Source of the DNA: Candidatus Baltobacteraceae bacterium
GTDB lineage: Bacteria > Vulcanimicrobiota > Vulcanimicrobiia > Vulcanimicrobiales > Vulcanimicrobiaceae
Reading direction: 5' to 3'
Length of the DNA: 64,000 bases
NCBI GenBank assembly: GCA_036488875.1
Contig: DASXGW010000007.1
Coordinates: 1-64,000 of the forward strand
Shown here: piece after piece, positions 1 through 64,000 of the stretch
Layout: each line of letters begins with the position of its first letter
Numbering within the stretch: position 1 is the first letter of the stretch
Notes under the pieces: model-generated
What the model was told of the DNA's origin: nothing
Database searches by the model: none
Seen by the model: the letters and a program-made list of their open reading frames with translations, nothing else
Program-made: the position numbers and the translations under genes

Positions 1-39
1 CGTTCATGCCACCCATTCACGCGCGGCGCGGGAAATGAA

Positions 40-66
40 AGAGCCCGCTTTACAGCGAGCTCTTTT
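40..66 (+). terminator. Intrinsic terminator, possibly bidirectional
   Basis: A 10-bp stem (AGAGCCCGCT with AGCGAGCTCT, one mismatch) encloses a 4-nt loop and runs into TTTT on the plus strand. It would end a plus-strand transcript entering from the left edge. The minus-strand zinc-ribbon gene stops about 80 bp away and could use the same hairpin, which is followed by TTTC on that strand. Confidence 0.7.
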
Positions 67-74
67 GTGCTTTC

Positions 75-126
75 GTCCTTCGACTACGCCCCAACAACTT
101 CGTCGTTAGGGCTGCTCAGGATGACA
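75..126. repeat. REP-like dispersed repeat, copy 1
   Basis: The segment begins CCTTCGACTACGCC and ends GGGCTGCTCAGGATGACA. These two ends match the reverse complement of the element at 16803-16843 and resemble the element at 54471-54494. The CCTTCGAC...CTCAGGATGACA pattern is an extragenic palindromic repeat type familiar from many high-GC genomes. Here it lies between a terminator and the 3' end of the zinc-ribbon gene. Confidence 0.55.
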
Positions 127-142
127 CACGTGACACAGTTGT

Positions 143-442
143 TTACCGGTAGGACGGCTTCGATTGGAAGCAATCGCGGCAGTAAACCGGCTTGTCGCCG
201 CGGGGCTGGAACGGAACTTCCGCTACGCCGCCGCACTGGCTGCAGGTGGCCTTGAACATTTCGCGCTGACGTCCGCCGCCGCCGCCGCTTTGCGAGCGTC
301 CGGCTTTGCGCACGGCGCGGCAATCCTGGCAACGGCTGGGCTTGTTCGTGAAGCCCTTCATCGCGTAGAATTCTTGCTCGCCCGAAGTAAACGGGAACTG
401 ACGTCCGCAATCAACGCACGTGAGCATTTCATTGTTATACAT
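143..442 (-). CDS. Zinc-ribbon protein
   Basis: A 99-residue protein with two zinc-ribbon halves. The N-terminal half has CVDC (residues 9-12) and CQDC (about 38-41). The C-terminal half has CSQC followed by GGxAEVPFxPRGDKPVYCRDCF. A glycine/arginine-rich linker (SGGGGGRQR) joins them. This arrangement is found in small conserved bacterial zinc-ribbon proteins of unknown function; binding to nucleic acid is a guess. The start could also be the internal ATG at 427. It is transcribed away from rpsR, with which it shares a 323-bp upstream region. Confidence 0.8.
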   Translation of the reverse strand: MYNNEMLTCVDCGRQFPFTSGEQEFYAMKGFTNKPSRCQDCRAVRKAGRSQSGGGGGRQREMFKATCSQCGGVAEVPFQPRGDKPVYCRDCFQSKPSYR

Positions 443-574
443 GTGAACTAACGAGTCTCCTCAAGAGGGGTGTGATATTCGTACTCGGGATCCGACTCGC
501 TAGTACTCTTGGGAGCCGCGGGACTTCACTCGGTAACCGCACCACTATACACCAAAACGGCCCAAAAGGTTACA

Positions 575-597
575 GGGGGCCGGAATTGACGGCCCCC
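575..597. promoter_or_regulatory. Perfect inverted repeat over the rpsR -35 box
   Basis: GGGGGCCG (575-582) and CGGCCCCC (590-597) form a perfect 8-bp palindrome with a 7-nt loop. The right arm and loop contain the TTGACG hexamer proposed as the rpsR -35 box. The site could be an operator, since a DNA-bound protein here would block polymerase. A function as an RNA hairpin is less likely because it lies upstream of the predicted start of transcription. Confidence 0.4.
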
Positions 598-615
598 GGG
601 GCGATGTGGCATACT
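586..615 (+). promoter_or_regulatory. Sigma-70-type promoter candidate for rpsR-rplI
   Basis: TTGACG (586-591, 5 of 6 to consensus), an 18-bp spacer and CATACT (610-615, 4 of 6) are oriented toward rpsR. A start near 622 would give a leader of about 145 nt, long enough for autogenous ribosomal-protein control. Confidence 0.45.
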
Positions 616-765
616 GCCGCGGGGGCTCGGGCAATCGTCCGGGCCGTCTTAAATCCGCCGCGGGGGCCACCCCAAGGCGGTGGTGACGGGCAACCGGCCC
701 GCCACCTGGCTAGGGTCGCCTGGATTCCCGGCGGCCGCCCAACCACCTAGTCGAAAGGACAACCC

Positions 766-1011
766 GTGGCGACCAAAACCAAGCGCCCGCCCAAAGAGCG
801 GCGCCCCAAGCGCAAGCCGTGTAATTTCTGCGCGGACAAAGTACTCGACATCAGCTATCGCGATCTCAACCGCCTCAAGAAGTACGTCTCCGAGCGCGGC
901 AAGATCGTTCCTCGCCGGATCTCCGGCAACTGCGCCAAGCATCAGCGCATGCTCACCGTCGCGATCAAGCGCGCGCGGATCATCGCGTTCCTTCCGTACG
1001 TCTCGGAGTAG
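766..1011 (+). CDS. rpsR: Small ribosomal subunit protein bS18
   Basis: An 81-residue bS18, which binds bS6 and 16S rRNA on the 30S platform. The conserved [17 protein letters not shown] and the C-terminal [13 protein letters not shown] blocks are present. CNFC (residues 19-22) and the later CAKH supply the ligands of a zinc-binding (C+) type S18. The GTG start at 766 is set by AAAGGA at 754-759. The rplI gene follows after 6 bp, so the two are co-transcribed. The usual upstream partners rpsF and ssb are absent here; a divergent zinc-ribbon gene takes their place. Confidence 0.97.
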
Positions 1012-1017
1012 CTGCCT

Positions 1018-1464
1018 GTGAAGCTCATCCTTCTGGGCGACGTCAAGGCGCTAGGAAAGAAAGGCGACGTCGTCGACGTTGCCGAGGGATACGCGCGCAA
1101 CTTTTTGCTGCCGCGCAAGCTTGCGACCGAAGCCGACCGTGGCGCTTTAGCGCAACTCGGTTCGCAACAGAAGGCCAAAGAGCGCCGCGACGCCCAGACG
1201 CTAGCCGACGCGCAAGCGCTTGCCGACCGTTTGGCCGCGGCGAAGCTGGCGGTCAAGGCGAAGGCCGGCGGAAACGGCAAACTGTTCGGAGCGGTGACCA
1301 ACGCCGACGTCGCGTCGGCGATTCAGGAAACGCTGTCGGTGGCCGTCGACAAGCATAAGATCGAGATCAAGAGTCAAATCAAAGCGCTTGGTTCGTATCC
1401 GGTGGAAATCAAACTGCACAAGAACGTCGTTGCCAAGACGACCGTCGACGTGGTCGCAGCGTAG
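1018..1464 (+). CDS. rplI: Large ribosomal subunit protein bL9
   Basis: A 148-residue bL9 of normal length, which binds 23S rRNA near the L1 stalk. The N-terminal block [17 protein letters not shown] and the [12 protein letters not shown] motif are diagnostic. A helical linker and the C-terminal domain ([18 protein letters not shown]) follow. The start is GTG at 1018, six bases after the rpsR stop. The Lon-type protease gene begins eight bases after the stop, so rpsR, rplI and lon form one transcription unit. Confidence 0.97.
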
Positions 1465-1472
1465 CGGCAGCC

Positions 1473-3428
1473 GTGGGCAGCGCGCAGCTTTACGTCACGC
1501 GCTTTCGTCGGAAGTTCGGTGTCGAAGACGAGCTAAGCCGTTACGTCGGCGCGCTCTATGAGATGTTGTCCTCGGTGCTCGGCCAAGACAAAGTCGTGCT
1601 CCGTGCGGGCAAGGTCAACGCGCTCAAGATGATGCGCTCGCATCATCTGCCCGACCGCCTGTGCGCTCTGCAGCGTCTGGTCTTCGAAGACCCCACGCTC
1701 GAGCGCGCGACGACCCGCGCTCAACAGCGGCGCGTCATCGCGGAGATCGAGGAGGCGATGGCCGATCTCATCGCGCAGCGCCACGCCGAAGAGGCGATCG
1801 AGCGGCGCGTCAATGAGAAGATGGCCGAGCGCCACCAGGACTACCTCAAGGACCTCAAGCTCGAGGCGTTGCGGGAGACCGGCGGTCCGGAGACGCCCGC
1901 GTCGCAGGCCAAGCTCGAGGAGCTCGAAGCCCTGTCGGCGCGCACGCTTGCGGCCTCGGCGCTGCAGCAGCTGCGTCCCCAGTCGCTGCGCGAGATCGTC
2001 GGTCAGGAGGCTGCGGTCAAAGCCCTGCTCGCCAAAGTCAGCTCGCCGTACCCGCAGCACGTCATCCTGTACGGTCCGCCCGGCGTCGGCAAGACCACGG
2101 TCGCGCGCTTGGCGCTCGAAGTCGCAAAATCGCGACCGTACACGCCGTTTGCCAAAGACGCGCCGTTCGTCGAATCGAGCGGCACGACGCTGCGCTGGGA
2201 TCCGCGTGAAACGATCAACCCGTTGCTGGGCAGCGTTCACGATCCCATCTATCAGGGCAGCCGTCGCGAGTTCGCCGATGCGGGCGTGCCCGAACCGAAG
2301 CTGGGGCTGGTGACGCGCGCGCACGGCGGCGTGCTGTTCATCGACGAAATCGGCGAGATGGACGCGTCGCTGCAGTCGCGCTTGCTCAAGGTGCTCGAAG
2401 ATAAGCGCGTCAAGTTCGAGTCGTCGTATTACGACGAAAACGCGCCCAACGTCCCCGAGTACGTCAAGCGCTTGTTCCGCGAGGGTGCGCCTGCCGATTT
2501 CATTTTGATCGGCGCGACGACGCGCGAGCCCGACGACATCGATCCCGCGATCCGCTCGCGCTGTGCCGAGATCTTCTTTTCGCCGCTGACGCAGCATCAG
2601 ATCGTGACCATCGTGCAGGCCGCGATTCGCAGGCTGGGCGCCAAGGTGGCGCGCGGCGTTCCGCAGCTCATCGCGTCGTATACGATCGAAGGCCGCAAGG
2701 CCGTGCAGATCGTGGCCGACGGATTCGGTCAGGCGCTCTATCGTCTTTATCCCAACAAGCGTGCCGCGGTGACGAAAAATCCCACCATCACCGAAGACGA
2801 CGTGCGCGCGGTCGTGCAGACCAGCCGCCTCGTGCAGCACACGCCGGTGAAGGCCCGCGCCAAGCGCGAGATCGGCAAAACCTTCGGCTTGGGCGTGCTG
2901 CATTATCTCGGCAGCATCATCGAAATCGAGGCCGTGGCCTTTGCGGCGTCGCAGCACGGCAAAGGAACGGTGCGCTTCAACGAAACCGCCGGCACGATGG
3001 CCAAAGATTCCGTGTTCAATGCGACCAGCGTGCTGCGCGCGCACGCGGGCGTCGACATGGCCGACTACGACGTGCACGTCAACGTCGTCGGCGGCGGGAA
3101 CATCGACGGGCCGTCGGCCGGACTGGCGATTTTCTTGGCGCTGTACTCCGCGGTCACCAAGACGCCGCTGCCGCAAGACGTCGCGATTACCGGCGAGCTC
3201 TCGATCCAAGGCAAGGTCCGCGGCGTCGGGGGAATCGTCGAGAAGCTGTACGCGGCGCGCCAGGCCGGAATGCGCTGCGTGATCGTTCCCAAGGAGAACG
3301 CGCGCGAGATCGACGCGTCCCTGGCCGGCCTCGAGGTCCTTCCGGTGACCGGCGTGGAGCAGGTTCTGCGCGAGCTGGGCCTCCATCGCCGCCGCGCACC
3401 GGCTAAAAACCGCCGCCGGAGCCGCTAG
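1473..3428 (+). CDS. Lon-family ATP-dependent serine protease
   Basis: A 651-residue AAA+ protease, probably cytosolic. Residues 1-170 form a charged helical region instead of the Lon N-domain. The AAA+ module has Walker A GPPGVGKTT (about 201-209), Walker B LFIDEIGEMD and an RSRC sensor region. The C-terminal Lon protease domain has the catalytic serine in DGPSAG (Ser548) and the paired lysine in GGIVEKL (Lys591). The layout matches the LonB/LonC-like proteases of spore-formers rather than housekeeping Lon, which is about 800 residues. A GTG start at 1473 lies just after rplI, and dnaB follows. The substrate is unknown; the context suggests constitutive expression with ribosomal genes. Confidence 0.88.
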   Translation: MGSAQLYVTRFRRKFGVEDELSRYVGALYEMLSSVLGQDKVVLRAGKVNALKMMRSHHLPDRLCALQRLVFEDPTLERATTRAQQRRVIAEIEEAMADLIAQRHAEEAIERRVNEKMAERHQDYLKDLKLEALRETGGPETPASQAKLEELEALSARTLAASALQQLRPQSLREIVGQEAAVKALLAKVSSPYPQHVILYGPPGVGKTTVARLALEVAKSRPYTPFAKDAPFVESSGTTLRWDPRETINPLLGSVHDPIYQGSRREFADAGVPEPKLGLVTRAHGGVLFIDEIGEMDASLQSRLLKVLEDKRVKFESSYYDENAPNVPEYVKRLFREGAPADFILIGATTREPDDIDPAIRSRCAEIFFSPLTQHQIVTIVQAAIRRLGAKVARGVPQLIASYTIEGRKAVQIVADGFGQALYRLYPNKRAAVTKNPTITEDDVRAVVQTSRLVQHTPVKARAKREIGKTFGLGVLHYLGSIIEIEAVAFAASQHGKGTVRFNETAGTMAKDSVFNATSVLRAHAGVDMADYDVHVNVVGGGNIDGPSAGLAIFLALYSAVTKTPLPQDVAITGELSIQGKVRGVGGIVEKLYAARQAGMRCVIVPKENAREIDASLAGLEVLPVTGVEQVLRELGLHRRRAPAKNRRRSR

Positions 3429-3557
3429 CCCGGCTTCACACTGCCACCCGTATGGCACACTGGGCGGCTACTATCGACAAATGATTCGCAGAATTGTGGC
3501 GTCGTGCACAAGGCACCCACAAGGTCATTCACCGCGTCCGCGCTGAGGTAGGCGGCC

Positions 3558-4934
3558 ATGTCCTTGAGTGCGCGCTCCTTCACGCAGTCCATCGATCGCA
3601 TTCCGCCGCATAATCTCGAGGCCGAGATGGCGGTGCTCGGTTCGATCCTCGTCGATAAGAACATGCTCGAAGTCGTCGACGAAATTTTGCGTCCGGGCGA
3701 TTTCTACGCCCACGTCCACGAAACGATCTACGACGCGCTGCTCGGTATCTATCGCAACGATAACCGCGCACCGATCGACAAGATCGTTCTCTCCGAAGAG
3801 CTCAGACAGCGCGACGCGCTCGAGCGCGTCGGCGGATTACCATACATCAACGCGCTCATGGACACCGTGCAGACGGCGGCCTCGGCACGCTACTATGCGA
3901 CGATCGTTCACGAAAAAGCGATTTTGCGTTCGCTCATTTCGGCCGGCACCGAGATCACGCAGCAGGGATTCGAAGGCGAAGAAGACGTTACCGAAGCGCT
4001 GGAGCGTTCGCAGAAGCTCGTCTTCAATATCGGACAGCGCGGTGTCACGCAGTTCCAGCAGCCCAAAGACCTGCTGCGAAAAGCGTTCGACAAGATCGAC
4101 CAGCTCTTTCACGCCAAGGGCGATCGCACCGGACTCACGTCGGGCTTTTCGAAGATCGACGACGTCACCGGCGGCTTTCAAGAGGGCAACTTCATCATCG
4201 TCGCGGCCCGGCCGGGCATGGGCAAGACGTCGTTCGCGCTCAACATGGCGGTCGCCGCGGCTCGCGTCGACGAGTTGCCGATCGCGTTCTTCTCGCTCGA
4301 AATGTCCAGCGACGAACTGATTCAGCGCTTGATTTGCTCTGAGGCTCGCATTCAGATGCACGACGTGCGCCGCGGCAACATCAAGGGCGACCAATGGGAA
4401 GACCTTTCGCGCGCGATGGGCACGCTGCACGAGCTGCCGATCTTCCTCGACGACACCGGCGGTCTCACCGTCAGCGACATCCGGCATCGCTGCCGGCGGC
4501 TCAAATCGTCGAACGGAAAGTTGGGGGCGATCTTCGTGGATTATCTCCAGTTGCTGCGGCCGTCGGTCGCGTCGCGCAACGCCAACCGCAACGAAGAGAT
4601 CTCGGAGATTTGCCGCGCGCTCAAAGAGACCGCCAAGGAGCTCAGCGTTCCGATCGTCGCTCTCGCGCAGCTCAATCGCGCGCTCGAATCGCGCAACGAG
4701 AAGCGGCCAATGCTCGCCGACCTGCGCGACTCCGGTTCGATCGAGCAAGAGGCCGACATCGTGACGTTCTTGTACCGCGAGGGCAAGTATCACGAGGCGA
4801 CCGAAGCCGACAAAACCGAGTTTATTTTCGCCAAACATCGGAACGGTCCGACGCCCACCATCCTGCTGCGCTTTCAGCAGGAATATACGTTGTTCGTGCC
4901 TTATGGCGATGAAGCACACTACCCGCCACCGTAA
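3558..4934 (+). CDS. dnaB: Replicative DNA helicase DnaB
   Basis: A 458-residue hexameric helicase that unwinds DNA at the replication fork. The N-terminal DnaB domain begins IPPHNLEAEMAVLGSIL. The RecA-like domain has Walker A ARPGMGKTS (Lys223), FVDYLQLLRP (Walker B/H2 region), the SVPIVALAQLNR motif and a DLRDSGSIEQEAD block. The length is normal and no intein is present. The start is ATG at 3558, 129 bp after the lon stop, a gap in which I see no clear terminator. The stop codon overlaps the next start (TAATG). Confidence 0.96.
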   Translation: MSLSARSFTQSIDRIPPHNLEAEMAVLGSILVDKNMLEVVDEILRPGDFYAHVHETIYDALLGIYRNDNRAPIDKIVLSEELRQRDALERVGGLPYINALMDTVQTAASARYYATIVHEKAILRSLISAGTEITQQGFEGEEDVTEALERSQKLVFNIGQRGVTQFQQPKDLLRKAFDKIDQLFHAKGDRTGLTSGFSKIDDVTGGFQEGNFIIVAARPGMGKTSFALNMAVAAARVDELPIAFFSLEMSSDELIQRLICSEARIQMHDVRRGNIKGDQWEDLSRAMGTLHELPIFLDDTGGLTVSDIRHRCRRLKSSNGKLGAIFVDYLQLLRPSVASRNANRNEEISEICRALKETAKELSVPIVALAQLNRALESRNEKRPMLADLRDSGSIEQEADIVTFLYREGKYHEATEADKTEFIFAKHRNGPTPTILLRFQQEYTLFVPYGDEAHYPPP

Positions 4935-5293
4935 TGATGATGCACACGAAACTACGACTCTCGCACCTCAGCCTCGGGGTTTCGAACGTCGGAACGTCCG
5001 AGCGATTCTACGGCGATATTCTCGGCTTACCGGCGCAGCGCGTCGACGATCAAGTCGAAATTCGCTGGAACGATTTCGTGTTGATCCTGACGTCGAGCCC
5101 GCCGGCCGGACGCGGAAAGTTTCACTTCGGCTTTCGCGTCGATAGCGCCGAAGAAGTCGACGCTTGGGCCGCGCGCCTGCGCGATCGCGGCGTGGAAATC
5201 GTCATCGGCCCCTCGGGCGAGAACGGCCGTCGCCAGCTGTTCTGCATCGATCCCGACGACTACAAGCTAGAAATCTACAGCGAAGAACCCTAG
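4934..5293 (+). CDS. VOC (glyoxalase-like) family protein
   Basis: A 119-residue single vicinal-oxygen-chelate domain. HLSLGVSNVGTSERFYGDILGL is the typical first beta-alpha-beta-beta unit. The second unit has FHFGFRV and ends FCIDPDDYKLEIY. Candidate metal ligands are the N-terminal His, the His of FHFGF and the Glu of KLEIY. The substrate cannot be read: the family includes glyoxalases, fosfomycin-resistance enzymes and dioxygenases. Three in-frame ATGs open the gene (4934, 4937, 4940), the first sharing one base with the dnaB stop, so it is translationally coupled to dnaB. Confidence 0.85.
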   Translation: MMMHTKLRLSHLSLGVSNVGTSERFYGDILGLPAQRVDDQVEIRWNDFVLILTSSPPAGRGKFHFGFRVDSAEEVDAWAARLRDRGVEIVIGPSGENGRRQLFCIDPDDYKLEIYSEEP

Positions 5294-5295
5294 CG

Positions 5296-5718
5296 TCACG
5301 GGGTTTCGGGGGTTTCGTCGTGCCCTAAGGCGGCGAAGAACTCCGTGGCCGTATCGCGCAGGGCGTCGAGCAGGCGGCCGAAATGGGGCCGAATCTCCTC
5401 GGCGTCGTCGACGCACAGCTCGACGGTAAAGAGCGCGTCGCACTCTTCCTCCCAAATCGCCGTCTTGACGAACTTCTTGCGCACGTTGAGCGCGTTGGCG
5501 ATCGAAACGGCCTGTGCGAAGTCGCAATCCGACGCGAGCGCCCATCCCGAGCCCACCATCACGAAGTTCGGATCGTCGCGATAGCCGACGACGAAATACC
5601 GATCGCCTTCACTTTTGAACGTGATGCGCAGGGCCTCGTCGTCATCGTCGCGCGTAAAGAGCAGCCCTTCCTCCTCGATCGCGGCTTCGATCGGCGCAAG
5701 GTGATCGTTTTTCCCCAA
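5296..5718 (-). CDS. YbjN-like domain protein
   Basis: A 140-residue acidic cytosolic protein with no signal or membrane segment. The order of short blocks (strand-rich N-half with YFVVGYRDDPNFVMVGSG, then SIANALNVRKKFVKT, then a C-terminal helix DALRDTATEFFAAL) resembles YbjN/type III secretion chaperone-like folds. It follows a second protein of the same build at 5724-6188 with a 5-bp gap, so the pair is probably co-translated and may form a heterodimer. Function unknown. The family call is from remembered patterns, not a search. Confidence 0.65.
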   Translation of the reverse strand: MGKNDHLAPIEAAIEEEGLLFTRDDDDEALRITFKSEGDRYFVVGYRDDPNFVMVGSGWALASDCDFAQAVSIANALNVRKKFVKTAIWEEECDALFTVELCVDDAEEIRPHFGRLLDALRDTATEFFAALGHDETPETP

Positions 5719-5723
5719 CGAGG

Positions 5724-6188
5724 CTACCGTTCGCCTTTCATGAACTGCCGGATGAACTTATCGGCGGCGGCCTTACTTTCGCTGCGATCGACGATGCGCT
5801 CGACGGCGGAGTTCCCGGCTTCGCGCAGCCGGCTCACGACGTTCCAAAAATGCTTGAAGAAGGTGTCCATGTCGACCGCTTGATACTCCACGGTGGCGAC
5901 GAAGATGGTGTCGTCGTGCGCCAGGATGAAACGCGTTTCGGGAAAGTCCGTCTCGACGTCACCGAGCGCTTCGACCGTGTGCGTCCGGTCGCGTACCCAA
6001 TCGGGTATCTCGTATGCGGTCGACAGCGTGTAGCGGTTGGGTTCCAGCTCGGAAACCGAGATCGAGAACATCTGCCCGCGCGTACGAAAGACGAGCTCGG
6101 ACAACTCCCCGACCCCTTCGATCGGAGACGTCTCGACCTTGTGACCTTCGGTTTCCAGAAAACTCGCGATTTGCTCGGCGGCGGTCAT
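5724..6188 (-). CDS. YbjN-like domain protein, paralogous neighbour
   Basis: A 154-residue protein. The start is ATG at 6188, overlapping by one base the stop of the carbonic-anhydrase-like gene (TGATG); the longer reading frame upstream is antisense-like noise over that gene. The fold signature is the same as in the downstream gene: an N-terminal helix (TAAEQIASFLETEG), a strand-rich middle and a C-terminal helix (FFKHFWNVVSRLREAG). The C-terminus is lysine/arginine-rich. It is likely part of a three-gene operon with the gamma-carbonic anhydrase and the second YbjN-like gene. Confidence 0.65.
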   Translation of the reverse strand: MTAAEQIASFLETEGHKVETSPIEGVGELSELVFRTRGQMFSISVSELEPNRYTLSTAYEIPDWVRDRTHTVEALGDVETDFPETRFILAHDDTIFVATVEYQAVDMDTFFKHFWNVVSRLREAGNSAVERIVDRSESKAAADKFIRQFMKGER

Positions 6189-6730
6189 CAAATCCGGATC
6201 TCCTGGTCCTCCGGCGCGCCGATGCTTTGCGCGAGATAACTGCGAGAGAGCTTGACGTACTCGCCCGCGGAGATGCGAATCCACGTGGCGGCCTCGCCCT
6301 CGATGGTCTTTTTGACCTTTGCGGGAGCGCCGGCGGCGACGACGCCCGGCGGAATCTCCGCGCGCTCGCCGACGACGCTGCCGGCCGCGATGAGCGCGCC
6401 CTCGCCGATCGTGCAGCCGTTGAGCAAGGTCGAGTTGCTGCCGATGAGCGCGTAACGTTTGATGTCGCAATCTTCCATGACGGCGGCGTGCCCGACGGTG
6501 ACGTCGTCGCCGATGAGCGTGGCGCCGTCCTCGCTGACGTGCACGACGGCGTTGTCTTGAATCGAGGTGCGCGCCCCAACGCGTATCGGTCCGTTGTCCG
6601 CGCGCAGGACGGCGCCGAACCAGATGCTCGATTGAGGCCCCACTTCGACGTCGCCGATCAAGACGGCGGTCGGCGCGACGAACGCAGAGGGATCGACGCG
6701 CGGCCGCTTGCCGCGGTATTCGATGATCAT
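6188..6730 (-). CDS. Gamma-carbonic anhydrase family protein
   Basis: A 180-residue left-handed beta-helix protein with hexapeptide repeats (for example VLIGDVEVGPQSSIWFGAVLR). It carries the RADNGPIRVG, SIQDNAVVHV and DDVTVGHAAVMEDC blocks of the gamma-class carbonic anhydrase/YrdA-PaaY group. The histidines in VVHV and VGHAAV fit two zinc ligands. The family forms trimers with metals at the interfaces; carbonic anhydrase activity is not guaranteed. The start is ATG at 6730 (MIIEYRG). It is first in a three-gene minus-strand operon with the YbjN-like pair. Confidence 0.88.
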   Translation of the reverse strand: MIIEYRGKRPRVDPSAFVAPTAVLIGDVEVGPQSSIWFGAVLRADNGPIRVGARTSIQDNAVVHVSEDGATLIGDDVTVGHAAVMEDCDIKRYALIGSNSTLLNGCTIGEGALIAAGSVVGERAEIPPGVVAAGAPAKVKKTIEGEAATWIRISAGEYVKLSRSYLAQSIGAPEDQEIRI

Positions 6731-6778
6731 TCGCCATGCTTCGCAGCCTCGCGCGGCGAACCTCGGTAGAACCGCATT

Positions 6779-7048
6779 ATGCACAGACATCAGACTCCGC
6801 TGCGCGGCGTCAAGGCGACGCCGCAGCCCAAGGCAGACGATCCGAACTACACGGCAATCAACTACGAATATGCCGGGCGCGTCGGCCACATCCACGAGGT
6901 CGTGGAAATCGGCGGCCGCGAACTCGCGAAGGTCGGCTTCCCCGACCGTAAGATCGTCTATTACTTCCTCGACGACTTGGAGCTCGACGAGAGCGCCAAA
7001 CGGGGCACGTTTCACGACGACGATCTCGCCCGCGGGTCTTCACACTAG
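6779..7048 (+). CDS. Small conserved-looking hypothetical protein
   Basis: An 89-residue acidic soluble protein, with no signal peptide. It has a compact predicted beta-rich core: INYEYAGRVGHIHEVVEIGG, then KVGFPDRKIVYYFLDDLEL. I do not recognise a family. It is divergent from the gamma-carbonic anhydrase gene, with 48 bp between starts, which argues for shared regulation. No strong ribosome binding site is visible upstream of ATG 6779. Confidence 0.6.
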   Translation: MHRHQTPLRGVKATPQPKADDPNYTAINYEYAGRVGHIHEVVEIGGRELAKVGFPDRKIVYYFLDDLELDESAKRGTFHDDDLARGSSH

Positions 7049-7131
7049 GAGGAAGGGGCCAAGCGCCGGGTTGGGAGGCAAGGCCGCTCCGGCAGAAGGC
7101 AGGCGCTCACCGTTTGCTTCGGAGCTTCCTG

Positions 7132-8151
7132 ATGAAACGTACCGTCGCTCTTGCCGTCGCCGCCGCGACGCTTGTCTCGTGTTCCGCGCCGGCCGGATCC
7201 GGCGCGCGCTTTACCCCGCAGAACGCGTCACCCTTTTCGTCGCTTCACGCGGACGCAGCGAGAGTCACCGGCGCATATTTCGTGCCGTCATTCGGCTGCG
7301 TCAACGTTGGCGGCTTGGCTGCCGGTCCCGGTAAAAAGATGTGGTTCACGGAGTTCGAGGGGGACGCAATTGGCTCCGTGACGACGGATGGAACGGTGAG
7401 CGTCTATCCGACGGGTTCGGGTTCGCAGCCAAACGGGATCGTGGCCAGACGTAAGACCGTTTGGTCGGGCGGTTTCGGCGGCACCGTGTTCAAAAGCACG
7501 GCGAAGGGAGCCCTCACGAGTTTTCCCATCGCGGGCGCGCACATTGGCAACCTCGTCGTCGGGCCCGACAAAAACGTGTGGTTCGGCGACTACGGAAACG
7601 ACAAGGTTGGGCGAATCACCAAGACCGGTGCGATAACGGAGTTTGCGATGAATCCCGGATCTTATCCGGGCAGCATTGTGGTGGGACCCGATAAGAACTT
7701 TTGGATAGCGGAGGCTCGAGCGTTCCTGAAGATGAGCGTCAGCGGAGCGATCCTCAAGGTCTATAACGGCAACAAAAAGCTGACGAAGAACGAAACGCTC
7801 GACTCAATCATCGCGGCGCCCGACGGCAACCTATACTTTACCGAAAGCGCCAACGACAACCAGACTCCCGACAAAATCGGCCGGATCACGACCAAAGGGA
7901 AGATAAGCGAAATCGCAACGTTGCCGGTCTCCTCGTATCCCGATCGCATGGTCGTCGGTAAAGACGGAAACGTCTACTTTACGATTCACGAGATGCAGGC
8001 CGTCGGAGAGATCAACCTCGCCTCCGGCAAAGTTTCATACCACTGGCTCGCGATGACGCATGGCGATACCGGAGCGCAGTCCATAGCCGAGGGTCCCGAC
8101 AAGCGACTTTGGCTGGGCGGCTGTTACACGATCTACGCCGTGTCGTATTAG
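7132..8151 (+). CDS. Vgb-type beta-propeller lipoprotein
   Basis: A 339-residue exported protein. The lipobox LVSC lies after a short hydrophobic signal, so it is probably membrane-anchored outside the cytoplasm. The body is made of repeats of about 45 residues built around GPDKNVWF, GRITKTGAITEF and APDGNLYFTE. This is the pattern of streptogramin (virginiamycin B) lyase-like propellers. Most proteins of this type are not antibiotic lyases, and I would not predict that activity. ATG 7132 is preferred over an upstream TTG because GGAG sits 8 bases before it. Two larger relatives lie at 19277-22880. Confidence 0.8.
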   Translation: MKRTVALAVAAATLVSCSAPAGSGARFTPQNASPFSSLHADAARVTGAYFVPSFGCVNVGGLAAGPGKKMWFTEFEGDAIGSVTTDGTVSVYPTGSGSQPNGIVARRKTVWSGGFGGTVFKSTAKGALTSFPIAGAHIGNLVVGPDKNVWFGDYGNDKVGRITKTGAITEFAMNPGSYPGSIVVGPDKNFWIAEARAFLKMSVSGAILKVYNGNKKLTKNETLDSIIAAPDGNLYFTESANDNQTPDKIGRITTKGKISEIATLPVSSYPDRMVVGKDGNVYFTIHEMQAVGEINLASGKVSYHWLAMTHGDTGAQSIAEGPDKRLWLGGCYTIYAVSY

Positions 8152-8212
8152 CCGAAAAAAGAAGGGCTGGAGCGCGCCCTGTGGAACGAGGGGCGGCGCC
8201 ATTTTCGAATGC

Positions 8213-8287
8213 GCCGACGTAGCTCAACGGTAGAGCAATCGCTTCGTAAGCGATAGGTTACCGGTTCAAATCCGGTCGTCGGCTCCA
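8213..8287 (+). tRNA. tRNA-Thr(CGT)
   Basis: A complete 75-nt cloverleaf: acceptor GCCGACG with CGTCGGC, D-stem GCTC/GAGC, anticodon stem ATCGC/GCGAT around loop TTCGTAA, and T-stem ACCGG/CCGGT with loop TTCAAAT. The discriminator T is followed by an encoded CCA (8285-8287). The anticodon CGT reads the threonine codon ACG. Confidence 0.95.
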
Positions 8288-8341
8288 TCATTTTACATCA
8301 ACAATCTGAAGCCAAGATTTTCACGCGTTCGCAGCGAACGC

Positions 8342-8842
8342 ATGTTTGGCATGGGACTTTCTCGCACTTGCCTTCGTGATGGTTGCACGCGCGTTACAAA
8401 GAAGAACGCATCACGGTACTGTTCCCTAAGGTGTCAGTTCGATCATCAACACGAACGGTACATCAGCAAGTGGAAAGCCGGCGCGATCGACGGCACGACT
8501 ACGTCCTTTGGAAAACCGTCACTACACATTCGGCGTTACCTTCTAGAAGCGGCCGACTATCGATGTTCGATTTGTGGTTGGTGCGAACGGCACCCCAAGA
8601 CCGGACTGGTGCCCCTCCACCTCGACCACATCGACGGGAACGCGCAAAACAATCGCCCAGAGAACCTCCGGCTACTTTGTCCAAATCATCATGCGCTTAC
8701 GGAAACATACGGGAACGGCAACAAGGGAAACGGACGTCCGGGCCGCAGGGCTAGGTACCTAAAAGGCGTCAAGTTTTCGCCGCTGATGCATGGAAAAAGA
8801 TGGATTAGCCCTCAACGACAGGGCGGTCGAGCTCTTTCGTAA
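8342..8842 (+). CDS. Free-standing HNH endonuclease
   Basis: A 166-residue nuclease. An N-terminal zinc-finger-like part has C-x4-C and C-x3-C (residues 10-31, ending YCSLRC). The HNH domain has CSICGW, LHLDHIDGN and ENLRLLCPNHHALTETY, so the catalytic His and second-shell Asn are present, as is one of two usual zinc-binding Cys pairs. The gene sits 54 bp after tRNA-Thr and is poorer in GC (about 48% in 8401-8460) than its neighbours. Its 3' end overlaps the next start by 53 nt. This fits a mobile, homing-type or phage-derived nuclease. Confidence 0.85.
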   Translation: MFGMGLSRTCLRDGCTRVTKKNASRYCSLRCQFDHQHERYISKWKAGAIDGTTTSFGKPSLHIRRYLLEAADYRCSICGWCERHPKTGLVPLHLDHIDGNAQNNRPENLRLLCPNHHALTETYGNGNKGNGRPGRRARYLKGVKFSPLMHGKRWISPQRQGGRALS

Positions 8843-10064
8843 CGGGCGTGCCGAAGAGGCGCGCGCGCTTTTGGAAGCGTTCCTTAGCGAACATCCGCAG
8901 AGCGTCGTCGCGCGCGTCAATCTGGGTTATATGCTTTTCGCCGCGCGCGATTTCGACGGCGCGCTCGAGGCGTACGGGCGCGCCGCGGACTCGTATCCGG
9001 GCTCGGTGCAGGCGTACCATGGATTGTCTTCGGTCTACGACGCTTTGGGCGACGAGGAACGCAGCCGATGGGCGTTCGATCGCGCCTGCCGGCTCGAACC
9101 AATTCGCAAACGGCCATACCGGGGAACCGGCTCCCCAAAAAATGTGTTGCTGCTATGCTCGGCCTACATCGCTAACCTCAACGCATACGCGCTGCTCGAC
9201 GCCCGTGCGTTCGCGATCACGACCGCGTTCGTCGAGTATGCCGATCCGCAGGCGCTGCGCGGGCACGACGTCGTCTTCAATGCGATCAGCGAGCCGGAAC
9301 GAGCCGGCGACGCGCTCGACCGCGCGCAGTCGCTCATTGCGTCGCTCGGCATCCCCGCCGTCAATGCTCCGGCGGCAGTCCGCGCTTCGACGCGCGAGAA
9401 CAACGCATTGCGTCTTGCCGGAATCGACGGTGCGGTGGTACCGCGCGTTCGGCGCATCCCGAAAAGCGCGCTCGTTGCGGGCGACGTCCCTTCAGGAACG
9501 GCGTATCCTGCGATCGTCCGTGCGATCGGCCATCACGACGGCCGGCACATGGAGCGGGTCGATACGGCGGAAGAACTCCTTGCGCGCGTCGCCCAACTTC
9601 CCGGCGAGGAGGTCCACCTCATCGGCTACGTCGACGTTCGATCCGAAGACGGCAACGTGAGGAAGTATCGCATGACGATCGCCGGTAGCGAGTTGTATCC
9701 GTTGCACCTCGCAGTGTCGAGGCGATGGAAAGTCCACTACGTCACGTCCGACATGGAAGATTCGCCCGAAAATCGCGCCGAGGACGAACGGTTTCTGCGC
9801 GATCCGGCTGCAGTCGTGGGCGGCCGGGCGATGTCGGCGCTGCACGCCGTGCGAGAGAGGCTAAAGCTGGACTACGGCGGCATCGACTTTGGACTCGACC
9901 GCGACGGAAACGCCGTCATCTTCGAGGCGAACGCCTCGATGTTCGTTCCCCCGGCTGGTAACGATGCGAAATGGTCCTACCGGCGCGAGCCCACGGCGCG
10001 CATCGTCGACGCAGTAACTAGATTCATGGTGTCGGCGTCATCGACGCGAGCGGCGTCGGACTGA
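8790..10064 (+). CDS. TPR protein with ATP-grasp-like C-terminal domain
   Basis: A 424-residue cytosolic protein. Residues 1-100 form about three TPR helical hairpins (ALNDRAVELFRNGRAEEARAL, then VVARVNLGYMLFAARDFDGAL). The rest looks like an ATP-grasp enzyme: a Rossmann-like N-domain, an RAIGHHDGRHMERV nucleotide-binding-like segment and the late metal-binding block GGIDFGLDRDGNAVIFEANASM. ATP-grasp enzymes ligate a carboxylate to an amine or thiol through an acylphosphate; TPR fusions of this type are known without assigned substrates. The start at 8790 overlaps the HNH gene. A terminator follows at 10274-10308. Confidence 0.72.
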   Translation: MEKDGLALNDRAVELFRNGRAEEARALLEAFLSEHPQSVVARVNLGYMLFAARDFDGALEAYGRAADSYPGSVQAYHGLSSVYDALGDEERSRWAFDRACRLEPIRKRPYRGTGSPKNVLLLCSAYIANLNAYALLDARAFAITTAFVEYADPQALRGHDVVFNAISEPERAGDALDRAQSLIASLGIPAVNAPAAVRASTRENNALRLAGIDGAVVPRVRRIPKSALVAGDVPSGTAYPAIVRAIGHHDGRHMERVDTAEELLARVAQLPGEEVHLIGYVDVRSEDGNVRKYRMTIAGSELYPLHLAVSRRWKVHYVTSDMEDSPENRAEDERFLRDPAAVVGGRAMSALHAVRERLKLDYGGIDFGLDRDGNAVIFEANASMFVPPAGNDAKWSYRREPTARIVDAVTRFMVSASSTRAASD

Positions 10065-10248
10065 GCAGCGGGGAAGGCGACGGCGTCGGCATTAGCGTCG
10101 GCAGCGGTCGCGGCGTCGGTATCGGCGTCATAACGGGCATGGGCGTGATAATCGGGTTAGGGGTTACTTGCGCGACCGGAACGCTTTGCGAGCGAGCGAT
10201 TCCAAACGTCGTACCCAGGACGAGCAAAGCAAACAGAAGGGTCTTCAT
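10024..10248 (-). CDS. Small secreted Pro/Thr-rich protein
   Basis: A 74-residue protein. A signal peptide (MKTLLFALLVLGTTFGIARS) precedes about 50 residues dominated by TP, MP and SP dipeptides (for example PMPVMTPIPTPRPLPTLMP). It would be an extended, non-globular exported peptide, perhaps a cell-wall spacer. Its 3' end overlaps the TPR/ATP-grasp gene by 41 nt in antisense. The composition is low complexity, so it could be a chance frame; the clean signal peptide argues against that. Confidence 0.5.
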   Translation of the reverse strand: MKTLLFALLVLGTTFGIARSQSVPVAQVTPNPIITPMPVMTPIPTPRPLPTLMPTPSPSPLLSPTPLASMTPTP

Positions 10249-10273
10249 ACTGCTTCTTTTACCCGAATTGCTA

Positions 10274-10308
10274 GGCCCGCGAACGTTTCGATTCGCGGGC
10301 CTCTTTTT
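10274..10308 (+). terminator. Intrinsic terminator
   Basis: GGCCCGCGAA (10274-10283) pairs perfectly with TTCGCGGGCC (10292-10301), followed by TCTTTTT on the plus strand. It terminates the TPR/ATP-grasp transcript, which would therefore run antisense through the whole Pro/Thr-rich gene. There is no T-tract on the minus strand. Confidence 0.88.
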
Positions 10309-10322
10309 GTGCTAGGGTGCGG

Positions 10323-10727
10323 CTAGTGCGACGAGGGCGCTATCCACAGCGTCGAGTCTTGCCACTTCACCTTGGTCGGAACGCAGTGCTGAACTTCTTG
10401 TCCGGCATACGTGACGTCGTTATAGAGGCTGAAATGGTGCTGGATTTCGACGCCCGGCGAAAACGTGCCGTAATCGGTGACGGTGCGCAAGAAGTGCTGC
10501 GCGGCGTTACGGTACGTGACCGCAAACGTGATTTGCGACGCTTTCTTCTTACCGTAGATGATGTAGTCGATTTGGGTTCCACTGGCATTCTTGCTCAACG
10601 GCTTGGGTGGCGTCACGAAGCACTGCTTGACGAGCACCGGCGCGGCGGCGGAAGCGGGTGCGACGCTCACGCCGGCGAGCACTGCGGCCAGTACCGTGAG
10701 GGCAGAAAGACGACCGAGAAGGCTCAT
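10323..10727 (-). CDS. Secreted hypothetical protein
   Basis: A 134-residue protein with a clear Sec signal peptide (hydrophobic core, cleavage after APASA). The mature part is about 105 residues, strand-rich, with two cysteines (QCFV and QHCVP) that could form a disulfide. IDYIIYGKKKASQITFAVTY and SPGVEIQHHFSLYN suggest an immunoglobulin-like sandwich, but I recognise no family. It lies downstream of the cytochrome c gene on the same strand, with a hairpin at 10762-10781 between them. Confidence 0.65.
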   Translation of the reverse strand: MSLLGRLSALTVLAAVLAGVSVAPASAAAPVLVKQCFVTPPKPLSKNASGTQIDYIIYGKKKASQITFAVTYRNAAQHFLRTVTDYGTFSPGVEIQHHFSLYNDVTYAGQEVQHCVPTKVKWQDSTLWIAPSSH

Positions 10728-10761
10728 AGGAATATATAGCTCCTTTCAGGCAGCCAGGTTA

Positions 10762-10781
10762 TGCCCGCTCGTCGGCGGGCA
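10762..10781. terminator. Hairpin between cytochrome c and secreted protein
   Basis: TGCCCGC and GCGGGCA form a perfect 7-bp stem with a 6-nt loop just beyond the cytochrome c stop codon. There is no T-tract on either strand, so it may be an mRNA-stabilising or attenuating hairpin rather than a full terminator. Confidence 0.35.
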
Positions 10782-10792
10782 CCTGCCGGACG

Positions 10793-11305
10793 CTACTTGG
10801 AGACACCGGAAACCTGCGCTTCGGTAATGGCCGGAGCTTTATTTCCCCACGAGCTGCGAACGTAGGTCAGCGCCGCCGCGATATCGGCGTTGGAAAGCTG
10901 CGTTCCCCACGCAGGCATCATTCCGTTGAACGTTTTTCCGCTGACGCTAACGGCTCCCGACAAACCAAACTTCACGATGTGAATCACCTTCGCTGGATCG
11001 CCGGTGACGACCGGATTGCCGGCGAGCGGCGGAAACGCGCCCGGAGAGCCTTGGCCGTTGACCTGGTGACAGCTCGAGCAGTTGGTTTGATACACTTTGG
11101 CGCCGTTGCCCGCCGGCGCGCCTGCGGCCATCATGTTCGACGCCGACGTAGGAGCGCTCGTTGCCGGCGGAGATTCTCCCGGAGCCGCCGACTCGGCAGC
11201 CGCCGACGATTCCGACGTCGCGCTGGAGCTGCTGCTCTGCGAGCACGCCGTTATCGCGACGAATGCGACTGCGCCGGCACCGAGCATCCGCAAGAACGGT
11301 TGCAT
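10793..11305 (-). CDS. Lipoprotein cytochrome c (monoheme)
   Basis: A 170-residue protein. A signal with lipobox (AITAC, Cys21) is followed by a Ser/Ala/Pro-rich tether of about 45 residues and one class I cytochrome c domain. The heme motif is CSSCH (Cys76, Cys79, His80) and the axial methionine lies in FNGMMPAWG. It is likely an electron carrier tethered outside the cytoplasmic membrane. ATG 11305 is supported by AGGAGGAAC a few bases upstream. It follows msrB by 53 bp on the same strand. Confidence 0.88.
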   Translation of the reverse strand: MQPFLRMLGAGAVAFVAITACSQSSSSSATSESSAAAESAAPGESPPATSAPTSASNMMAAGAPAGNGAKVYQTNCSSCHQVNGQGSPGAFPPLAGNPVVTGDPAKVIHIVKFGLSGAVSVSGKTFNGMMPAWGTQLSNADIAAALTYVRSSWGNKAPAITEAQVSGVSK

Positions 11306-11358
11306 GGTCGTTCCTCCTGCGCGGAGGGCATTGTCGTACGGCTTGCGGTTTCCTGCGC

Positions 11359-11835
11359 CTACGCGGCGACGAAGCGTAACGCGAGACCGTCGATGCAATA
11401 ACGCAGATACGTCGGCGAGGGACCGTCGTCAAAAATGTGTCCGAGATGTCCGCCGCACTGCCGGCAGTGCACTTCGGTGCGCTCTTCGATCAACTCGTGA
11501 TCGGCTTGCTTTGCAATTGCGTTGGGCAGCACGTCCCAAAACGACGGCCAGCCGTCACCGCTGTCGTACTTCGTTTTCGACGTGAACAGCGCGAGATTGC
11601 AGCCGGCGCAGCGATACGTACCGACGCGCTTTTCGCCGATCAACGGGCTCGAGTTCGGCGGCTCCGTGCCGCCCTCGCGCAAAATATAGTATCGATCGTC
11701 GCCGAGGAGCTGACGCCACTGCGCGTCGGTATGCGTGACCGCATAGTTGCCGCTCGTCGCGCTGCGCGCGCGACCGAGCGTCGCCAGTGCCAACGCGCCG
11801 CCGCCCAGCGCCGCCACGAATGCCGCGCGCTTCAT
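11359..11835 (-). CDS. msrB: Peptide-methionine (R)-S-oxide reductase, exported
   Basis: A 158-residue MsrB, which reduces methionine-R-sulfoxide in proteins. The start at 11835 overlaps the msrA stop by four bases (ATGA), and gives a signal-like N-terminus ([20 protein letters not shown]). Zinc-binding CAGC and CRQC pairs, GWPSFWDV and the catalytic Cys147 in [11 protein letters not shown] are present. With a signal, it probably repairs envelope proteins, while the coupled MsrA has no signal. That split in predicted location is odd for a coupled pair. Confidence 0.93.
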
Positions 11836-12323
11836 TTGCGCGCGATCGACGGAGTAATGTGACATGCCGCACCGCCGTTCTTCTCAAAATATCGCTGATG
11901 ATACTCTTCGGCAGGCCAAAAGCGGGCTGCCGGTACGATCTGCGTCACGATCGGCCGCTGATGACGGCTCCGTTCGCGATCGCGCGACGCCGTCGCTTCG
12001 GCGAACTGCTCGGGCGAGTGGGTAAAGACCGCCGAGCGATACTGATCGCCGACGTCGGGACCTTGACGATTGAGCTGCGTCGGATCGTGAATCTCCCAAA
12101 ACGCGTCGAGCAGTTGGTCGAAGCTCACGCGCTGCGGGTCGAACGTGACTTCGACGGCCTCGGCGTGGCCGGTCGTGTGGCCGCAGACTTCGCGGTACGT
12201 GGGGTTGTCGGTCCGTCCGCCGGTGTAGCCCGAGACGGCGTCGACCACGCCGGGGACTTGGCGGAAGGCTGCTTCGACGCCCCAGAAGCAGCCGGCGGCA
12301 AAGGTGGCGGTTTGGGTGCTCAT
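11832..12323 (-). CDS. msrA: Peptide-methionine (S)-S-oxide reductase
   Basis: A 163-residue MsrA, which reduces methionine-S-sulfoxide. The catalytic motif GCFWG (Cys12) is near the N-terminus, followed by [12 protein letters not shown] and [19 protein letters not shown] and EEYHQRYF are also typical. No signal peptide is present. It is translationally coupled to msrB by an ATGA overlap. The upstream neighbour lysA ends 41 bp away on the same strand. Confidence 0.95.
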
Positions 12324-12364
12324 ACGCCTTAAGAACGCCTGCGGCCGGCGTCCGGATGCGTCGG

Positions 12365-13594
12365 TTATCCTCCGACCTCGTTGCGCAGCACGTCGTCGAG
12401 CGTCTCGCGCCGTACCCAGAGGCGATGCGTCCCCGCCTGAATGGCTGCGACCGCGGGCCGAGGGAGCCGATTGTAGTTGCCGGCCATGCTAAAGGTGTAG
12501 GCTCCGGTCGTCTGCATCGCCAGCAGCGCTCCGGGCTGCAGATCGCTCGGCAGCTCGGCGTTCGAGAGCTCGTCGTTTTCACACGTGCGCCCGCAAACGG
12601 TCATCGTCGTCGGAGCAGCCTTCGACGGCTCGACGGCGACGACGCGATAACGCGCGCCGTAGAGCGCCGGACGCGGATTTTCATACATACCGCCGTCGAC
12701 GACGACGAACGTGCGATGGCTTTGACGCTTCACGGCGAGAACGCGATACAGCGTCGTACCCGCCGCCGCAACGATCGCTCGTCCCGGCTCGACGCCGATG
12801 CGCGGCGACGCGAGGCCGAGATCGCCCGCGCAGTCGCGGACGCAGCGCGCCACGTCGGCGATTACGGCGCCGGGGTCGAGCGCTTCGTCGTCGTCGGGAT
12901 GCGTCGGTACGCCGAAACCGCCGCCGATGATGACGCGCTCGGTTCGCAGCCCGTGCGCGGCAAAACGCGCGGCGCCCTCGACGAGCGCGTGCGAGTTGGC
13001 GACGAACGGCGCGCTCTCGAAGATCTGCGAGCCGACGTGGGCGTGCAGTCCCACGAAGCGCAGCTGCGGATTGTCGAGTAAGATCTGCGCGGCCGCCGCC
13101 TCGTCGTGCTGCGCGACGCCGAACTTGGTGTCGCTGCCGCCGGTGCGCACGAACGCGTGCGTGTGCGCCTCGATTCCAGTGTTTAAACGCAGCATGACGT
13201 TGGCCGGTTGTCCGAACGAAGCCAGGCGCGCGAGCTCGTCGATCGCGTCGATGACGATTCGTCCCGCGCGCCCTTCGACTGCAGCGCGCAGCTCGGTCTC
13301 GCTCTTTCCCGCGCCGTGCAGCGTGATGCGCGCGGCGGCGAAACCGGCTCGCTCGGCGGCAACGAGTTCGCCCAGCGAACAAACGTCGAGGCCTATGCCG
13401 GGGTGCGCGGCGAGATGTCGACCGAACCCGATACAGAAGAAGGCCTTCGCGGCGTAAGCGATTTCAACGCCGTACCGATCGCACGCGACGTGAAGACTCG
13501 CAATCGAAGCGTCGACGGCATCGACGTTGATCGCGACGAGCGGCGTATCGTAGGTTTGCGCCAGGTCGGCGACGTCGACGCCGCTGATCAACAA
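12365..13594 (-). CDS. lysA: Diaminopimelate decarboxylase
   Basis: A 409-residue PLP enzyme of fold type III, which makes L-lysine from meso-diaminopimelate. The PLP lysine is Lys50 in [16 protein letters not shown], the GGGFGVP phosphate loop, the EPGRAIVA block and the [10 protein letters not shown] and [12 protein letters not shown] active-site segments are all present. The start is TTG at 13594, one base after the manA stop, so the two are coupled. Confidence 0.93.
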
Positions 13595-13595
13595 G

Positions 13596-14651
13596 TCAGA
13601 ACTGCTCCATAAAGCGATCGATCGTCGCTTGTTCGACGCCCGCGGCCAACATGCGTACGGGAAGAAGCTCGCGGCCTGCCGGCGGCGTTACGAGCATGAA
13701 CGGTGAGCTATCGCCGGGCGAGCGGACCGTGCACCATTGCGTGGCCGCCGGCGCGAGCACCGTTTGGTACGGTTCGAGCGCGATCGTGACGTCGTTGCAC
13801 GTGACCTCTAGTCGTGCGTCCAGCGACATGACGATCAGCGGCCGTTCGTTGGTCGCCATCGACGCGGGCTCCGGTCCGGCGGATGCGCGTTCGACGACGA
13901 AACGCGGGTCGGCGATGAGCGCGGTGCGTTCTATCCCCTCAAAAACGTACGGAACTTGCATCAGCGGGCCGGTCGTGCCCCGGCAATAATCCAGGACGTC
14001 GGCCGCCTTTTGTACGTGGAGCTCGCGCGGCTTCCCATCGGCGCCGACGCGATTCCAATCGAACATGCGGTAGGTCAAATCGCTGGCCTGCTGCGTTTCG
14101 AAGAGCACGATGCCCGCACCGATGGCGTGAACCGTGCCGGCCGGAATATAGACCGTGTCGCCCGCTTTGACCGGAATGCGCCGAAGAATGTCACCGAGCG
14201 TACCGTCGGCAACGCGCGCTTCGTATTCGGCGCGCGAGGTGTCGCGGTTCCATCCCAGCACCAGCTCCGCGCCGGGCTGGGCTGAAAAGACGTACCAGCA
14301 TTCGGTCTTACCGTTGGGTTGATGCTCGACGCGCTGCGCGTACGCGTCGTCGGGATGCACTTGCACGGAAAGCCAGTCGTGGGCCGTGATGATCTTCGTG
14401 AGCACCGGAAAAATGCGCGACGGATCCAAATCGCCCAAAAACTGAGCGCCTAAGGTCGCGCGCAGGTCGGCCACGGTTTTCTTGGCAAACGCGCCGTCGG
14501 TCACCGGGTTGCTATCCCAGCACTCCCACGATTCGCCGAGTTTGGCGTTGGGATCGCCGTGCTTACCGAACTCGGTGACGAGCTCGTTTCCGCCCCAGAT
14601 CGCGGGAGCGAGTTTTGGATCGAGCACGTAGGGATACAGAGTGCGGTCCAT
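13596..14651 (-). CDS. manA: Class I mannose-6-phosphate isomerase
   Basis: A 351-residue cupin enzyme interconverting mannose-6-phosphate and fructose-6-phosphate. Zinc ligands are readable in SVQVHPDD, TECWYVF and YIPAGTVHAIGAG. The length fits the shorter bacterial ManA type. ATG 14651 is chosen over a GTG one codon upstream. It begins a minus-strand run with lysA, msrA, msrB and cytochrome c. The plus-strand gene starting at 14723 is divergent. Confidence 0.9.
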   Translation of the reverse strand: MDRTLYPYVLDPKLAPAIWGGNELVTEFGKHGDPNAKLGESWECWDSNPVTDGAFAKKTVADLRATLGAQFLGDLDPSRIFPVLTKIITAHDWLSVQVHPDDAYAQRVEHQPNGKTECWYVFSAQPGAELVLGWNRDTSRAEYEARVADGTLGDILRRIPVKAGDTVYIPAGTVHAIGAGIVLFETQQASDLTYRMFDWNRVGADGKPRELHVQKAADVLDYCRGTTGPLMQVPYVFEGIERTALIADPRFVVERASAGPEPASMATNERPLIVMSLDARLEVTCNDVTIALEPYQTVLAPAATQWCTVRSPGDSSPFMLVTPPAGRELLPVRMLAAGVEQATIDRFMEQF

Positions 14652-14722
14652 CACAGGGCCTATTCTCCGCCCTTACCGAAACTCCCAACCATGCAAAAAG
14701 AGATCTTGCACGAGGACGAGGA

Positions 14723-15787
14723 ATGATCGCGGCGCTCGTCATCCTAGCGGCGCTCTCATGGCAGCCGGCTAGCGCCGACTATGTCGCGCTCAAACACGCC
14801 GCGCTCGCCGGCAACTTTCCGATCCACTACGTCGACAAAAAGCCGTCGGAGATGCCGCGCTACGACCGCGTAGCGTTTTATCCCGGTCCCGCCGACCCGC
14901 ACTACATCTGGGAGAATAGCGCTGACAAGAGTTCTCCCGACCGTACGCGTTACGTCAATCGCGCGCTGATTCTCGCGGCGATGGATTTCGGCTCGGCGGG
15001 CGATCAGTGGAAGCGCTACTACGACGATCTCGTTGCGCAAGATAACGCGCAGCCCGCGCCGGTGTCAGATCCGTACCGTTATCGCCACGCATTTCTCGAC
15101 GAAATGGGCGCCAAGCTCGAAGCGCTCGCACCGGCTATCCCCGCGGCGCCGGCGGATCCCACGATCGATGCCGCGGCGGCAAAGGTTTCCGAGCAGGACC
15201 TCGCGTTCGTCACGAACGGCTATATCCAGACGCCCGTGGCCGCCGAGGTGGCGGCGCTGCCCTCAGACGTGTTCGCGCGGTACGCCGGACCCCGTACCAA
15301 AAACACGTACACGATCTACGTCGTCGACCGAAACGGCCTGATCGACGACTACGAGTTTTATACCGATCGAGTTCCGGCGGGAAGCGACGATGCGGTCAGA
15401 GGCGCGTTCTTCGAGGCGATCGTCGACAGCGGCAGAGCGGGACCCGACCTCAAGGCGTCGTACGACGCGGCGGCCGACAAAACGCGCTTCGGCTTAATTC
15501 TCGCTCGAGCGTTCGACATGCAAAACGATCGTCTCGAAACATCGGGACGCGACGAAGTCGCGTGGATCTTCAAAACGCTGCGCGCCGGAATGAGCCGCGA
15601 TCGCGTCAGCGCGCTGCTTAGGCGGCGCGATCTGCAAATCGACCAAAAGCCGCGAGTCGACGTTCTGGATTTTCCGATCCACTCGAGCATCGTGTGCAGC
15701 ACGTCGATCCCGGTCGCGTTTACCTTCGATACCGCCGGACGTCTCACGCAAATCGAGCAGCAGCCGGATCACACGGTCTGCCTCTAG
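14723..15787 (+). CDS. Secreted hypothetical protein
   Basis: A 354-residue protein starting at ATG 14723, which has GAGGACGAGGA just upstream; frames beginning earlier overlap manA. A short signal peptide (MIAALVILAALSWQPASA) is followed by a large mature domain. Features include a tyrosine/aspartate-rich first half (DPHYIWENSADK), a helical middle, and a C-terminal segment with GMSRDRVSALLRRRDLQ that resembles an SmpA/BamE-type turn, then two late cysteines. I cannot assign a family. Confidence 0.65.
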   Translation: MIAALVILAALSWQPASADYVALKHAALAGNFPIHYVDKKPSEMPRYDRVAFYPGPADPHYIWENSADKSSPDRTRYVNRALILAAMDFGSAGDQWKRYYDDLVAQDNAQPAPVSDPYRYRHAFLDEMGAKLEALAPAIPAAPADPTIDAAAAKVSEQDLAFVTNGYIQTPVAAEVAALPSDVFARYAGPRTKNTYTIYVVDRNGLIDDYEFYTDRVPAGSDDAVRGAFFEAIVDSGRAGPDLKASYDAAADKTRFGLILARAFDMQNDRLETSGRDEVAWIFKTLRAGMSRDRVSALLRRRDLQIDQKPRVDVLDFPIHSSIVCSTSIPVAFTFDTAGRLTQIEQQPDHTVCL

Positions 15788-15796
15788 GGCCCCCAC

Positions 15797-15820
15797 GGTT
15801 CATCCAAGGCTGAACCTTTA
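15797..15820 (+). terminator. Weak terminator-like hairpin
   Basis: GGTTCA (15797-15802) pairs with TGAACC (15811-15816) and runs into TTTA. The stem is only six pairs, so it may be a weak terminator for the secreted protein ending at 15787 or simply a leader hairpin for the next gene. Confidence 0.3.
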
Positions 15821-15838
15821 CGATGGTACGCTGCCATC

Positions 15839-16399
15839 ATGGAAGGCACTTCTCCCTTTCGGATCCTCGTCGATGCCGTCGACCTCGAATATGCGCGAAG
15901 AGAGTTCCGCTGTATTCGCCGCCCGAATCCCGAACTGCCGGCGCCGGCGTATTGGGATCGCGAGGGTAATGCATACGTGCCCGCCGATTACGAGGCGCAA
16001 GAGACCGACTTCGAACGTTTCGTTACGCGAGCACTCGCGGAGATCTCGCGATCCGGCGCCTCGTACGACGTGCAGTGGATTGACGATGCGTGGAAGGCCT
16101 ACTGGGACGGTGTCTACGGCATCTGTCTCAGGGCGGCGACTCCCGAAAATGTCGTCCGTAAGAACGTCTTGATCGATCGCATTGAATCGATGTTGGCCAA
16201 TCACCAGCCGGACGAACGGTGGCGCACGTCGCTCCTGCGAGCCGTCGACGAACTCGATGCGCTCGAGCGGCCGTTTTGCGCGTTCGACCGGCGCTACTTC
16301 GGCCGTCCGGTCTCGCGCGACACCTATGTCGAAAGCGTTCGCCGGCGCTACTCCACCAGCGTGGCACGCAACAATCCGCGGGCGGAGTTGCCGACGTAA
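15839..16399 (+). CDS. Hypothetical protein, possibly DUF6058-like
   Basis: A 186-residue soluble acidic protein. The block WKAYWDGVYGICLRAATPENVVRK followed by RIESML and LRAVDELDALERPFCAFDR, FGRPVSRDTYV resembles, from memory, the DUF6058 family found near some natural-product genes. No search was possible and no biosynthetic cluster is visible, so the functional hint should not be carried over. Its 3' end overlaps the convergent pabB-pabC gene by 52 nt. Confidence 0.55.
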   Translation: MEGTSPFRILVDAVDLEYARREFRCIRRPNPELPAPAYWDREGNAYVPADYEAQETDFERFVTRALAEISRSGASYDVQWIDDAWKAYWDGVYGICLRAATPENVVRKNVLIDRIESMLANHQPDERWRTSLLRAVDELDALERPFCAFDRRYFGRPVSRDTYVESVRRRYSTSVARNNPRAELPT

Positions 16400-17988
16400 A
16401 CGGCTTGCCCGGAGCGAGCGTCCTCAAACGTCAGCACGGTTTCGCGCGCGCGTCCCGACGCGATCAGGCGGCCGCGGAGAATCCCCGGCAGTACGCCGCA
16501 GGCGATCGGCGGCGTCCACAGTACTCCGTCGCGCTCGATAAAGACGTTCGTGCGCGCTCCTTCGGTGAGCTCGCCGCGCTCGTTGCAGAGCAGTGCGTCG
16601 AAACAGCCGCGTTCGCGTGCTTCGGCGGACGCGTCGTCGTGGTGCGGTCGCCACGTCGTCTTGTGCCGCAAAAACGGATCGTCGCTGCGAACGCGCGCCC
16701 GCGAAAGGCCTATCCGAACCGGCTCCTCCGGCGTATTGGCATCCTCGGCTCGCACCTCGATCGTTCCATCGAGGTGAAGGCGGAGCCTCACGACCCTCCC
16801 CCTGTCATCCTGAGCGTAGGGCGAAGCCCGAAGTCGAAGGGCAGGCGCCACATCTGCTTCGCGCACCTCGATTCCAAATGCACGGGCGCTGCGGCTCAGA
16901 CGTGCCATATGCAGCGCGAGCGTTGCATCGTCCGCATCGCCGGCAAACGTTTCGAGCAGCGCAAAAGGCGCCTCGGGGCGTAAGAAACGCGCCTTCAGCA
17001 GAATTTCCGCCCATTCGGCGGCGGCTTGCGAGTCGGCGACGATGCCGCCGCCCGTATCGTAGCGGCCCGTGCGCGCGGCAACGTCGAATTGCGCCGTGCG
17101 AATCGCGACGTTCCACCACCCGGTACGCTGCGGCGACAAAAAACCGATCGTTCCGCAGTAGACGCCGCGCGGCGCCGTTTCTGTTTGTGAGATGAAGCGC
17201 ATCGCCGATCGCTTGGGCGCTCCGGTGATGCTGCCGCACGGAAACGCTGCGGCGAAGATCTGCGCCAGCGACGTGGCGGCCCGCAGCCTCGCCGCGATCG
17301 TCGACGTCATCGTCGCGTACGTCGGATACCGTTCGACGTCGAGAAACCGTTCGACCGTAACGTCATCGCTGACGCGATGCAGGTCGTTGCGCAGGAGATC
17401 GACGATCATCACGTGCTCGGCGCGGTTCTTCGGCTGCTCGAGCTCGTCGACGCGGTCGGGCGGCGCGGTTCCTTTCATCGGCTTGGTGCGAACGCACGCA
17501 CCGTCGAACTCGAGAAACAGCTCCGGCGACCAAGATGCGATCGCGCGGTCGCCGTCGCGAACGTAGGCCTGATATCGCGCTCCCGAGCGCCGCGCATAAT
17601 AGGCATAGAGCTCGTACGGATCCCCCCGGTACGCCATTGCAAACGGCAGGGTGTAGTTGACTTGATACACGTCGCCTTCGTAGATCGCGTGCTGCAGGCG
17701 CGCGATCGCGGCGTGGTAGCCGTCACGTTCCACGGTAGCGAGCAGCGGCGTGTGAACGACGCGCGCCGGATCGGGCAGCGCGACCGGTTTCGGCGCGTCG
17801 AAAATTCCCAGCGCCGCGTCGCCCGAATATCCGACGTACCCGGAGACCCACGATCCGGCGTCGAGCGCCGCTTCGCACCGGTCGAGAAGCGCGCCAAGCT
17901 GCGCCGCGGAGCGGGCGCGGACGACCTCGAGCGGATGCTCGAACGCGCTCGCGGAGTCCGAGCCCATCACCACGGCGAACTCATCCAT
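16348..17988 (-). CDS. pabB-pabC: Aminodeoxychorismate synthase/lyase fusion
   Basis: A 546-residue bifunctional enzyme for p-aminobenzoate. The N-terminal chorismate-binding domain (about 1-330) has YEGDVYQVNYTLPF, PELFLEFDG, KPMKGTAPP, LLRNDLHRVS, PCGSITGAPK and YDTGGGIVADS. The C-terminal class IV aminotransferase fold (about 345-546) acts as 4-amino-4-deoxychorismate lyase, with the PLP lysine in FLRHKTTW and later NERGELTEGARTNVF. Such fusions are known. No pabA glutaminase is seen nearby. A palindromic repeat at 16803-16843 lies inside the second domain. Its 3' end overlaps the gene at 15839. Confidence 0.93.
   Translation of the reverse strand: MDEFAVVMGSDSASAFEHPLEVVRARSAAQLGALLDRCEAALDAGSWVSGYVGYSGDAALGIFDAPKPVALPDPARVVHTPLLATVERDGYHAAIARLQHAIYEGDVYQVNYTLPFAMAYRGDPYELYAYYARRSGARYQAYVRDGDRAIASWSPELFLEFDGACVRTKPMKGTAPPDRVDELEQPKNRAEHVMIVDLLRNDLHRVSDDVTVERFLDVERYPTYATMTSTIAARLRAATSLAQIFAAAFPCGSITGAPKRSAMRFISQTETAPRGVYCGTIGFLSPQRTGWWNVAIRTAQFDVAARTGRYDTGGGIVADSQAAAEWAEILLKARFLRPEAPFALLETFAGDADDATLALHMARLSRSARAFGIEVREADVAPALRLRASPYAQDDRGRVVRLRLHLDGTIEVRAEDANTPEEPVRIGLSRARVRSDDPFLRHKTTWRPHHDDASAEARERGCFDALLCNERGELTEGARTNVFIERDGVLWTPPIACGVLPGILRGRLIASGRARETVLTFEDARSGQAVYVGNSARGLLRATLVE
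16803..16843. repeat. REP-like repeat inside pabB-pabC
   Basis: The plus strand reads TGTCATCCTGAGCGTAGGGC then GAAGCCCGAAGTCGAAGGGCA, with an internal GGGCGAAGCCC palindrome. It shares the CTCAGGATGACA and CCTTCGAC ends with copies at 75-126 and 54471-54494. It is read through in frame on the minus strand as part of LRASPYAQDDRGR, in a surface-loop-like part of the lyase domain. The frame stays open. Confidence 0.65.
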
Positions 17989-18014
17989 AGCGGCTGCGCC
18001 GTCGTTCTAACAGC

Positions 18015-18512
18015 ATGAAACGACCCGTATTCGCGCTAGTCTGCCTGCTCATCTTCACCGGTGCCGCCGGGACGGCGAAGACGTCGTTGCAGCCGGTTTT
18101 CGCGGCGCACGATTGGCTCAACGGACGCGCGACGCCCGCGGCGGTCGCCGGCAACGTCGTCGTGCTCGACGTGTTTACCGTCGATTGCTACAACTGCCAA
18201 AACGTCGTGCCCGAGCTGCGAACGCTGTACGCGCGCGACCGCATTCGCGGCCTCGCCGTCGTCGGCATTCACGCGCCCGAAACGCCCGCCGAGCGAGACC
18301 GTTCGTACGTCGTGCAAAGCTTGGCCCGCCAGGGAATCGTCTGGCCCGTCGCAATCGACAACGCATTCTCCCTGTGGAACGCATACGGCGTGAGTGCGTG
18401 GCCAACGCAGCTAATCTTCGATCGCCGCGGCCGGCTGCGCGAAACGGTCGTCGGCGATTCGCAGGACGCAGTAGTCGCTGCCGCCGTGGAGAAACTGCTC
18501 GCGGAGAGATGA
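18015..18512 (+). CDS. Thioredoxin-fold protein, exported
   Basis: A 165-residue TlpA/ResA-like protein with an N-terminal signal or anchor (MKRPVFALVCLLIFTGAAG). The redox motif is CYNC in VDCYNCQNVVPEL and the cis-proline loop is SAWPTQLIFD. TlpA-like proteins reduce or transfer electrons to periplasmic dithiols, for example in cytochrome c maturation. It is divergent from pabB-pabC (27 bp apart) and coupled by an ATGA overlap to the methyltransferase that follows. Confidence 0.85.
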   Translation: MKRPVFALVCLLIFTGAAGTAKTSLQPVFAAHDWLNGRATPAAVAGNVVVLDVFTVDCYNCQNVVPELRTLYARDRIRGLAVVGIHAPETPAERDRSYVVQSLARQGIVWPVAIDNAFSLWNAYGVSAWPTQLIFDRRGRLRETVVGDSQDAVVAAAVEKLLAER

Positions 18513-19280
18513 GCCTCGACGTCGATTTCGGGAAAGCCGCAGCGGATTACGGAAAATACCGCGCCGGCTTCCCCGACGAACTTTTCGACCGCCTCTTCGC
18601 GGCGGCCATCGTGCGCCGGAACGATAGCGTGCTGGATCTCGGCACCGGCACGGGAACGCTCGGGCGCGGTTTCGCCCTGCGCGGTTGCAGCGTTACGGGA
18701 CTAGATCCGTCGCAACCGATGATCGATGAAGCGCGCCGCATCGACGGCGAAGCGGGCGTTACGGCGGCGTACGTCACCGGCCGCGCCGAAGAACTTCCGT
18801 TCGAAGACGCGACGTTCGACGTCGTCTGCGCGGGGCAGTGCTGGCACTGGTTCGATCGCGCGCCTGCCGCGGTGCAGGCGAGCCGCGTGTTAAAAGACGG
18901 CGGTCGAATCGTTCGTCGCGCACTTCGATTGGATTCCATTGCCGGGCAACATCGTCGATGCCACCGAACATCTCATCATGCGCCACAATCCGCAATGGAA
19001 GATGAACGGCGGCAGCGGTTTGCATCCGCGCACGTTAGCCGACGTCGCCGTTGCGGGCTTTACGGAACTCGAAACGTTTTCGTTCGATCTGGACGTACCG
19101 TATACGCACGAAGCGTGGCGCGGACGCATTCGCGCCAGCGCCGGGGTTGCCGCGAGTTTGCCGCCTGCCAAGGTTGCGGAGTTCGATGACGATCTAGCCC
19201 GGTTGCTCAAACGCGAGTACCCCCACGATCCGCTGAGCGTCTTGCATCGCGTCTGGGTATTGACCGCTCGAAACTCTTAG
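18509..19280 (+). pseudogene. SAM-dependent methyltransferase, frameshifted
   Basis: A class I methyltransferase that starts at ATG 18509 (ATGA overlap with the thioredoxin-like gene). The SAM motif VLDLGTGTGTLG and the LPFEDATFDVVCAGQCWHWF region lie in the first frame. After GGRIV (about 18910) the frame is lost; the expected continuation VAHFDWIPLPGN and the whole C-terminus lie in the next frame to the stop at 19280. One extra base in CGTTCG (18910-18915) explains this. Both halves keep normal family sequence, so it is either a very recent lesion or a sequencing error. The substrate is unknown. Confidence 0.8.
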
Positions 19281-21052
19281 TAGGCCATCTCCAGCACGTT
19301 CGGCGCCGATGTGTAACCGGTGCCGCCGCCGGCTATCCACAGGTTGCCGTTAGGGCCGATAACTATGCCGACGGATGATTGAAACACGTCGTTGGGGGTT
19401 CGCGTTTCGACGGCGTAGAGGTCGAGCGTGGGTGCGACGCCGGGCCCATTGTTCTCAACGCGCTCGATCTGCGGATGGTTGGCGAGTGCGAGGAAGATCG
19501 TGTTGCCGTCCGGTGCGACGACCATCGCGTTAGGCTCGTCGCTTCCAGTCGCGCTCGTGTACTCGCGAATCGACGCGGTGCTGAACGGCGTCATTGCGCC
19601 GATGGTATTTGGCGTGCACGTGTCGTTTGAAAACCAGAGCTGTCCGTCGGACGTTTGCGCGATTCCGGAAAGATTATAGTTGGGCCAGGCGGTGCCGCGG
19701 ATGGTATTGTCCGGAACCGTCGCGATCTGCGGCGAACCCACCGAGTGGCCGGAGATCGCGTATCGATCGATCGCCTGGTCGTACCGATCGACGACGTAAA
19801 GTTTTCCGTCGATCTTACTGAGGAGCAGGCTTTGATTATTGCCCGCGGCCTCGGCAAACGCGGGTCCGGTGAGCGTTCCCGCCGTCGTGATATTTCCGAT
19901 GAGGTTGCTGCAGTTCGACGTAAACCATAGGTCGCTGTTGTTCCCGGCAACGATCTTTTCGGGGCAAAACGTTCCGAGTCCGGTGACGCCGTATTCGCGC
20001 ACCGTTCCGCCGGGAGCCGTGCCCCGCGGTATTTCACCGATTTGGTTCGCGTTATTTTCGGTGAACCAAACGTTACCGGCGGAGTCCTCGACGATAGCGT
20101 CGTAGGCGCTATCGTCGGTCAGCGCCGGCGTGTTGGCGTGGTCGAAAACCGCCGGCGTTCCGGTCGCCGTAAGGCGAACGATCGCGTCGATCCCGCCGGC
20201 TCCCTGCGTCGTCGTCACCCAGACGTTGCCGTCGGGACCGCTCGTTATCGCAAGCAGCGAAGCCGGCCCCACGCCGGTCGCGCTGAACGACGCGAAAACG
20301 TGCGGCGTCGGCACGAATTGGGCCGGATCGACGGTTGCGCCGCTTGCCGTGGCCCCGATCGTTGCCGAGAACATCGATTTGCCCGTATAGGTGAGCGTGA
20401 CCGGCGTTCCGGGCGCGCTGACCCTCGTTGGACTTATGGAGGTCGCTCCCATTTTGTCCGTATCGATCATCTTCACCGGGACGCTGTAGTTACCGGGGCC
20501 GACGATCGCCGCGCCGCTTGCGTCGAAAGCGGTCAGGTACACCGGTATCTTTGCCGCGACGCCAGCGTTGGGATTGGGACTCTGCAGGGTCACCGAAATT
20601 CGCTTGATCACGCCTTCGAGCACGAGCGCGATTTGGGCGGCCCGGCCCGCTTCGATCGTCTTCACTATCTTTGCCCGGCTGAGAACCGCGTTTCGCGCGT
20701 CGTATAGCGCCACTCCGAACGTGACTTTGCCGGCCGGTACGCCGACCGTGAACGTACACTGCCTCGCACCGTCGATCAGGATGCAGTACTTAGTCTTGAC
20801 CCAAAGCCTGAACGATCCGATGAGCTTCCCGTTTGCGGTAAGCTTCATCGTGGTCGAGTTCACCGAAATGTAATGCGCCCGATGCCGCGGGTGCTGTGGA
20901 ATCCGTATCGAGACGTTTGCCGTCGCTTGCGGCTCGCGCGTTATACGAGCGATGCGCAAAGCCGGCAGGGCGTTTTGCTGCGGCACGACGACGCTTCCGC
21001 CGCATCCCGCCATCAGGGCCGTAAGAAGAAACGCGGCGGTACGCTGCTGCAC
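19277..21052 (-). CDS. Propeller lipoprotein with N-terminal Ig-like region
   Basis: A 591-residue exported lipoprotein (lipobox LMAGC). About residues 45-250 are beta-rich and resemble stacked immunoglobulin-like domains (IKRISVTLQSPNPNAG, PGTPVTLTYTGKSMF). The rest is a Vgb-like propeller with repeated GPDGNVWVT, EDSAGNVWFTE, TSDGQLWFSND and GPNGNLWIAGG. The ligand is unknown. It begins at GTG 21052 one base after the stop of the upstream paralog, so the pair is coupled. Its stop overlaps that of the broken methyltransferase (TTAG shared). Confidence 0.78.
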   Translation of the reverse strand: MQQRTAAFLLTALMAGCGGSVVVPQQNALPALRIARITREPQATANVSIRIPQHPRHRAHYISVNSTTMKLTANGKLIGSFRLWVKTKYCILIDGARQCTFTVGVPAGKVTFGVALYDARNAVLSRAKIVKTIEAGRAAQIALVLEGVIKRISVTLQSPNPNAGVAAKIPVYLTAFDASGAAIVGPGNYSVPVKMIDTDKMGATSISPTRVSAPGTPVTLTYTGKSMFSATIGATASGATVDPAQFVPTPHVFASFSATGVGPASLLAITSGPDGNVWVTTTQGAGGIDAIVRLTATGTPAVFDHANTPALTDDSAYDAIVEDSAGNVWFTENNANQIGEIPRGTAPGGTVREYGVTGLGTFCPEKIVAGNNSDLWFTSNCSNLIGNITTAGTLTGPAFAEAAGNNQSLLLSKIDGKLYVVDRYDQAIDRYAISGHSVGSPQIATVPDNTIRGTAWPNYNLSGIAQTSDGQLWFSNDTCTPNTIGAMTPFSTASIREYTSATGSDEPNAMVVAPDGNTIFLALANHPQIERVENNGPGVAPTLDLYAVETRTPNDVFQSSVGIVIGPNGNLWIAGGGTGYTSAPNVLEMAY

Positions 21053-21053
21053 G

Positions 21054-22880
21054 TTAGTAGGCCACCTTCACGATGGTGTTGGAGCTGTCGGTGGAATCGA
21101 CGTATCCGTTACTGGTGAAGTAGAGATATCCGTCCGGGCCGACGGCCACGTCCCAAAAAATGCCGTTAACGCTGGGCGGCGTCTTTACGGCGAGATCGTA
21201 GAGCGCGGGTGCGGCTGCGTTTGCGCCCGGAATGACTTGCGTGACCTCGTTTTGACCGGATTCGGGCACCCATAGACTGCCGTCTGCGAGCGCCGTCAGA
21301 AACGCCGGTGACGAGCAGCCGGCCAGCGTCGGCACTCGCGTTGCGGTCGAGCTGCCGAACGTTGCGGCGATGGCGACGCGAACGAGGTACGAATACTGGC
21401 ATCCGCCGGTCGTCGCCCACAAGTTGCCCGATGGGTCCTGCGTTAGGCCGACGAACTGGTTACCGGCGCTGCTCACGTCGAGCACGGGTCCAGGGTCGAT
21501 CGATCCGTGCACGATGGTGCCTTGGAAGATCGCAGCCTTCGACGTATTGGCGTCCTCGCCGGCGACGTACATCTTTCCGTCTTTTCCGATGAGCGGCTGC
21601 TGCGGATTTTCGAAGTTGCTCGGGAGCGTGCTGACCGTCGCCCCCGACTGTGCGACGTTGAGCAGTTGCGATCCCGAGGAGCACGCGATTGTAAACCATG
21701 CGCCCCCGGTTGCCGCGCCGCTTCCATACGTGGTGACGCGTTTGGCGCTGGCTCCGCTACAAATAGCCGGGAAGTTGGCCGTCGTGAGCTGCTGTGCGCC
21801 GCCGGCGCCGGCGGCGTTGATGCCGCCGATGTAGTCGTCGGCAGCGTAGACGACGCCCTTATCTCCCAGCGTGCTCGCCGCTAAGCCGGAGATCGGTACG
21901 TTGGGAAGCGACGTTCCGACGCCGGTACCCGGAACGATTTGCGTCATCGCTCCGGTCGTCGTCATATACGTCAGGCCGCTATTGAGTGCCGAGTCCGTCA
22001 CGCTGATCCACAGCTTGTTGTCGAGCGCCCGCGTAATGGCGACCGCGTTGAGCGCAACGCCAGTGTCCGCGCCGAGCGACCTCGGCAGCTCGAAGCTCCC
22101 CACGACCGCCGGCGTCGGCCGGAAGTCCGCGGGCGTTACGCTCGTCGACGGCAGCTTCGCCGCGGTCGCGCCGATCGTCGCGGTAGTGAGATTTGCGCCG
22201 GTATAGGCGAGCGTTACGGAAGTACTCGGACTCGTAATCCTCGTCGTCGAGAGCGTCGTCGCCTTGCTCGTATCGCTGTCGGTCAGCTCGATCGCAACGT
22301 TATAGTTGGCGGGTCCGATGATGACGTTTCCGCCGGCGTCTTTCGCCGTCACCGCCACGCCAAGCGACGTGGGCGTGCCGGCGGCAGCGTTCGGCCGTTC
22401 CACGGCGACGACGATGGACGCGACGACGCCGCCGAGCACGATCGAAATGAGGTTGGTGCGGCCGGTAACGATCGTCTTTGTGACGTTTCCGATGGAGAGC
22501 AGCTTGCCTTTTCCGCCGGCCGCATCGTACGTGTCGATCGCGATCGTCCGATTGAAGCCCGGCGACGTTCCGACGGTGAACGTGCAGAGCGTCGAACCGT
22601 TGCCCGATGCGCAGTACTTCGAGTTCGGCGTCGTGTTAAAGGTGCCGAGCTTCGTTTCACCCTCGGCGATCGTGAGCGATTTCGTGCTCGGCGAGATGTA
22701 ACGCGCGCGGCGTTGACGCCGGGGAATCCGTAAGCGTATTTCCAGCTTCGCCGCGACGGCGCGGTCGTGTCCGACGCTAGGCGCGAAGCTTCCCGGATGC
22801 TGCGCCGGAAGCATCGCTCCGCCCGAACACGCGGAAAGCATTGCGAACGCTAGAAGTACCGCCAGCGCTCGAAATCGCAT
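21054..22880 (-). CDS. Propeller lipoprotein, tandem paralog
   Basis: A 608-residue lipoprotein (signal MRFRALAVLLAFAMLSAC). ATG 22880 has AGGAG six bases upstream. The domain order is the same as in the downstream paralog: a segment around RRARYISPSTKSLTIAEG (RHRAHYISVNSTTMKL in the other), a Cys pair around YCASGNGSTLCTF (YCILIDGARQCTF), an Ig-like part, then a weaker propeller (DGKMYVAGED, DPSGNLWATTG, GPDGYLYFTSNG). The two are clearly paralogous yet strongly diverged. Confidence 0.78.
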   Translation of the reverse strand: MRFRALAVLLAFAMLSACSGGAMLPAQHPGSFAPSVGHDRAVAAKLEIRLRIPRRQRRARYISPSTKSLTIAEGETKLGTFNTTPNSKYCASGNGSTLCTFTVGTSPGFNRTIAIDTYDAAGGKGKLLSIGNVTKTIVTGRTNLISIVLGGVVASIVVAVERPNAAAGTPTSLGVAVTAKDAGGNVIIGPANYNVAIELTDSDTSKATTLSTTRITSPSTSVTLAYTGANLTTATIGATAAKLPSTSVTPADFRPTPAVVGSFELPRSLGADTGVALNAVAITRALDNKLWISVTDSALNSGLTYMTTTGAMTQIVPGTGVGTSLPNVPISGLAASTLGDKGVVYAADDYIGGINAAGAGGAQQLTTANFPAICSGASAKRVTTYGSGAATGGAWFTIACSSGSQLLNVAQSGATVSTLPSNFENPQQPLIGKDGKMYVAGEDANTSKAAIFQGTIVHGSIDPGPVLDVSSAGNQFVGLTQDPSGNLWATTGGCQYSYLVRVAIAATFGSSTATRVPTLAGCSSPAFLTALADGSLWVPESGQNEVTQVIPGANAAAPALYDLAVKTPPSVNGIFWDVAVGPDGYLYFTSNGYVDSTDSSNTIVKVAY

Positions 22881-22981
22881 TTTCAACTCCTGCAAAGGAA
22901 GAACTCACCCCAATCGGAAAGGCGCCTGCTCCTTTCGCCCTCATGGGGGCGCCGCCATCCCGCGGGGAAGAGTCCTCGAGC

Positions 22982-24406
22982 GTGCACCAGATCCATATCG
23001 GCATCGGCTCCAACCTCGGAGACCGCCAGAGCAACATCTTGGCGGCGTTGCAGCGTTTGCGCGGGCGTGGAAAAGTTACTGCGGTTTCCGCTTTCTACGA
23101 ATCGAAGGCGGCACACGGTGCCGAAGGGCCGGAGTATCTCAACGTCGCCGCGGTGTTGACGACCGAGCTCGACCGCGACGCGTTCGAGCGGTTCGCGCAC
23201 GACGTTGAGCTCGCCGTCGGCCGATCGGGGGGCAGCTTGAACAAGCTGGCAGCGCGACCGATCGATATAGACGTGCTCGCTTTCGACGGAACCGTCGTGG
23301 CGAAGAACTTGGAGCGTCGAGCGTACAATGCGGTACCGCTTGCCGAGATCGCTCCGCAGCTCATCCAGGCGCAACCCAACGGGGTCGTTCGCAAACGCGA
23401 ACGCAGCTTGCGTTTCGATACCGATCGGCAAGAAGAAGTTCCGGAAGTTCCCCTGTCGCTCAACCGAGTCGGCGTGTCGAGCGTTCGGCGCATTGTGCAT
23501 CTCGACGTCGACGGGCACGAGCGCGTCTACAACGGCGAGTTCGCGATGGTCGCCGACCTCGCACCGCACAAAGCCGGCGTGCACATGTCGCGCTTCGCCG
23601 AGATCCTCGAGGAAGCGACGCTCGACGTGCTCGCGCGCGACGAAAAACCGGCGCGCATCGAACGTCTCGTGGAATCGATCGCGCGCGAAATCGTGCAAAG
23701 CCAGCGCGCCGTTCGCGCCGACGTGCGGTTGCGTGCCGAGTTCGGTCTCGAACGCTGGACGCCGGTCAGCGGTAAGCGCGGCGAGGAAACCTACACCTTG
23801 ATCGGCATCGCGCACGCCGACGACCGCGCAACGCGGCGCGTGGTCGGTGTCGAGGCCGAAGGCATGACCGCGTGCCCGTGCGCGCAAGGAATGGTGCGCG
23901 AGCACTCGCGCCATCAACTCATCGAAGCCGGCTTTAGCGAAGCCGACGCGAAACGAGCTCTCGACGTGCTCCCGGGTGCGACGCACAATCAGCGCGGTCG
24001 CGGAGCGGTTCTGCTGGGGGTCGACGACGCGAACGCCGAAGCGGTGCGCGCCGAAGATCTCGTGGAGATCGTCGAAAATGCGATGTCGAGCGAAACCTAC
24101 GATTTGCTCAAGCGGCCCGACGAGTTCTTCATCGTCAACAAGGCGCATTACAACCCGAAGTTCGTCGAAGACGTCGTCCGCGGAATTCTATCGAACGCGC
24201 TGGACGTGTACGCCGATCTGAGCGACGAAACGTTCGTCTTTGCCAGCCAAGTCAACTACGAATCGATCCACAAGCACGACGCGTTCGCCGAAGGCTTCGG
24301 CACGTTCGGCGAGTTTCGCGCCGAGCTTCGAACCGGCAAGCAGTCCGTCTCGAAGACCGACCTGGCCGCATGGCTGGGCACGCGTCCCTCTCCGGTAGTC
24401 TCGTGA
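22982..24406 (+). CDS. folK-folE2: FolK-FolE2 fusion (HPPK + GTP cyclohydrolase IB)
   Basis: A 474-residue fusion. Residues 1-155 are 6-hydroxymethyl-7,8-dihydropterin pyrophosphokinase: HIGIGSNLGDRQSN, GPEYLNVAAVL and ARPIDIDVLAFDG. Residues about 160-474 are a type IB GTP cyclohydrolase (FolE2/MptA): DLAPHKAGVHMSR, EGMTACPCAQ with the catalytic Cys, THNQRGRGAVLLG and VNKAHYNPKFVEDVVR. It thus holds the first committed step and a later kinase step of folate synthesis. GTG 22982 is chosen because it gives a normal HPPK start and has GGGGAAGAG upstream; a longer frame would overlap the divergent lipoprotein start. Confidence 0.92.
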   Translation: MHQIHIGIGSNLGDRQSNILAALQRLRGRGKVTAVSAFYESKAAHGAEGPEYLNVAAVLTTELDRDAFERFAHDVELAVGRSGGSLNKLAARPIDIDVLAFDGTVVAKNLERRAYNAVPLAEIAPQLIQAQPNGVVRKRERSLRFDTDRQEEVPEVPLSLNRVGVSSVRRIVHLDVDGHERVYNGEFAMVADLAPHKAGVHMSRFAEILEEATLDVLARDEKPARIERLVESIAREIVQSQRAVRADVRLRAEFGLERWTPVSGKRGEETYTLIGIAHADDRATRRVVGVEAEGMTACPCAQGMVREHSRHQLIEAGFSEADAKRALDVLPGATHNQRGRGAVLLGVDDANAEAVRAEDLVEIVENAMSSETYDLLKRPDEFFIVNKAHYNPKFVEDVVRGILSNALDVYADLSDETFVFASQVNYESIHKHDAFAEGFGTFGEFRAELRTGKQSVSKTDLAAWLGTRPSPVVS

Positions 24407-24678
24407 AGATCGGGACGCTCGAGATGAAAATCGCGCGCATCGAGGGTTTTCGCGTGCGCGTCCTGTGGGACAGCCGCAACGTCCGATCCGATCGCGAAGG
24501 TATGCCGCCGTGGCCGTACGAGATCGCGGCGCGCGACTCGTGGACCGTGGCGAAGTGGCGTCAAGAGCGCTTCGTCAACCTGTATCCCGGATTCGACGTC
24601 GAAGTGCTCGATGGCGACGGTAACGTGGTCGAGCACGGCAGGATGCTGCTGGAAACTTTACGAGAGAGTTACGACTAA
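24403..24678 (+). CDS. Small hypothetical protein
   Basis: A 91-residue soluble protein coupled to folK-folE2 by a GTGA overlap (ATG 24424 is an alternative start). Strand-rich first half (RIEGFRVRVLWDSRNVRSD), a WPYEIAARDSWTVAKW middle and a strand pair FDVEVLDGDGNVVE. I recognise no family. Its position suggests co-expression with folate synthesis. Its stop shares the bases CTAA with the stop of the convergent pseudogene. Confidence 0.6.
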   Translation: MKIGTLEMKIARIEGFRVRVLWDSRNVRSDREGMPPWPYEIAARDSWTVAKWRQERFVNLYPGFDVEVLDGDGNVVEHGRMLLETLRESYD

Positions 24679-26398
24679 AGTTTTACTCCGGTCGTCGCAA
24701 CGGACGTGTCGACGACGTCTAACGCGATCCGGCTAACGGACACGCGACCCGTGCCCCGCAGAATCAACCCGAAGGCGATATCGTTTGCATCTTCCGGAAC
24801 GTCGAGCACGATGCTAAACGGCCGCCAGCCGGTCGTGCCCATAAGCGGACGGTCGGACATCGTATCGAGCGACGCAACGCCGTGCGGATCGTTGACCCGC
24901 ATCCAAAACATTGCGCCGTTCGTCGCGTTTGCAGCGTTGAGGAGACCTTGCAGCCGTAAGCGCTTCCCGCGATACGCACCGAGCGGGATCTTCGCGCCGG
25001 TCGTCCCCACTTCGCCCACACCCGCGGTGCTTGACGACAGCCAAATGTCACCGCCCGGAACCGCTGCCGTTGAGCCATCGGCACCCGCAGTATAGCCCGC
25101 CGGATCGCTTCCTCCGACCAGCCATTTCGTCGGCCAGGTAACGCCGGCCGTACCGGTTGGAATTGCCAGCGCCTTCTGATAGACAACGGCTTTCGCCGCC
25201 GTGCTCGTCCTCACAAAAATAAGTGAATCGAAGGCCCTCGTCACGGCGACTTGCTCGATGTTTGCCGGGTCCAAGGCTTGCTCGGGCTTATAGAAGGCGC
25301 CTAGCATTCGCATCGGCTGCGGGTCGCCCAGATATTCTCCCAGCGCCGTTTTCGGGGAAATTGCGCGCAGGTTGACGCCGAAGATCGGATCGCGAATTCC
25401 GCGCAGCACCGACTCGAGCGAACCGGGTGCGGTGGCCGGAACGGAAACCGTCACACCGTTCCCAGCGACCGTTCCGCTGTCGAATGCAAAGCCGACGACG
25501 TAATACTGGTCTCCAAATATCTGACGGAGGTGCATACCCATTGATGTGATGCCGTGGTATGGCGCAGACATGACGTGGGCGTCGTGAGCCCACAGGGCGA
25601 CGCGCGCGCGCGGATAGGTTTCATTCGCAACCCATGCGACGTTCTCGGCCATCGACCGGTCCCGCGACGCGTTTCGCGCGGACGGGTACGCCGACGAGTA
25701 CATTTGGACGATCTGACGCTCGACGGTCGCCGCATGGCGCGCGTCGGATCCGGCAGGAAGTTCGCGCTCGACGGCACTTATCGCAGCGAGGCACTGCTCG
25801 GTCGCCGTTGGATCGGCGCTCAGGGCGCTGCGGACATTGGACAGCGACGTCAGGCATCAAACGCGCCGAGCGTCGGCCGGTGGAATGAGTCGTGCCAATG
25901 CGCTCGGATTGTCCTCGATATCGATGCCGACGAACCGCAGCCTGGCGTGCGATCCTGGAGCGGCGTCGTACGCGCGCATCCATTCGATGAGATCGAGGAC
26001 CTCTTGGTTATTCCAAACCGCGAACGAACCCGCGAGAATCGCACGAGCGTTGCCTTGTCCGGTCGTGACGTACGTGTCGATCGCACGGCCGCTCAGCCAG
26101 GGCATCTCCATCGCAAAGACGGTGAATCCCATACGCTCGACGAGCATGCGGTAGATGCGGTCCTTGAGCGAGAAGACCTCGCTGGTTCCGTGCGTCGCCT
26201 CTCCCAGCCCTACCAACCGGGCCGAGCCGATGGCCTTTTCTAAGGGCTCCAGGTCCTCGAAGCCGCCGTCCGGGGACGCCGTGCGGATCGGCGCCAGGCT
26301 GCTGTCTGGAGTTGGACGGAGATGTCGGGATTCTGCGCTCCGGGCTGCACGGGCACGATCGCGAGCATCACCGCCAGACTCAGGGTCGTTTTGAGCAC
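24675..26398 (-). pseudogene. Erythromycin-esterase-like protein, disrupted
   Basis: Reads as one exported Ere-type hydrolase of about 570 residues with two lesions. A GTG-started signal peptide (VLKTTLSLAVMLAIVPV, from 26398) is in a different frame from the mature part, which resumes as PDSSLAPIRTASPDGGF near 26320 and continues through VGLGEATHGTSEVFSLKDR. An in-frame TGA at 25859-25857 then interrupts; the same frame continues as CLTSLSNVRSALSADP, and WVANETYPRARVALWAHDAH. The C-terminus is an extra beta-sandwich. The catalytic His of GEATHG is present. Probably a decaying gene; macrolide resistance should not be inferred. Confidence 0.75.
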
Positions 26399-26448
26399 CC
26401 GAGTACCTCCATAGGACGCCGCGCGCTTCTAGCTAACGCTGAAATCTT

Positions 26449-26928
26449 ATGCTGTACCTCGCCTTAAAAACCATCCACGTTCTCGCCGTGGTCGCCTTCG
26501 TCGGCAACATCGTCGTAGGCCCATTCTGGAAAGCATTCGCCGATCGCACGGGCAACGCCGCCGTGATGGCGCACACGATCGACGGCATCATGCGCGCCGA
26601 TCGCATCTTCACGATCCCGGGCGTGATCGTGCTGTTTCTCGCCGGTATGGCAACCGCGGGCGTCGGTCATTACTCGATACTCGGGACAGGCTGGATTCTG
26701 TGGGGTCTCGGGCTGTTCGTCATTTCGGGTATCGCGTTCGCACCGATAGCCCGCGCTCAGCGCGAGTTGTTGAAGATCGCGCAGGCCGGCTTACAAACCG
26801 CGCAAGAGCGGGAGCAATACGAAGCCGTATCGCGCCAGTGGAACCTCTATGGAACGATTGCGACCGTCGCCCCGCTATTGGCGCTGGTCATCATGGTGAT
26901 CAAACCGAGCTTGCCGGCATTTCATTAG
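26449..26928 (+). CDS. DUF2269-like integral membrane protein
   Basis: A 159-residue protein with four predicted membrane helices. The first helix holds KTIHVLAVVAFVGNIVVGPFW, with a family-typical His and Gly. The third segment is GTGWILWGLGLFVISGIAF, followed by ARAQRELL and EREQYEAVSRQWNLYG. This matches DUF2269 proteins, whose role is unknown, though the histidine pattern invites comparison with heme-binding membrane proteins. It is divergent from the broken esterase gene and overlaps the convergent M48 protease by 29 nt. Confidence 0.8.
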   Translation: MLYLALKTIHVLAVVAFVGNIVVGPFWKAFADRTGNAAVMAHTIDGIMRADRIFTIPGVIVLFLAGMATAGVGHYSILGTGWILWGLGLFVISGIAFAPIARAQRELLKIAQAGLQTAQEREQYEAVSRQWNLYGTIATVAPLLALVIMVIKPSLPAFH

Positions 26929-28111
26929 CGCCGTCGAGCGCGGCGATGCGCTTTTTGAGCGACGGATGGGACGCGAAGAAGAACTCGTACCACGCCGGCG
27001 GATCCTCTTCGGCAAGATTTTGATCGCGTAAACGGCGAAACGCCGATGCGCCGGTTGGCGCGTCGCGCGTAGTTTCGAGGGCGAAGCGATCGGCGGCCCA
27101 CTCCCGCGAACGCGAGAATCCAAACAGAAAAGGCCGCAGCAGCTGCGTCGCGACCATCATCACCGCGTAGAACCGAACCAAGAGCAGCGCGCGTTTACGC
27201 AGCTCTTCGCGCTCGTTGCGCGGTGTGGAGCGCTGCGCGATGACGAAAAGCAGCGCGGAGAGCGCCTCGCCGGCGAAAATGAGGCGCCAAGTATCCTTAC
27301 TCACGTAATGCCCGAGTTCGTGCGCCACGACGAACTCGATCTCGTCTTCGGGGAAGTTGTCGATGAGCGTGTCGCCGAGCACGATGCGATGCGTGTTTCC
27401 GATGCCGGTGACGAAGGCGTTGGCCTTGCGCGTTTGCTTGCTCATGTTCATGCGCAAAATCTCGGCGTCGCCGACCCCATAGCGCGACGCCAGCGCGCGC
27501 AGCCGCCGTTCGAGCGACCCCGTGACGGGCGAGAACTCGTTGAACAACGGCATGACGTAGAGCGGAACGATCAGGTTTCCCAGCACGAACAGCGGAAGGG
27601 TGCCGAGGCTGGCGATCAGCGGCCACCACCGCGGTGCGTGACGGACGGCGACGCCGAAAAGCGACGTGACGAAGACCGTCAAACCGGTCGAAAGAGCGGC
27701 GCTCTTGGCGTAATCGACGAGCCACGACGCGCGCGATTGTTCGCTCAAACCGTAGCGCCGTTCGAGCGCGTAATCTTGCACGAAAGAAACGGGAAGATCG
27801 AGCGCCGCCGACGCTAAGACGGCCGGACCGACCAAGAGCGCCGGGCGCAGCCACGGCGGCGCATCGAGGGTCGCCTCGTCGAGCGCTTCGCCGACGGGCC
27901 CGTACGCGAAGGCGACGGCTCCGGCAATGCCGCGAACCGTCTCGGCGACTTCCAAGCGTCGTCGCGTCCGCGCGTAGGCAGCTGCGTCTTTTTCCAGCGG
28001 CGCCGGCGGATCGTGCCACTGCCGCACCGCCTCCCACGTGCGAACCGCAAAATACCCGGCCGAAACCCCGGCTCCCAGCCCGAGAAGAAGCTTTTGCAAC
28101 GTTCGCGTCAT
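26900..28111 (-). CDS. M48 (Ste24-type) membrane zinc protease
   Basis: A 403-residue CAAX-protease-like peptidase with several N-terminal membrane helices. The zinc motif HELGHY lies in VVAHELGHYVSKDTWR and a downstream glutamate-bearing helix (SREWAADRFALE) gives the third ligand. LYVMPLFNEFSPV and MNMSKQTRKANAFVTGIG are typical of Ste24. In bacteria such proteins degrade membrane proteins or process peptides. The divergent amidohydrolase starts 11 bp away. Confidence 0.9.
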   Translation of the reverse strand: MTRTLQKLLLGLGAGVSAGYFAVRTWEAVRQWHDPPAPLEKDAAAYARTRRRLEVAETVRGIAGAVAFAYGPVGEALDEATLDAPPWLRPALLVGPAVLASAALDLPVSFVQDYALERRYGLSEQSRASWLVDYAKSAALSTGLTVFVTSLFGVAVRHAPRWWPLIASLGTLPLFVLGNLIVPLYVMPLFNEFSPVTGSLERRLRALASRYGVGDAEILRMNMSKQTRKANAFVTGIGNTHRIVLGDTLIDNFPEDEIEFVVAHELGHYVSKDTWRLIFAGEALSALLFVIAQRSTPRNEREELRKRALLLVRFYAVMMVATQLLRPFLFGFSRSREWAADRFALETTRDAPTGASAFRRLRDQNLAEEDPPAWYEFFFASHPSLKKRIAALDGANEMPASSV

Positions 28112-28122
28112 AGAATCAGCGC

Positions 28123-29628
28123 GTGAAGCTTCTGCTCAACGGGCGATTCTACTCTTTCGACACGGCGACCGGTCAGTTCGTTCCGTACGATTCGCTGCTG
28201 ATCGACGGCGGCCGCATCGCCGCGCTTGACGAAACGCCGCGAGGCATCGGCGTCGAACTGATCGATCTCAACGGCGCCGTCGTCTTTCCCGCGTTCGCCG
28301 ACTGTCACGTCCATCTCACCGACACGGGCTACTTCCTCGGCGATCGCGATCTGGGGAGCAGGCGCTCCTACGACGATTTCGTGCGCGGGGTGGAACGCAT
28401 TCCTAACGAAAACGGCATCGTGTTGGGCGGCCAGTATGACGAAAGCACGTGGCGCGACGGCCGTGTCGCCGATGCCGCGCCGCTGGAGCGGTTCCACGGC
28501 GGAGCGCGCGCGCTGCTCTCACGCATCGACGGTCACTCCTGCATCGTCAACCGACGGACGCTGGAATGGCTCGATTTGTCCGGCGACATCGAAGGCATCG
28601 AGCGCGACGGTGAAGGGCGCCCGACGGGCAAGCTCTTCCTCGCAGCGAACTGGCGCGCGCAAGCCGCCTTTCTCGCGCAGATTCCGTTGGCAACTCGACG
28701 CGACGCCGAACGTCGCGCGGTCGATCTGGCGCTGTCGCGCGGCGCGCTGCACTTGCACGCCCAGCTCGTCGGTTTCGCTCGCGAGCAGTACGCCGCCGAA
28801 GTCGAAGCGATGCGCGCCCTGCCGGCCAAGATTCATCCGAAGATTTGCGAGCCCGACGCCGCGCTGGCCCACGAACTCGGACTGCCGTACGTCGGCGGCG
28901 ACGTCTTTCTCGACGGGTCGATCGGCAGCCGCACCGCTGCGCTCGTGCATCCGTACGCCGACGCTCCGACCAGTGGCGCCCTACGATTTTCCGACGACGA
29001 GCTGCTGGGCTATTATTCGCAAGCCGAAGCGCTGGGAATCGCGGCCGGCGTGCACGCGATCGGCGATGCGGCCATCGAACAGGCGCTGCGCGTTTGGGAG
29101 CGCGTGCTGGGCGCAAAGCCGTCGTCGCGCGGATGCCGGCACTTCATCGAACATTTCGAAATCGCAACCGACGAGCAGATCGAGGCCTGCGCGCGCATGG
29201 AGATCGCGCTCTCGATGCAGCCGCAGTTCGACGCGTTGTGGGCCAACGAGGGCGGCATGTACGACGTCCGGCTCGGCAACGCACGTAAGCGCACGATGAA
29301 TGCGTTCGGCCGCATCGAACGCGCCGGCGCTTTGGTGTGCGGCGGCGACGACAGTCCGGTGTGCGCTCTCGATCCGCTTGCCGGAATGCAGGCGATTATC
29401 GAGCATCACGAGCCCTCGGAGCGCCTATCGGCAAACCGCGCGCTCGCGATCTACACGATCAATGCCGCTTGCCTCGGTTACGCGGAAAACGAGACGGGAA
29501 ATCTCGCGCCGGGTCTGGCCGCCGACCTGGTCGTACTCGATCGCGATCCGCTGGAAATCGACGATTTTACGTCGTGCAAAGTTTTGGCTACGTGGAAGGA
29601 CGGAGAAGTCGCGTATAGCGCGTCATGA
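28123..29628 (+). CDS. Amidohydrolase family 3 (YtcJ-like)
   Basis: A 501-residue metal-dependent hydrolase with a TIM barrel. The metal motif HVHLTD appears in FADCHVHLTD, with later GVHAIGDAAIE, CRHFIEHFEI and the catalytic-type CGGDDSPVCALDP. The N- and C-terminal strands form the composite domain (LAADLVVLDRDPLE). No signal peptide is seen. The substrate, an amide or cyclic imide, is not predictable. The start is GTG 28123. Confidence 0.85.
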   Translation: MKLLLNGRFYSFDTATGQFVPYDSLLIDGGRIAALDETPRGIGVELIDLNGAVVFPAFADCHVHLTDTGYFLGDRDLGSRRSYDDFVRGVERIPNENGIVLGGQYDESTWRDGRVADAAPLERFHGGARALLSRIDGHSCIVNRRTLEWLDLSGDIEGIERDGEGRPTGKLFLAANWRAQAAFLAQIPLATRRDAERRAVDLALSRGALHLHAQLVGFAREQYAAEVEAMRALPAKIHPKICEPDAALAHELGLPYVGGDVFLDGSIGSRTAALVHPYADAPTSGALRFSDDELLGYYSQAEALGIAAGVHAIGDAAIEQALRVWERVLGAKPSSRGCRHFIEHFEIATDEQIEACARMEIALSMQPQFDALWANEGGMYDVRLGNARKRTMNAFGRIERAGALVCGGDDSPVCALDPLAGMQAIIEHHEPSERLSANRALAIYTINAACLGYAENETGNLAPGLAADLVVLDRDPLEIDDFTSCKVLATWKDGEVAYSAS

Positions 29629-30516
29629 CGGCATCGTCTGCAGATATTGCAGCGACTCGATGGTTAAACCGGTATAGTCGCGCAAAGCGTGCATGTTTCC
29701 GTCGAGCCTCTGCATATCGGCGTAAAACGCGGCAAACCCATCGTGCCAGTACGAGTCTCGTTTCGGTAGAACTTTCGGCGGTTCGACGCTTTGACCGATC
29801 GTAAAGCTGAAGTTTGGATAGTGCTTGAGAATCGGTGCGCAGACCGCGTACACCGTCTTGGGGTCCGAGATATACACCAATAACGCGATGCGTTTAACGC
29901 TTGCGGCTTCGAGACCGCACGGATAGCAGATTCCACCGTTGAACCTATTTCCGTCGTTCATGTAGATCCAGTTCGCGTCGAGGGTCACCGGCCACGAGCT
30001 TGCCGTCAGGTATCGCGGCATCGCGTCCACGAGATCCATGATGACCGTCCGTATCGGCAGTCCGGTCACCTCGTTGGGTTCCAAATCGAGGTTGACGCCG
30101 GCGAAATGCACCGCGGCCAAACGATGCAGTATGCGCACCAGCTTGGGAACCCCCGACGGAACGATCCAGCTCGGGTCGCCGAGGAGCAGCTCGAACGCGA
30201 CGCCGTGCTTCTTGCCTTCGGCGATCATCGCGTTCATCTGGGCCGTGCCGTCCTTTCGCGAGTATTTTGCGATGTTCGCGTCGGTGAATCCAAGCAAAAA
30301 GTCGTTCACGTGGATTGCGGCAGCGAAGGTCCACAGCGTTCCACGTTTCCAGCGTGACGTTACTTCGGCCACATTCCAGGCGTACGTGCCGTACGTTAGC
30401 GCCGGTGCGTTCGCGTCGGTCCCAGCGTGCGGGGCGGACGTCGCGGTCAGGCCGCCGCTTCCGCACGCTGCGAGAGCGGCAAGCGCGAGCATCGCGAGAA
30501 AGCGTCGCGCCGTCAT
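29623..30516 (-). CDS. Lipoprotein with glycosidase-like TIM barrel
   Basis: A 297-residue lipoprotein (lipobox LAALAAC). ATG 30516 overlaps by one base the stop of the upstream gene (TAATG). The body looks like a TIM barrel; FAGVNLDLEPNE resembles the acid-rich strand of GH18-type glycosidases (DxxDxE), but only part of that motif is met. A WPVTLDANWIYMNDG segment and an ICYPCG Cys pair follow. Activity is uncertain. Its 3' end overlaps the amidohydrolase gene by 6 nt. Confidence 0.65.
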   Translation of the reverse strand: MTARRFLAMLALAALAACGSGGLTATSAPHAGTDANAPALTYGTYAWNVAEVTSRWKRGTLWTFAAAIHVNDFLLGFTDANIAKYSRKDGTAQMNAMIAEGKKHGVAFELLLGDPSWIVPSGVPKLVRILHRLAAVHFAGVNLDLEPNEVTGLPIRTVIMDLVDAMPRYLTASSWPVTLDANWIYMNDGNRFNGGICYPCGLEAASVKRIALLVYISDPKTVYAVCAPILKHYPNFSFTIGQSVEPPKVLPKRDSYWHDGFAAFYADMQRLDGNMHALRDYTGLTIESLQYLQTMPS

Positions 30517-31088
30517 TATTTCGGCAACGGACAATAGCGAACGTCGCGCGGTTCCGGTACGGGATCTTTGAGGCGTCGCGTCCAGCACCGGCCGAGCACC
30601 GAGCAGTAGCAAATCGATATGTCGACGTGCGGGCTCATTGCCATGACCTTCGGGTAGATGTCGGGACCTGCAACGCGAAGGAGCAGCATCGACGAACCGG
30701 CGGGAACGACGTCGCCGGGACCGAGCGAGGAGGTCGTCGCGTGCACCAAGCCGTGCTGGTGGCGCCGTCGCTCCGCGGCCCTCGCGCTTTCCAAGGCCGG
30801 TTCAACCGCGGTGTGAATCGCGTTGCCGGTGGTGCCGGGGCCCATAGGCTGACCGTTAACCGAGACGATCGTGCTTCGAACGATGGCCGGACCGAGTCCT
30901 ACGTTACGTAATCCGAACTCGAAGGACGACCCCGACGCATCGTTACTTGAATCGAAGCTTAGGTAGGGCCATACCGTCGCGCTGAACTGCTCGTTGATGA
31001 CGTACGTCTGATACGCGGCCGCGGCGGCGGCGATGGTGGCCACCAGCAGCGCGCAGACGGCAACGAGCGATTCGAGTCGAGCCTTCAC
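30516..31088 (-). CDS. Membrane-anchored hypothetical protein
   Basis: A 190-residue protein with one N-terminal membrane helix (LVAVCALLVATIAAAAAAYQ) and an external strand-rich domain. FEFGLRNVGLGPAIVRSTIV is a segment seen in many small single-pass proteins of unknown role. A cysteine-rich patch (ICYCSVLGRCW) lies near the C-terminus. It is coupled to the glycosidase-like lipoprotein downstream. Confidence 0.6.
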   Translation of the reverse strand: MKARLESLVAVCALLVATIAAAAAAYQTYVINEQFSATVWPYLSFDSSNDASGSSFEFGLRNVGLGPAIVRSTIVSVNGQPMGPGTTGNAIHTAVEPALESARAAERRRHQHGLVHATTSSLGPGDVVPAGSSMLLLRVAGPDIYPKVMAMSPHVDISICYCSVLGRCWTRRLKDPVPEPRDVRYCPLPK

Positions 31089-31103
31089 TTGGCTCGATTT
31101 CGC

Positions 31104-31379
31104 TTACGCTCGCCCGAACTCCGCGCGGAGCGCGTCCTTGGCCCGCTCGAGCACCTTCAGTCGCTCCTTCGGCAGATTTTTTCCGGCGCGATTGATGTAG
31201 AACGTCAGCATCGACATGGCCGAACGGTAGGGACTGCTCTTGCGCCGTTTGCTGTGCTCTGCCGATCGTTTGAGCGAGCGCGCGATGGCCTTGGGATCGT
31301 CGTGTTTGAAAACGGCGGGTTCCAAGTCGAGAGCATTGCTCTCATGGGTGACTTTGTTCGACCAGTACTTGCGTGCCAT
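31104..31379 (-). CDS. DUF3175 family protein
   Basis: A 91-residue basic soluble protein. The order KYWSNKVTHESNALDLEP, FKHDDPKAIARSLKRSAE, KSSPYRSAMSMLTFYINRAG and KNLPKERLKVLERAKD is the DUF3175 pattern, common in soil bacteria. Function unknown. It ends 15 bp upstream of the next minus-strand gene. Confidence 0.88.
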   Translation of the reverse strand: MARKYWSNKVTHESNALDLEPAVFKHDDPKAIARSLKRSAEHSKRRKSSPYRSAMSMLTFYINRAGKNLPKERLKVLERAKDALRAEFGRA

Positions 31380-31400
31380 GGCCGAGTTTTACCCGCGTCG

Positions 31401-31964
31401 TCAGTAGCGCATGTCGGCAATCGTCAGATCGGGCCGTAAAATTGCGACGGGCCTCGCTCGCTCGGACTCAAGGTAGAGGTACCGCCGGTCGTCTCTGCCC
31501 AGACCGCTAATTTCCCACTGATTGACGTGCGCGTCGGAATAATGTGATTTTGCGATCGCTTCTTTCACGGTCGCGGACAGCCGCACGAAACCGATTTTCT
31601 TTGGATCGAAGGCCTGAACGTCGACTGACGCGGCGGTAACGGGGCCCCCGTCGAGCGACATGAGCTTGACCGGCGTCGGACCCGCGATCGAACCGTTGGA
31701 CGCGATGAGGTAGCGATCGACGTTGATGTGATTCTTGGGCTCCTGAACGTCGACGCTCAACCCACTTACGCCGTCGGCGCTGATCGTCGTAACGCGCAGC
31801 GGCGTACCCGACCTTTCGGCGACCGCGTCGAGCGCGTGCAGTACCGCGTTTCCGTCGGTGAGGAAATCGCCGCCGCTCGAAGGGGCGCCCGACGAGCCCG
31901 CCGAGCAGGCCGAGAGAACGATGGCTGCGAGCGCCGTGACGGCGCCGACCGATAAGCGCTTCAT
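31401..31964 (-). CDS. Lipoprotein of unknown function
   Basis: A 187-residue lipoprotein (lipobox LSAC at residues 17-20 and a Ser/Gly-rich tether). The mature domain alternates strands and helices (VLHALDAVAERSG, NHINVDRYLIASNGSI) and repeats a modified half, suggesting two PepSY-like or cystatin-like units. No family is certain. It is the first gene of the short minus-strand run that continues with DUF3175. Confidence 0.6.
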   Translation of the reverse strand: MKRLSVGAVTALAAIVLSACSAGSSGAPSSGGDFLTDGNAVLHALDAVAERSGTPLRVTTISADGVSGLSVDVQEPKNHINVDRYLIASNGSIAGPTPVKLMSLDGGPVTAASVDVQAFDPKKIGFVRLSATVKEAIAKSHYSDAHVNQWEISGLGRDDRRYLYLESERARPVAILRPDLTIADMRY

Positions 31965-32019
31965 GCGGCTACTATGCCATCGGCACCGTCCGATAAGCGT
32001 CCACGAGGTGAGGAGCTCC

Positions 32020-33111
32020 CTAGATGATCGAGATGGTCTCCTTCGGCTTGGGATGCGCGGCGATCGCCTCGATGAGATGGCCGGCCAGCTCGTCGCAGAT
32101 CGGATCGTCGATTTCCTCGACGCGTCCTTCGTCGGCGAGACGGGCCTTCTCGGGATCGATGGGGATGCGTGCTAAAACCGGCGCCTGCGCCAGTTCCGCG
32201 ACGCGATCGGCATAGGACGGTCCGAAGATTTCGTAGCGCGTGCCGGTATCGGGAGCGACGAAGTACGACATGTTCTCGACGACGCCGATAACGGGCTTCT
32301 TGAGCTGGTGCACCAAGTTGGCGGCTTTGCGAACGATCATCGTCGCCAGGGCCTGCGGCATCGTGACCAGCACGACGCCGTCAATCGATAGCGACTGCAG
32401 CACCGTCAACGGCGCGTCCGACGTTCCGGGCGGAAGATCGATCAAGAGATAGTCGAGCTCGCTCCAGACCACTTGTTCGTAAAACTGGCGGATCACACCC
32501 GACACGATCGGGCCGCGCCACACCATTGCGGTGTCTTCCTTGTCGGTGAGAAGATTCGAGCTGACGATTTCGATCGCGCTGCGCGATACCGCCGGCACCA
32601 TGAGCGGTTGCGATTGTCCTTGCGGCGTCTTCTTGACCGGATCCGCTTCGATGAGCAGCGGGGTGTGCAAGCCAAAAAGCTTTGGAATCGACGGTCCGGT
32701 GATGTCCGCGTCGAGAATGCCGACGCGCAAATGTCTTCGCCGCAATCCAATAGCGATCAACGCGGTCACGAGCGACTTTCCGACGCCGCCCTTACCCGAC
32801 ATGATCGGAACCACGTGTGCGATCTTCGCACGTCCTGCAAACTCACCGGGAGCGCGACGATTGGGGCGGCGATCTTCTTTGTCGATCATCGGAACGAAGC
32901 CGGAAAGGCGTGCCTGCTTGAGCGCGGCAACGATTGGTTCGACGCGCAAGCCGTGCGCGGCGGCGCCCTGCTCGATGGTTTCGTATTTGCTCACGCCGCA
33001 GCCGCTGCAGCCCAAGCCGAACGCGGTCATCACCTCGGCCGCGATGGGCAGCGCGGCGACGAGTTCCTTGATGTTGGTTTGCGGGCCGACCTCGATCTCG
33101 ATATGGGGCAT
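32020..33111 (-). CDS. mrp: Mrp-type P-loop ATPase with N-terminal DUF1858
   Basis: A 363-residue fusion. Residues 1-65 form a DUF1858 domain with CSGC (Cys35, Cys38). Residues 95-363 are an Mrp/NBP35 ATPase: the deviant Walker A GKGGVGKS (Lys112), GILDADITGPSIP, DYLLIDLPPGTSDAP and VIGVVENMSYF. Family members carry and insert iron-sulfur clusters. Where many Mrp proteins have CxxC after ENMSYF, this one reads VAPDTG, so the usual cluster cysteines are missing. The usual N-terminal MIP18/DUF59 domain is also missing. ATG 33111 is chosen; the longer frame is antisense to its neighbours. Confidence 0.9.
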   Translation of the reverse strand: MPHIEIEVGPQTNIKELVAALPIAAEVMTAFGLGCSGCGVSKYETIEQGAAAHGLRVEPIVAALKQARLSGFVPMIDKEDRRPNRRAPGEFAGRAKIAHVVPIMSGKGGVGKSLVTALIAIGLRRRHLRVGILDADITGPSIPKLFGLHTPLLIEADPVKKTPQGQSQPLMVPAVSRSAIEIVSSNLLTDKEDTAMVWRGPIVSGVIRQFYEQVVWSELDYLLIDLPPGTSDAPLTVLQSLSIDGVVLVTMPQALATMIVRKAANLVHQLKKPVIGVVENMSYFVAPDTGTRYEIFGPSYADRVAELAQAPVLARIPIDPEKARLADEGRVEEIDDPICDELAGHLIEAIAAHPKPKETISII

Positions 33112-33153
33112 CGCGACGGTATTCAACGCCGAGCCCCGAATACCATCATCACC

Positions 33154-33717
33154 ATGCATGTGCTCGGCCGTCTTCCCGAAGGTGGAATCGCTATTATCGG
33201 CAGCCGCACGCCTCCCGACGAAGCCGGCGTGTTTGCGTTTGAGATCGCGCGCCGTGTCGGCGAACCCGTGATCGCGGGCTTGGCGATGGGGATCGACTCG
33301 ATGGCGCATCGCGGAGCGCTCGCCGCGGGCACGCCGACTGTGGCTTTTGTCGGATACGGCTTCGGCTGCACCGATCCGCCGGAAAATGAAGAACTCGAGC
33401 GGGCGATCATCGAGCACGGCGGCGCGGTCGCGACCTTGCGCGAACGGCACGAACCAGTTTCGCCCGAAGGGCTGATCGAGCGCGACCGCTTGCAGGCCCA
33501 ACATGCGCGCGCGGTCGTCTTGGTATGCAGTGAAATCGACGGCGGTGCGATGCACGCTATGCGCTTTGCCCGCGAGCTCGGCAAGCCGCGTTTTGCGGTG
33601 CAGCCTCCCGAGGGCGCACAAGACGACGCGGTATGGGCCGGCAACGTGCAGGCCATTGCCGACGGCGCAGTCCCGATCCCGTTCGACGTCGAGAAAGCGC
33701 TGCCGGCAATCAAGTGA
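33154..33717 (+). CDS. DprA/SLOG-like Rossmann protein
   Basis: A 187-residue protein made of the DprA-type Rossmann fold alone: AIIGSRTPPDEAG, then PVIAGLAMGIDSMAHRGAL, then VLVCSEIDGGAMHAMRFARE and GKPRFAVQP. It lacks DprA's N-terminal SAM and C-terminal winged-helix domains. SLOG proteins bind nucleotides, and DprA loads RecA in transformation; at this length a signalling or nucleotide-binding role is equally possible. It is divergent from mrp (42 bp between starts) and coupled to hemL by a GTGA overlap. Confidence 0.78.
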   Translation: MHVLGRLPEGGIAIIGSRTPPDEAGVFAFEIARRVGEPVIAGLAMGIDSMAHRGALAAGTPTVAFVGYGFGCTDPPENEELERAIIEHGGAVATLRERHEPVSPEGLIERDRLQAQHARAVVLVCSEIDGGAMHAMRFARELGKPRFAVQPPEGAQDDAVWAGNVQAIADGAVPIPFDVEKALPAIK

Positions 33718-34991
33718 TTCGCGATCGATCGGCGGCGGAGCGTGCGCTCGACGTGCTCGCCGGCGGATGCGATTCGCCGGTTCGCTCCGGATGGGGCGTC
33801 GGCGGCTCCATGTTCGTACAGAGCCGGGCGCAAGGAGCGTACGCGTACGACGAAGAGGGACGCCGTTACGTCGATTACGTGATGGCTTACGGACCACTGC
33901 TCTTCGGACACACGCATCCGGCGCTCGTCACCGGACTCGACGATATCGCTCGAAGCGGTTTCGTTTGGGGCTCGACGCATCCCGAAGAAGTCCGGCTGGC
34001 CGAGCGCATTCGCGCCTACCTGCCGTCGATGGAGCGCCTGCGCTTCGTCACCACCGGTACCGAAGCGATGATGAGCGCGATCCGCGCGGCGCGAGCGTTT
34101 ACGCGCCGTACGCTGGTTCTCAAGTTTGCCGGCAACTACCACGGGCATTTCGATCTCGCGCTTCTCAACGCCGGCGCGTCGGCGCATACGCCCGACGGCG
34201 CGGCGAGCGGCATCCCCGACGGTGTGATGCGCGACGTTGCCGTCGCGCGGTACAACGACCTCGCATCGGTCGACGCGTTCTTGCGCGGGCGCGAGAAAGA
34301 ACTCGCTGCGATCGTCGTTGAGCCGATCGTTGGTAACATGGGGTACGTTGCGCCGCAGCCGGGCTTCTTGGAAGGTCTGCGCGAGCGCGCTGCGCGCTAC
34401 GGCGCTCTCCTGGTTTTCGACGAAGTGATCACGTGGCTGCGCTTTGGTTTGCGCGGCGCGCAAGAACGTCTGGAGATCGTGCCCGACGTGACCGCGATCG
34501 GAAAAATCATGGGCGGAGGCGCGCCGATCGCTGCCTTCGGCGGGCGTGAAGACGTCATGGCCGTGCTGGCGCCAACCGGGAGCACGTTCACCGGCGGAAC
34601 GCACGCCGGGAATCCGTTTTGCGTTGCGATGGCGCATCGCGTGATCGACTTGCTCGAGGCGCATCCGGAATACTATCCGTACATGGATGCGCTGGCGAAG
34701 CGTTTGGCCAACGGAATCCGCCGCATCTTTGCCGAGCGCGAACTGCCGTATACCGTCGTGCAGCACGAATCGATCGTCGACTTCAAGTTCCGTGCCGGCA
34801 CGCCGAACCGCAACTACGACGACGCGCTTTCGGCGGACAAATCGCGCTACGCCGGCTACTATCACGCGATGCTCGAACGCGGCGTTCTGCTCCCGCCGTC
34901 GCAAAACGAGGTCATGTTCGTGTCGACCGCGCATACCGCGGCCGACGTCGACGAAACGCTCGACGCGATCGGCTCGTCGCTCTCGTTATAG
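33714..34991 (+). CDS. hemL: Glutamate-1-semialdehyde 2,1-aminomutase
   Basis: A 425-residue PLP enzyme making 5-aminolevulinate in the C5 heme pathway. RYVDYVMAYGPLLFGHTHP, the TTGTEAMMSAIRAAR phosphate region, KFAGNYHGHFD, LVFDEVITWLRFG and the PLP lysine Lys264 in IGKIMGGGAPIAAFGG all match. GSTFTGGTHAGNPF is also diagnostic. The start is GTG 33714, overlapping the DprA-like stop by four bases. Some GSA-aminomutase relatives have other substrates, so hemL is very likely rather than certain. Confidence 0.9.
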   Translation: MIRDRSAAERALDVLAGGCDSPVRSGWGVGGSMFVQSRAQGAYAYDEEGRRYVDYVMAYGPLLFGHTHPALVTGLDDIARSGFVWGSTHPEEVRLAERIRAYLPSMERLRFVTTGTEAMMSAIRAARAFTRRTLVLKFAGNYHGHFDLALLNAGASAHTPDGAASGIPDGVMRDVAVARYNDLASVDAFLRGREKELAAIVVEPIVGNMGYVAPQPGFLEGLRERAARYGALLVFDEVITWLRFGLRGAQERLEIVPDVTAIGKIMGGGAPIAAFGGREDVMAVLAPTGSTFTGGTHAGNPFCVAMAHRVIDLLEAHPEYYPYMDALAKRLANGIRRIFAERELPYTVVQHESIVDFKFRAGTPNRNYDDALSADKSRYAGYYHAMLERGVLLPPSQNEVMFVSTAHTAADVDETLDAIGSSLSL

Positions 34992-35594
34992 AGCGCTAAC
35001 GCTGGGATGGATCGCCGGTTCGTATCCCGAGAGTAATATCGTAACGATCGCAGGGGGCGTCAACACGTCGACGTGGCCGTGCGGCAATGCTCGGCGCGAC
35101 GCGTACCCCGCATCCGACCACGCGTAAAGGTTCTTTCCGTGTACCAGCCACGCAGCGTCGTCGATCGCGACGAAGGTTCCGTCGGGAAGCGATGCTGCGG
35201 CGTCGCGGTACGTGCGCTTGGCGCGCCCCTCGACTCGCTGGCGATGCAGCACGGCATCCATAGCGTCCGCGCTCGCGTCCGCCGAAACGTGACGCTGCCA
35301 CAGATCGCGAAAACGCCGGTAGTCGTCGCGCCGGCACTCGGCGCAGGGGCGATGACCGGCCGCCAGGGCGGCCGCCTCATCCAAGAAGAAAAGCTCGGTC
35401 CAAGCGTGCGGCTGCATGACCTTGCGGCGAATGCCCTTATACGACAGCCGGCACGCGATCCAGCGCTTCGTCTGCCAGCCCCGCACGATACGACGCCGTT
35501 CGTCGATCAAAATACCGCGGTTACCGGTCAGCGTTCCCGTTCCGGGCAGCGCGACGACGTCGCCGAAGGGCGTCACCCGATTGCGTAGCGGCAT
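34986..35594 (-). CDS. Conserved hypothetical protein with CxxC
   Basis: A 202-residue soluble protein. PLRNRVTPFGDVVALPG, LTGNRGILIDERR, AWTELFFLDEAAALAAGHRPC and the CAEC pair in RPCAECRRDDYRRF recur in a widespread family with no assigned function. The two cysteines could bind metal. ATG 35594 is the start; longer frames run into the sulfotransferase gene. Its 3' end overlaps hemL by 6 nt. Confidence 0.7.
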   Translation of the reverse strand: MPLRNRVTPFGDVVALPGTGTLTGNRGILIDERRRIVRGWQTKRWIACRLSYKGIRRKVMQPHAWTELFFLDEAAALAAGHRPCAECRRDDYRRFRDLWQRHVSADASADAMDAVLHRQRVEGRAKRTYRDAAASLPDGTFVAIDDAAWLVHGKNLYAWSDAGYASRRALPHGHVDVLTPPAIVTILLSGYEPAIHPSVSAL

Positions 35595-35598
35595 CGAG

Positions 35599-36852
35599 TC
35601 AACGCGCGTCGACGCGGAGCCGCCGCAGCAGCAACCCTTTTGCCGATTGCAGCTCGCCAAACGAAAAGCGCAACCGGTGCGCGCGTCCGCCCTCAAGACG
35701 GAGAGGTCCCAGCACGATTTGTCCGGCGCCTCCCTTGCGCAACGTGTGCGCGCGCTCGTCGTTCGCAAGCGAGGTGTGGAACGTCATCGGCTCGCGTTTT
35801 GAAGCGGCGCTCGCCGAGAACCGGACGGTCACCAAATACTCGCCGCCGGCGGGCACGCGGAAGAAAACGTCGGAAACGGCGGCGTCGCTCCAGATTCCTT
35901 TCGGCTGGGCGCCCGACCAGCCCGATCCCAAAACGCCGCGTTCGCCCACCGGTGCGTCGAACCGGTACTCCTTGCCCGGACGCGCAACGTCGATGCAGTC
36001 ATCGAGCTGAGTTTCGACGACGCCGACAGGACCGGTGAGCCGTTTGCTCCGCCACGTATCGATGGCGTCGCCGAGGGCAGAGCGAACCGCGGCGTCTTCG
36101 GCGTGCGAGAGCACGTTTTCCGCCGGACGCGACGGCCGCACCAGCCCGCTCGTGTCGCGGAGCTCGACGCCGAGAAAGCGTCCTAATCCTTGGAGCGTTC
36201 GATCGGTGTCGTCGATGAGGTCGTCGTACCGGATGACGTACGTGTGCTCCGGATAGCTCGACGCGCACGACAGCAGTAAGCAGACCCCTTCGCGATACCG
36301 GGAGATCGCTTCGGCGATCGGCTTGTCGGGCCACAAATCGCGGCCTTCGCGCGCGGCGTTTCGGCGATTGACGATCGAGTTTATCGTATCGAGCGGGTTG
36401 CGCACGATGAAGACGTAGCGAACCTGTTCGAACAGCTCTTGGACGATGCGCAGCTCGTAATCGTTCCAGTGTCCCGGCGTTTTGGAGCCGATGATCCGCG
36501 CCGCCGGCTTTTCGAGCGACGCGCCGACGATCGCCGCGACGATGTGGGCAAAGCGGTCGCGCATCGGATAGCGTCGCGGATACCGCATGCGATCGGGATT
36601 CTCAATCGGATCGTAGTGCTTCGCGCCGTGCTTCTTTGAGGCCTTACGGCTGCGCGCCGCGATCGTCTCGCGCTGCTCGTCGCGGTGTTTTTCGAACCAA
36701 AAGATCCCGGCGATTCCGTGAGCGAGGTCCCCTAACGGCTGCTCGACCAGAATCGCGATCTCCGGATTCTCGTTCATGATGTCGGAAAGCAGGGTCGTTC
36801 CCGAACGGGCCGATCCGCGAACGAACGCTACAAGAGGCTCGGTAAGGCGCAC
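35599..36852 (-). CDS. Sulfotransferase family protein
   Basis: A 417-residue cytosolic enzyme. The PAPS 5'-phosphosulfate loop is RGSARSGTTLLSD (residues 12-24) and the 3'-phosphate motif is FIVRNPLDTINSIVNRR. Residues about 300-417 add a beta-sandwich (GEYLVTVRFSASAAS) not found in minimal sulfotransferases, perhaps a carbohydrate-binding module. The acceptor is unknown. It begins at GTG 36852, three bases after the stop of the nucleotidyl cyclase. Confidence 0.82.
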   Translation of the reverse strand: MRLTEPLVAFVRGSARSGTTLLSDIMNENPEIAILVEQPLGDLAHGIAGIFWFEKHRDEQRETIAARSRKASKKHGAKHYDPIENPDRMRYPRRYPMRDRFAHIVAAIVGASLEKPAARIIGSKTPGHWNDYELRIVQELFEQVRYVFIVRNPLDTINSIVNRRNAAREGRDLWPDKPIAEAISRYREGVCLLLSCASSYPEHTYVIRYDDLIDDTDRTLQGLGRFLGVELRDTSGLVRPSRPAENVLSHAEDAAVRSALGDAIDTWRSKRLTGPVGVVETQLDDCIDVARPGKEYRFDAPVGERGVLGSGWSGAQPKGIWSDAAVSDVFFRVPAGGEYLVTVRFSASAASKREPMTFHTSLANDERAHTLRKGGAGQIVLGPLRLEGGRAHRLRFSFGELQSAKGLLLRRLRVDAR

Positions 36853-36855
36853 CGG

Positions 36856-37836
36856 TTAGGCGGCGGTGACGGGCGCCTTCCAAGCGTACGCCGTGAGCCC
36901 GTCGACTTCGGCGTCGGCCGGCCCGAAACCGGATCGGTCGTCGAGCGCGTTATACAGCTCTTCGCTCATCCACAGCGTGTCCGGCGCCGCGTGCTTCTGC
37001 ATGTGTCCGGCGACGTCGATGATGTGGTCGACGACTTTTTCGAGGTTGGTATCTTCGAAGATCGCGACGTCGCCTTCGTTCATGCCGCAGCGAACTTGAA
37101 ACGGCGTCTTGAGCTTGTTGTCGCGGCGGTTGAACGGATCGAGCTTCTCGAGGATACTCTTCGCGGACGCCAGCGCCTTGTCGCGGTCGACGAAGCAAAT
37201 CATCACGCCGTCGGGCGTCCACGCCTGCTTCCAGGCGCGATTGACCAGGAACGTGCGCTTGAGGAGATCCTCGTACGCTTTAAACGTCGCGGTGATATCG
37301 ATGTCGCTCTCGCCGTCCTTCATTTGCGTGGAACCCACGACGTCGATCGAAAGGAACGTGCAGCGCTTACGTTTGGCATCGTTGAGCGCCTGTTCGATCT
37401 CGCGATACTTTCTGACGAGCTCCTCGCGCGCTTCTTCCGAGTCGGCTGCTAAGACGCTCTTTTGCGCCGCCGGTAACGGGGCGCGTGCCCAGAGCTCGCG
37501 ATGGATGAGCGCAAAAACCCGATCGAGGGCCACGATCAGAAGGTAGAACACGAGTGCCAGGACCAGCGGCACGTAACGCTTGGCTGCGGGTACGTGCAAG
37601 GCACCGGCTGCGCGGGTCATCAGCGGATCGCCGAAACGGTGCAGCTGCGCGATGCCGGCAAACTCCGCGACCCGGGGCGTGTGAACGAACGAGACGGCAA
37701 AGTAGAGAAGGCACAGCACGATTGCGAAGCCGAGCACGAAACCGACGATCCGATGGACCGCGTCGAGCACGTTGGAAACAAACCCGAATTGGTCCCTTTT
37801 CAATGGGAGTCTCCCGCAAGCTGCTGCTACGAGCAT
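36856..37836 (-). CDS. Membrane class III nucleotidyl cyclase
   Basis: About 326 residues. Two membrane helices (IVGFVLGFAIVLCLLYFAVS and VPLVLALVFYLLIVALDRVF) precede a cytosolic coiled coil (EEAREELVRKYREIEQALND) and a class III cyclase domain with TFLSIDVVGSTQMKDGE and WTPDGVMICF. Second-metal and substrate residues look partly divergent. Product (cAMP or cGMP) and activity are unproven. The start is uncertain: ATG 37836 is used here, but TTG 37801-37803 has a better GGGAGA site. Downstream sulfotransferase is in the same operon. Confidence 0.78.
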   Translation of the reverse strand: MLVAAACGRLPLKRDQFGFVSNVLDAVHRIVGFVLGFAIVLCLLYFAVSFVHTPRVAEFAGIAQLHRFGDPLMTRAAGALHVPAAKRYVPLVLALVFYLLIVALDRVFALIHRELWARAPLPAAQKSVLAADSEEAREELVRKYREIEQALNDAKRKRCTFLSIDVVGSTQMKDGESDIDITATFKAYEDLLKRTFLVNRAWKQAWTPDGVMICFVDRDKALASAKSILEKLDPFNRRDNKLKTPFQVRCGMNEGDVAIFEDTNLEKVVDHIIDVAGHMQKHAAPDTLWMSEELYNALDDRSGFGPADAEVDGLTAYAWKAPVTAA

Positions 37837-37908
37837 CCTTTTGACAGCTTCTGCTGCAGCCCTCCGGCTGGTACGGATGAAAATCGCGCGCGCGGGTAAG
37901 GGCATGTG

Positions 37909-38193
37909 ATGACCGCGCCGGAGCTCGAGGCGATTCGCCGCCAAGGACCCAAAATCAAGCAGTTCGTGGCACGCTACGGCGCACGTTCGTCGCGGATCTT
38001 TGCCCGCGCGCTACGCGCCAGCTTTTCCGGGCCGAAAACCTTCGCGACGTTCGTGTTTTGCGAGCCTAATCCGCGCGAGCGAATCGAAGCGTGTTTGATC
38101 GTTCGCGCGCTGGGCTACAACGCGGCCGCGCTGCTTCCGCAGATGATCTCCAGCTATTACTGCGGGACGCAGCACATCGATCGGACGGCCTAG
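37909..38193 (+). CDS. Small hypothetical protein
   Basis: A 94-residue basic protein with helical content (PKIKQFVARYGARSSRIFARAL) and a strand FATFVFCEPNPRERIE, ending SSYYCGTQH. It carries two cysteines but no recognised motif. It is divergent from the cyclase gene. Its stop shares the four bases CTAG with the stop of the convergent M28 peptidase. Confidence 0.55.
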   Translation: MTAPELEAIRRQGPKIKQFVARYGARSSRIFARALRASFSGPKTFATFVFCEPNPRERIEACLIVRALGYNAAALLPQMISSYYCGTQHIDRTA

Positions 38194-39509
38194 TCCCGAG
38201 CGGCGACGGGATAGACGGCAGGGCTGCGCAACCCGTTGGGGTCCACGCTGCGTACGCCCAGGATGAAATCGTCCTTACTCACCGGGACCGTCGCTTCGGT
38301 CACGTTGCCGACGTCTTTGACCTCGTCCCATCGTGCGGCATCGGTCGCGCGCCAAACGATTTCGTACGATGCGGCATCGGCAGCGGCGGTCCAGCGCAGC
38401 GTCGAGTCGTACCCCAAGCGTTTGGTGAGGAGCTGCACGTTGCCCGGGGGTGCGGGTCCTAGAGCTAGCGCGGCGAGCGCGGCGACGTTTGCCTGGGTCG
38501 CCCGCGCGAGATACTGCCAGTCGTTGTACTGCGGCAGATCGCCGTATTGAACGCCGTCCTGCATTCGTACGTCTTGGTGCTGGTGCGTGAAGTTCTCGTG
38601 CGCCTCTACGAAGCGAATGGCCGCAGCGTAGCCGGCGTCTTGAAACGATTCCTGATCGCCGCCGCGCAGAAAGCGATCGGCTCGGTAGATTTGGCGGACC
38701 TCAAACCCCGGCACGTATGCGGGAACCGTCTCGGCGACGAAGCGCGACAGCTCCCTCGACGGTGAGTCGTTTTCGGAGCCGACGAGATCGACGCGCTCCA
38801 TCGAAGATCCCGCGGGCAAGGCCTGGCTGAAGACGCGAATGACGCCGGGCTCGTGGCTTCCGTCTCCGCCGGTCGAGTTCCCGATGATGTCGTTGTTGAG
38901 CACGGCCAGCACCGGCGCGTGACGCGCCGCGAGCTCGCGGGCGTAATGGTCCGATCCCCACAGTCCGAGTTCTTCACCGTCGAAACACGCAAAGACGATC
39001 GTGCCTTTAAACGGCGTCGCGGCCATGACGCGTGCCGCTTCTAGGACGGCCGAAACGCCCGAGCCATTGTCGTCGGCACCCGGCGCCACACCGCTACCAT
39101 CGGTGCAACGGCCGTTGCAGTCGTCGTAGTGGCTCGACATCACGTAGATGCGCCCCGGCTCGCTTCCGCGCAAGGTCGCGATCACGCTGGATTCGAGCAC
39201 GGCGCGCGGCGTACGCTTCGTTTGAGGCTGCTCGTAGTTGTCGAGGTCGACGGTCATCCGTCCGCCGGTTGCGGCAGCGATGCTGCGAAACTGCGCGACG
39301 ATCCAGTCGCGAGCGGCGAAGATGCCGTGCGTCGACGTCGACGCGCGCTCGGAAAAATCGTTGCGGGTGCCGAAGTTGACCAAGGTCGTATCGGTCTGCT
39401 GCAGCCGAGCCGGATCGACGGCGCCGACCATCGAGGCGATCGGCGCGTAAGGCGCCGGCGAGGCCGCTCCAAGCGTGAGAGCGGCGATGAGAAGAAGGCA
39501 GAGGCGCAT
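38190..39509 (-). CDS. Secreted M28 zinc aminopeptidase with FN3-like tail
   Basis: A 439-residue exported peptidase (signal MRLCLLLIAALTLGAASP). Zinc ligands are readable: SSHYDDC, the bridging GADDNGSGVSAVLE, the catalytic and binding glutamates in FACFDGEELGLWGSDHY, and NNDIIGNS. The C-terminal 85 residues (LRWTAAADAASYEIVWRATD) form a fibronectin type III-like domain. It likely degrades extracellular peptides. It follows the anti-sigma-type ATPase gene; a TTG at 39524 would overlap that stop. Confidence 0.85.
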   Translation of the reverse strand: MRLCLLLIAALTLGAASPAPYAPIASMVGAVDPARLQQTDTTLVNFGTRNDFSERASTSTHGIFAARDWIVAQFRSIAAATGGRMTVDLDNYEQPQTKRTPRAVLESSVIATLRGSEPGRIYVMSSHYDDCNGRCTDGSGVAPGADDNGSGVSAVLEAARVMAATPFKGTIVFACFDGEELGLWGSDHYARELAARHAPVLAVLNNDIIGNSTGGDGSHEPGVIRVFSQALPAGSSMERVDLVGSENDSPSRELSRFVAETVPAYVPGFEVRQIYRADRFLRGGDQESFQDAGYAAAIRFVEAHENFTHQHQDVRMQDGVQYGDLPQYNDWQYLARATQANVAALAALALGPAPPGNVQLLTKRLGYDSTLRWTAAADAASYEIVWRATDAARWDEVKDVGNVTEATVPVSKDDFILGVRSVDPNGLRSPAVYPVAARD

Positions 39510-39520
39510 GCCTCGCTGCT

Positions 39521-39958
39521 TCAACGCCGGCGGTACCGGCCCATCGTAACGATCGTCCCTTCGCCTGGGGTCGAACGCACATCGAAGAAATCGGTGCAGC
39601 GCTGCATGATCGCAAAGCCGCGCCCCGTTTCGGTCAGCTCCCGCGGCATGTCGGCGGTGCTGGGCGGCGGATCGGCCAAACCGCGACCCTGGTCGCTCAC
39701 GGTCGCGACGACCGCGGAGTCGTCGATTTGGAAACCTACCGCAATATCGTTCTGCGTGTGTGCGTGCTCGATGGCATTTGCGAGCGCTTCGCCGAGGGCA
39801 AACGTCAAGTTCTCGAGGTCGCGCGGCGCGATGTGGTGGTACGTACCGAATGCGTGAAGCGCGCCGCGCGCCGATCGAACGTAGCGCGGTAACGGCGGAA
39901 TCCTCAGTTGGAGGCTGAAGGAGGCTGGGGTATGAACTTTGCCGTTGTGGGTTTTCAT
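39521..39958 (-). CDS. Anti-sigma-factor-type ATPase (RsbW-like)
   Basis: A 145-residue GHKL ATPase. The N box is LGEALANAIEHAH and the G1 region is VATVSDQGRGL, followed by TETGRGFAIMQRC and GTIVTMGRYRR. Such proteins bind sigma factors or phosphorylate anti-anti-sigma partners; no sigma factor or STAS partner is adjacent. ATG 39958 is chosen because earlier codons overlap the divergent GIY-YIG gene start. Confidence 0.8.
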   Translation of the reverse strand: MKTHNGKVHTPASFSLQLRIPPLPRYVRSARGALHAFGTYHHIAPRDLENLTFALGEALANAIEHAHTQNDIAVGFQIDDSAVVATVSDQGRGLADPPPSTADMPRELTETGRGFAIMQRCTDFFDVRSTPGEGTIVTMGRYRRR

Positions 39959-39962
39959 GCTC

Positions 39963-40328
39963 ATGACGGACGCTGAGATTCTACCGCAAGTGGTGCCGGC
40001 CAAACCGAAGGAGCGACCTGCCGTTTACATATTGACGTGCGGCGACGGGTCGCTTTACACGGGTGCGACCACGAATTTGGCGCGCCGATTGGCCGCACAC
40101 CAGCAAGGCAAGGCCTCACGGTACACGCGTAGCCGCCTGCCCATTGAGCTGCTGGTGTGGTGGTATCCCGGTACCTACGACCTCGCGCGGTCGCACGAAG
40201 CGCGCTTTAAAACCCTGACGCGCGCTCAGAAGCTCGCCTTGCTAGCAGGTGACGAGGCTTTCGGATGCCCGTTGCGAAGGCCATCGGATGCCTACGCTAC
40301 CGCAAGCCGACGAACTGCCAAAATATAA
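39963..40328 (+). CDS. GIY-YIG nuclease domain protein (UPF0213-like)
   Basis: About 121 residues. AVYILTCGDGSLYTGATTN is the GIY-YIG motif in its YIL...YTG form, followed by LARRLAAHQQGKASRYTRSR and ARFKTLTRAQKLALL. Small proteins of this family are thought to act in DNA repair or recombination, without proof. The C-terminal 13 residues overlap the cyclophilin start. The start may also be ATG 39957. Confidence 0.85.
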   Translation: MTDAEILPQVVPAKPKERPAVYILTCGDGSLYTGATTNLARRLAAHQQGKASRYTRSRLPIELLVWWYPGTYDLARSHEARFKTLTRAQKLALLAGDEAFGCPLRRPSDAYATASRRTAKI

Positions 40329-40776
40329 AGAAAATGCCGTAAATTCGCAGGTTCGCATCGCGACCGACAAGGGCGACATCGTCCTGCGGCTCTTTCCCGA
40401 CGACGCGCCGATGCACGCGGCGGCGTTTTTAAAACTCGTTGAGAACGGCTTTTACGACGGCCTGGCGTTCCACCGCGTGGAACCGGGTTTCGTCATCCAA
40501 GGCGGCGATCCCGACGGGGATGGAACGGGCGGTCCCGGCTATCGTTTGAAAGCAGAGTTCAACTCGCGCCCGCACGTGCGCGGAACGCTGGCAATGGCCC
40601 GTGCGTCGAATCCCGACAGTGCCGGATCGCAGTTCTACATTTGCTTGGGCGACGCGCGTTTTCTCGACGGCCAATATACCGTCTTCGGCGAAATGACCGA
40701 CGGTTTCGAAACGCTCGACGCCATTCGCCGCGGCGACAAGATGCAGAAGCTAACGATCGAACCGCTGGCAAAGTAG
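40288..40776 (+). CDS. Cyclophilin-type peptidyl-prolyl isomerase
   Basis: A 162-residue single-domain cytosolic cyclophilin. FYDGLAFHRVEPGFVIQGGDPDGDGTGG contains the catalytic arginine in FHRV, followed by GTLAMARA, SAGSQFYICLGDARFLDGQYTVFGE. It accelerates proline isomerisation during folding. ATG 40288 lies inside the end of the GIY-YIG gene (41-nt overlap), and gives a short N-terminal extension before SQVRIATDKGDIVL. The next gene starts 15 bp after its stop. Confidence 0.92.
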   Translation: MPTLPQADELPKYKENAVNSQVRIATDKGDIVLRLFPDDAPMHAAAFLKLVENGFYDGLAFHRVEPGFVIQGGDPDGDGTGGPGYRLKAEFNSRPHVRGTLAMARASNPDSAGSQFYICLGDARFLDGQYTVFGEMTDGFETLDAIRRGDKMQKLTIEPLAK

Positions 40777-40791
40777 TTGGCGGAGATCCTC

Positions 40792-41274
40792 GTGAATTCG
40801 ACGGCGACGCTGCAGGAGTATCAGCGTTGTCAAAGCCTGCTATCGGTACCCAAAGGGCTGCGTAGCATGCTGACCTTGCTATTGGCACTGGGCGCGTGCG
40901 CGCTCGCCTTCAGCGTGGTCGAAACGTGGGGGTTGCCGGCGGCTGCCGCGGGCGCCGTGGCGCTCGTCTCATTCTTCGTGTACGTTATGGTTCTTGGGCA
41001 AATGACGAATGCTCGTCTACGCGCGTCCTACCGGCGCCTTAGGGAAGCCGGGGTAACGTATGTTTTTTCAGACGACACCATAAGCTGGTCGATGCGCGGC
41101 GGCCACGCCGAAGTGGCGTGGGATTGGCTGGATCGAATCATCTCAGAGCACGATCTATTGGTGTTTGCCAGAGGTTACTGGTATCTCTGTATTCCGGTAC
41201 GCGACGTCCCGGCGGACAGACTCGCGGATTTACGGGATTTGATCGTTAAGCACGACCGGCAACTGCACGCGTAA
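40792..41274 (+). CDS. YcxB-like membrane protein
   Basis: A 160-residue protein with two adjacent membrane helices (SMLTLLLALGACALAFSVV and AAAAGAVALVSFFVYVMVLG) and a cytosolic domain of about 85 residues (DDTISWSMRGGHAEVAWDWLDRI). This resembles the YcxB-like domain. GTG 40792 is favoured over TTG 40777 by CGGAGA at 40781-40786. Its 3' end overlaps the convergent serine hydrolase by 29 nt. Confidence 0.68.
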   Translation: MNSTATLQEYQRCQSLLSVPKGLRSMLTLLLALGACALAFSVVETWGLPAAAAGAVALVSFFVYVMVLGQMTNARLRASYRRLREAGVTYVFSDDTISWSMRGGHAEVAWDWLDRIISEHDLLVFARGYWYLCIPVRDVPADRLADLRDLIVKHDRQLHA

Positions 41275-42109
41275 TCGCGTGAATGGCCGCGTACGACGCC
41301 CCATAGTCGTACGCAGCTTTCGTCATGATCGCGAGAATCCACGGCGACGTTCCGTAGGGATTGACGATCGCGACGTCGTTGCGCGTACCGGTCATTTCGC
41401 CGGTCTTGTTGGCGATTGGCGTTCCCGCCGGCAAAGCGGCCGGAATCGCGTCGCGATCGGTCTGCCCGAGCATGACGTCGACCATGGTACGGCAATGCTC
41501 CGGTGAAACGATCGTCCTGATGCCCTCGTGCGCTCCGGTTTCGATGAGATACAGAAGATGCGCCATGTCGGCGGGAGTCGAGACGTTATCGGAGTGCCGC
41601 ACGATGGCGTACCAGTCGAGGAACTTGCGTTGAAGGTGCGTTTGATTCATTCCGGCGCGAAGTGCCACGTCGTTGATCGCACCAACGCCGAAATGACCGA
41701 TCAGCATGTTGGCCGCCGTATTGTCGCTGACTTGAATCATCGGAACGATGAGCTGCCGCACGGTAAACTCGTCGCCGTCACTCGCACCGCTCATGAAATC
41801 CGACCCCGCGATGAGCTCGCTTCGGTCGAAACGCACGCGTCGATCGAGCGTCCCGGGATGCGCTTCTTCGAGGGTATAGGCGGTCGTCATGATGACCAGC
41901 TTGATGATCGAGGCGGTCGGAAACGACTCGAACGCGCGATAGGCGACCAGTGGGTTACCGGGCGCAAGCGTACGCGCGAAGACGCCGATCGCTCCGGGAA
42001 AATCGTCGGCGATTCGCACGACTTTGCGGCGCAGGACGCTCGCGTCGGCGGGGCTCGTCTGCAAGGCAAAAAGTGCGGCACCGCCGGCTAAAAACAGCGA
42101 ACGCCTCAA
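41246..42109 (-). CDS. Class A beta-lactamase-like serine hydrolase
   Basis: A 287-residue exported protein with a signal starting MRRSLFLAGGAALFAL (TTG 42109, TTGA overlap with the permease stop). It has the penicilloyl-hydrolase motifs SIIK (Ser67, Lys70), SDNTAAN and NKTGEMTG. The omega-loop glutamate (ExxLN) needed for deacylation is not evident: the region reads RKFLDWYAIVRHSDNVSTPADM. So resistance to beta-lactams is doubtful; a peptidoglycan or other esterase role fits better. Confidence 0.82.
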   Translation of the reverse strand: MRRSLFLAGGAALFALQTSPADASVLRRKVVRIADDFPGAIGVFARTLAPGNPLVAYRAFESFPTASIIKLVIMTTAYTLEEAHPGTLDRRVRFDRSELIAGSDFMSGASDGDEFTVRQLIVPMIQVSDNTAANMLIGHFGVGAINDVALRAGMNQTHLQRKFLDWYAIVRHSDNVSTPADMAHLLYLIETGAHEGIRTIVSPEHCRTMVDVMLGQTDRDAIPAALPAGTPIANKTGEMTGTRNDVAIVNPYGTSPWILAIMTKAAYDYGASYAAIHAITRAVAGRA

Positions 42110-42900
42110 GAGCCGGTTCCTTGATAGTGACGCAATCCGACGAGCCAGAAAGCGTAAGAGACCGCAAGCCACGCGATGCCGATGGCCGGGGTCAGCAAGC
42201 CGACCGCGGGGTTGAGGTGCAGACCGATCTCGGCTTTCTGCAGAAAATACGTTGCCGGGAAATAGTTCATGAACGCGAACGGCAGTACGAACGTCAGCAC
42301 GATGCGCACGCCGCGTGAGTAAATGCTGATCGGATAACGCGTAAAATCTTGTTCGAGCGACATGACCACCCAGCGCAGCGTATCGACGCGGATGAACCAG
42401 AACGAGACCGTCGCCACAACCAGCGAGATGCCGAGATCGATGAGCGCGCCGCCTGCCACGACCAGCGGCACGAACACCACGTACGTCCAGTCGACGTGCA
42501 CGCCGGCGGCCGCCGTAGCAAAGGCAAGCGTGATAATGCCTAGCAGCAGGCCGTCGGGGACGTTTTGCTGCGGCACCGTCAGCACTTGAAAGAGCGTGTC
42601 GAGCGGCCGGACCAGGAAACGGTCGAACCGCCCTTCTCGAATGTAGTCGGGAACCGTGACGACGTTGAAGAAGAGGCCGTTATGCAACTCGTGTCCGGTC
42701 ATCCACAAAGCATAGAGAAAGAACATCTGGCGAAAGTCCCAGCCGTTCATCGACGGGAACTGGCGCATCGTTACGTAGAGCGCGCCCAGTGCGACGCCGT
42801 GATAGACGATCGTAAACGCGAACCACATGATGAAGTTGGCTCGATACTCGAGCAAGGTCAGAACGTTGATCCGCCAGTATTGCCAATATGCCGCGAGCAT
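42106..42900 (-). CDS. ABC-2 type exporter permease (third component)
   Basis: A 264-residue membrane protein with about six helices. The block DYIREGRFDRFLVRPLD is typical of the ABC-2 subgroup whose operons usually encode one ATPase and two permeases. Here it stands alone, coupled only to the serine hydrolase. The matching ATPase and first permease lie at 51511-52515 and 49968-50759, same strand, about 7 kb upstream in transcript direction. Substrate unknown. Confidence 0.85.
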   Translation of the reverse strand: MLAAYWQYWRINVLTLLEYRANFIMWFAFTIVYHGVALGALYVTMRQFPSMNGWDFRQMFFLYALWMTGHELHNGLFFNVVTVPDYIREGRFDRFLVRPLDTLFQVLTVPQQNVPDGLLLGIITLAFATAAAGVHVDWTYVVFVPLVVAGGALIDLGISLVVATVSFWFIRVDTLRWVVMSLEQDFTRYPISIYSRGVRIVLTFVLPFAFMNYFPATYFLQKAEIGLHLNPAVGLLTPAIGIAWLAVSYAFWLVGLRHYQGTGS

Positions 42901-42969
42901 CGTCTCGAGCGACTGTGACGTTTTGGTCGTTAATCCTTCCTCCCGTTATGAAGTTGATTGGAGCTACGC

Positions 42970-43503
42970 ATGTCCCTTGAGTGGGTAACCGCACTTGCCA
43001 CGCTAGGCACCTTCATCGTCATCGCGGCTTCCGCCGTCGCCGCGCTGCTGCAACTCCGTCACATGCGCGGCAGCAATCAAATAGCGGCGCTTACCGAATG
43101 CCGCGAAACGTTGGAGTCGGAGGCGTTTCAGGATGCCCGGCAGTTCGTCATGACGGTTCTTCCCGAGCGCTTGAAGGATCCGGATCTCGAGCGTCAATTG
43201 TTGCAGCCGATTTTCCCAAAAGAGCTGCGCTCGGCAAGCAACGTGGCAAACTTCTTTGAATCGATGGGTGCGTTCGTGCGCTTCAATATCATCGACAGAA
43301 CGATCGCGTGCGACCTTTGGTGCGGCGTCGTGCTATCCAGTTGGAGCGCTATGCTTCCAGTCACGCGCCTTCGGCGACGCCTTGATCCGGGCATCTGGGA
43401 GAACTTCGAATATCTGGCCGTGTTGTCAAAGCAGTTCGTCGAGCGTTGCCCGTCGTCGTATCCACGCGGCATGCCGCGGATGGATCTCGGGGAGGACGTC
43501 TGA
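42970..43503 (+). CDS. Single-pass membrane protein, DUF4760-like
   Basis: A 177-residue protein with one N-terminal membrane helix (WVTALATLGTFIVIAASAVAAL) and a cytosolic helical domain (QLRHMRGSNQIAALTECRETL, NVANFFESMGAFVR). This is the DUF4760-like build, of unknown function. GGAG precedes ATG 42970. The glycosylase gene follows with overlapping codons. Confidence 0.65.
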   Translation: MSLEWVTALATLGTFIVIAASAVAALLQLRHMRGSNQIAALTECRETLESEAFQDARQFVMTVLPERLKDPDLERQLLQPIFPKELRSASNVANFFESMGAFVRFNIIDRTIACDLWCGVVLSSWSAMLPVTRLRRRLDPGIWENFEYLAVLSKQFVERCPSSYPRGMPRMDLGEDV

Positions 43504-44390
43504 CGCGCTCCGAGTTGCCGGTTCGTTCCCCCTTCCGCCTAGATTTGACTGCGCTCGCGTTACAGCGGCTCGCAGCCAACGTCGTCGACGTCATCGACGC
43601 AGGCGGCACGTACCATCGTGCGTTCGAAGACGAGAAGGGTACGTCGATCGTGGCGGTCTCGCAAAAGACCGCTGACGCGATCGACGTGAGCGCGAGCGGG
43701 CGCGGGCCGCAACGCTGGCTCCCGGCGGTCGCTCGGATGCTGGGCACGCAAGTGGATTTGACGCAGTGGTACGAGCGCAGCGAGCGAATTGCTTGGCTGC
43801 ACCGGTTAGCGGTGGCATTCAAAGGCGTGAAACCGCCGCGCTACGCAACGTTGTGGGAGGCGTGCGCGCACGCGATCGTCTTTCAGCAAATCTCGATTCA
43901 CGCTGCCGGATCGATCATGCGCCGAACGATCGAGGCGCTCGCGGCCCCGATCGATGCCGGCGGCGTGAGCTGCATTCCGTTTCCGCCGCCGGAACGGTGG
44001 CTCACGGCAAGTGAGGAGCGGTTGCGCACCGCCGGACTCTCGCGCAATAAAGTGGCGCATCTTCGCTCGGTGGCCGCCGCGTTTGCCGAGGGCGCGATCG
44101 ACGAGGTTACCTTGGAGAAACTGCCCACCCCGCAAGCCGCGGAGCGGCTGCGTACGATTCGCGGTATCGGGCCGTGGAGCGCGGCGGTGATTCTACTGCG
44201 CGGCATGGGACGGCTCGATACGTTTCCGCTGCGGGATTCCGGTGTGGCGCGCAGCCTCGCGCTGTTGGCCGGAGAGGCCGTCGATCTGGATTTCGTTCTC
44301 GAAACGCTCGGTCCGGCACGCGGGATGCTCTACTACCACTTGCTGCTTGGCCGGCTGCGCAACCCTTCCGCTCAGAGAGCGGGTCGATAA
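43500..44390 (+). CDS. AlkA-type DNA-3-methyladenine glycosylase
   Basis: A protein of about 296 residues of the HhH-GPD superfamily, which removes alkylated bases. The helix-hairpin-helix is LRTIRGIGPWSAAVILLRG and the catalytic Asp lies in DTFPLRDSGVARS. An N-terminal AlkA-like domain starts PFRLDLTALALQRLA. There is no ATG near the N-terminus. CTG 43500 has GGAGG at 43491-43495 and shares four bases (CTGA) with the upstream stop; TTG 43446 or 43515 are alternatives. Pirin follows after 4 bp. Confidence 0.85.
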   Translation: MTRSELPVRSPFRLDLTALALQRLAANVVDVIDAGGTYHRAFEDEKGTSIVAVSQKTADAIDVSASGRGPQRWLPAVARMLGTQVDLTQWYERSERIAWLHRLAVAFKGVKPPRYATLWEACAHAIVFQQISIHAAGSIMRRTIEALAAPIDAGGVSCIPFPPPERWLTASEERLRTAGLSRNKVAHLRSVAAAFAEGAIDEVTLEKLPTPQAAERLRTIRGIGPWSAAVILLRGMGRLDTFPLRDSGVARSLALLAGEAVDLDFVLETLGPARGMLYYHLLLGRLRNPSAQRAGR

Positions 44391-44394
44391 GGGC

Positions 44395-45117
44395 ATGGCT
44401 ACCCTCACCTCTCCCGTGTTTGCAATCCAGCGTGCCGGCGATCGGGCGTTCTTCGACCACGAGTGGCTAAAGACGTATCACTCGTTTAGCTTTGCCGAGT
44501 ATTACGATCCCAACAACCAGAACTGGGGCGCGCTGCGCGTCTTCAACGACGATTACGTCGCGGGCGGTGCCGGATTTCCGACGCATCCGCATCGCGATAT
44601 GGAAATCGTCACCTACGTGCTTTCGGGAGAGCTGGCGCACCGCGACAGCATGGACAACCACGGCGTCGTCGGGCCAGGCGGCGTGCAGTTCATGAGTGCC
44701 GGCACCGGCGTACGGCATAGCGAGTTCAATAACCAGGCCGACGAGACGCTGCACCTCGTGCAAATGTGGGTGCTACCCGGCAAACTTGGCACGGCGCCGT
44801 CGTACGGTCAGCGCGATTATACCGTCGACGACCGGCGGAATAGGTGGCTGACCATCGTGAGCGGTGAGGAGGGCGTCGACGCGCCGATCCGCATCACGCA
44901 GAAGGCGACGTTCTCGGTTACGCGGCTGGAAAACACGAGCCTGGTCAAGGCATTCGCGCCGAAGCGCTACGGCTTTCTCTTCGTCGCCGACGGGAACGTC
45001 GAGGTCAACGGAGAGTTGCTCAAAGGCGGCGACGCCGTGCGGCTCTTCGACGTGGAGCACCTAGCGGTCAAGGGCTCGGGCGAGCTCGTCCTCTGGGATC
45101 TTCCGGACGTCGAGTAA
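44395..45117 (+). CDS. Pirin family protein
   Basis: A 240-residue bicupin. The N-terminal cupin has the metal-binding set FPTHPHRDMEIVTYVLSGEL and GVRHSEFNN. WLPG-type VLPGKLGTAPSY follows, then a degenerate second cupin (RYGFLFVADGNVEV). Bacterial pirins act as metal-dependent dioxygenases (quercetinase-like) or regulators. It lies in an operon with the glycosylase, 4 bp apart. Confidence 0.9.
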   Translation: MATLTSPVFAIQRAGDRAFFDHEWLKTYHSFSFAEYYDPNNQNWGALRVFNDDYVAGGAGFPTHPHRDMEIVTYVLSGELAHRDSMDNHGVVGPGGVQFMSAGTGVRHSEFNNQADETLHLVQMWVLPGKLGTAPSYGQRDYTVDDRRNRWLTIVSGEEGVDAPIRITQKATFSVTRLENTSLVKAFAPKRYGFLFVADGNVEVNGELLKGGDAVRLFDVEHLAVKGSGELVLWDLPDVE

Positions 45118-45150
45118 CAACACTTGAGCGCCGCGGTGCGTCTATAGAGC

Positions 45151-45696
45151 ATGGCGCTCAACGTAGACCCCGCGCTCGTAGAATCGGCGACGACCGGCGA
45201 TCCGTCGCTGGAACGGCTGATCGTAGCCGTTTGGCCCGAAGCGTTTCGGCTCGCCGCAAGCATTTTACGCGACCGGAGCCTTGCCGAAGACGTCGCACAG
45301 GAAGCCTGCGCGACGATGGCGCGCTCTTTGCGAACGCTCAAAGACGTCCGGACGTTTTCGTCGTGGTTCTACCGGATCGTCACCAATCACGCGATGAGTG
45401 CCGGCCGCCGGCTTCGCCCGACGGTCCCGATCGACGCGGCAGCGGAGTGCGGCACGCGCTTCGACTCAAGCGACGCGCTCGATCTGTACAATGCGTTGGC
45501 GACGCTGCCGATCGATCAGCGCGCCGCGATCGTGCTTCACTATTACGGCGGACTCAAGAGTTCCGAGATCGCCGCGGCGCTCGGCGTTGCAGCGCCGACG
45601 GTTCGTTTTCGCATCATGCTGGCTCGGCGCGCGCTCGCAAAGGCGCTCGCAATTCCGAGCGACACGCCAAACGAGGTACTTTCACATGTACGCTGA
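45151..45696 (+). CDS. ECF-type RNA polymerase sigma factor
   Basis: A 181-residue sigma factor with region 2 (ASILRDRSLAEDVAQEACATM, SSWFYRIVTNHAMS) and region 4 (LPIDQRAAIVLHYYGGLKSSEIAAALGV, then APTVRFRIMLARRALAKAL). It overlaps the start of the next gene by 11 nt, as is usual for a sigma factor and its anti-sigma partner. Its signal and regulon are unknown. It starts 33 bp after pirin. Confidence 0.92.
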   Translation: MALNVDPALVESATTGDPSLERLIVAVWPEAFRLAASILRDRSLAEDVAQEACATMARSLRTLKDVRTFSSWFYRIVTNHAMSAGRRLRPTVPIDAAAECGTRFDSSDALDLYNALATLPIDQRAAIVLHYYGGLKSSEIAAALGVAAPTVRFRIMLARRALAKALAIPSDTPNEVLSHVR

Positions 45697-46465
45697 TGCT
45701 CGGCTTTACGCTGCGATGGAATCGATGGTGCGCGGCATCGACGCTCCGCCGGTACCGATGTCCGCAGTTCGCGATCGCATCGCTGCGCCGCTCGGACCTC
45801 AGGTTCGGCCGCACATTCCGTTCTTGCGCTACGCGCTGGCGGCCGCCGCCGCGATCGCGCTGTTTTTTGCGATCTTTCCTAAGGCGTCGCTCGCCGTCAT
45901 CGATCGTTTCGAACGCATCGTCGTCAACAGCTACGCCGCAGCCTATCGAGTCATGGGATGGACCCCACCGCCGGAGCCGCCCAAAGCGCTCGAGACCGGG
46001 GCCGCCGCTCAGCGTGTCTCCTTGAAAGAGGCTCAAGCGAAAGTTGCGTTTACGATTGTCGCTCCGGTCGGTCTGCCGTCCGGATCTACCTTGGCGGCAA
46101 TACAAACTCTGCGCGTATTGGTGTACGACAAGACGACGCGCAAGTGGTCGAAGGCCTCGCCCGCCATTGAATTTGATTACGACCGTCCAGGAAAGCGTCA
46201 GTTCGCACTGATGGCCGTTAAAGACGACCCTCGTACCGGTCCGCCGTCGAAGTATGTCTACGAAGCCCTAGACTTACCCGGCGGAAGGGTGGAACTCATA
46301 AAGCACGCGCACTTCGACTGGCGAAACGGCGACCAAGTTATGGCCGCGACTGAAGACGACGGCATCACGTCGGCGGAGATTCAAGCCATCCGCGCGGCTA
46401 TGCACGGAGAAGCCGTGATTCACTCCGCGCATACAACCGTCGAAAAGCAGTACCTGCTCCCATAA
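45686..46465 (+). CDS. Putative membrane-bound anti-sigma factor
   Basis: A 259-residue single-pass protein. An N-terminal cytosolic segment of about 50 residues, one helix (FLRYALAAAAAIALFFAIF) and a C-terminal domain outside the membrane of about 170 residues rich in strands (KVAFTIVAPVGLPSGSTLA, KWSKASPAIEFDYD). The gene overlap with the ECF sigma gene and topology suggest an anti-sigma factor. No ZAS zinc motif (HxxxCxxC) is present, so it is not the standard type. Confidence 0.72.
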   Translation: MYADARLYAAMESMVRGIDAPPVPMSAVRDRIAAPLGPQVRPHIPFLRYALAAAAAIALFFAIFPKASLAVIDRFERIVVNSYAAAYRVMGWTPPPEPPKALETGAAAQRVSLKEAQAKVAFTIVAPVGLPSGSTLAAIQTLRVLVYDKTTRKWSKASPAIEFDYDRPGKRQFALMAVKDDPRTGPPSKYVYEALDLPGGRVELIKHAHFDWRNGDQVMAATEDDGITSAEIQAIRAAMHGEAVIHSAHTTVEKQYLLP

Positions 46466-46475
46466 GCGGCCGTTC

Positions 46476-47312
46476 ATGACTCGCGCGGAGTCGCTGCGTT
46501 TAGGACTCGGGCTTCTTGTCGCAGGATGCGGCGCCAGGCGAACGATCGGCCTAAGAGTAGCTTCTACCGGCGTGAACGAGAACGCGGTCATCGCGGAAGT
46601 TTATGCCGCCGCTTTGGAACGCGCAAATATTCGCGTCGAGCGGCACATCGGATACGGCGACGCGCAAAGCTTAATGGGTGCCTTACGGGCCGGGAAGATC
46701 GACGTATTCCCCGGCTACGTTCCTGAAAAGCTCCGGTACGAAGATCATGACGGGGTAACGTTCCTCGAACCGTCGCCCGCGACGGAGGGGCCCTGCGTTC
46801 TCACCTCCCAGGTCTCCGCCGAAAGGTTCTGGCTCGTAACCTTGACGCGCTGCGCGAGGATCGCTCCCCGGCTTCGATTGGCCGCGACGCGCGACTTCCT
46901 GGCGCCAAACGGCGGCCTGCAAAAGCTGCAATCGGTTTACGGCGGGTTCCACTTCAAAAGCGTTACCGTTTGTGACGACGGCGATCAATACGGCCTGCTC
47001 AATCTCGACGATGCCGACGTGGCGAACGGCTCTTCGACGGACGCCCAGATCGCCCAAGACCAACTCGGCGTTTTGTCCGATCCGAAGAGTTGCTTCCCTG
47101 CGAGCAGCATCGCACCGATTATCCGCGTTGGGTCGCTCGACGCTCGCGGCGCCCGGGTCCTCAACCGCATGTCGCAAGCCCTTAACGAGTATGCCGTGCA
47201 GCGGCTAAACATGCAGTGCGATCTGGGCACGTTCAGCGCGCGTTTCCTCGCGGAAGAGTTCGTGATCGCGGAGTCACACAGGGCTACACCCAATCGCGCA
47301 GCGTTACGGTAA
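46476..47312 (+). CDS. OpuAC-like solute-binding lipoprotein
   Basis: A 278-residue lipoprotein (lipobox LLVAGC). IGLRVASTGVNENAVIAEVY and ANIRVERHIGYGDAQSLMGALRAGKIDVFPGY are typical of quaternary-amine (glycine betaine/choline) binding proteins. No ABC ATPase or permease for uptake adjoins it. It follows the anti-sigma gene by 10 bp, so it may sense a solute for the sigma system rather than feed a transporter. Its 3' end overlaps the convergent protease by 29 nt. Confidence 0.75.
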   Translation: MTRAESLRLGLGLLVAGCGARRTIGLRVASTGVNENAVIAEVYAAALERANIRVERHIGYGDAQSLMGALRAGKIDVFPGYVPEKLRYEDHDGVTFLEPSPATEGPCVLTSQVSAERFWLVTLTRCARIAPRLRLAATRDFLAPNGGLQKLQSVYGGFHFKSVTVCDDGDQYGLLNLDDADVANGSSTDAQIAQDQLGVLSDPKSCFPASSIAPIIRVGSLDARGARVLNRMSQALNEYAVQRLNMQCDLGTFSARFLAEEFVIAESHRATPNRAALR

Positions 47313-49131
47313 TCGTCTTGGTGGTACCGTCTTTCCCCAAGATTTGCAGGTGTAAGAGGGTTCCGGCGGGGCCGTTGATCGCTTCGCGCAGCTGCGCCAG
47401 CGTTGGAGCGGTACCGTCGAGCGTGGTGATGACGTCGCCCTTGACGATGCCCGCCTCGGCCCCCGGAGTATTCGGACGCACGTCGTAGACGATAACCTTC
47501 CCGTCGTGCTGGATCAAGAAGAGTCCGGCGCGCTCGTAGGCGTCGCGCGTGGAGAGACTGGCGTTGGGCTCGAGCGCCATCGTCTGCTTGCCGTAATCGA
47601 ACGTGACGGTAAAGCGCTTCCAGACGTTCCCGCCCACGTTGGCGGCGAGGAAAGGTGAGGCGAAGAAACCTTCTTTTTGCGTCGAGTAGTCGGCGATGAC
47701 GTCGTCTAGCGTAAACGTCCCGATTTGGAGCGACGCGAGGCGCCCTAACATGCCTCTGGCGCCCCCGCCGACGCCGAACCCGTTGACACCCTCGGCGCTG
47801 CGCGTCGGGGGAACGACTTGCGGGTGCGCCGCAACGAACGGTGCCAGCAGCGTAATCGAATCGCGCGCGCCGGTGTCGACGGAGCAGCGGGTCGCGATGC
47901 CGTCGATCGTGCAGGCAAACTGCGGCTGCGTCGATCCGAAGACGAACGGGACGACGTCGGCTCCGGCCGGCGGCGGCGCGCCCGGCATCGTGAGAACCAC
48001 TTTCCGGTTCGCGTAATCGAACGTCGTGATGAACCGTGCGAGCACCTCGAATCCGATCAAACCGTCGACGTTCTGTCCGGCCGAAACGCCGAACCCTTGG
48101 CGCACCGGTAAAACGGCGAAGACTTGATCGCGCAGAACCGCGTCGCCGACGCCGAGCGAGTCGACCTTTGCAAAACTGAACGTCTCGGAAGCCGAGCCCG
48201 CGCCCGTCCCTTGGAATGAGCCCGCGCCGGCCGTACCCAGTTCCTTCGCGACGGCGGGATCGATGACGTTGCTGCCGCCCGTGTCGAAGATGAAGCGGTA
48301 GGGCCCCTTGCCGTCGAGCATCACGTTGAGATACACGTGATTGTCGACGATCTCGATCGGCACCGAGGTCGACGCAGCGCCGCCGGTTATCGAGAAGTCG
48401 TGAACGGTCGACGCCGGTTTAGCCAAGTCCGCGTCGCCGGAAACGATTTTTGCCGACGTTGCGTGCGAATCCGAAGCGTTGCCGGTCGTCGATTCGGAGT
48501 GGGTGCGGTACGGTACGAGCAGCCCACCCGTGCGATGGTACTCAGAGACCGTCGTGACGTAGCTGACCTGACCGATCGCGACGACGTATCGAGCGGGTAG
48601 ATGGGTGGCCGTATCGATCCAGATTTGCATCGGCAGCTTCGAGTGCGGCGGCGTGACCGATACGGTTGCGTACCGGTGGGCGCCGCCGTTCTTGAAACCG
48701 CCCCACGTTACCGACGCTCCGCCGGCATTGCGCGTAAACAGCGTATCGTTGAAGCCGTATGCCGAATCGATCTCTTGCGAAAGGCCGGCATCGCTGCCGT
48801 CGACCCACACCAGGCCGGTTTGATCCTGACTCCACGCGACGGCACCGTCGTAGCCGTCGGCCTGAACGAGCGGCGGCAGCGACGCGCGCTCGGAAAACTT
48901 CAAGCTGCCGATAGCTCCCGCGGTGGTCCCCGTGCCGTTGAGCCCGCTGCTCGAGACGGTGCCCGCCATTTGAAGCGTTCCGCCGCGATCCAACGCGGCC
49001 GCGCCGAGCGCGGCGCGAGTCTGCTGCAACGTCCGTGCAACCTCGGGCGAGCCGGCGGGAGTCTGAGCTACGGCCGGAACGGTAAGACAGGCGGCGGCAC
49101 ACGCCGCCACGGCAAAGGCGAATCGATACAT
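47284..49131 (-). CDS. Secreted retropepsin-like protease with PDZ domain
   Basis: A 615-residue exported protein (signal to about AVAQ). Residues 30-240 form an LolA-like domain. Two aspartic-protease lobes follow, each with a DTG: RFIFDTGGSNVID and CSVDTGARDSI, so a full pepsin-like active site could form in one chain. Flap-like GLIGFEVLARF and the C-terminal PDZ domain (AEAGIVKGDVITTLDG) complete it. A single-chain double retropepsin with PDZ suits regulated envelope proteolysis. Confidence 0.82.
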   Translation of the reverse strand: MYRFAFAVAACAAACLTVPAVAQTPAGSPEVARTLQQTRAALGAAALDRGGTLQMAGTVSSSGLNGTGTTAGAIGSLKFSERASLPPLVQADGYDGAVAWSQDQTGLVWVDGSDAGLSQEIDSAYGFNDTLFTRNAGGASVTWGGFKNGGAHRYATVSVTPPHSKLPMQIWIDTATHLPARYVVAIGQVSYVTTVSEYHRTGGLLVPYRTHSESTTGNASDSHATSAKIVSGDADLAKPASTVHDFSITGGAASTSVPIEIVDNHVYLNVMLDGKGPYRFIFDTGGSNVIDPAVAKELGTAGAGSFQGTGAGSASETFSFAKVDSLGVGDAVLRDQVFAVLPVRQGFGVSAGQNVDGLIGFEVLARFITTFDYANRKVVLTMPGAPPPAGADVVPFVFGSTQPQFACTIDGIATRCSVDTGARDSITLLAPFVAAHPQVVPPTRSAEGVNGFGVGGGARGMLGRLASLQIGTFTLDDVIADYSTQKEGFFASPFLAANVGGNVWKRFTVTFDYGKQTMALEPNASLSTRDAYERAGLFLIQHDGKVIVYDVRPNTPGAEAGIVKGDVITTLDGTAPTLAQLREAINGPAGTLLHLQILGKDGTTKTITVTLRDWV

Positions 49132-49166
49132 GGCCTCTATACGGGGCGACGAAGGGAGTTGTTTCG

Positions 49167-49421
49167 ATGGAGTGCGAGCACATCAGAGATGCGGGCGATT
49201 CGGTCCCGCGCACGCCCGCGGGCTGCGAAGAATGCCTCAAAACGGGTTCGCGCTGGGTCCATTTGCGGCTTTGCCTAGGCTGCGGCCACGTCGGATGCTG
49301 CGACGATTCGCCGAACAAGCACGCGACCAAACACTACCACGCGACCAAACATCCCGTCATCCGCTCGTTCCAGCCCGGTGAGTCGTGGCGCTGGTGTTAC
49401 ATCGACGAAGTGATGTCGTAG
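49167..49421 (+). CDS. UBP-type zinc-finger protein
   Basis: An 84-residue protein consisting of a single UBP-type zinc finger: CEHI, CEECLKTGSRWVHLRLCLGCGHVGCCD, HATKHYHATKHPVI and WRWCY. This domain binds the ubiquitin C-terminus in eukaryotes; in bacteria, stand-alone copies are common and their partner is unknown. The ATG at 49167 has a short upstream gap to the divergent protease. Confidence 0.88.
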   Translation: MECEHIRDAGDSVPRTPAGCEECLKTGSRWVHLRLCLGCGHVGCCDDSPNKHATKHYHATKHPVIRSFQPGESWRWCYIDEVMS

Positions 49422-49426
49422 GGTGC

Positions 49427-49966
49427 CTAGCGCAGTGCGGCTTTGAGGCGTCCCTCGGCGACGCTGCGGCGTTGACGTCCGGCGACATCGGCCGGATCGA
49501 TCTCGTGCAAGGCTTCGACGAGCCGGCTGTCGATGATCCGCTCGCGCATCGCGCGCGCGAATCGTTCGGCGACTTCTAAACTTTGGCGATCGTCCCAATG
49601 AACGAAGCCGGACGCACAATCCGCGACGGCGTCGACCAGCTCGAGCGTTCGATACGACCCCCGCGCATTCTCGATCGTGACGGCCTTCTTCAGGATGCGC
49701 TCGTTCGGCCCAGAAGAGAAGTGCAGCGCGTACTGGGCGCCGTCGCGCGTAAAAAGCCGGCCGGCGGGACGAAATCCTATTTTTGCAACGGACTCCGCAA
49801 CGCTGCGGCGGCCGATGCCGTCGGGGACGGCGAAGTCGATTTGCGTCACGTCGAAGAGATCCGGCGCGTACGACGCGGCGGCGCTCGCACCCACGACGAC
49901 GGCATCGAGGCCATCGCTCTTCAGTTGAGCCGTGACGATCGCGGCTAGCTCGGACAGCGTGGCGAT
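49427..49966 (-). CDS. Nucleotidyltransferase-like hypothetical protein
   Basis: About 179 residues. The first part (LKSDGLDAVVVGASAAASYAP) and VTQIDFAVPD read like a nucleotidyltransferase GG/GS-x-D-x-D motif, but only weakly (DFA in place of a clear DxD). No ATG, GTG or TTG precedes this motif. The frame opens right after the permease stop (TAGCATC), so an ATC start at 49966 is inferred; GTG 49894 would cut the first motif. It ends the exporter operon. Function unknown. Confidence 0.6.
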   Translation of the reverse strand: MATLSELAAIVTAQLKSDGLDAVVVGASAAASYAPDLFDVTQIDFAVPDGIGRRSVAESVAKIGFRPAGRLFTRDGAQYALHFSSGPNERILKKAVTIENARGSYRTLELVDAVADCASGFVHWDDRQSLEVAERFARAMRERIIDSRLVEALHEIDPADVAGRQRRSVAEGRLKAALR

Positions 49967-49967
49967 G

Positions 49968-50759
49968 CTAGCCGCCCTGAATCACGACTTTGCGCGACGC
50001 CGCCTGCCAAACCAACGACGAGAGGCCGGCGAAGAGGACGAGCCATAGGACCTGCACCGCGAAGCTCGCGAGCCACTGGCTCGGCGGAATGATCCCGACG
50101 TAAATGAGCAGCGGTGTGGAATAGATCGCCGCGAACGGCAGCGCGAACACAATCCGCCCGAAGATGCCCGGAAAAAACGTCAACGGGATGACTTGCCCCG
50201 ACAGCAAATCCGATGCCCAGCGCACGATCAGCTGAACGGCAAAGGTTTCGAGCGTCCAGAACGCGATCGAGTTCATCAGGAAGTTCAAAAAAAAGTTGAC
50301 GCAGTAGCCGATGAGAAACGCGATCGCGAACGCGCCGAGCGTTGCCGGTGGCGGAACGTCGATATGCACCAGCAACAGCGCGAAGAACAGCGATGGAATG
50401 ACGAGCAGCGCGTGCAGCAGCGTTTGACCGATTCCGTCGCTGAAGAAATACATCGGCAAGCTGATGGGCTTCATGAGATCGGTCGCAATCGTCCCCTCGC
50501 GGACTTTCTCGCGAACCATGCGCGTGCCGTCGACTTCGAGTACCAACGACATGAGCATCGCGACGGTTGCGTACGTGATCATGCCGTGCAGCGGTAGATT
50601 GACCGGCGCGAGATTCTGCGCGTAGAGCGCCGTCCACAGCGACCGCAGAATGTAGACGCGCAGAACTAGCGAGCCGACCTCGGTGAGGACCTCCATGCGG
50701 TAGGTCGCCTCGCGTGCGAACGCCTTGCGCGCGAACTCGACGTACGGCTCGAAATTCAC
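49968..50759 (-). CDS. ABC-2 type exporter permease
   Basis: A 263-residue membrane protein with about six helices. MVREKVREGTIATDLMKPIS matches the cytoplasmic loop of permeases paired with COG4586-type ATPases. The GTG start at 50759 overlaps the stop of the beta-helix gene by four bases (GTGA). It forms one operon with the beta-helix protein and the ATPase. It pairs with the other permease at 42106-42900. Confidence 0.86.
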   Translation of the reverse strand: MNFEPYVEFARKAFAREATYRMEVLTEVGSLVLRVYILRSLWTALYAQNLAPVNLPLHGMITYATVAMLMSLVLEVDGTRMVREKVREGTIATDLMKPISLPMYFFSDGIGQTLLHALLVIPSLFFALLLVHIDVPPPATLGAFAIAFLIGYCVNFFLNFLMNSIAFWTLETFAVQLIVRWASDLLSGQVIPLTFFPGIFGRIVFALPFAAIYSTPLLIYVGIIPPSQWLASFAVQVLWLVLFAGLSSLVWQAASRKVVIQGG

Positions 50760-51514
50760 TTGCCCTTTTGCCGCTTAATCGCTTCCTGGCGGCGGTGCTC
50801 CATCTCCTCGAGCTCGAGCATCATCACGTCGACGACCTTGTCGACCTCCGTGGCCTGTGTCGGGGGCGGCTCCTCGCCCGACCGCCGCGGCGGCGGCGCC
50901 GCCGTGCGGTGCTCGTCGAGCACTTTATCTTGTGCGTGCGCTTTGCGTAGGAACTTCGCATAGGTTTGCGCCGCGCGCGCGCGCACGTCGTCGCCGGCTT
51001 CGAGGTTGAAGACGTCTTCGTAGAAATGCATCTTCGCGTGAATCTCCGGCGCTTTATCGGGCGGATAGATCGTCGCCGGATTGCCGAACGCGACGTGCTG
51101 CATGGGAACCGACGTGCCTTTGCCCACACGCGAGTTTACGTGCACGATCGCGCCAAGGGCCACGCCGCTGCCGTCCTCCAAAACGGCGCCGTTGAAAATT
51201 TTGGTGCCGCTGGCGACGAAGCAGCCGTTTCCAACCGTCGCGCCGACAACGTAAGCCTGCGGTCCGACGATGCAGCGGTCGCCGATGCTCAGTGCCCACT
51301 GCAGCGCCTTTCCACCACTAGCCTTGAGCACGGCATTTTCCATTACGACCGTCTCCTTGCCGATCGTCACCGGCGCGCCTTCGGAGGCGATTACCGCGCC
51401 GTGCAGCACGGCGCAGTCGGCTCCGATGGTGACGTCGCCGGAGATGGTGGCGGTTGGCGCCACGTACGCGCTGGAATGGATCTTCGGCTTTTTCGTGCCG
51501 CTGGAAACGATCAC
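50756..51514 (-). CDS. Left-handed beta-helix (gamma-CA-like) protein
   Basis: A 252-residue protein. Residues 1-165 are hexapeptide repeats (AYVAPTATISGDVTIGADC, VVMENAVLKAS, VGATVGNGCFVASGTKIFNG). The rest is helical and proline-rich (RRSGEEPPPTQATEVDKVVD) with a basic tail. It could be an acyltransferase or carbonic-anhydrase-like scaffold; the histidine metal set is only partly visible. GTG 51514 overlaps the ATPase stop by four bases, and its own stop overlaps the permease start, so all three are produced together. Confidence 0.82.
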   Translation of the reverse strand: MIVSSGTKKPKIHSSAYVAPTATISGDVTIGADCAVLHGAVIASEGAPVTIGKETVVMENAVLKASGGKALQWALSIGDRCIVGPQAYVVGATVGNGCFVASGTKIFNGAVLEDGSGVALGAIVHVNSRVGKGTSVPMQHVAFGNPATIYPPDKAPEIHAKMHFYEDVFNLEAGDDVRARAAQTYAKFLRKAHAQDKVLDEHRTAAPPPRRSGEEPPPTQATEVDKVVDVMMLELEEMEHRRQEAIKRQKGK

Positions 51515-52515
51515 TGTGCAGTCTCCTTGTCGCGCGCGTATCCTTCGACGTAAATGCGCCGGATAATGGATTCGAGGTCGGGTTCTTCGATGCTGACGTC
51601 TTCGACGCGATATCGTTCGCTGGCTTGCCGAACGAGAACGTCGGCTCGCTGCCGGTTACGGTCGAATCGGAAGCGCGCCATGTTGCCGTCGGTCCCGGCG
51701 AGCTCGGCGCCCTCGAGCGACGGCGCGTCGACGTGCTCGGCCAAATGCAGTACCAGCGTCCGGTAGCGTCCGTACTCTCCCTTAATGCGTTCGATGTCGC
51801 CGTCGTAGATGATCGCACCCTCGTCGATGAGCACGATACGCCGGCAGAGCCGCTCGACGTCGGCCAAGTCGTGCGTCGTCAGGATGATCGTCGTTCCACG
51901 CTCGGAGTTGATCCTCGCGATGAACTGCCGTATTGCTTCTTTAGCAACGACGTCGAGTCCGATGGTCGGCTCGTCGAGATACACGATCTTCGGACCGTGC
52001 AGCAGCGCGGCTGCAAAATCGCCGCGCATGCGCTGGCCGAGCGAGAGCTGGCGCACGGGAGTGTGCAGAAAATCGGTCATTTCGAGCAAGTCTACGAACT
52101 CGTCGAGATTGCGGCGGTAGACGTCGCGGGGGACGCTGTAGATCGCGCGGAGGAGCTCGAACGACTCGATCAGCGGCAGATCCCAATACAGCTGGCTGCG
52201 CTGGCCGAAAACCACGCCGATATTGCGAGCGTTTTCCTTGCGCGTCTGCCACGGCACGAGCCCCGCGACGCGCACCTCGCCGGAGGTTGGAACCAAGATG
52301 CCGGTGAGCATCTTGATGGTGGTGGATTTACCGGCGCCGTTTGGACCAATATACCCGACGAGCTCGCCGGACTCCAGCGCCATCGTCACTCCCGCCACCG
52401 CGACGCGATCTTCGTACGTCGCCGAAAAGAGCGTGCGCAGGGCGCCCAAGGCTCCGGGAATGCGTTTGACCGACCTGAAAACCTTGCGCAAGTCGCGCGT
52501 CTCGATGATGGGCAC
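51511..52515 (-). CDS. ABC-2 type exporter ATPase
   Basis: A 334-residue ABC ATPase. Walker A GPNGAGKSTT (Lys63), signature LSLGQRMRGD and Walker B IVYLDEPTIGLD. An extra N-terminal segment (KVFRSVKRIPGALGALRTLF) and a C-terminal domain (about 245-334) mark the COG4586 subgroup. The RPG-less N-terminus starts at ATG 52515. It heads the operon ATPase, beta-helix protein, permease, nucleotidyltransferase-like protein. Divergent from the cytidylate-kinase-like gene with 35 bp between starts. Confidence 0.9.
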   Translation of the reverse strand: MPIIETRDLRKVFRSVKRIPGALGALRTLFSATYEDRVAVAGVTMALESGELVGYIGPNGAGKSTTIKMLTGILVPTSGEVRVAGLVPWQTRKENARNIGVVFGQRSQLYWDLPLIESFELLRAIYSVPRDVYRRNLDEFVDLLEMTDFLHTPVRQLSLGQRMRGDFAAALLHGPKIVYLDEPTIGLDVVAKEAIRQFIARINSERGTTIILTTHDLADVERLCRRIVLIDEGAIIYDGDIERIKGEYGRYRTLVLHLAEHVDAPSLEGAELAGTDGNMARFRFDRNRQRADVLVRQASERYRVEDVSIEEPDLESIIRRIYVEGYARDKETAQ

Positions 52516-52550
52516 GAAGACAACCTTCGGCGCGGGCAGAAAGGATCATC

Positions 52551-53159
52551 GTGATCGTCACGATCTCGAATGAGTACGGCTGCGGAGCGCTGGCGATAGC
52601 CCGACGCGTCGCGGACGCGCTTGGGTACGAGTACGTCGACCGCCAGTTGCCGGTCGTCGTGGCGAAGCGGTTGAGCGTATCGCCTGAAGAGGTCGAAGCC
52701 AGCGAAGATACCGGGCGAACGTTGGGGGAGCGGTGGATCACCAGCCTCGAGCGCGCGACGCCGGAACTGGCGCAAGGGTCGATGACGGAGGACTTCGACG
52801 AAGAGATGCTGCGCGCCGTGCAAGCCGCGGTTCGCGAGTACGCCTCGCACGGAAACGTCGTTTTGGTCGGTCGCGGCGCGGCCGCAATTCTCGGCGAGCG
52901 TCCCGACGTGTTGCGCGTGTTCATGTACGCGCCGCGCGCGTGGCGCATCGCGCACATCGAGCAGTCGATGGCCGTCGACCGCAAAACCGCCGAGGCGGAA
53001 GTCGATCGCGTCGATCGTGCCCGCGCCGCATATTTGCGGGACTGGTATGACGCGACGTTCGGCGACCCGCACGCGCACGATCTGTGTTTCGATACGTCGC
53101 GTTTGACCGAGGCGGGCTCGGCGGAGCTCATCGTTGCGGCGGTGTGTGCCGTCGAGTGA
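52551..53159 (+). CDS. Cytidylate kinase-like protein
   Basis: A 202-residue P-loop protein of the Cytidylate_kin2 type. The phosphate-loop region is SNEYGCGALAIARRVADAL and the lid-like segment is FMYAPRAWRIAHIEQ. NVVLVGRGAAAILGERPDVLRVFM is characteristic. The family is widespread with uncertain substrate. GTG 52551 has AAAGGATC just before it. It is coupled to the MFS gene by a GTGA overlap. Confidence 0.85.
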   Translation: MIVTISNEYGCGALAIARRVADALGYEYVDRQLPVVVAKRLSVSPEEVEASEDTGRTLGERWITSLERATPELAQGSMTEDFDEEMLRAVQAAVREYASHGNVVLVGRGAAAILGERPDVLRVFMYAPRAWRIAHIEQSMAVDRKTAEAEVDRVDRARAAYLRDWYDATFGDPHAHDLCFDTSRLTEAGSAELIVAAVCAVE

Positions 53160-54397
53160 ACGAACGGCTCCCCAAACGCGCGCCCTCGATTCTCACCGCG
53201 CTGCGCTACCGCGACTTCCGGCTGCTGTGGATCGGGCTCATGGTTTCCAATCTCGGCACGTGGATGCAGTTTACGGCGATGGGTTTCTTCGTCGCGCAGG
53301 TCGCGGGCACGCCGCACCGCGCGGCGCTCGACTTGGGTTTCCTCGGCGCGGCGCGCGCGGTGCCCGTGCTGCTGCTCTCACCGTTTGCCGGCGTCGTGGC
53401 CGACCGGCTTCCGCGGCGGCGCGTGCTCATGGTCACCAACTCGACCATGGCGCTCGTCGCGCTGCTCCTCGCCCTGTTGGCGAGCACGCACCATCTCGAG
53501 CTCGTCGGCCTCGTCCTGCTCTCGGCGCTCAACTCCGCTGCGAACGCGTTCGACTCGCCGACGCGGCAGAGCTGGGTGCCGCTGCTGGTCGACCGCCAAT
53601 ACGTTGGAAACGCGGTCGGCTTGAACTCGGTCGCCTTCAACGCGCCGGCGGTAGCCGGTCCGGCGCTCGCGGGCGGGCTCATCGTTTGGGTTGGCGTCGC
53701 CGGCTCGTTTTACGTCAACGCAGTGCTGACGCTGGCGGTGGTCGTCGCGGTGATCCTGATGCGGGAGTCACCGCGTCCGGCAGTGCGGCGCGACGAGCCG
53801 CTGCTGCAATCGATGCATCAAGGCTTGGTCTTCGTCGCTGGACACCCCATTCTGCGCTGGATCGTCCTGGCGTTCTTGATAACGGCCGTCTTCGCACGAC
53901 CGTACAGCCAGCTGATTCCGGCGTTCGTCGTCAACGTGCTGCGCGCGGGGCCGCACGGACTGGGCTTGGCGGTGTCGGCGATCGGCATCGGCGGATTCGG
54001 CGGCGCACTCGTCACCGCGTACTTCGCGCAGCGCGAGCGACGGTCGCGGCTGTGGGTTCAAGCGGGCATCGCGATGTCGTGCGGCGTGCTCGCGCTCGGC
54101 TTCGTGCCATCGATCGGACTCGCGCTGCCCGTGCTCTTTGCGATCGGCGTCGGCACGATGGCGCTGCTGGGCGCGACCAACACGTTGATTCAAACGCTTT
54201 CGCCCGACGACGTGCGCGGACGCGCGTTGGCGGTCTATACGATGATTGCGATAGGTGTCGTTCCCGGCGGCTCGCTCGTCGACGGCGCGATCGCCGCGGC
54301 GGTGGGATTGCACGTCATGTTTACGTTCGCCGGAGCCTTGTGCGGCGCGATGTTTCTGTGCATCTGGTTCTTCCGTCCGGTCGTCAAAACCGTATAG
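53156..54397 (+). CDS. MFS transporter (EntS/MFS_3-type exporter)
   Basis: A 413-residue membrane protein with about 12 helices. The first is preceded by ALRYRDFRLLWIGLMVSNLGTWMQF, and the loop 2-3 motif is GVVADRLPRRRVLMV. NSVAFNAPAVAGPALAGGLI and TLIQTLSPDDVRGRALAVY are typical of the group that exports siderophores or drugs. GTG 53156 overlaps the kinase-like stop. The region is followed at once by a terminator that serves the opposite strand. Confidence 0.9.
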   Translation: MNERLPKRAPSILTALRYRDFRLLWIGLMVSNLGTWMQFTAMGFFVAQVAGTPHRAALDLGFLGAARAVPVLLLSPFAGVVADRLPRRRVLMVTNSTMALVALLLALLASTHHLELVGLVLLSALNSAANAFDSPTRQSWVPLLVDRQYVGNAVGLNSVAFNAPAVAGPALAGGLIVWVGVAGSFYVNAVLTLAVVVAVILMRESPRPAVRRDEPLLQSMHQGLVFVAGHPILRWIVLAFLITAVFARPYSQLIPAFVVNVLRAGPHGLGLAVSAIGIGGFGGALVTAYFAQRERRSRLWVQAGIAMSCGVLALGFVPSIGLALPVLFAIGVGTMALLGATNTLIQTLSPDDVRGRALAVYTMIAIGVVPGGSLVDGAIAAAVGLHVMFTFAGALCGAMFLCIWFFRPVVKTV

Positions 54398-54406
54398 CGG
54401 GCCGGC

Positions 54407-54441
54407 AAAAAAAAAAGCGAGCCGCGAATCTCGCGGCTCGC
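54407..54441 (-). terminator. Strong intrinsic terminator for the histone-like gene
   Basis: GCGAGCCGCGA (54417-54427) pairs perfectly over 11 bp with TCGCGGCTCGC (54431-54441), loop ATC. On the minus strand it is followed by ten T residues (plus-strand A-run 54407-54416). It ends the histone-like transcript; readthrough from the MFS gene on the other strand meets no T-tract. Confidence 0.9.
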
Positions 54442-54470
54442 AATAGGCGTATAAAAATAGCTCAGGCTCT

Positions 54471-54494
54471 TGTGATCCTGAGCTTGTCGAAGGG
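54471..54494. repeat. REP-like dispersed repeat, copy 3
   Basis: TGTGATCCTGAGCTTGTCGA followed by AGGG abuts the stop of the histone-like gene. It shares the TGATCCTGAGC...TCGAAGG pattern with copies at 75-126 and 16803-16843, in shorter form. The element lies between the gene end and the terminator and would be transcribed as part of the 3' UTR. Confidence 0.5.
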
Positions 54495-54809
54495 TTAGGC
54501 TGCTGCCTTCTTCCGACGGCTGGCTTTACGTCCGCCCTTACGGCGGCGGGTCGTCGCTTTGCGTGTCGCTTTTTTGCGTCCGCCCTTGCGAGCCTTCTTG
54601 CGTCCGCCCTTGCGAGCGGCTTTCTTCTTACGTCCGCCCTTGCGTGCGGCTTTCTTCTTACGTCCGCCCTTGCGTGCGGCTTTCTTACGTCCGCCCTTGC
54701 GTGCGGCTTTCTTACGTCCGCCGGCGGCTTTCTTTCTGGCTTTGCGCTTCTTGGGCGCTGCTGCTGCCGGTGCGGCAGCGGCTTTCTTTCTACGTCGTTT
54801 GACTGCCAT
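54495..54809 (-). CDS. Histone H1-like lysine-rich DNA-binding protein
   Basis: A 104-residue protein that is almost wholly Lys, Arg, Ala and Gly. A central array repeats RKGGRKKAA-type units. Such proteins (Hc2, BpH1-like) bind DNA non-specifically and compact the nucleoid or modulate genes. No globular domain is seen. The repeat makes exact copy number prone to change. It is transcribed toward the strong terminator at 54407-54441. Confidence 0.82.
   Translation of the reverse strand: MAVKRRRKKAAAAPAAAAPKKRKARKKAAGGRKKAARKGGRKKAARKGGRKKKAARKGGRKKKAARKGGRKKARKGGRKKATRKATTRRRKGGRKASRRKKAAA
54577..54720. repeat. Tandem repeat inside the histone-like gene
   Basis: Units starting CGTCCGCCCTTGCG occur at 54577, 54601, 54631, 54661 and 54688, with lengths of 24, 30, 30, 27 and 27 bp, and a partial one at 54715. 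All lengths are multiples of three, so expansion or loss keeps the frame. No spacers are present, so it is not a CRISPR array. Confidence 0.85.
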
Positions 54810-54885
54810 GTTCTGGAAGTCATCCTTTCTCTGGTCGACAACCGACCAGGGTTGTTGCCTTCCTTATACAGTATTACGAGCTTTG

Positions 54886-55668
54886 ATGCAAGTTTTTGGG
54901 GATGACGGCGCGCGCATCGACGTGCGCGTCGACGGTTCTGACGGCGATGCGGTGGTGATGATCCACGGATTTCCGCTGACGCGCGACATCTGGGACGCGC
55001 AAGCGAAAGCGCTCGCGCGAACGCATCGCGTCGTGCTTCCGGACTTGCGCGGCATGGGTGCGTCGTCGGTTCCCGACGGTCCGTATCTGATGGAGACGCT
55101 CGCGTCCGACGTCGCCGCGGCGCTCGACGCGCTTGCCATCGAACGCGCCGCGTTGGTCGGTCATTCGCTTGGCGGTTACGTCGCGCTCGCGTTCGCGCGA
55201 ATGTACACCGAACGCGTGACGAAGCTCGCGCTCGTGTGCAGCCGAATCGCCGCCGACACGCAAGAAATTGCGGAAAATCGGCGCAAAAATGCAGATGTCA
55301 TCGAACGCGATGGTGTGGTGCAGCCGGATATCGTGTCGCGTTTACTCGCACCCGAGTCGCTCTCGCAGCGTCCGGAAATTGCAGAGCGCGCGCTGGATCT
55401 CGCGCGTCGTATCGACCCGCGCGGTGCCGCCGCGATGCTGCGCGGCATGGCCATGCGGGTCCCCTCCGACGATATCGCCCCCGACCTCGACGTGTCGGTG
55501 CTCGTGGTGGCCGGCGGCCGGGACGCCGTCATTCCAATGGAAGAGGCCCGCGCCGTGGCGCGGGCCTTCCCTAAAGGAGAGCTGGTGGTCTGCGAGCGCA
55601 GCGCCCATCTGCCGATGCTCGAGGAACCCGGCCGGTTGACCGAGGCGCTGACGGAGTTCCTTACCTAA
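54886..55668 (+). CDS. Alpha/beta hydrolase
   Basis: A 260-residue hydrolase. The nucleophile elbow is GHSLGG (Ser94), the acid is in GGRDAVIP and the histidine is in RSAHLPMLEEP. MIHGFPLTRDIWDAQ gives the oxyanion loop. No signal peptide. The substrate is open (esterase, lactonase or haloperoxidase-like). ATG 54886 is the start; the frame upstream runs over the histone-like gene and is not coding. Its 3' end overlaps the next gene by 8 nt. Confidence 0.88.
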   Translation: MQVFGDDGARIDVRVDGSDGDAVVMIHGFPLTRDIWDAQAKALARTHRVVLPDLRGMGASSVPDGPYLMETLASDVAAALDALAIERAALVGHSLGGYVALAFARMYTERVTKLALVCSRIAADTQEIAENRRKNADVIERDGVVQPDIVSRLLAPESLSQRPEIAERALDLARRIDPRGAAAMLRGMAMRVPSDDIAPDLDVSVLVVAGGRDAVIPMEEARAVARAFPKGELVVCERSAHLPMLEEPGRLTEALTEFLT

Positions 55669-55858
55669 CCGTCGGGAGCTGGCGCCGGCGGCGGAACAGT
55701 GAATAAAGGAAGAGCGCGCCGATGACAAAGGCGCCCAGGACGGCCGCCACGATGACGATCTTCGTCAGGATGGCCATCAGCGACAGAGCGACGATCGCCA
55801 GGGCTATGACCGCGGTCACTTTGAGCCAGAGGGCGAGAACGGGATGGATGGTGGACAT
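55661..55858 (-). CDS. Small two-helix membrane protein
   Basis: A 65-residue protein with two predicted membrane helices (HPVLALWLKVTAVIALAIVA and IVIVAAVLGAFVIGALFLYS) and a basic tail RRRRQLPTVR. ATG 55858 has AAGGATGAA upstream; a longer frame starting at 55900 is less likely. Unknown function. It is divergent from the YjfB-like small gene, 44 bp apart. Confidence 0.6.
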   Translation of the reverse strand: MSTIHPVLALWLKVTAVIALAIVALSLMAILTKIVIVAAVLGAFVIGALFLYSLFRRRRQLPTVR

Positions 55859-55902
55859 TTCATCCTTAGCTACCGATATAGAGCGTGGAGGTTTCATCAC
55901 CC

Positions 55903-56061
55903 GTGGACGTAGCAGGGCTTTCTTCGAGTCTCGCCAGCGGCGCCGTTGCCGGTCAAGTCGACATGAGCGTGCTCAAGTTGCTGATGAACCTCGACCAGAC
56001 GGTCGCCGCCCAGCTTGCCGCCTCGATCGGACTGGGTACCGCCGTCGATGCATATGCCTAA
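55903..56061 (+). CDS. YjfB-like small protein (putative motility protein)
   Basis: A 52-residue protein encoded from GTG 55903 (GGAGG lies 12 bases upstream) to TAA 56061. It begins MDVAGLSSSLASGAVAGQVD and continues with the helix SVLKLLMNLDQTVAAQLAAS. The same compact order (MDV...L...S..QV..SVLK..M..) is found in the YjfB/DUF6 small proteins labelled putative motility proteins. The function of that family is unproven, and no flagellar genes are nearby. Confidence 0.68.
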   Translation: MDVAGLSSSLASGAVAGQVDMSVLKLLMNLDQTVAAQLAASIGLGTAVDAYA

Positions 56062-56093
56062 GGAAGTTTGACGACCGTCGCGAACTCCGACCC

Positions 56094-56837
56094 ATGAAGT
56101 TTGCGTGTGCGGCGCTCGTTGCGGCGCTTCTTCCAATTGCGGTTTCGGCAGCGACGAACACGACGACGACACCGCAGCGGCACCTCGTCTACACGTTCAC
56201 CTACGGCGTGACGACCGACCGCGAGACGCACGTTTCCGGTATGGGCGCGACCATGAGCCAGTCGGCGGGCCCCGCGTCGGGAATGGTCGATAACAAAGCC
56301 GGGTCGAGCGACAAAGGCACTATCACGGTCGACATCATGCAAGAGCAGCCGGATTCGGGTCTCGTCGTGGTCGTGAGCGAGCAGGGACAGGATACGCGCA
56401 ATGCCGAGCCGGCAACGTGTGTGGTGTTCAGCGACACGACGCTGATCTGCGATCCCAATAAGCGGTTCAACTCGGAGGAGCTCACGCTGCTGCGCTTCCT
56501 CGGCTCGCATTTTGTCGATCCGAACAACCTCGACGCCAAGAGCCACTGGCACGTCCAGCGTGACGGGCCTACGTCGACGTCCGCGGACTACACGATTTCG
56601 AAGAATACCAACGGCGCGATGACGATCGACGAACAGCGGATCGTCAAGGAAAACGGCGCGCACCCGCAGACCACGAACATCAACGCGACGGTCGGCTACG
56701 ACTTCAACAAGAGCATTCCGACGACCGTGACGGAATACCTGATTCAGCGCAGCGAGCAAGCCGAGCAGTACAACACGATCAAGTCGGAAACGGTGCTCAC
56801 GCTCGAATCCGATTCGATGACGGCGGCGAAGATCTAA
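56094..56837 (+). CDS. Secreted hypothetical protein
   Basis: A 247-residue exported protein (signal MKFACAALVAALLPIAVSA). The mature part is strand-rich with HLVYTFTYGVTTDRETHVSG, a Cys pair (TCVVFSDTTLICD) and TTVTEYLIQRSEQAEQYNT near the C-terminus. No family recognised; the arrangement suggests a surface beta-sandwich. It follows the YjfB-like gene by 32 bp on the same strand, without clear functional link. Confidence 0.65.
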   Translation: MKFACAALVAALLPIAVSAATNTTTTPQRHLVYTFTYGVTTDRETHVSGMGATMSQSAGPASGMVDNKAGSSDKGTITVDIMQEQPDSGLVVVVSEQGQDTRNAEPATCVVFSDTTLICDPNKRFNSEELTLLRFLGSHFVDPNNLDAKSHWHVQRDGPTSTSADYTISKNTNGAMTIDEQRIVKENGAHPQTTNINATVGYDFNKSIPTTVTEYLIQRSEQAEQYNTIKSETVLTLESDSMTAAKI

Positions 56838-56841
56838 GCGT

Positions 56842-57390
56842 CTACAAACGCCCGAGGTATTCGAGAACGCGATACGCCGCGGCCAGCGTGTGGGCCGTGT
56901 CGATGCGTCCGTCGGTCATCATCGTTCGGAACTCGTCGAATCCGGCCAGCTCCGTCTCCAGCATTTCGGCGGGATCGAGCTTCGGTTCGCGGACCGGGCC
57001 TGCGCCGCGAGCTAGAAAGACGTACGTTTTCGCTTGGGAGCGCACGGGCTCGACGTAATAATCGGCAACGAGCTCCCAGTGCGCCGCTTCATATCCCGTT
57101 TCCTCAGCGAGCTCGCGCGCGGCGCAATCCTTGGGATCTTCGTCGCCGTCGAGCATGCCGGCCGGAAGCTCGACGTGGATCTCGTCGGTTCCGTAGCGGT
57201 ATTGCCGGACCAAGACGATGCGATCCTCGGGCGTCATCGCGAACGCGACGACGAATCCGCGCGACTCGCGCACGAAGTATTGCTCGATCACGGTGCCGTC
57301 CGGCAGCTCGACTTCGTCGGCGCGCAATCGCATGAACGGCGAGTCGACGAGGTACGTCGACGACCGTCGCCGCCACTGAGGCTTCTTCAC
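56842..57390 (-). CDS. NUDIX hydrolase (ADP-ribose pyrophosphatase-like)
   Basis: A 182-residue hydrolase. The Nudix box reads GMLDGDEDPKDCAARELAEETGYE, with the REL-EE core. The flanking IEQYFVRESRGFVVAFAMT and VLVRQYRYG segments fit ADP-ribose pyrophosphatases (NudF-type), which clean up ADP-ribose and similar nucleotides. GTG 57390 is chosen; the longer frame is not supported by a start region. It is divergent from the dehydrogenase gene, 43 bp between starts. Confidence 0.9.
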   Translation of the reverse strand: MKKPQWRRRSSTYLVDSPFMRLRADEVELPDGTVIEQYFVRESRGFVVAFAMTPEDRIVLVRQYRYGTDEIHVELPAGMLDGDEDPKDCAARELAEETGYEAAHWELVADYYVEPVRSQAKTYVFLARGAGPVREPKLDPAEMLETELAGFDEFRTMMTDGRIDTAHTLAAAYRVLEYLGRL

Positions 57391-57433
57391 GCGTAAGGCT
57401 GTTCGCCCGGAGACGGCGAAGAGCCCGTGGCCT

Positions 57434-59020
57434 ATGGAAGATCTCGTACTAGTTGCGGGCGGCGGCACGATGGGTGCCGGCATCGCCTTCGTTGCGGCGC
57501 GCGGCGGCTACCGCGTGGAGGTCGTAGAACCCAATGGGGAGGCGCGGCAGCGCGGTGCCGAGCGCATCGCGCGCGACGCCGAACGCGCGGGCGACCCGTC
57601 GATTGCCGATCGCATCACGTGGTTGGAGGCCATGCCCGCGCACAGCGACGCCTCGATCGCCATCGAGGCGGTGCCCGAGCGGTTCGATCTCAAGCGCGAC
57701 ACGTTCGTCGCAATGGCGCGCGCGTTGTCCGCCGACGCGCTGCTCGCGACCAACACCTCGTCGTTGTCGGTGGCGGATCTTGCCGATGCCGTCGCCAATC
57801 CGCGGCGCGTCGTCGGGCTGCATTTTTTCAATCCGCCGGCCGCAATGAAGCTCGTCGAAGTCGTGCACGCGCCCGAGACGGCGGACGAGGCGATCGAACG
57901 CGGTTACGCGTTCGTCGAGCGGATCGCAAAGACGGCGGTGCTTGCCGCCGACACGCCCGGATTCATCGTCAATCGGGTCGCGCGACCCTTTTACTTGCAA
58001 TCGATGCGCGCGCTCCAGCGCGAGGTAGCGTCGGTGGAAGAACTCGACGCGCTGGCACGCGCGGCGGGATTTCGCATGGGACCGTTCGAGCTAATGGATC
58101 TCATCGGTCTCGACGTCAACCTGGCGACGACGGAATCGGTCTACGCGCGCACCGAAGCGGAGCGCCTCGAACCCGTCGAGATGCAGCAGGCGATGGTCGC
58201 GCAGGGACGACTCGGCCGCAAGACCGGCGTCGGCTTCTACGACTACTCCGGCGAGGTACCAAAGCTCGATCTTGCCGTCGACGTGCCGTCGGGCGACCGC
58301 AACGGCGACGAGGTTATCGCGCTGCTCGGACTGGGCGGTCTCGCGGAGGAACTTGCGGACCTGCTCGAAGAGCGTTACGCCAGCGTGCAGCGCATCGAGA
58401 ACGAAGACACGCTGGACCAGCTTTCAGCAGACACGACGATCGTCATCGACGTTGGTGACGGAACGACCGATCGGCACGCCGTCCTCGTCGAGCTCGACGG
58501 CCGTCTCGGTCCCGAAACGATCTTTTTTGCCGACGCGTATGCGACCGGCATCGCGGGCTGCGCCGACCGCATGCGTCACCCCGAGCGCTTAGTCGGCTAC
58601 GGCGTGCTGGGTGCACTCTCGGCGCAGCGCGCCGTTGAGATCGTCGATTCGGAGTCGGCTTCGGACGACGCACTGGAGTTGGCTCAAGAACTTTTTGCGT
58701 CGATCGGTAAGGGCGTCATGCTGGTCGAGGATTCGCCCGCGCTCTTTCTCGGGCGCGTCGTCGGCTCGATCGTCAACGAAGCCGTAACGCTCGTTCACGA
58801 CGAGATCGCGACACCGGACGACGTCGACACGGCGATGCAGCTCGGAACGAACTATCCGATCGGTCCGATCGAATGGGGACGCGAAATCGGCGGAGCGCGG
58901 CTGACGCGCATTTTACAGAAACTCGCCGACGCCGAAGGAAGCCAGTTCGCGCCGCACCGTTCGCTGTGGGTCCTCGACGTCGAGGACGCGTCGCCGCCCG
59001 AAGCGGTGGAGACGACGTAA
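57434..59020 (+). CDS. paaH: 3-hydroxyacyl-CoA dehydrogenase (PaaH-type)
   Basis: A 528-residue enzyme oxidising 3-hydroxyacyl-CoA, probably 3-hydroxyadipyl-CoA, with NAD. The Rossmann motif is LVAGGGTMGAGIAF, followed by ATNTSSLSVADLAD, the GLHFFNPPAAMKLVEVV block with the catalytic His, and FIVNRVARPFY. A second C-terminal dehydrogenase-like domain (SPALFLGRVVGSIVNEAV, TNYPIGPIEWG) is the long-form arrangement of PaaH. The gene is coupled to the thiolase (TAATG). The aromatic context makes PaaH likely; other beta-oxidation roles cannot be excluded. Confidence 0.86.
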   Translation: MEDLVLVAGGGTMGAGIAFVAARGGYRVEVVEPNGEARQRGAERIARDAERAGDPSIADRITWLEAMPAHSDASIAIEAVPERFDLKRDTFVAMARALSADALLATNTSSLSVADLADAVANPRRVVGLHFFNPPAAMKLVEVVHAPETADEAIERGYAFVERIAKTAVLAADTPGFIVNRVARPFYLQSMRALQREVASVEELDALARAAGFRMGPFELMDLIGLDVNLATTESVYARTEAERLEPVEMQQAMVAQGRLGRKTGVGFYDYSGEVPKLDLAVDVPSGDRNGDEVIALLGLGGLAEELADLLEERYASVQRIENEDTLDQLSADTTIVIDVGDGTTDRHAVLVELDGRLGPETIFFADAYATGIAGCADRMRHPERLVGYGVLGALSAQRAVEIVDSESASDDALELAQELFASIGKGVMLVEDSPALFLGRVVGSIVNEAVTLVHDEIATPDDVDTAMQLGTNYPIGPIEWGREIGGARLTRILQKLADAEGSQFAPHRSLWVLDVEDASPPEAVETT

Positions 59021-60225
59021 TGGTGCGCGAGGTCTGGGTCATCGATGCGGTGCGCACGCCGATCGGGCGGTACGGCGGCACGCTGGCGACGGTGCGTCCC
59101 GACGATCTCGCCGCGGCGGTCGTACGTGCAATCGTCGACCGCAACGGTGTTTCGCCGGAACGGATCGACGACGTGCATTTCGGTGCGGCCAATCAAAGCG
59201 GCGAAGATAATCGCAACGTCGCGCGCATGGCCGCGCTCTTAGCGGGTTTACCGGTCGAAGTTCCGGGCGCGACCGTCAACCGTCTCTGCGGATCGAGCCT
59301 GCAGGCGCTCAACTCTGCGGCGCAGGCGATTGCTTTCGGTGAAGGCGACGTCATGATCGCCGGCGGCGTCGAGTCGATGACGCGCGCGCCTTACGTCTTG
59401 CCGAAAAGCGAGACGCCGTTCGGCCGAAAGCAAGAGCTCTTCGATACCGTGCTCGGCTGGCGCATGGTCAACCCGAAAATGCCGCGCGAGTGGACGATCT
59501 CGCTCGGCGAAACGGCCGAGAAGGTTGCCGAACAATACGGGATCTCGCGTGCCGAACAAGACCGCTTCGCTTACGACTCGCAGTTGAAGTGCAAGGCGGC
59601 GATGAATCGCGATGCGTTCGACGACGAGATCGTCCCCGTCGTGGTGAGCGCGGGGCAGCGAAATCGAACCACGGACGTAACCGTCGCCAAAGACGAGCAT
59701 CCGCGACCCGACACCACGCTGGAATCGTTGGCCAAGCTCAAGCCGGCGTTCAAAGACGGCGGAACGGTAACGGCCGGCAACTCGTCGGGCATCAACGACG
59801 GGGCCGCGGCCGTGCTGTTATGTGAGGCGGAGACGGCGCGCCGCTTGAACTGGCGCCCGATGGCGCGCGTCGTCGCGTGCGCGTCGGCGGGCGTCGCACC
59901 CGACCTGATGGGGCTCGGCCCAATCCCCGCGACGAGAAAGGCCCTGCGTCACGCCGGACTCAGTGTTGCGTCGCTCGACGTGGTCGAAATCAACGAGGCG
60001 TTCGCGTCGCAGGCGCTCGCCTGCATGCGCGACCTGGAGTTGAACGCCGCGACGACGAATCCCAACGGCGGTGCCATCGCGCTGGGTCATCCTTTGGGAG
60101 CCTCCGGCGCGCGAATCGCGACGACGCTGCTGCACGAGCTGCGCCGCCGCGGCGGGCGCTACGGACTGGCGACGATGTGCATCGGCGTCGGTCAAGGAAT
60201 CGCAACGATCTTCGAACGTGTGTAA
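59020..60225 (+). CDS. paaJ: Thiolase (3-oxoadipyl-CoA thiolase-like)
   Basis: A 401-residue acyl-CoA thiolase. The nucleophile is Cys90 in NRLCGSSLQALNSAAQ; the acid/base set lies in VEINEAFASQALAC, GGAIALGHPLGASGARI and MCIGVGQG. PaaJ/PcaF-type sequences share this form, so cleavage of 3-oxoadipyl-CoA to succinyl-CoA and acetyl-CoA is the favoured role. It is coupled to paaH by the TAATG overlap, and the aldehyde dehydrogenase starts 3 bp after its stop. Confidence 0.88.
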   Translation: MVREVWVIDAVRTPIGRYGGTLATVRPDDLAAAVVRAIVDRNGVSPERIDDVHFGAANQSGEDNRNVARMAALLAGLPVEVPGATVNRLCGSSLQALNSAAQAIAFGEGDVMIAGGVESMTRAPYVLPKSETPFGRKQELFDTVLGWRMVNPKMPREWTISLGETAEKVAEQYGISRAEQDRFAYDSQLKCKAAMNRDAFDDEIVPVVVSAGQRNRTTDVTVAKDEHPRPDTTLESLAKLKPAFKDGGTVTAGNSSGINDGAAAVLLCEAETARRLNWRPMARVVACASAGVAPDLMGLGPIPATRKALRHAGLSVASLDVVEINEAFASQALACMRDLELNAATTNPNGGAIALGHPLGASGARIATTLLHELRRRGGRYGLATMCIGVGQGIATIFERV

Positions 60226-60228
60226 GGA

Positions 60229-61713
60229 ATGCTGACGACGACCAAAACCCAACTCCTCATCGGCGGACAGTGGCGCGACGCCGAAGGAAGCGCAACCTAC
60301 GAGAACTGCAATCCGGCGACCGGTGCGCCCCTGGCCGGCGTCGCCGAAGCGACGCGGACTGATGTGGATGCGGCCGTTGCCGCGGCGCGCACGGCGTTCG
60401 ATACCGGCAAGTGGGCGTCGATGCCCGCATCGCGCCGCGCGAAGATCCTGTACAAGATGGCGCAGCTCATCGGCGAACGCGCGAACGATCTAGCGCTGCT
60501 CGAGGTGCGCGACAACGGTAAGGCGCTGTCGACGGCAAGAGGCGAGATGGGGGCTATCGTAGACTGCTTCGAGTTCTACGCGGGCGCGGCCACCAAAAAC
60601 TACGGCGAGACGATTCCGCCGCCGCTGCCGACGTATCTCGCCAGTACCGTTCGCGAACCCGTCGGCGTGGTGGGCGCGATCGTTCCGTGGAACTTTCCGC
60701 TGCTGCTCGCATCGTGGAAAGTCGCCCCGGCTTTGGCGACGGGTTGCACGATCGTGCTCAAGCCGGCCCCCGCAACTCCGCTGACCGCGCTCGAGCTCGG
60801 CAAGATCGCGTTGGAAGCGGGCGTTCCCGAAGGCGTGCTCAACATCGTTACCGGCTCGACCCGCGAGCTGGGGCAATGGATCGTCGAGCATCCGGCGATC
60901 GACAAGATTGCGTTCACGGGATCGACGGCTACCGGGAAGATCGTCGCCGCAACCGCCGCCCAGACGCTCAAGCGCGTGACGTTGGAACTGGGCGGCAAAT
61001 CGCCGTCGATCGTTTTCGACGACGCCGACGTCGACGGTGCCGTCGCCGGCGCGCTCTACGGTATCTACTACAACGCGGGACAAACGTGCGAAGCACGCTC
61101 GCGCATTTTGGTGCAGGCGACCGTATACGATCGATTCGTTACCGCGTTCGCCGAGAAATCGGCGAAGCTGCGCGTCGGCGATCCCGAAGATCCGCAGACG
61201 CACGTCGGTGCAATCACGATGCGCGAGCAGCTCGACAAGATCAAGTCCTACTGCGAGATCGGCGCGTTCGAAGGCGCCAAGGCCATATTCGGCGGTGCTC
61301 CGCCGGCGATGGGGGGGCCGCTTGCCGGCGGAATGTTCTGGAGCCCGACGGCATTCGAAGCCGAGCGGCATCACCGCGTCGCACGCGAAGAGATTTTTGG
61401 TCCGGTTGCTACGCTCGTGCGCTTCGAGAACGAAGCCGAAGCGGTCGCGATCGCCAACGACAGCGATTACGGGCTATCGGCCAGCGTCTGGTCGCAAAAC
61501 GTGGGGCGCGTAAACCGCGTCGCTCGCGCGCTGCGCACCGGCACCGTTGCGATCAACACGCCGTACGCGATTTTCCCCGGCATTCCGTTCGGTGGATACA
61601 AGCAATCGGGCTACGGTCGCGAGCTCGGCATGGAGACCATGCGGCTGTACAGCGAAACAAAGAGCTTGCTGACGTATATCGGCGAGAAACCGATGGACCC
61701 GTTTAAGGTATAA
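60229..61713 (+). CDS. NAD(P)-dependent aldehyde dehydrogenase
   Basis: A 494-residue ALDH. Glu253 lies in VTLELGGKSPS, Cys287 in NAGQTCEARSR, and VGAIVPWNFPLL plus PFGGYKQSGYGRELG are typical. It is coupled to the thiolase, 3 bp apart. In this operon a phenylacetaldehyde or ring-cleavage aldehyde dehydrogenase is plausible. It lacks the hydratase half of PaaZ. Substrate is inferred from context only; betaine-aldehyde-type enzymes have similar sequences. Confidence 0.88.
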   Translation: MLTTTKTQLLIGGQWRDAEGSATYENCNPATGAPLAGVAEATRTDVDAAVAAARTAFDTGKWASMPASRRAKILYKMAQLIGERANDLALLEVRDNGKALSTARGEMGAIVDCFEFYAGAATKNYGETIPPPLPTYLASTVREPVGVVGAIVPWNFPLLLASWKVAPALATGCTIVLKPAPATPLTALELGKIALEAGVPEGVLNIVTGSTRELGQWIVEHPAIDKIAFTGSTATGKIVAATAAQTLKRVTLELGGKSPSIVFDDADVDGAVAGALYGIYYNAGQTCEARSRILVQATVYDRFVTAFAEKSAKLRVGDPEDPQTHVGAITMREQLDKIKSYCEIGAFEGAKAIFGGAPPAMGGPLAGGMFWSPTAFEAERHHRVAREEIFGPVATLVRFENEAEAVAIANDSDYGLSASVWSQNVGRVNRVARALRTGTVAINTPYAIFPGIPFGGYKQSGYGRELGMETMRLYSETKSLLTYIGEKPMDPFKV

Positions 61714-61719
61714 CCCATC

Positions 61720-62052
61720 GTGGCGATGATCGAGGCGATCCGCATCGGTGTCGAATACGACACGACGTACGGCACCCTGTGGAAAGACGGTACCTATTTT
61801 CCGCGCGGTACGCGGGTCAGCGTCGTGGGAATGCACGTCGAGCAAGGGTTTTGCGTGCGCTTTCCTACGGATTGCGACGGCGAGCCGCTCGAAACGTGGG
61901 AAGACTGGAGTGAAGTCGATTTCCTAGCCGATGCCGGCTCGATCGATTCGCCGAAACGGCCGCTCTCTCGCGCCGTTCTCGCCGAAGCGCGCGACGTCCT
62001 CAACGACGCCGAAGAGGGCAGTCACTTACACTTGCACGACGACGAAGACTAG
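61720..62052 (+). CDS. Small acidic hypothetical protein
   Basis: A 110-residue acidic protein (start GTG 61720, ATG 61726 possible). Strand-rich first half (IRIGVEYDTTYGTLWKDGTY, RGTRVSVVGMHV) and an acidic His-rich tail (EEGSHLHLHDDED) that could bind metal. No family recognised. It is the last gene of the dehydrogenase operon, 6 bp after the ALDH. Its stop is part of an 18-bp direct repeat shared with the next gene. Confidence 0.6.
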   Translation: MAMIEAIRIGVEYDTTYGTLWKDGTYFPRGTRVSVVGMHVEQGFCVRFPTDCDGEPLETWEDWSEVDFLADAGSIDSPKRPLSRAVLAEARDVLNDAEEGSHLHLHDDED

Positions 62053-62085
62053 GTTCCGACGAAGGGCTAGGTTCCGACGAAGACT
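62049..62085. repeat. 18-bp tandem duplication at convergent gene ends
   Basis: CTAGGTTCCGACGAAG occurs at 62049-62064 and again at 62067-62082, period 18 bp, and GACGAAGACT recurs at both ends. The first copy holds the stop codon of the plus-strand gene; the second holds the stop of the minus-strand gene. Confidence 0.8.
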
Positions 62086-62465
62086 GTGCCGCCCTGCCAG
62101 AGGTAAAACGGCGCGCAGACCGATGAGGATTGGCTCGTCGAAAGCAGCGCCACCCAACAGTAGGTCTTTTTGGGGTTCAGATCTTTGAACGTGGCGTTGC
62201 CCTTGTGGTTGGTCGTCTGCGTCGCAAAGGGCTTGCCCGGACGCGGACTCGCGCTCGATTTCGGCGTCGAAATTTCTACCGCAACCTTGGGCGCGGGCGA
62301 GCCGAGAATCGTCACGTTGACGGTGGCGGTGTGATCCTTGGGATTCGGCGTGATACTCGGCACCGGTGTAGGCGTCGCCGGCGGGTTGCCCCCGTTGCCG
62401 CCGCACGCGGCGAAGGTCAAAGCCAGCGCGATGGCGGCCAAAAGAATGGAAGCGCGTTTGGGCAT
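62067..62465 (-). CDS. Lipoprotein, small beta-sandwich
   Basis: A 132-residue lipoprotein (lipobox FAAC, then a Pro/Thr-rich tether PPATPTPVPSITPNPK). The mature part TATVNVTILGSPAPKVAVEI, NHKGNATFKDLNPKKTYCWV resembles a carboxypeptidase-regulatory/B-type sandwich. A Cys pair lies near the C-terminus. Function unknown. It lies between the small acidic gene and paaX. Confidence 0.6.
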   Translation of the reverse strand: MPKRASILLAAIALALTFAACGGNGGNPPATPTPVPSITPNPKDHTATVNVTILGSPAPKVAVEISTPKSSASPRPGKPFATQTTNHKGNATFKDLNPKKTYCWVALLSTSQSSSVCAPFYLWQGGTVFVGT

Positions 62466-62486
62466 GGCGGGGTCGGTTCGACGCCC

Positions 62487-63320
62487 CTACTCCAAGTACC
62501 GCTGCGACAAGTAGCGCAGCGATTTCATTTTCAGCAACTCGTAATATTCGCGGAAAATCGCCGCGGCTGCCGTGCCGGGCCAGTGCGCCGGCACGAGCTC
62601 GGACGGTAGACCCGGATCGAGATAGGTGAACCTCCGGTAGTCGTGCACGAGCCACAGACGCTCGACGAAGGCAGCGTCGTCGCTCAAACCGCGCGCGTCA
62701 CGTTCCCGCTCCAGCCGGGGGGCGTAGCGATCGACGAACTCGCGATACGCGCGAGCGATCGTCTCGAGGTCCCAGCAGCGCGCGACGAGCTCGCGGTCGC
62801 CGAGCGGCCCGCGGTATTCGCCAAGAAACAGATGAACGTCGGCGCCTGCGCCGGCCGATTCGGCTGCCGATCGGGCGGCAGCGAGCGAATCGCCCGGCGA
62901 AATCCAGATCGACGCGGACAGCGGTGCCCATCCTAGAACGGCAAGCTCTTTGCGCAGGCGGTCGCGGCGTTCGCGGCGCGCTTCCTCTACTGTATAGGTC
63001 AGTATTCGCCAGCGGCCGTCCCACTCGATGACGGGTCCGTAGATCCGCGGGTTGAGCTCTTCGATCCGCCGGCGGCCGCGTTCGGTCACTGCATAAAAGG
63101 CCCGATTTCCCCGGCGCTCGGCGACCAGCCAACCTTGGCGCGCCATTCGCGAGACGGCCTGACGCACGGCTGCTTCGGAAACGCCGAAGGAGCCCATGAG
63201 CCGGATCAGATCGCCGAGTGCTAGGGAATGGTCGCCCCCTCCGCGCTCGACGACGTCCCCGAAAAGCGTGAAGATAAAGGAATTCGGGCGAGTGACAGGC
63301 CGCTTGACTTCGAGAGCCAT
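62487..63320 (-). CDS. paaX: PaaX-type transcriptional repressor
   Basis: A 277-residue GntR-like repressor. The N-terminal winged helix has NSFIFTLFGDVVERGGG, SFGVSEAAVRQAVSRMARQGWL and GRRRIEELNPRIYG; the central and C-terminal parts include DGRWRILTYTVEEARRERRD, WISPG and a MKSLRYLSQRYLE end. PaaX binds phenylacetyl-CoA and controls catabolic genes. ATG 63320 has AGAGGGG just before it. It is divergent from the oxygenase gene with the operator candidate between them. Confidence 0.9.
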   Translation of the reverse strand: MALEVKRPVTRPNSFIFTLFGDVVERGGGDHSLALGDLIRLMGSFGVSEAAVRQAVSRMARQGWLVAERRGNRAFYAVTERGRRRIEELNPRIYGPVIEWDGRWRILTYTVEEARRERRDRLRKELAVLGWAPLSASIWISPGDSLAAARSAAESAGAGADVHLFLGEYRGPLGDRELVARCWDLETIARAYREFVDRYAPRLERERDARGLSDDAAFVERLWLVHDYRRFTYLDPGLPSELVPAHWPGTAAAAIFREYYELLKMKSLRYLSQRYLE

Positions 63321-63328
63321 CCCCTCTA

Positions 63329-63369
63329 ATATGACACTATTCCCACGAATCGTCAAAAATCTGTCATAT
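63329..63369. promoter_or_regulatory. PaaX promoter/operator candidate
   Basis: ATATGACA (63329-63336) and TGTCATAT (63362-63369) form a perfect 8-bp inverted repeat, 25 bp apart. Between them CCCACGAATCGTCAA (63342-63356) matches on the minus strand 11 of 15 positions of the E. coli PaaX consensus WWTRTGATTCGYGWT, including the GATTCG core. On the minus strand TTGACG, 17 bp and CATATT form a good paaX promoter overlapping it. This suggests autoregulation and repression of the oxygenase gene. Confidence 0.55.
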
Positions 63370-63385
63370 CGCTAGGGAGACACCC

Positions 63386-64000
63386 ATGGCCCGCATTTCC
63401 ACTTTCGACGACTGGATCGACATGCTCAAGGAGTGGCAGCACGATATCGGGCTCGACCGCGACCTGATCGAGCGCTTCATGCCCGGCTACGAGTTCGAAG
63501 CCAAATACGGCGACCTGCCGATCTCTGAGATCTACTTCGGCGACTTCAAGGGCGATCGTCGCTGGGAGAAAGTACGCGAGATACCGGATCAGCGCATGCG
63601 CGACGCGGTGCTCAACATGGTCGTTTTTCAGGGCGACACCGAGTTCGCCTCGAACGAGCAGCAGCGCTTTTTGGTCAACAACGCGCCGAGCGAATACGAT
63701 CTCGCGTCGCTCGTTCGCATCATGGTGGAAGAGACGCGTCACGGCTATCAGATGTGCCATCTGCTGGTGAATCATTTCGGAAGCGAAGGCAAGATCGAAG
63801 CGCAGAAGATGCTCGAGCGCCGCGCGTTCGGCAAGAAGAACCGGCTGCTCAACGCATTCAACGACGACGTCACGCACTGGCTCGATTTTTTTGCCTACAC
63901 GAACTTCATGGATCGCGACGGAAAGTTCCAGCTGACGATGCTCCAGCATTCGAGCTTCGCGCCGCTGGCACAGTCGATGGGCCCGATGCTCAAGGAAGAG
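63386..64000 (+). CDS. PaaA/BoxB-family di-iron oxygenase, partial
   Basis: The first 205 residues of a ring-epoxidising oxygenase; the gene continues past the right edge. AGGGAGA precedes ATG 63386. QGDTEFASNEQQRFL and MVEETRHGYQMCHLL carry iron-ligand glutamates and the ExxH. FFAYTNFMDRDGKFQL and SSFAPLAQSMGPMLKEE resemble benzoyl-CoA epoxidase BoxB more than E. coli PaaA, whose motif reads DEAGHG. Being divergent from paaX, it is probably a phenylacetyl-CoA or benzoyl-CoA epoxidase subunit. Confidence 0.85.
   Translation, partial: MARISTFDDWIDMLKEWQHDIGLDRDLIERFMPGYEFEAKYGDLPISEIYFGDFKGDRRWEKVREIPDQRMRDAVLNMVVFQGDTEFASNEQQRFLVNNAPSEYDLASLVRIMVEETRHGYQMCHLLVNHFGSEGKIEAQKMLERRAFGKKNRLLNAFNDDVTHWLDFFAYTNFMDRDGKFQLTMLQHSSFAPLAQSMGPMLKEE

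Follow-up and report, generated by a model that had tools for sequence, protein, structure and literature searches.

In the window (the whole 64,000-nucleotide stretch analysed here), positions 22982–24406 of the forward strand hold a single frame of 474 codons that runs from a GTG at 22982 to a TGA stop at 24404–24406 without internal stops and encodes a FolK-MptA fusion. A Pfam hmmscan of this frame recovered HPPK (PF01288: 81.4 bits, E = 8.7e-23) at residues 6–125 (22997–23356) and GCHY-1 (PF02649: 217 bits, E = 4.1e-64) at residues 148–436, the latter within an MptA-type GTP cyclohydrolase domain that spans residues 148–449 (23423–24328) based on profiles (PF02649/TIGR00294) and matches to solved structures. 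An alternative in-frame ATG lies at 22943, and the block shared with full-length homologues starts at the GTG. The preliminary description of FolK and a GTP cyclohydrolase in one polypeptide was therefore accurate, including its exact coordinates. GTP cyclohydrolase I starts pterin synthesis and HPPK catalyzes a late step, and the two enzymes are usually separate. As the same description pointed out, the two activities are separated by the phosphatase and aldolase steps, and we found FolB and FolP encoded elsewhere in the window genome (G000), on contig C14.

The AlphaFold2 model of the window protein (mean pLDDT 87.6), for which 61 fused proteins were aligned, has one part that resembles solved FolE2 structures (2r5r, 8g8v, and 3d2o) and another that resembles solved HPPKs, with low confidence in the second half of the inter-domain linker (residues 126–147, 23357–23422). 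In the cyclohydrolase half, a CPC motif (residues 298–300, 23873–23881) aligns with the CPC of solved FolE2, and an HNQR motif (residues 335–338, 23984–23995) is invariant among the fused proteins compared. Opposite the fusion gene there is an antisense frame of 421 codons (22883–24148, reverse strand), probably a GC-rich shadow frame. Two long genes in tandem on the reverse strand (19277–21052 and 21054–22895) show weak to moderate Vgb_lyase-type propeller matches and probably encode exported proteins.

Counting the matches listed, the full-length fusion occurs in 104 of 149 genomes of the phylum (Eremiobacterota/Vulcanimicrobiota), window genome included: 89 from the window's family (f1), four from the sister family f2 of the same order, and 11 from f3 of the same class. 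Identity among these homologues goes down to 46%, and the exceptions within the phylum are mostly contig-end fragments. Relatives were checked for a stop between the domains, and none was found: the only in-frame TAG (L079) is inside the HPPK domain, and the remaining relatives are intact, except where a contig end truncates the copy or a likely frameshift splits it. An assembly chimera is excluded by the same two-domain frame in the 104 genomes and in several other phyla, and with a complete isolate genome among the carriers, the broader proposal that an assembly or annotation artefact joined two genes has next to no probability. One genome of the window's family (G079) has FolE1 and a stand-alone folK and lacks a PF02649 match. 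Natural replacement of the fused enzyme, with loss of the fusion, is likely rather than certain in this case because the genome is 84% complete.

The fusion is not unique to this organism. Among the matches listed from a contig scan, Ktedonosporobacter rubrisoli, represented by a complete isolate genome, has the same two-domain frame, as do contigs labelled Anaerolineae, Chloroflexia, Thermobaculum, Ardenticatenia, Acetomicrobium, other Synergistota, Caldisericota, Acidobacteria, Desulfobacteraceae, and Pseudodesulfovibrio (a truncated copy). By contig label, this corresponds to at least five other phyla (Chloroflexota, Synergistota, Thermodesulfobacteriota, Caldisericota, and Acidobacteriota), a lower bound in which taxon labels may be wrong, since many of the outside genomes are MAGs. 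A close plasmid or phage copy was also sought, and this candidate was rejected: matches were only to separate FolE2/MptA or FolK, none covering 80%, and the nearest among plasmid records was a haloarchaeal MptA (32% identity). The preliminary description regarded a FolK-FolE2 fusion as unfamiliar, and in the literature searched we found no published description of a FolK-MptA fusion. Its wide distribution across phyla and its tie to H4MPT clusters were not part of that description. HPPK is likewise joined to another pterin-pathway enzyme in FolK-FolP and FolB-FolK chains (an HPPK-DHPS fusion was among our solved-structure matches, and Bifidobacterium longum has a FolK-FolB fusion, PMC1971073); those fusions join neighbouring steps, whereas FolK-MptA joins the first step of the pathway and a late one.

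With a haloarchaeal MptA as root, the cyclohydrolase tree unites the fused sequences in one clade (98/99) and keeps them separate from the stand-alone MptA-like genes found in Thermoleophilia. This topology fits one fusion event. The branching order of the fused sequences is mostly unresolved in this tree, and a classic-FolE2 root gave a very long branch and an unreliable deep order. Two rows in the MptA-rooted tree have very long branches (L073 and L074), of which L074, a stand-alone plasmid gene, is the only non-fused row inside the fused clade. This divergent PF02649-like gene is annotated as hypothetical and lies beside a TauD-like dioxygenase gene on the conjugative Arthrobacter plasmid pZXY23. 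A tree of HPPK domains places most of the fused ones in a group (94/86) that also takes in a few stand-alone or truncated copies and leaves out the long-branched L047; the stand-alone folK genes of the window's family form a separate clade (98/93). This excludes a recent origin of the fused HPPK by duplication of the genome's stand-alone folK.

The cyclohydrolase had been described as type IB, an assignment that is right at the superfamily level (PF02649/COG1469), where the family profile and the CPC, HNQR, and ESIH motifs all place it, but the subtype is MptA-like and not classic bacterial FolE2. The cyclohydrolase half scores above the equivalog cut-off of the NCBIfam MptA model TIGR00294 (258.8 bits; cut-off 220) and below that of the FolE2 model NF010200 (149.1 bits; cut-off 215), and ten relatives (nine fused and one stand-alone actinobacterial) all pass TIGR00294 with 247–298 bits. 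The fused type has the Pfam family, the fold, and the CPC, HNQR, KRPDE, NPKFVED, and ESIH motifs in common with bacterial FolE2 (2r5r, 3d2o, and 8g8v), but the classic FolE2 of the phylum forms a separate, longer-branched group. Within the phylum, the fused MptA type is present in f1–f3, and other families have stand-alone FolE2 (270–308 bits), FolE1, or no match. Unlike archaeal MptA, the window protein is bacterial, fused to HPPK, and from a phylum in which no tetrahydromethanopterin (H4MPT) marker was found. In methanogens, the MptA product is 7,8-dihydroneopterin 2',3'-cyclic phosphate (PMC3087415), and in Haloferax, where methanopterin-specific enzymes are absent, MptA serves folate synthesis (PMC8305020).

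The window genome is 97.6% complete and contains one PF02649 protein and no FolE/FolE1 (PF01227) match; no GTP cyclohydrolase I other than the fusion was found in it. It also encodes a QueD above cut-off, overlapped by a QueE-like radical-SAM gene. The substrate of QueD is dihydroneopterin triphosphate, so the presence of this gene suggests that the triphosphate is what the sole cyclohydrolase probably makes. The queD and QueE-like genes were seen together at L192:4440–5379 (contig C13 of the window genome) and also at L194 and L195; in the genomes of the window's class that were searched, there was no convincing QueC, with weak PP-loop matches only. A second HPPK is encoded at C14:90641–91021, adjoining FolP and FolB in a canonical folP-folB-folK locus, and this stand-alone copy reaches about 125–126 bits against PF01288 vs. 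81 bits for the fused domain.

The position of these genes bears on substrate channelling, in which the cyclohydrolase product would pass to a bound aldolase or PTPS-type bypass enzyme and from there to the HPPK site. In one Anaerolineae MAG, a PTPS-family gene with a CERLHGH motif (L193:5350–5847) overlaps the fusion gene at its 3' end; if this is a PTPS-III, the two fused activities would be separated by a single enzyme. In the window genome, however, the aldolase FolB is encoded with folP and folK at a separate locus, the fused HPPK half is remodelled, and none of the neighbours examined at f1 and f3 loci belongs to the pathway. Such channelling is improbable here because the aldolase and the canonical kinase are encoded elsewhere.

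The HPPK half passes both models available for stand-alone FolK, PF01288 with 81.4 bits (cut-off 25.7) and TIGR01498 narrowly (57.3 vs. 54.1 bits). It retains the catalytic Arg82 and Arg92 and the Mg-binding Asp95 and Asp97, which, together with Asn10 and Asn55, are kept in 36/36 fused copies of its own family. Two motifs mark these conserved parts: GSNLGDR (residues 9–15, 23006–23026), which persists in remodelled HPPK domains, and ARPIDID (23252–23272), which contains Arg92 and both Mg ligands. Asn55, the aromatic residues at 53 and 123, and Arg121 are kept in 35–36 of the 36 copies. In contrast to stand-alone FolK, the nucleotide side is altered. At the site of the hairpin that corresponds to E. 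coli HPPK residues 101–116 (23282–23320), about eight of 16 residues are missing according to alignments and models, and the hairpin is reduced to a median of eight residues across the window's family. In the window protein, His115 is replaced by Ala and the PPLG of the PPxG loop 2 by KAAH; in the family as a whole, the replaced positions are His115 (26/36), Gly46 (25/36), and Pro44 (22/36). Two hairpin strands are present in the model of an f3 relative vs. none in the window model, and all f3 copies retain the hairpin, His115, and the catalytic residues. The literature searched gave no account of how H115A or loss of the hairpin affects E. coli HPPK.

The ratio of HPPK to cyclohydrolase distances is 0.90 in other phyla, 1.15 in f3, 1.37 in f1/f2 members with the hairpin, and 1.87 in the window's group, indicating that the fused HPPK of this group evolves faster. 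Values of dN/dS for the fused HPPK part range from 0.03 to 0.26, with some imprecision as several dS values exceed 1, and the domain is therefore still under selection. A dead pseudo-domain is not favoured, given the persistence of both the catalytic residues and purifying selection.

Our preferred reading, to which we assign a probability of about 0.7, is that the window protein is the sole GTP cyclohydrolase I of its genome, feeding both folate synthesis and QueD, and that its HPPK half is redundant and remodelled. The cyclohydrolase half would convert GTP to a dihydroneopterin phosphate that enters folate synthesis through FolB, FolP, and the stand-alone canonical FolK encoded elsewhere, and would also supply QueD, most likely with dihydroneopterin triphosphate. 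The strict conservation of Arg82, Arg92, Asp95, and Asp97 counts against this reading, as the remodelled HPPK may still be catalytic. Both halves could then be fully active and give the genome two HPPKs, the fused one using ATP through a reduced adenine pocket, or a different nucleotide. Retention of these residues and of Asn55, the two aromatics, and Arg121, purifying selection on the domain, and the observation that no intact family member lacks the HPPK domain all favour this alternative, but the halved hairpin, the frequent replacement of His115, Gly46, and Pro44, the low profile score relative to the stand-alone copy, and the raised rate speak against it, and we place it a little below an even chance. 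Somewhat less probable still is a non-catalytic regulatory or structural role, in which the HPPK half would bind a pterin or nucleotide and act as a product-feedback sensor that tunes the cyclohydrolase at the entry to the pathway. Such a role could account for a pterin pocket and Mg site that are kept while the nucleotide-side hairpin is lost, and for a domain retained with dN/dS well below 1 despite a folK elsewhere; it is also consistent with G079, which seems to have lost the fused protein yet keeps its stand-alone folK. Simple binding, however, does not require strict retention of both catalytic arginines.

Copy numbers in relatives point to an active HPPK more clearly. Among the matches listed, 12 of 18 outside genomes, including the complete K. 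rubrisoli genome, have no HPPK other than the fused protein, a count that is less sure for those that are MAGs. Eight f3 genomes (G015, G016, G017, G021, G023, G024, G025, and G028) have neither another HPPK nor another GTP cyclohydrolase I, and both halves of the fused protein are probably active there for that reason. FolE1 was also not found in 16 of the 20 sole-HPPK genomes (12 outside and eight f3). By these counts, the HPPK half is probably active outside the window's family, and two working enzymes in one chain are well supported for relatives but not for the window protein. Redundancy permits a change in the HPPK half but does not force it, because other genomes with two copies keep an intact fused HPPK.

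Outside the phylum, the fusion is associated with genes of H4MPT metabolism. Among the matches listed, the H4MPT marker Mch is present in 14 of 18 outside-phylum fusion genomes, and in about ten of these genomes it lies within roughly 10 kb of the fusion; the four without Mch include K. rubrisoli. The neighbours surveyed at Synergistota, Caldisericota, Desulfobacteraceae, and Anaerolineae loci are H4MPT-type genes: formylmethanofuran dehydrogenase A (FmdA), Ftr, beta-RFAP synthase, a DHPS-like protein (TIGR00284), DUF447, an AfpA/DmrB-like flavoprotein, MfnE- and MfnF-like proteins, and an H4MPT-linked C1 protein. H4MPT genes are already known from Synergistetes and Chloroflexi (PMC5020050), where we found no mention of the fusion gene. 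The bacterial H4MPT/methanofuran C1 clusters of the type described there hold the same fusion in Synergistota, Chloroflexota, and Desulfobacteraceae loci, but Mch was found in 0/149 genomes of the window's phylum, and an H4MPT role in the window genome was rejected because no Mch was found there. One Desulfobacteraceae MAG (L118/G164) carries the fusion in an H4MPT cluster with D95N, H115Y, and R121S in the HPPK half and has a second folK, and this is an independent loss of HPPK residues.

The preferred reading would extend to the history of the protein as follows. The fusion may descend from an enzyme that served pterin supply with both activities; its counterparts in Chloroflexota, Synergistota, and others lie within H4MPT clusters, usually in genomes that have no further HPPK. 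The window's class would have kept the fused enzyme without H4MPT, and in f3 it apparently still performs the two functions. A second folK may then have relieved the HPPK half in the window's family, leading to faster evolution and loss of the hairpin with the Mg- and pterin-binding residues kept. No H4MPT-type phosphodiesterase (MptB) or phosphatase was traced, which counts against this reading, as do the outside fusion genomes that lack Mch or also have FolE1. With the branching of the fused sequences mostly unresolved, the ancestral context may have been either H4MPT or folate. A bolder version, which we offer tentatively and with the odds against it, holds that a once bifunctional H4MPT/folate enzyme now has an HPPK half that acts as a sensing control domain, or as a kinase with altered nucleotide use, attached to the sole cyclohydrolase. 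If true, the entry enzyme of the pathway would be under the control of a repurposed late-pathway enzyme.

The fusion is real, widespread, and ancient-looking, and its chemistry is ordinary; the new points are the association with H4MPT genes, the persistence of the fusion in genomes where H4MPT was not detected, and, in the window's lineage, a remodelled half. It provides a candidate enzyme for the steps that supply pterin in bacterial H4MPT synthesis and is a marker of the movement of C1-cofactor genes between bacteria. The graded series from a sole HPPK to a second folK and a remodelled half allows a test of whether a redundant fused domain becomes a regulator. FolE1 also occurs in several of the outside fusion genomes, among them K. 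rubrisoli. In K. rubrisoli, a frame of 493 codons (G151:C1:11137189–11138268) contains two spaced partial FolE (PF01227) matches near QueD and QueC, and is possibly a FolE fusion or insertion.
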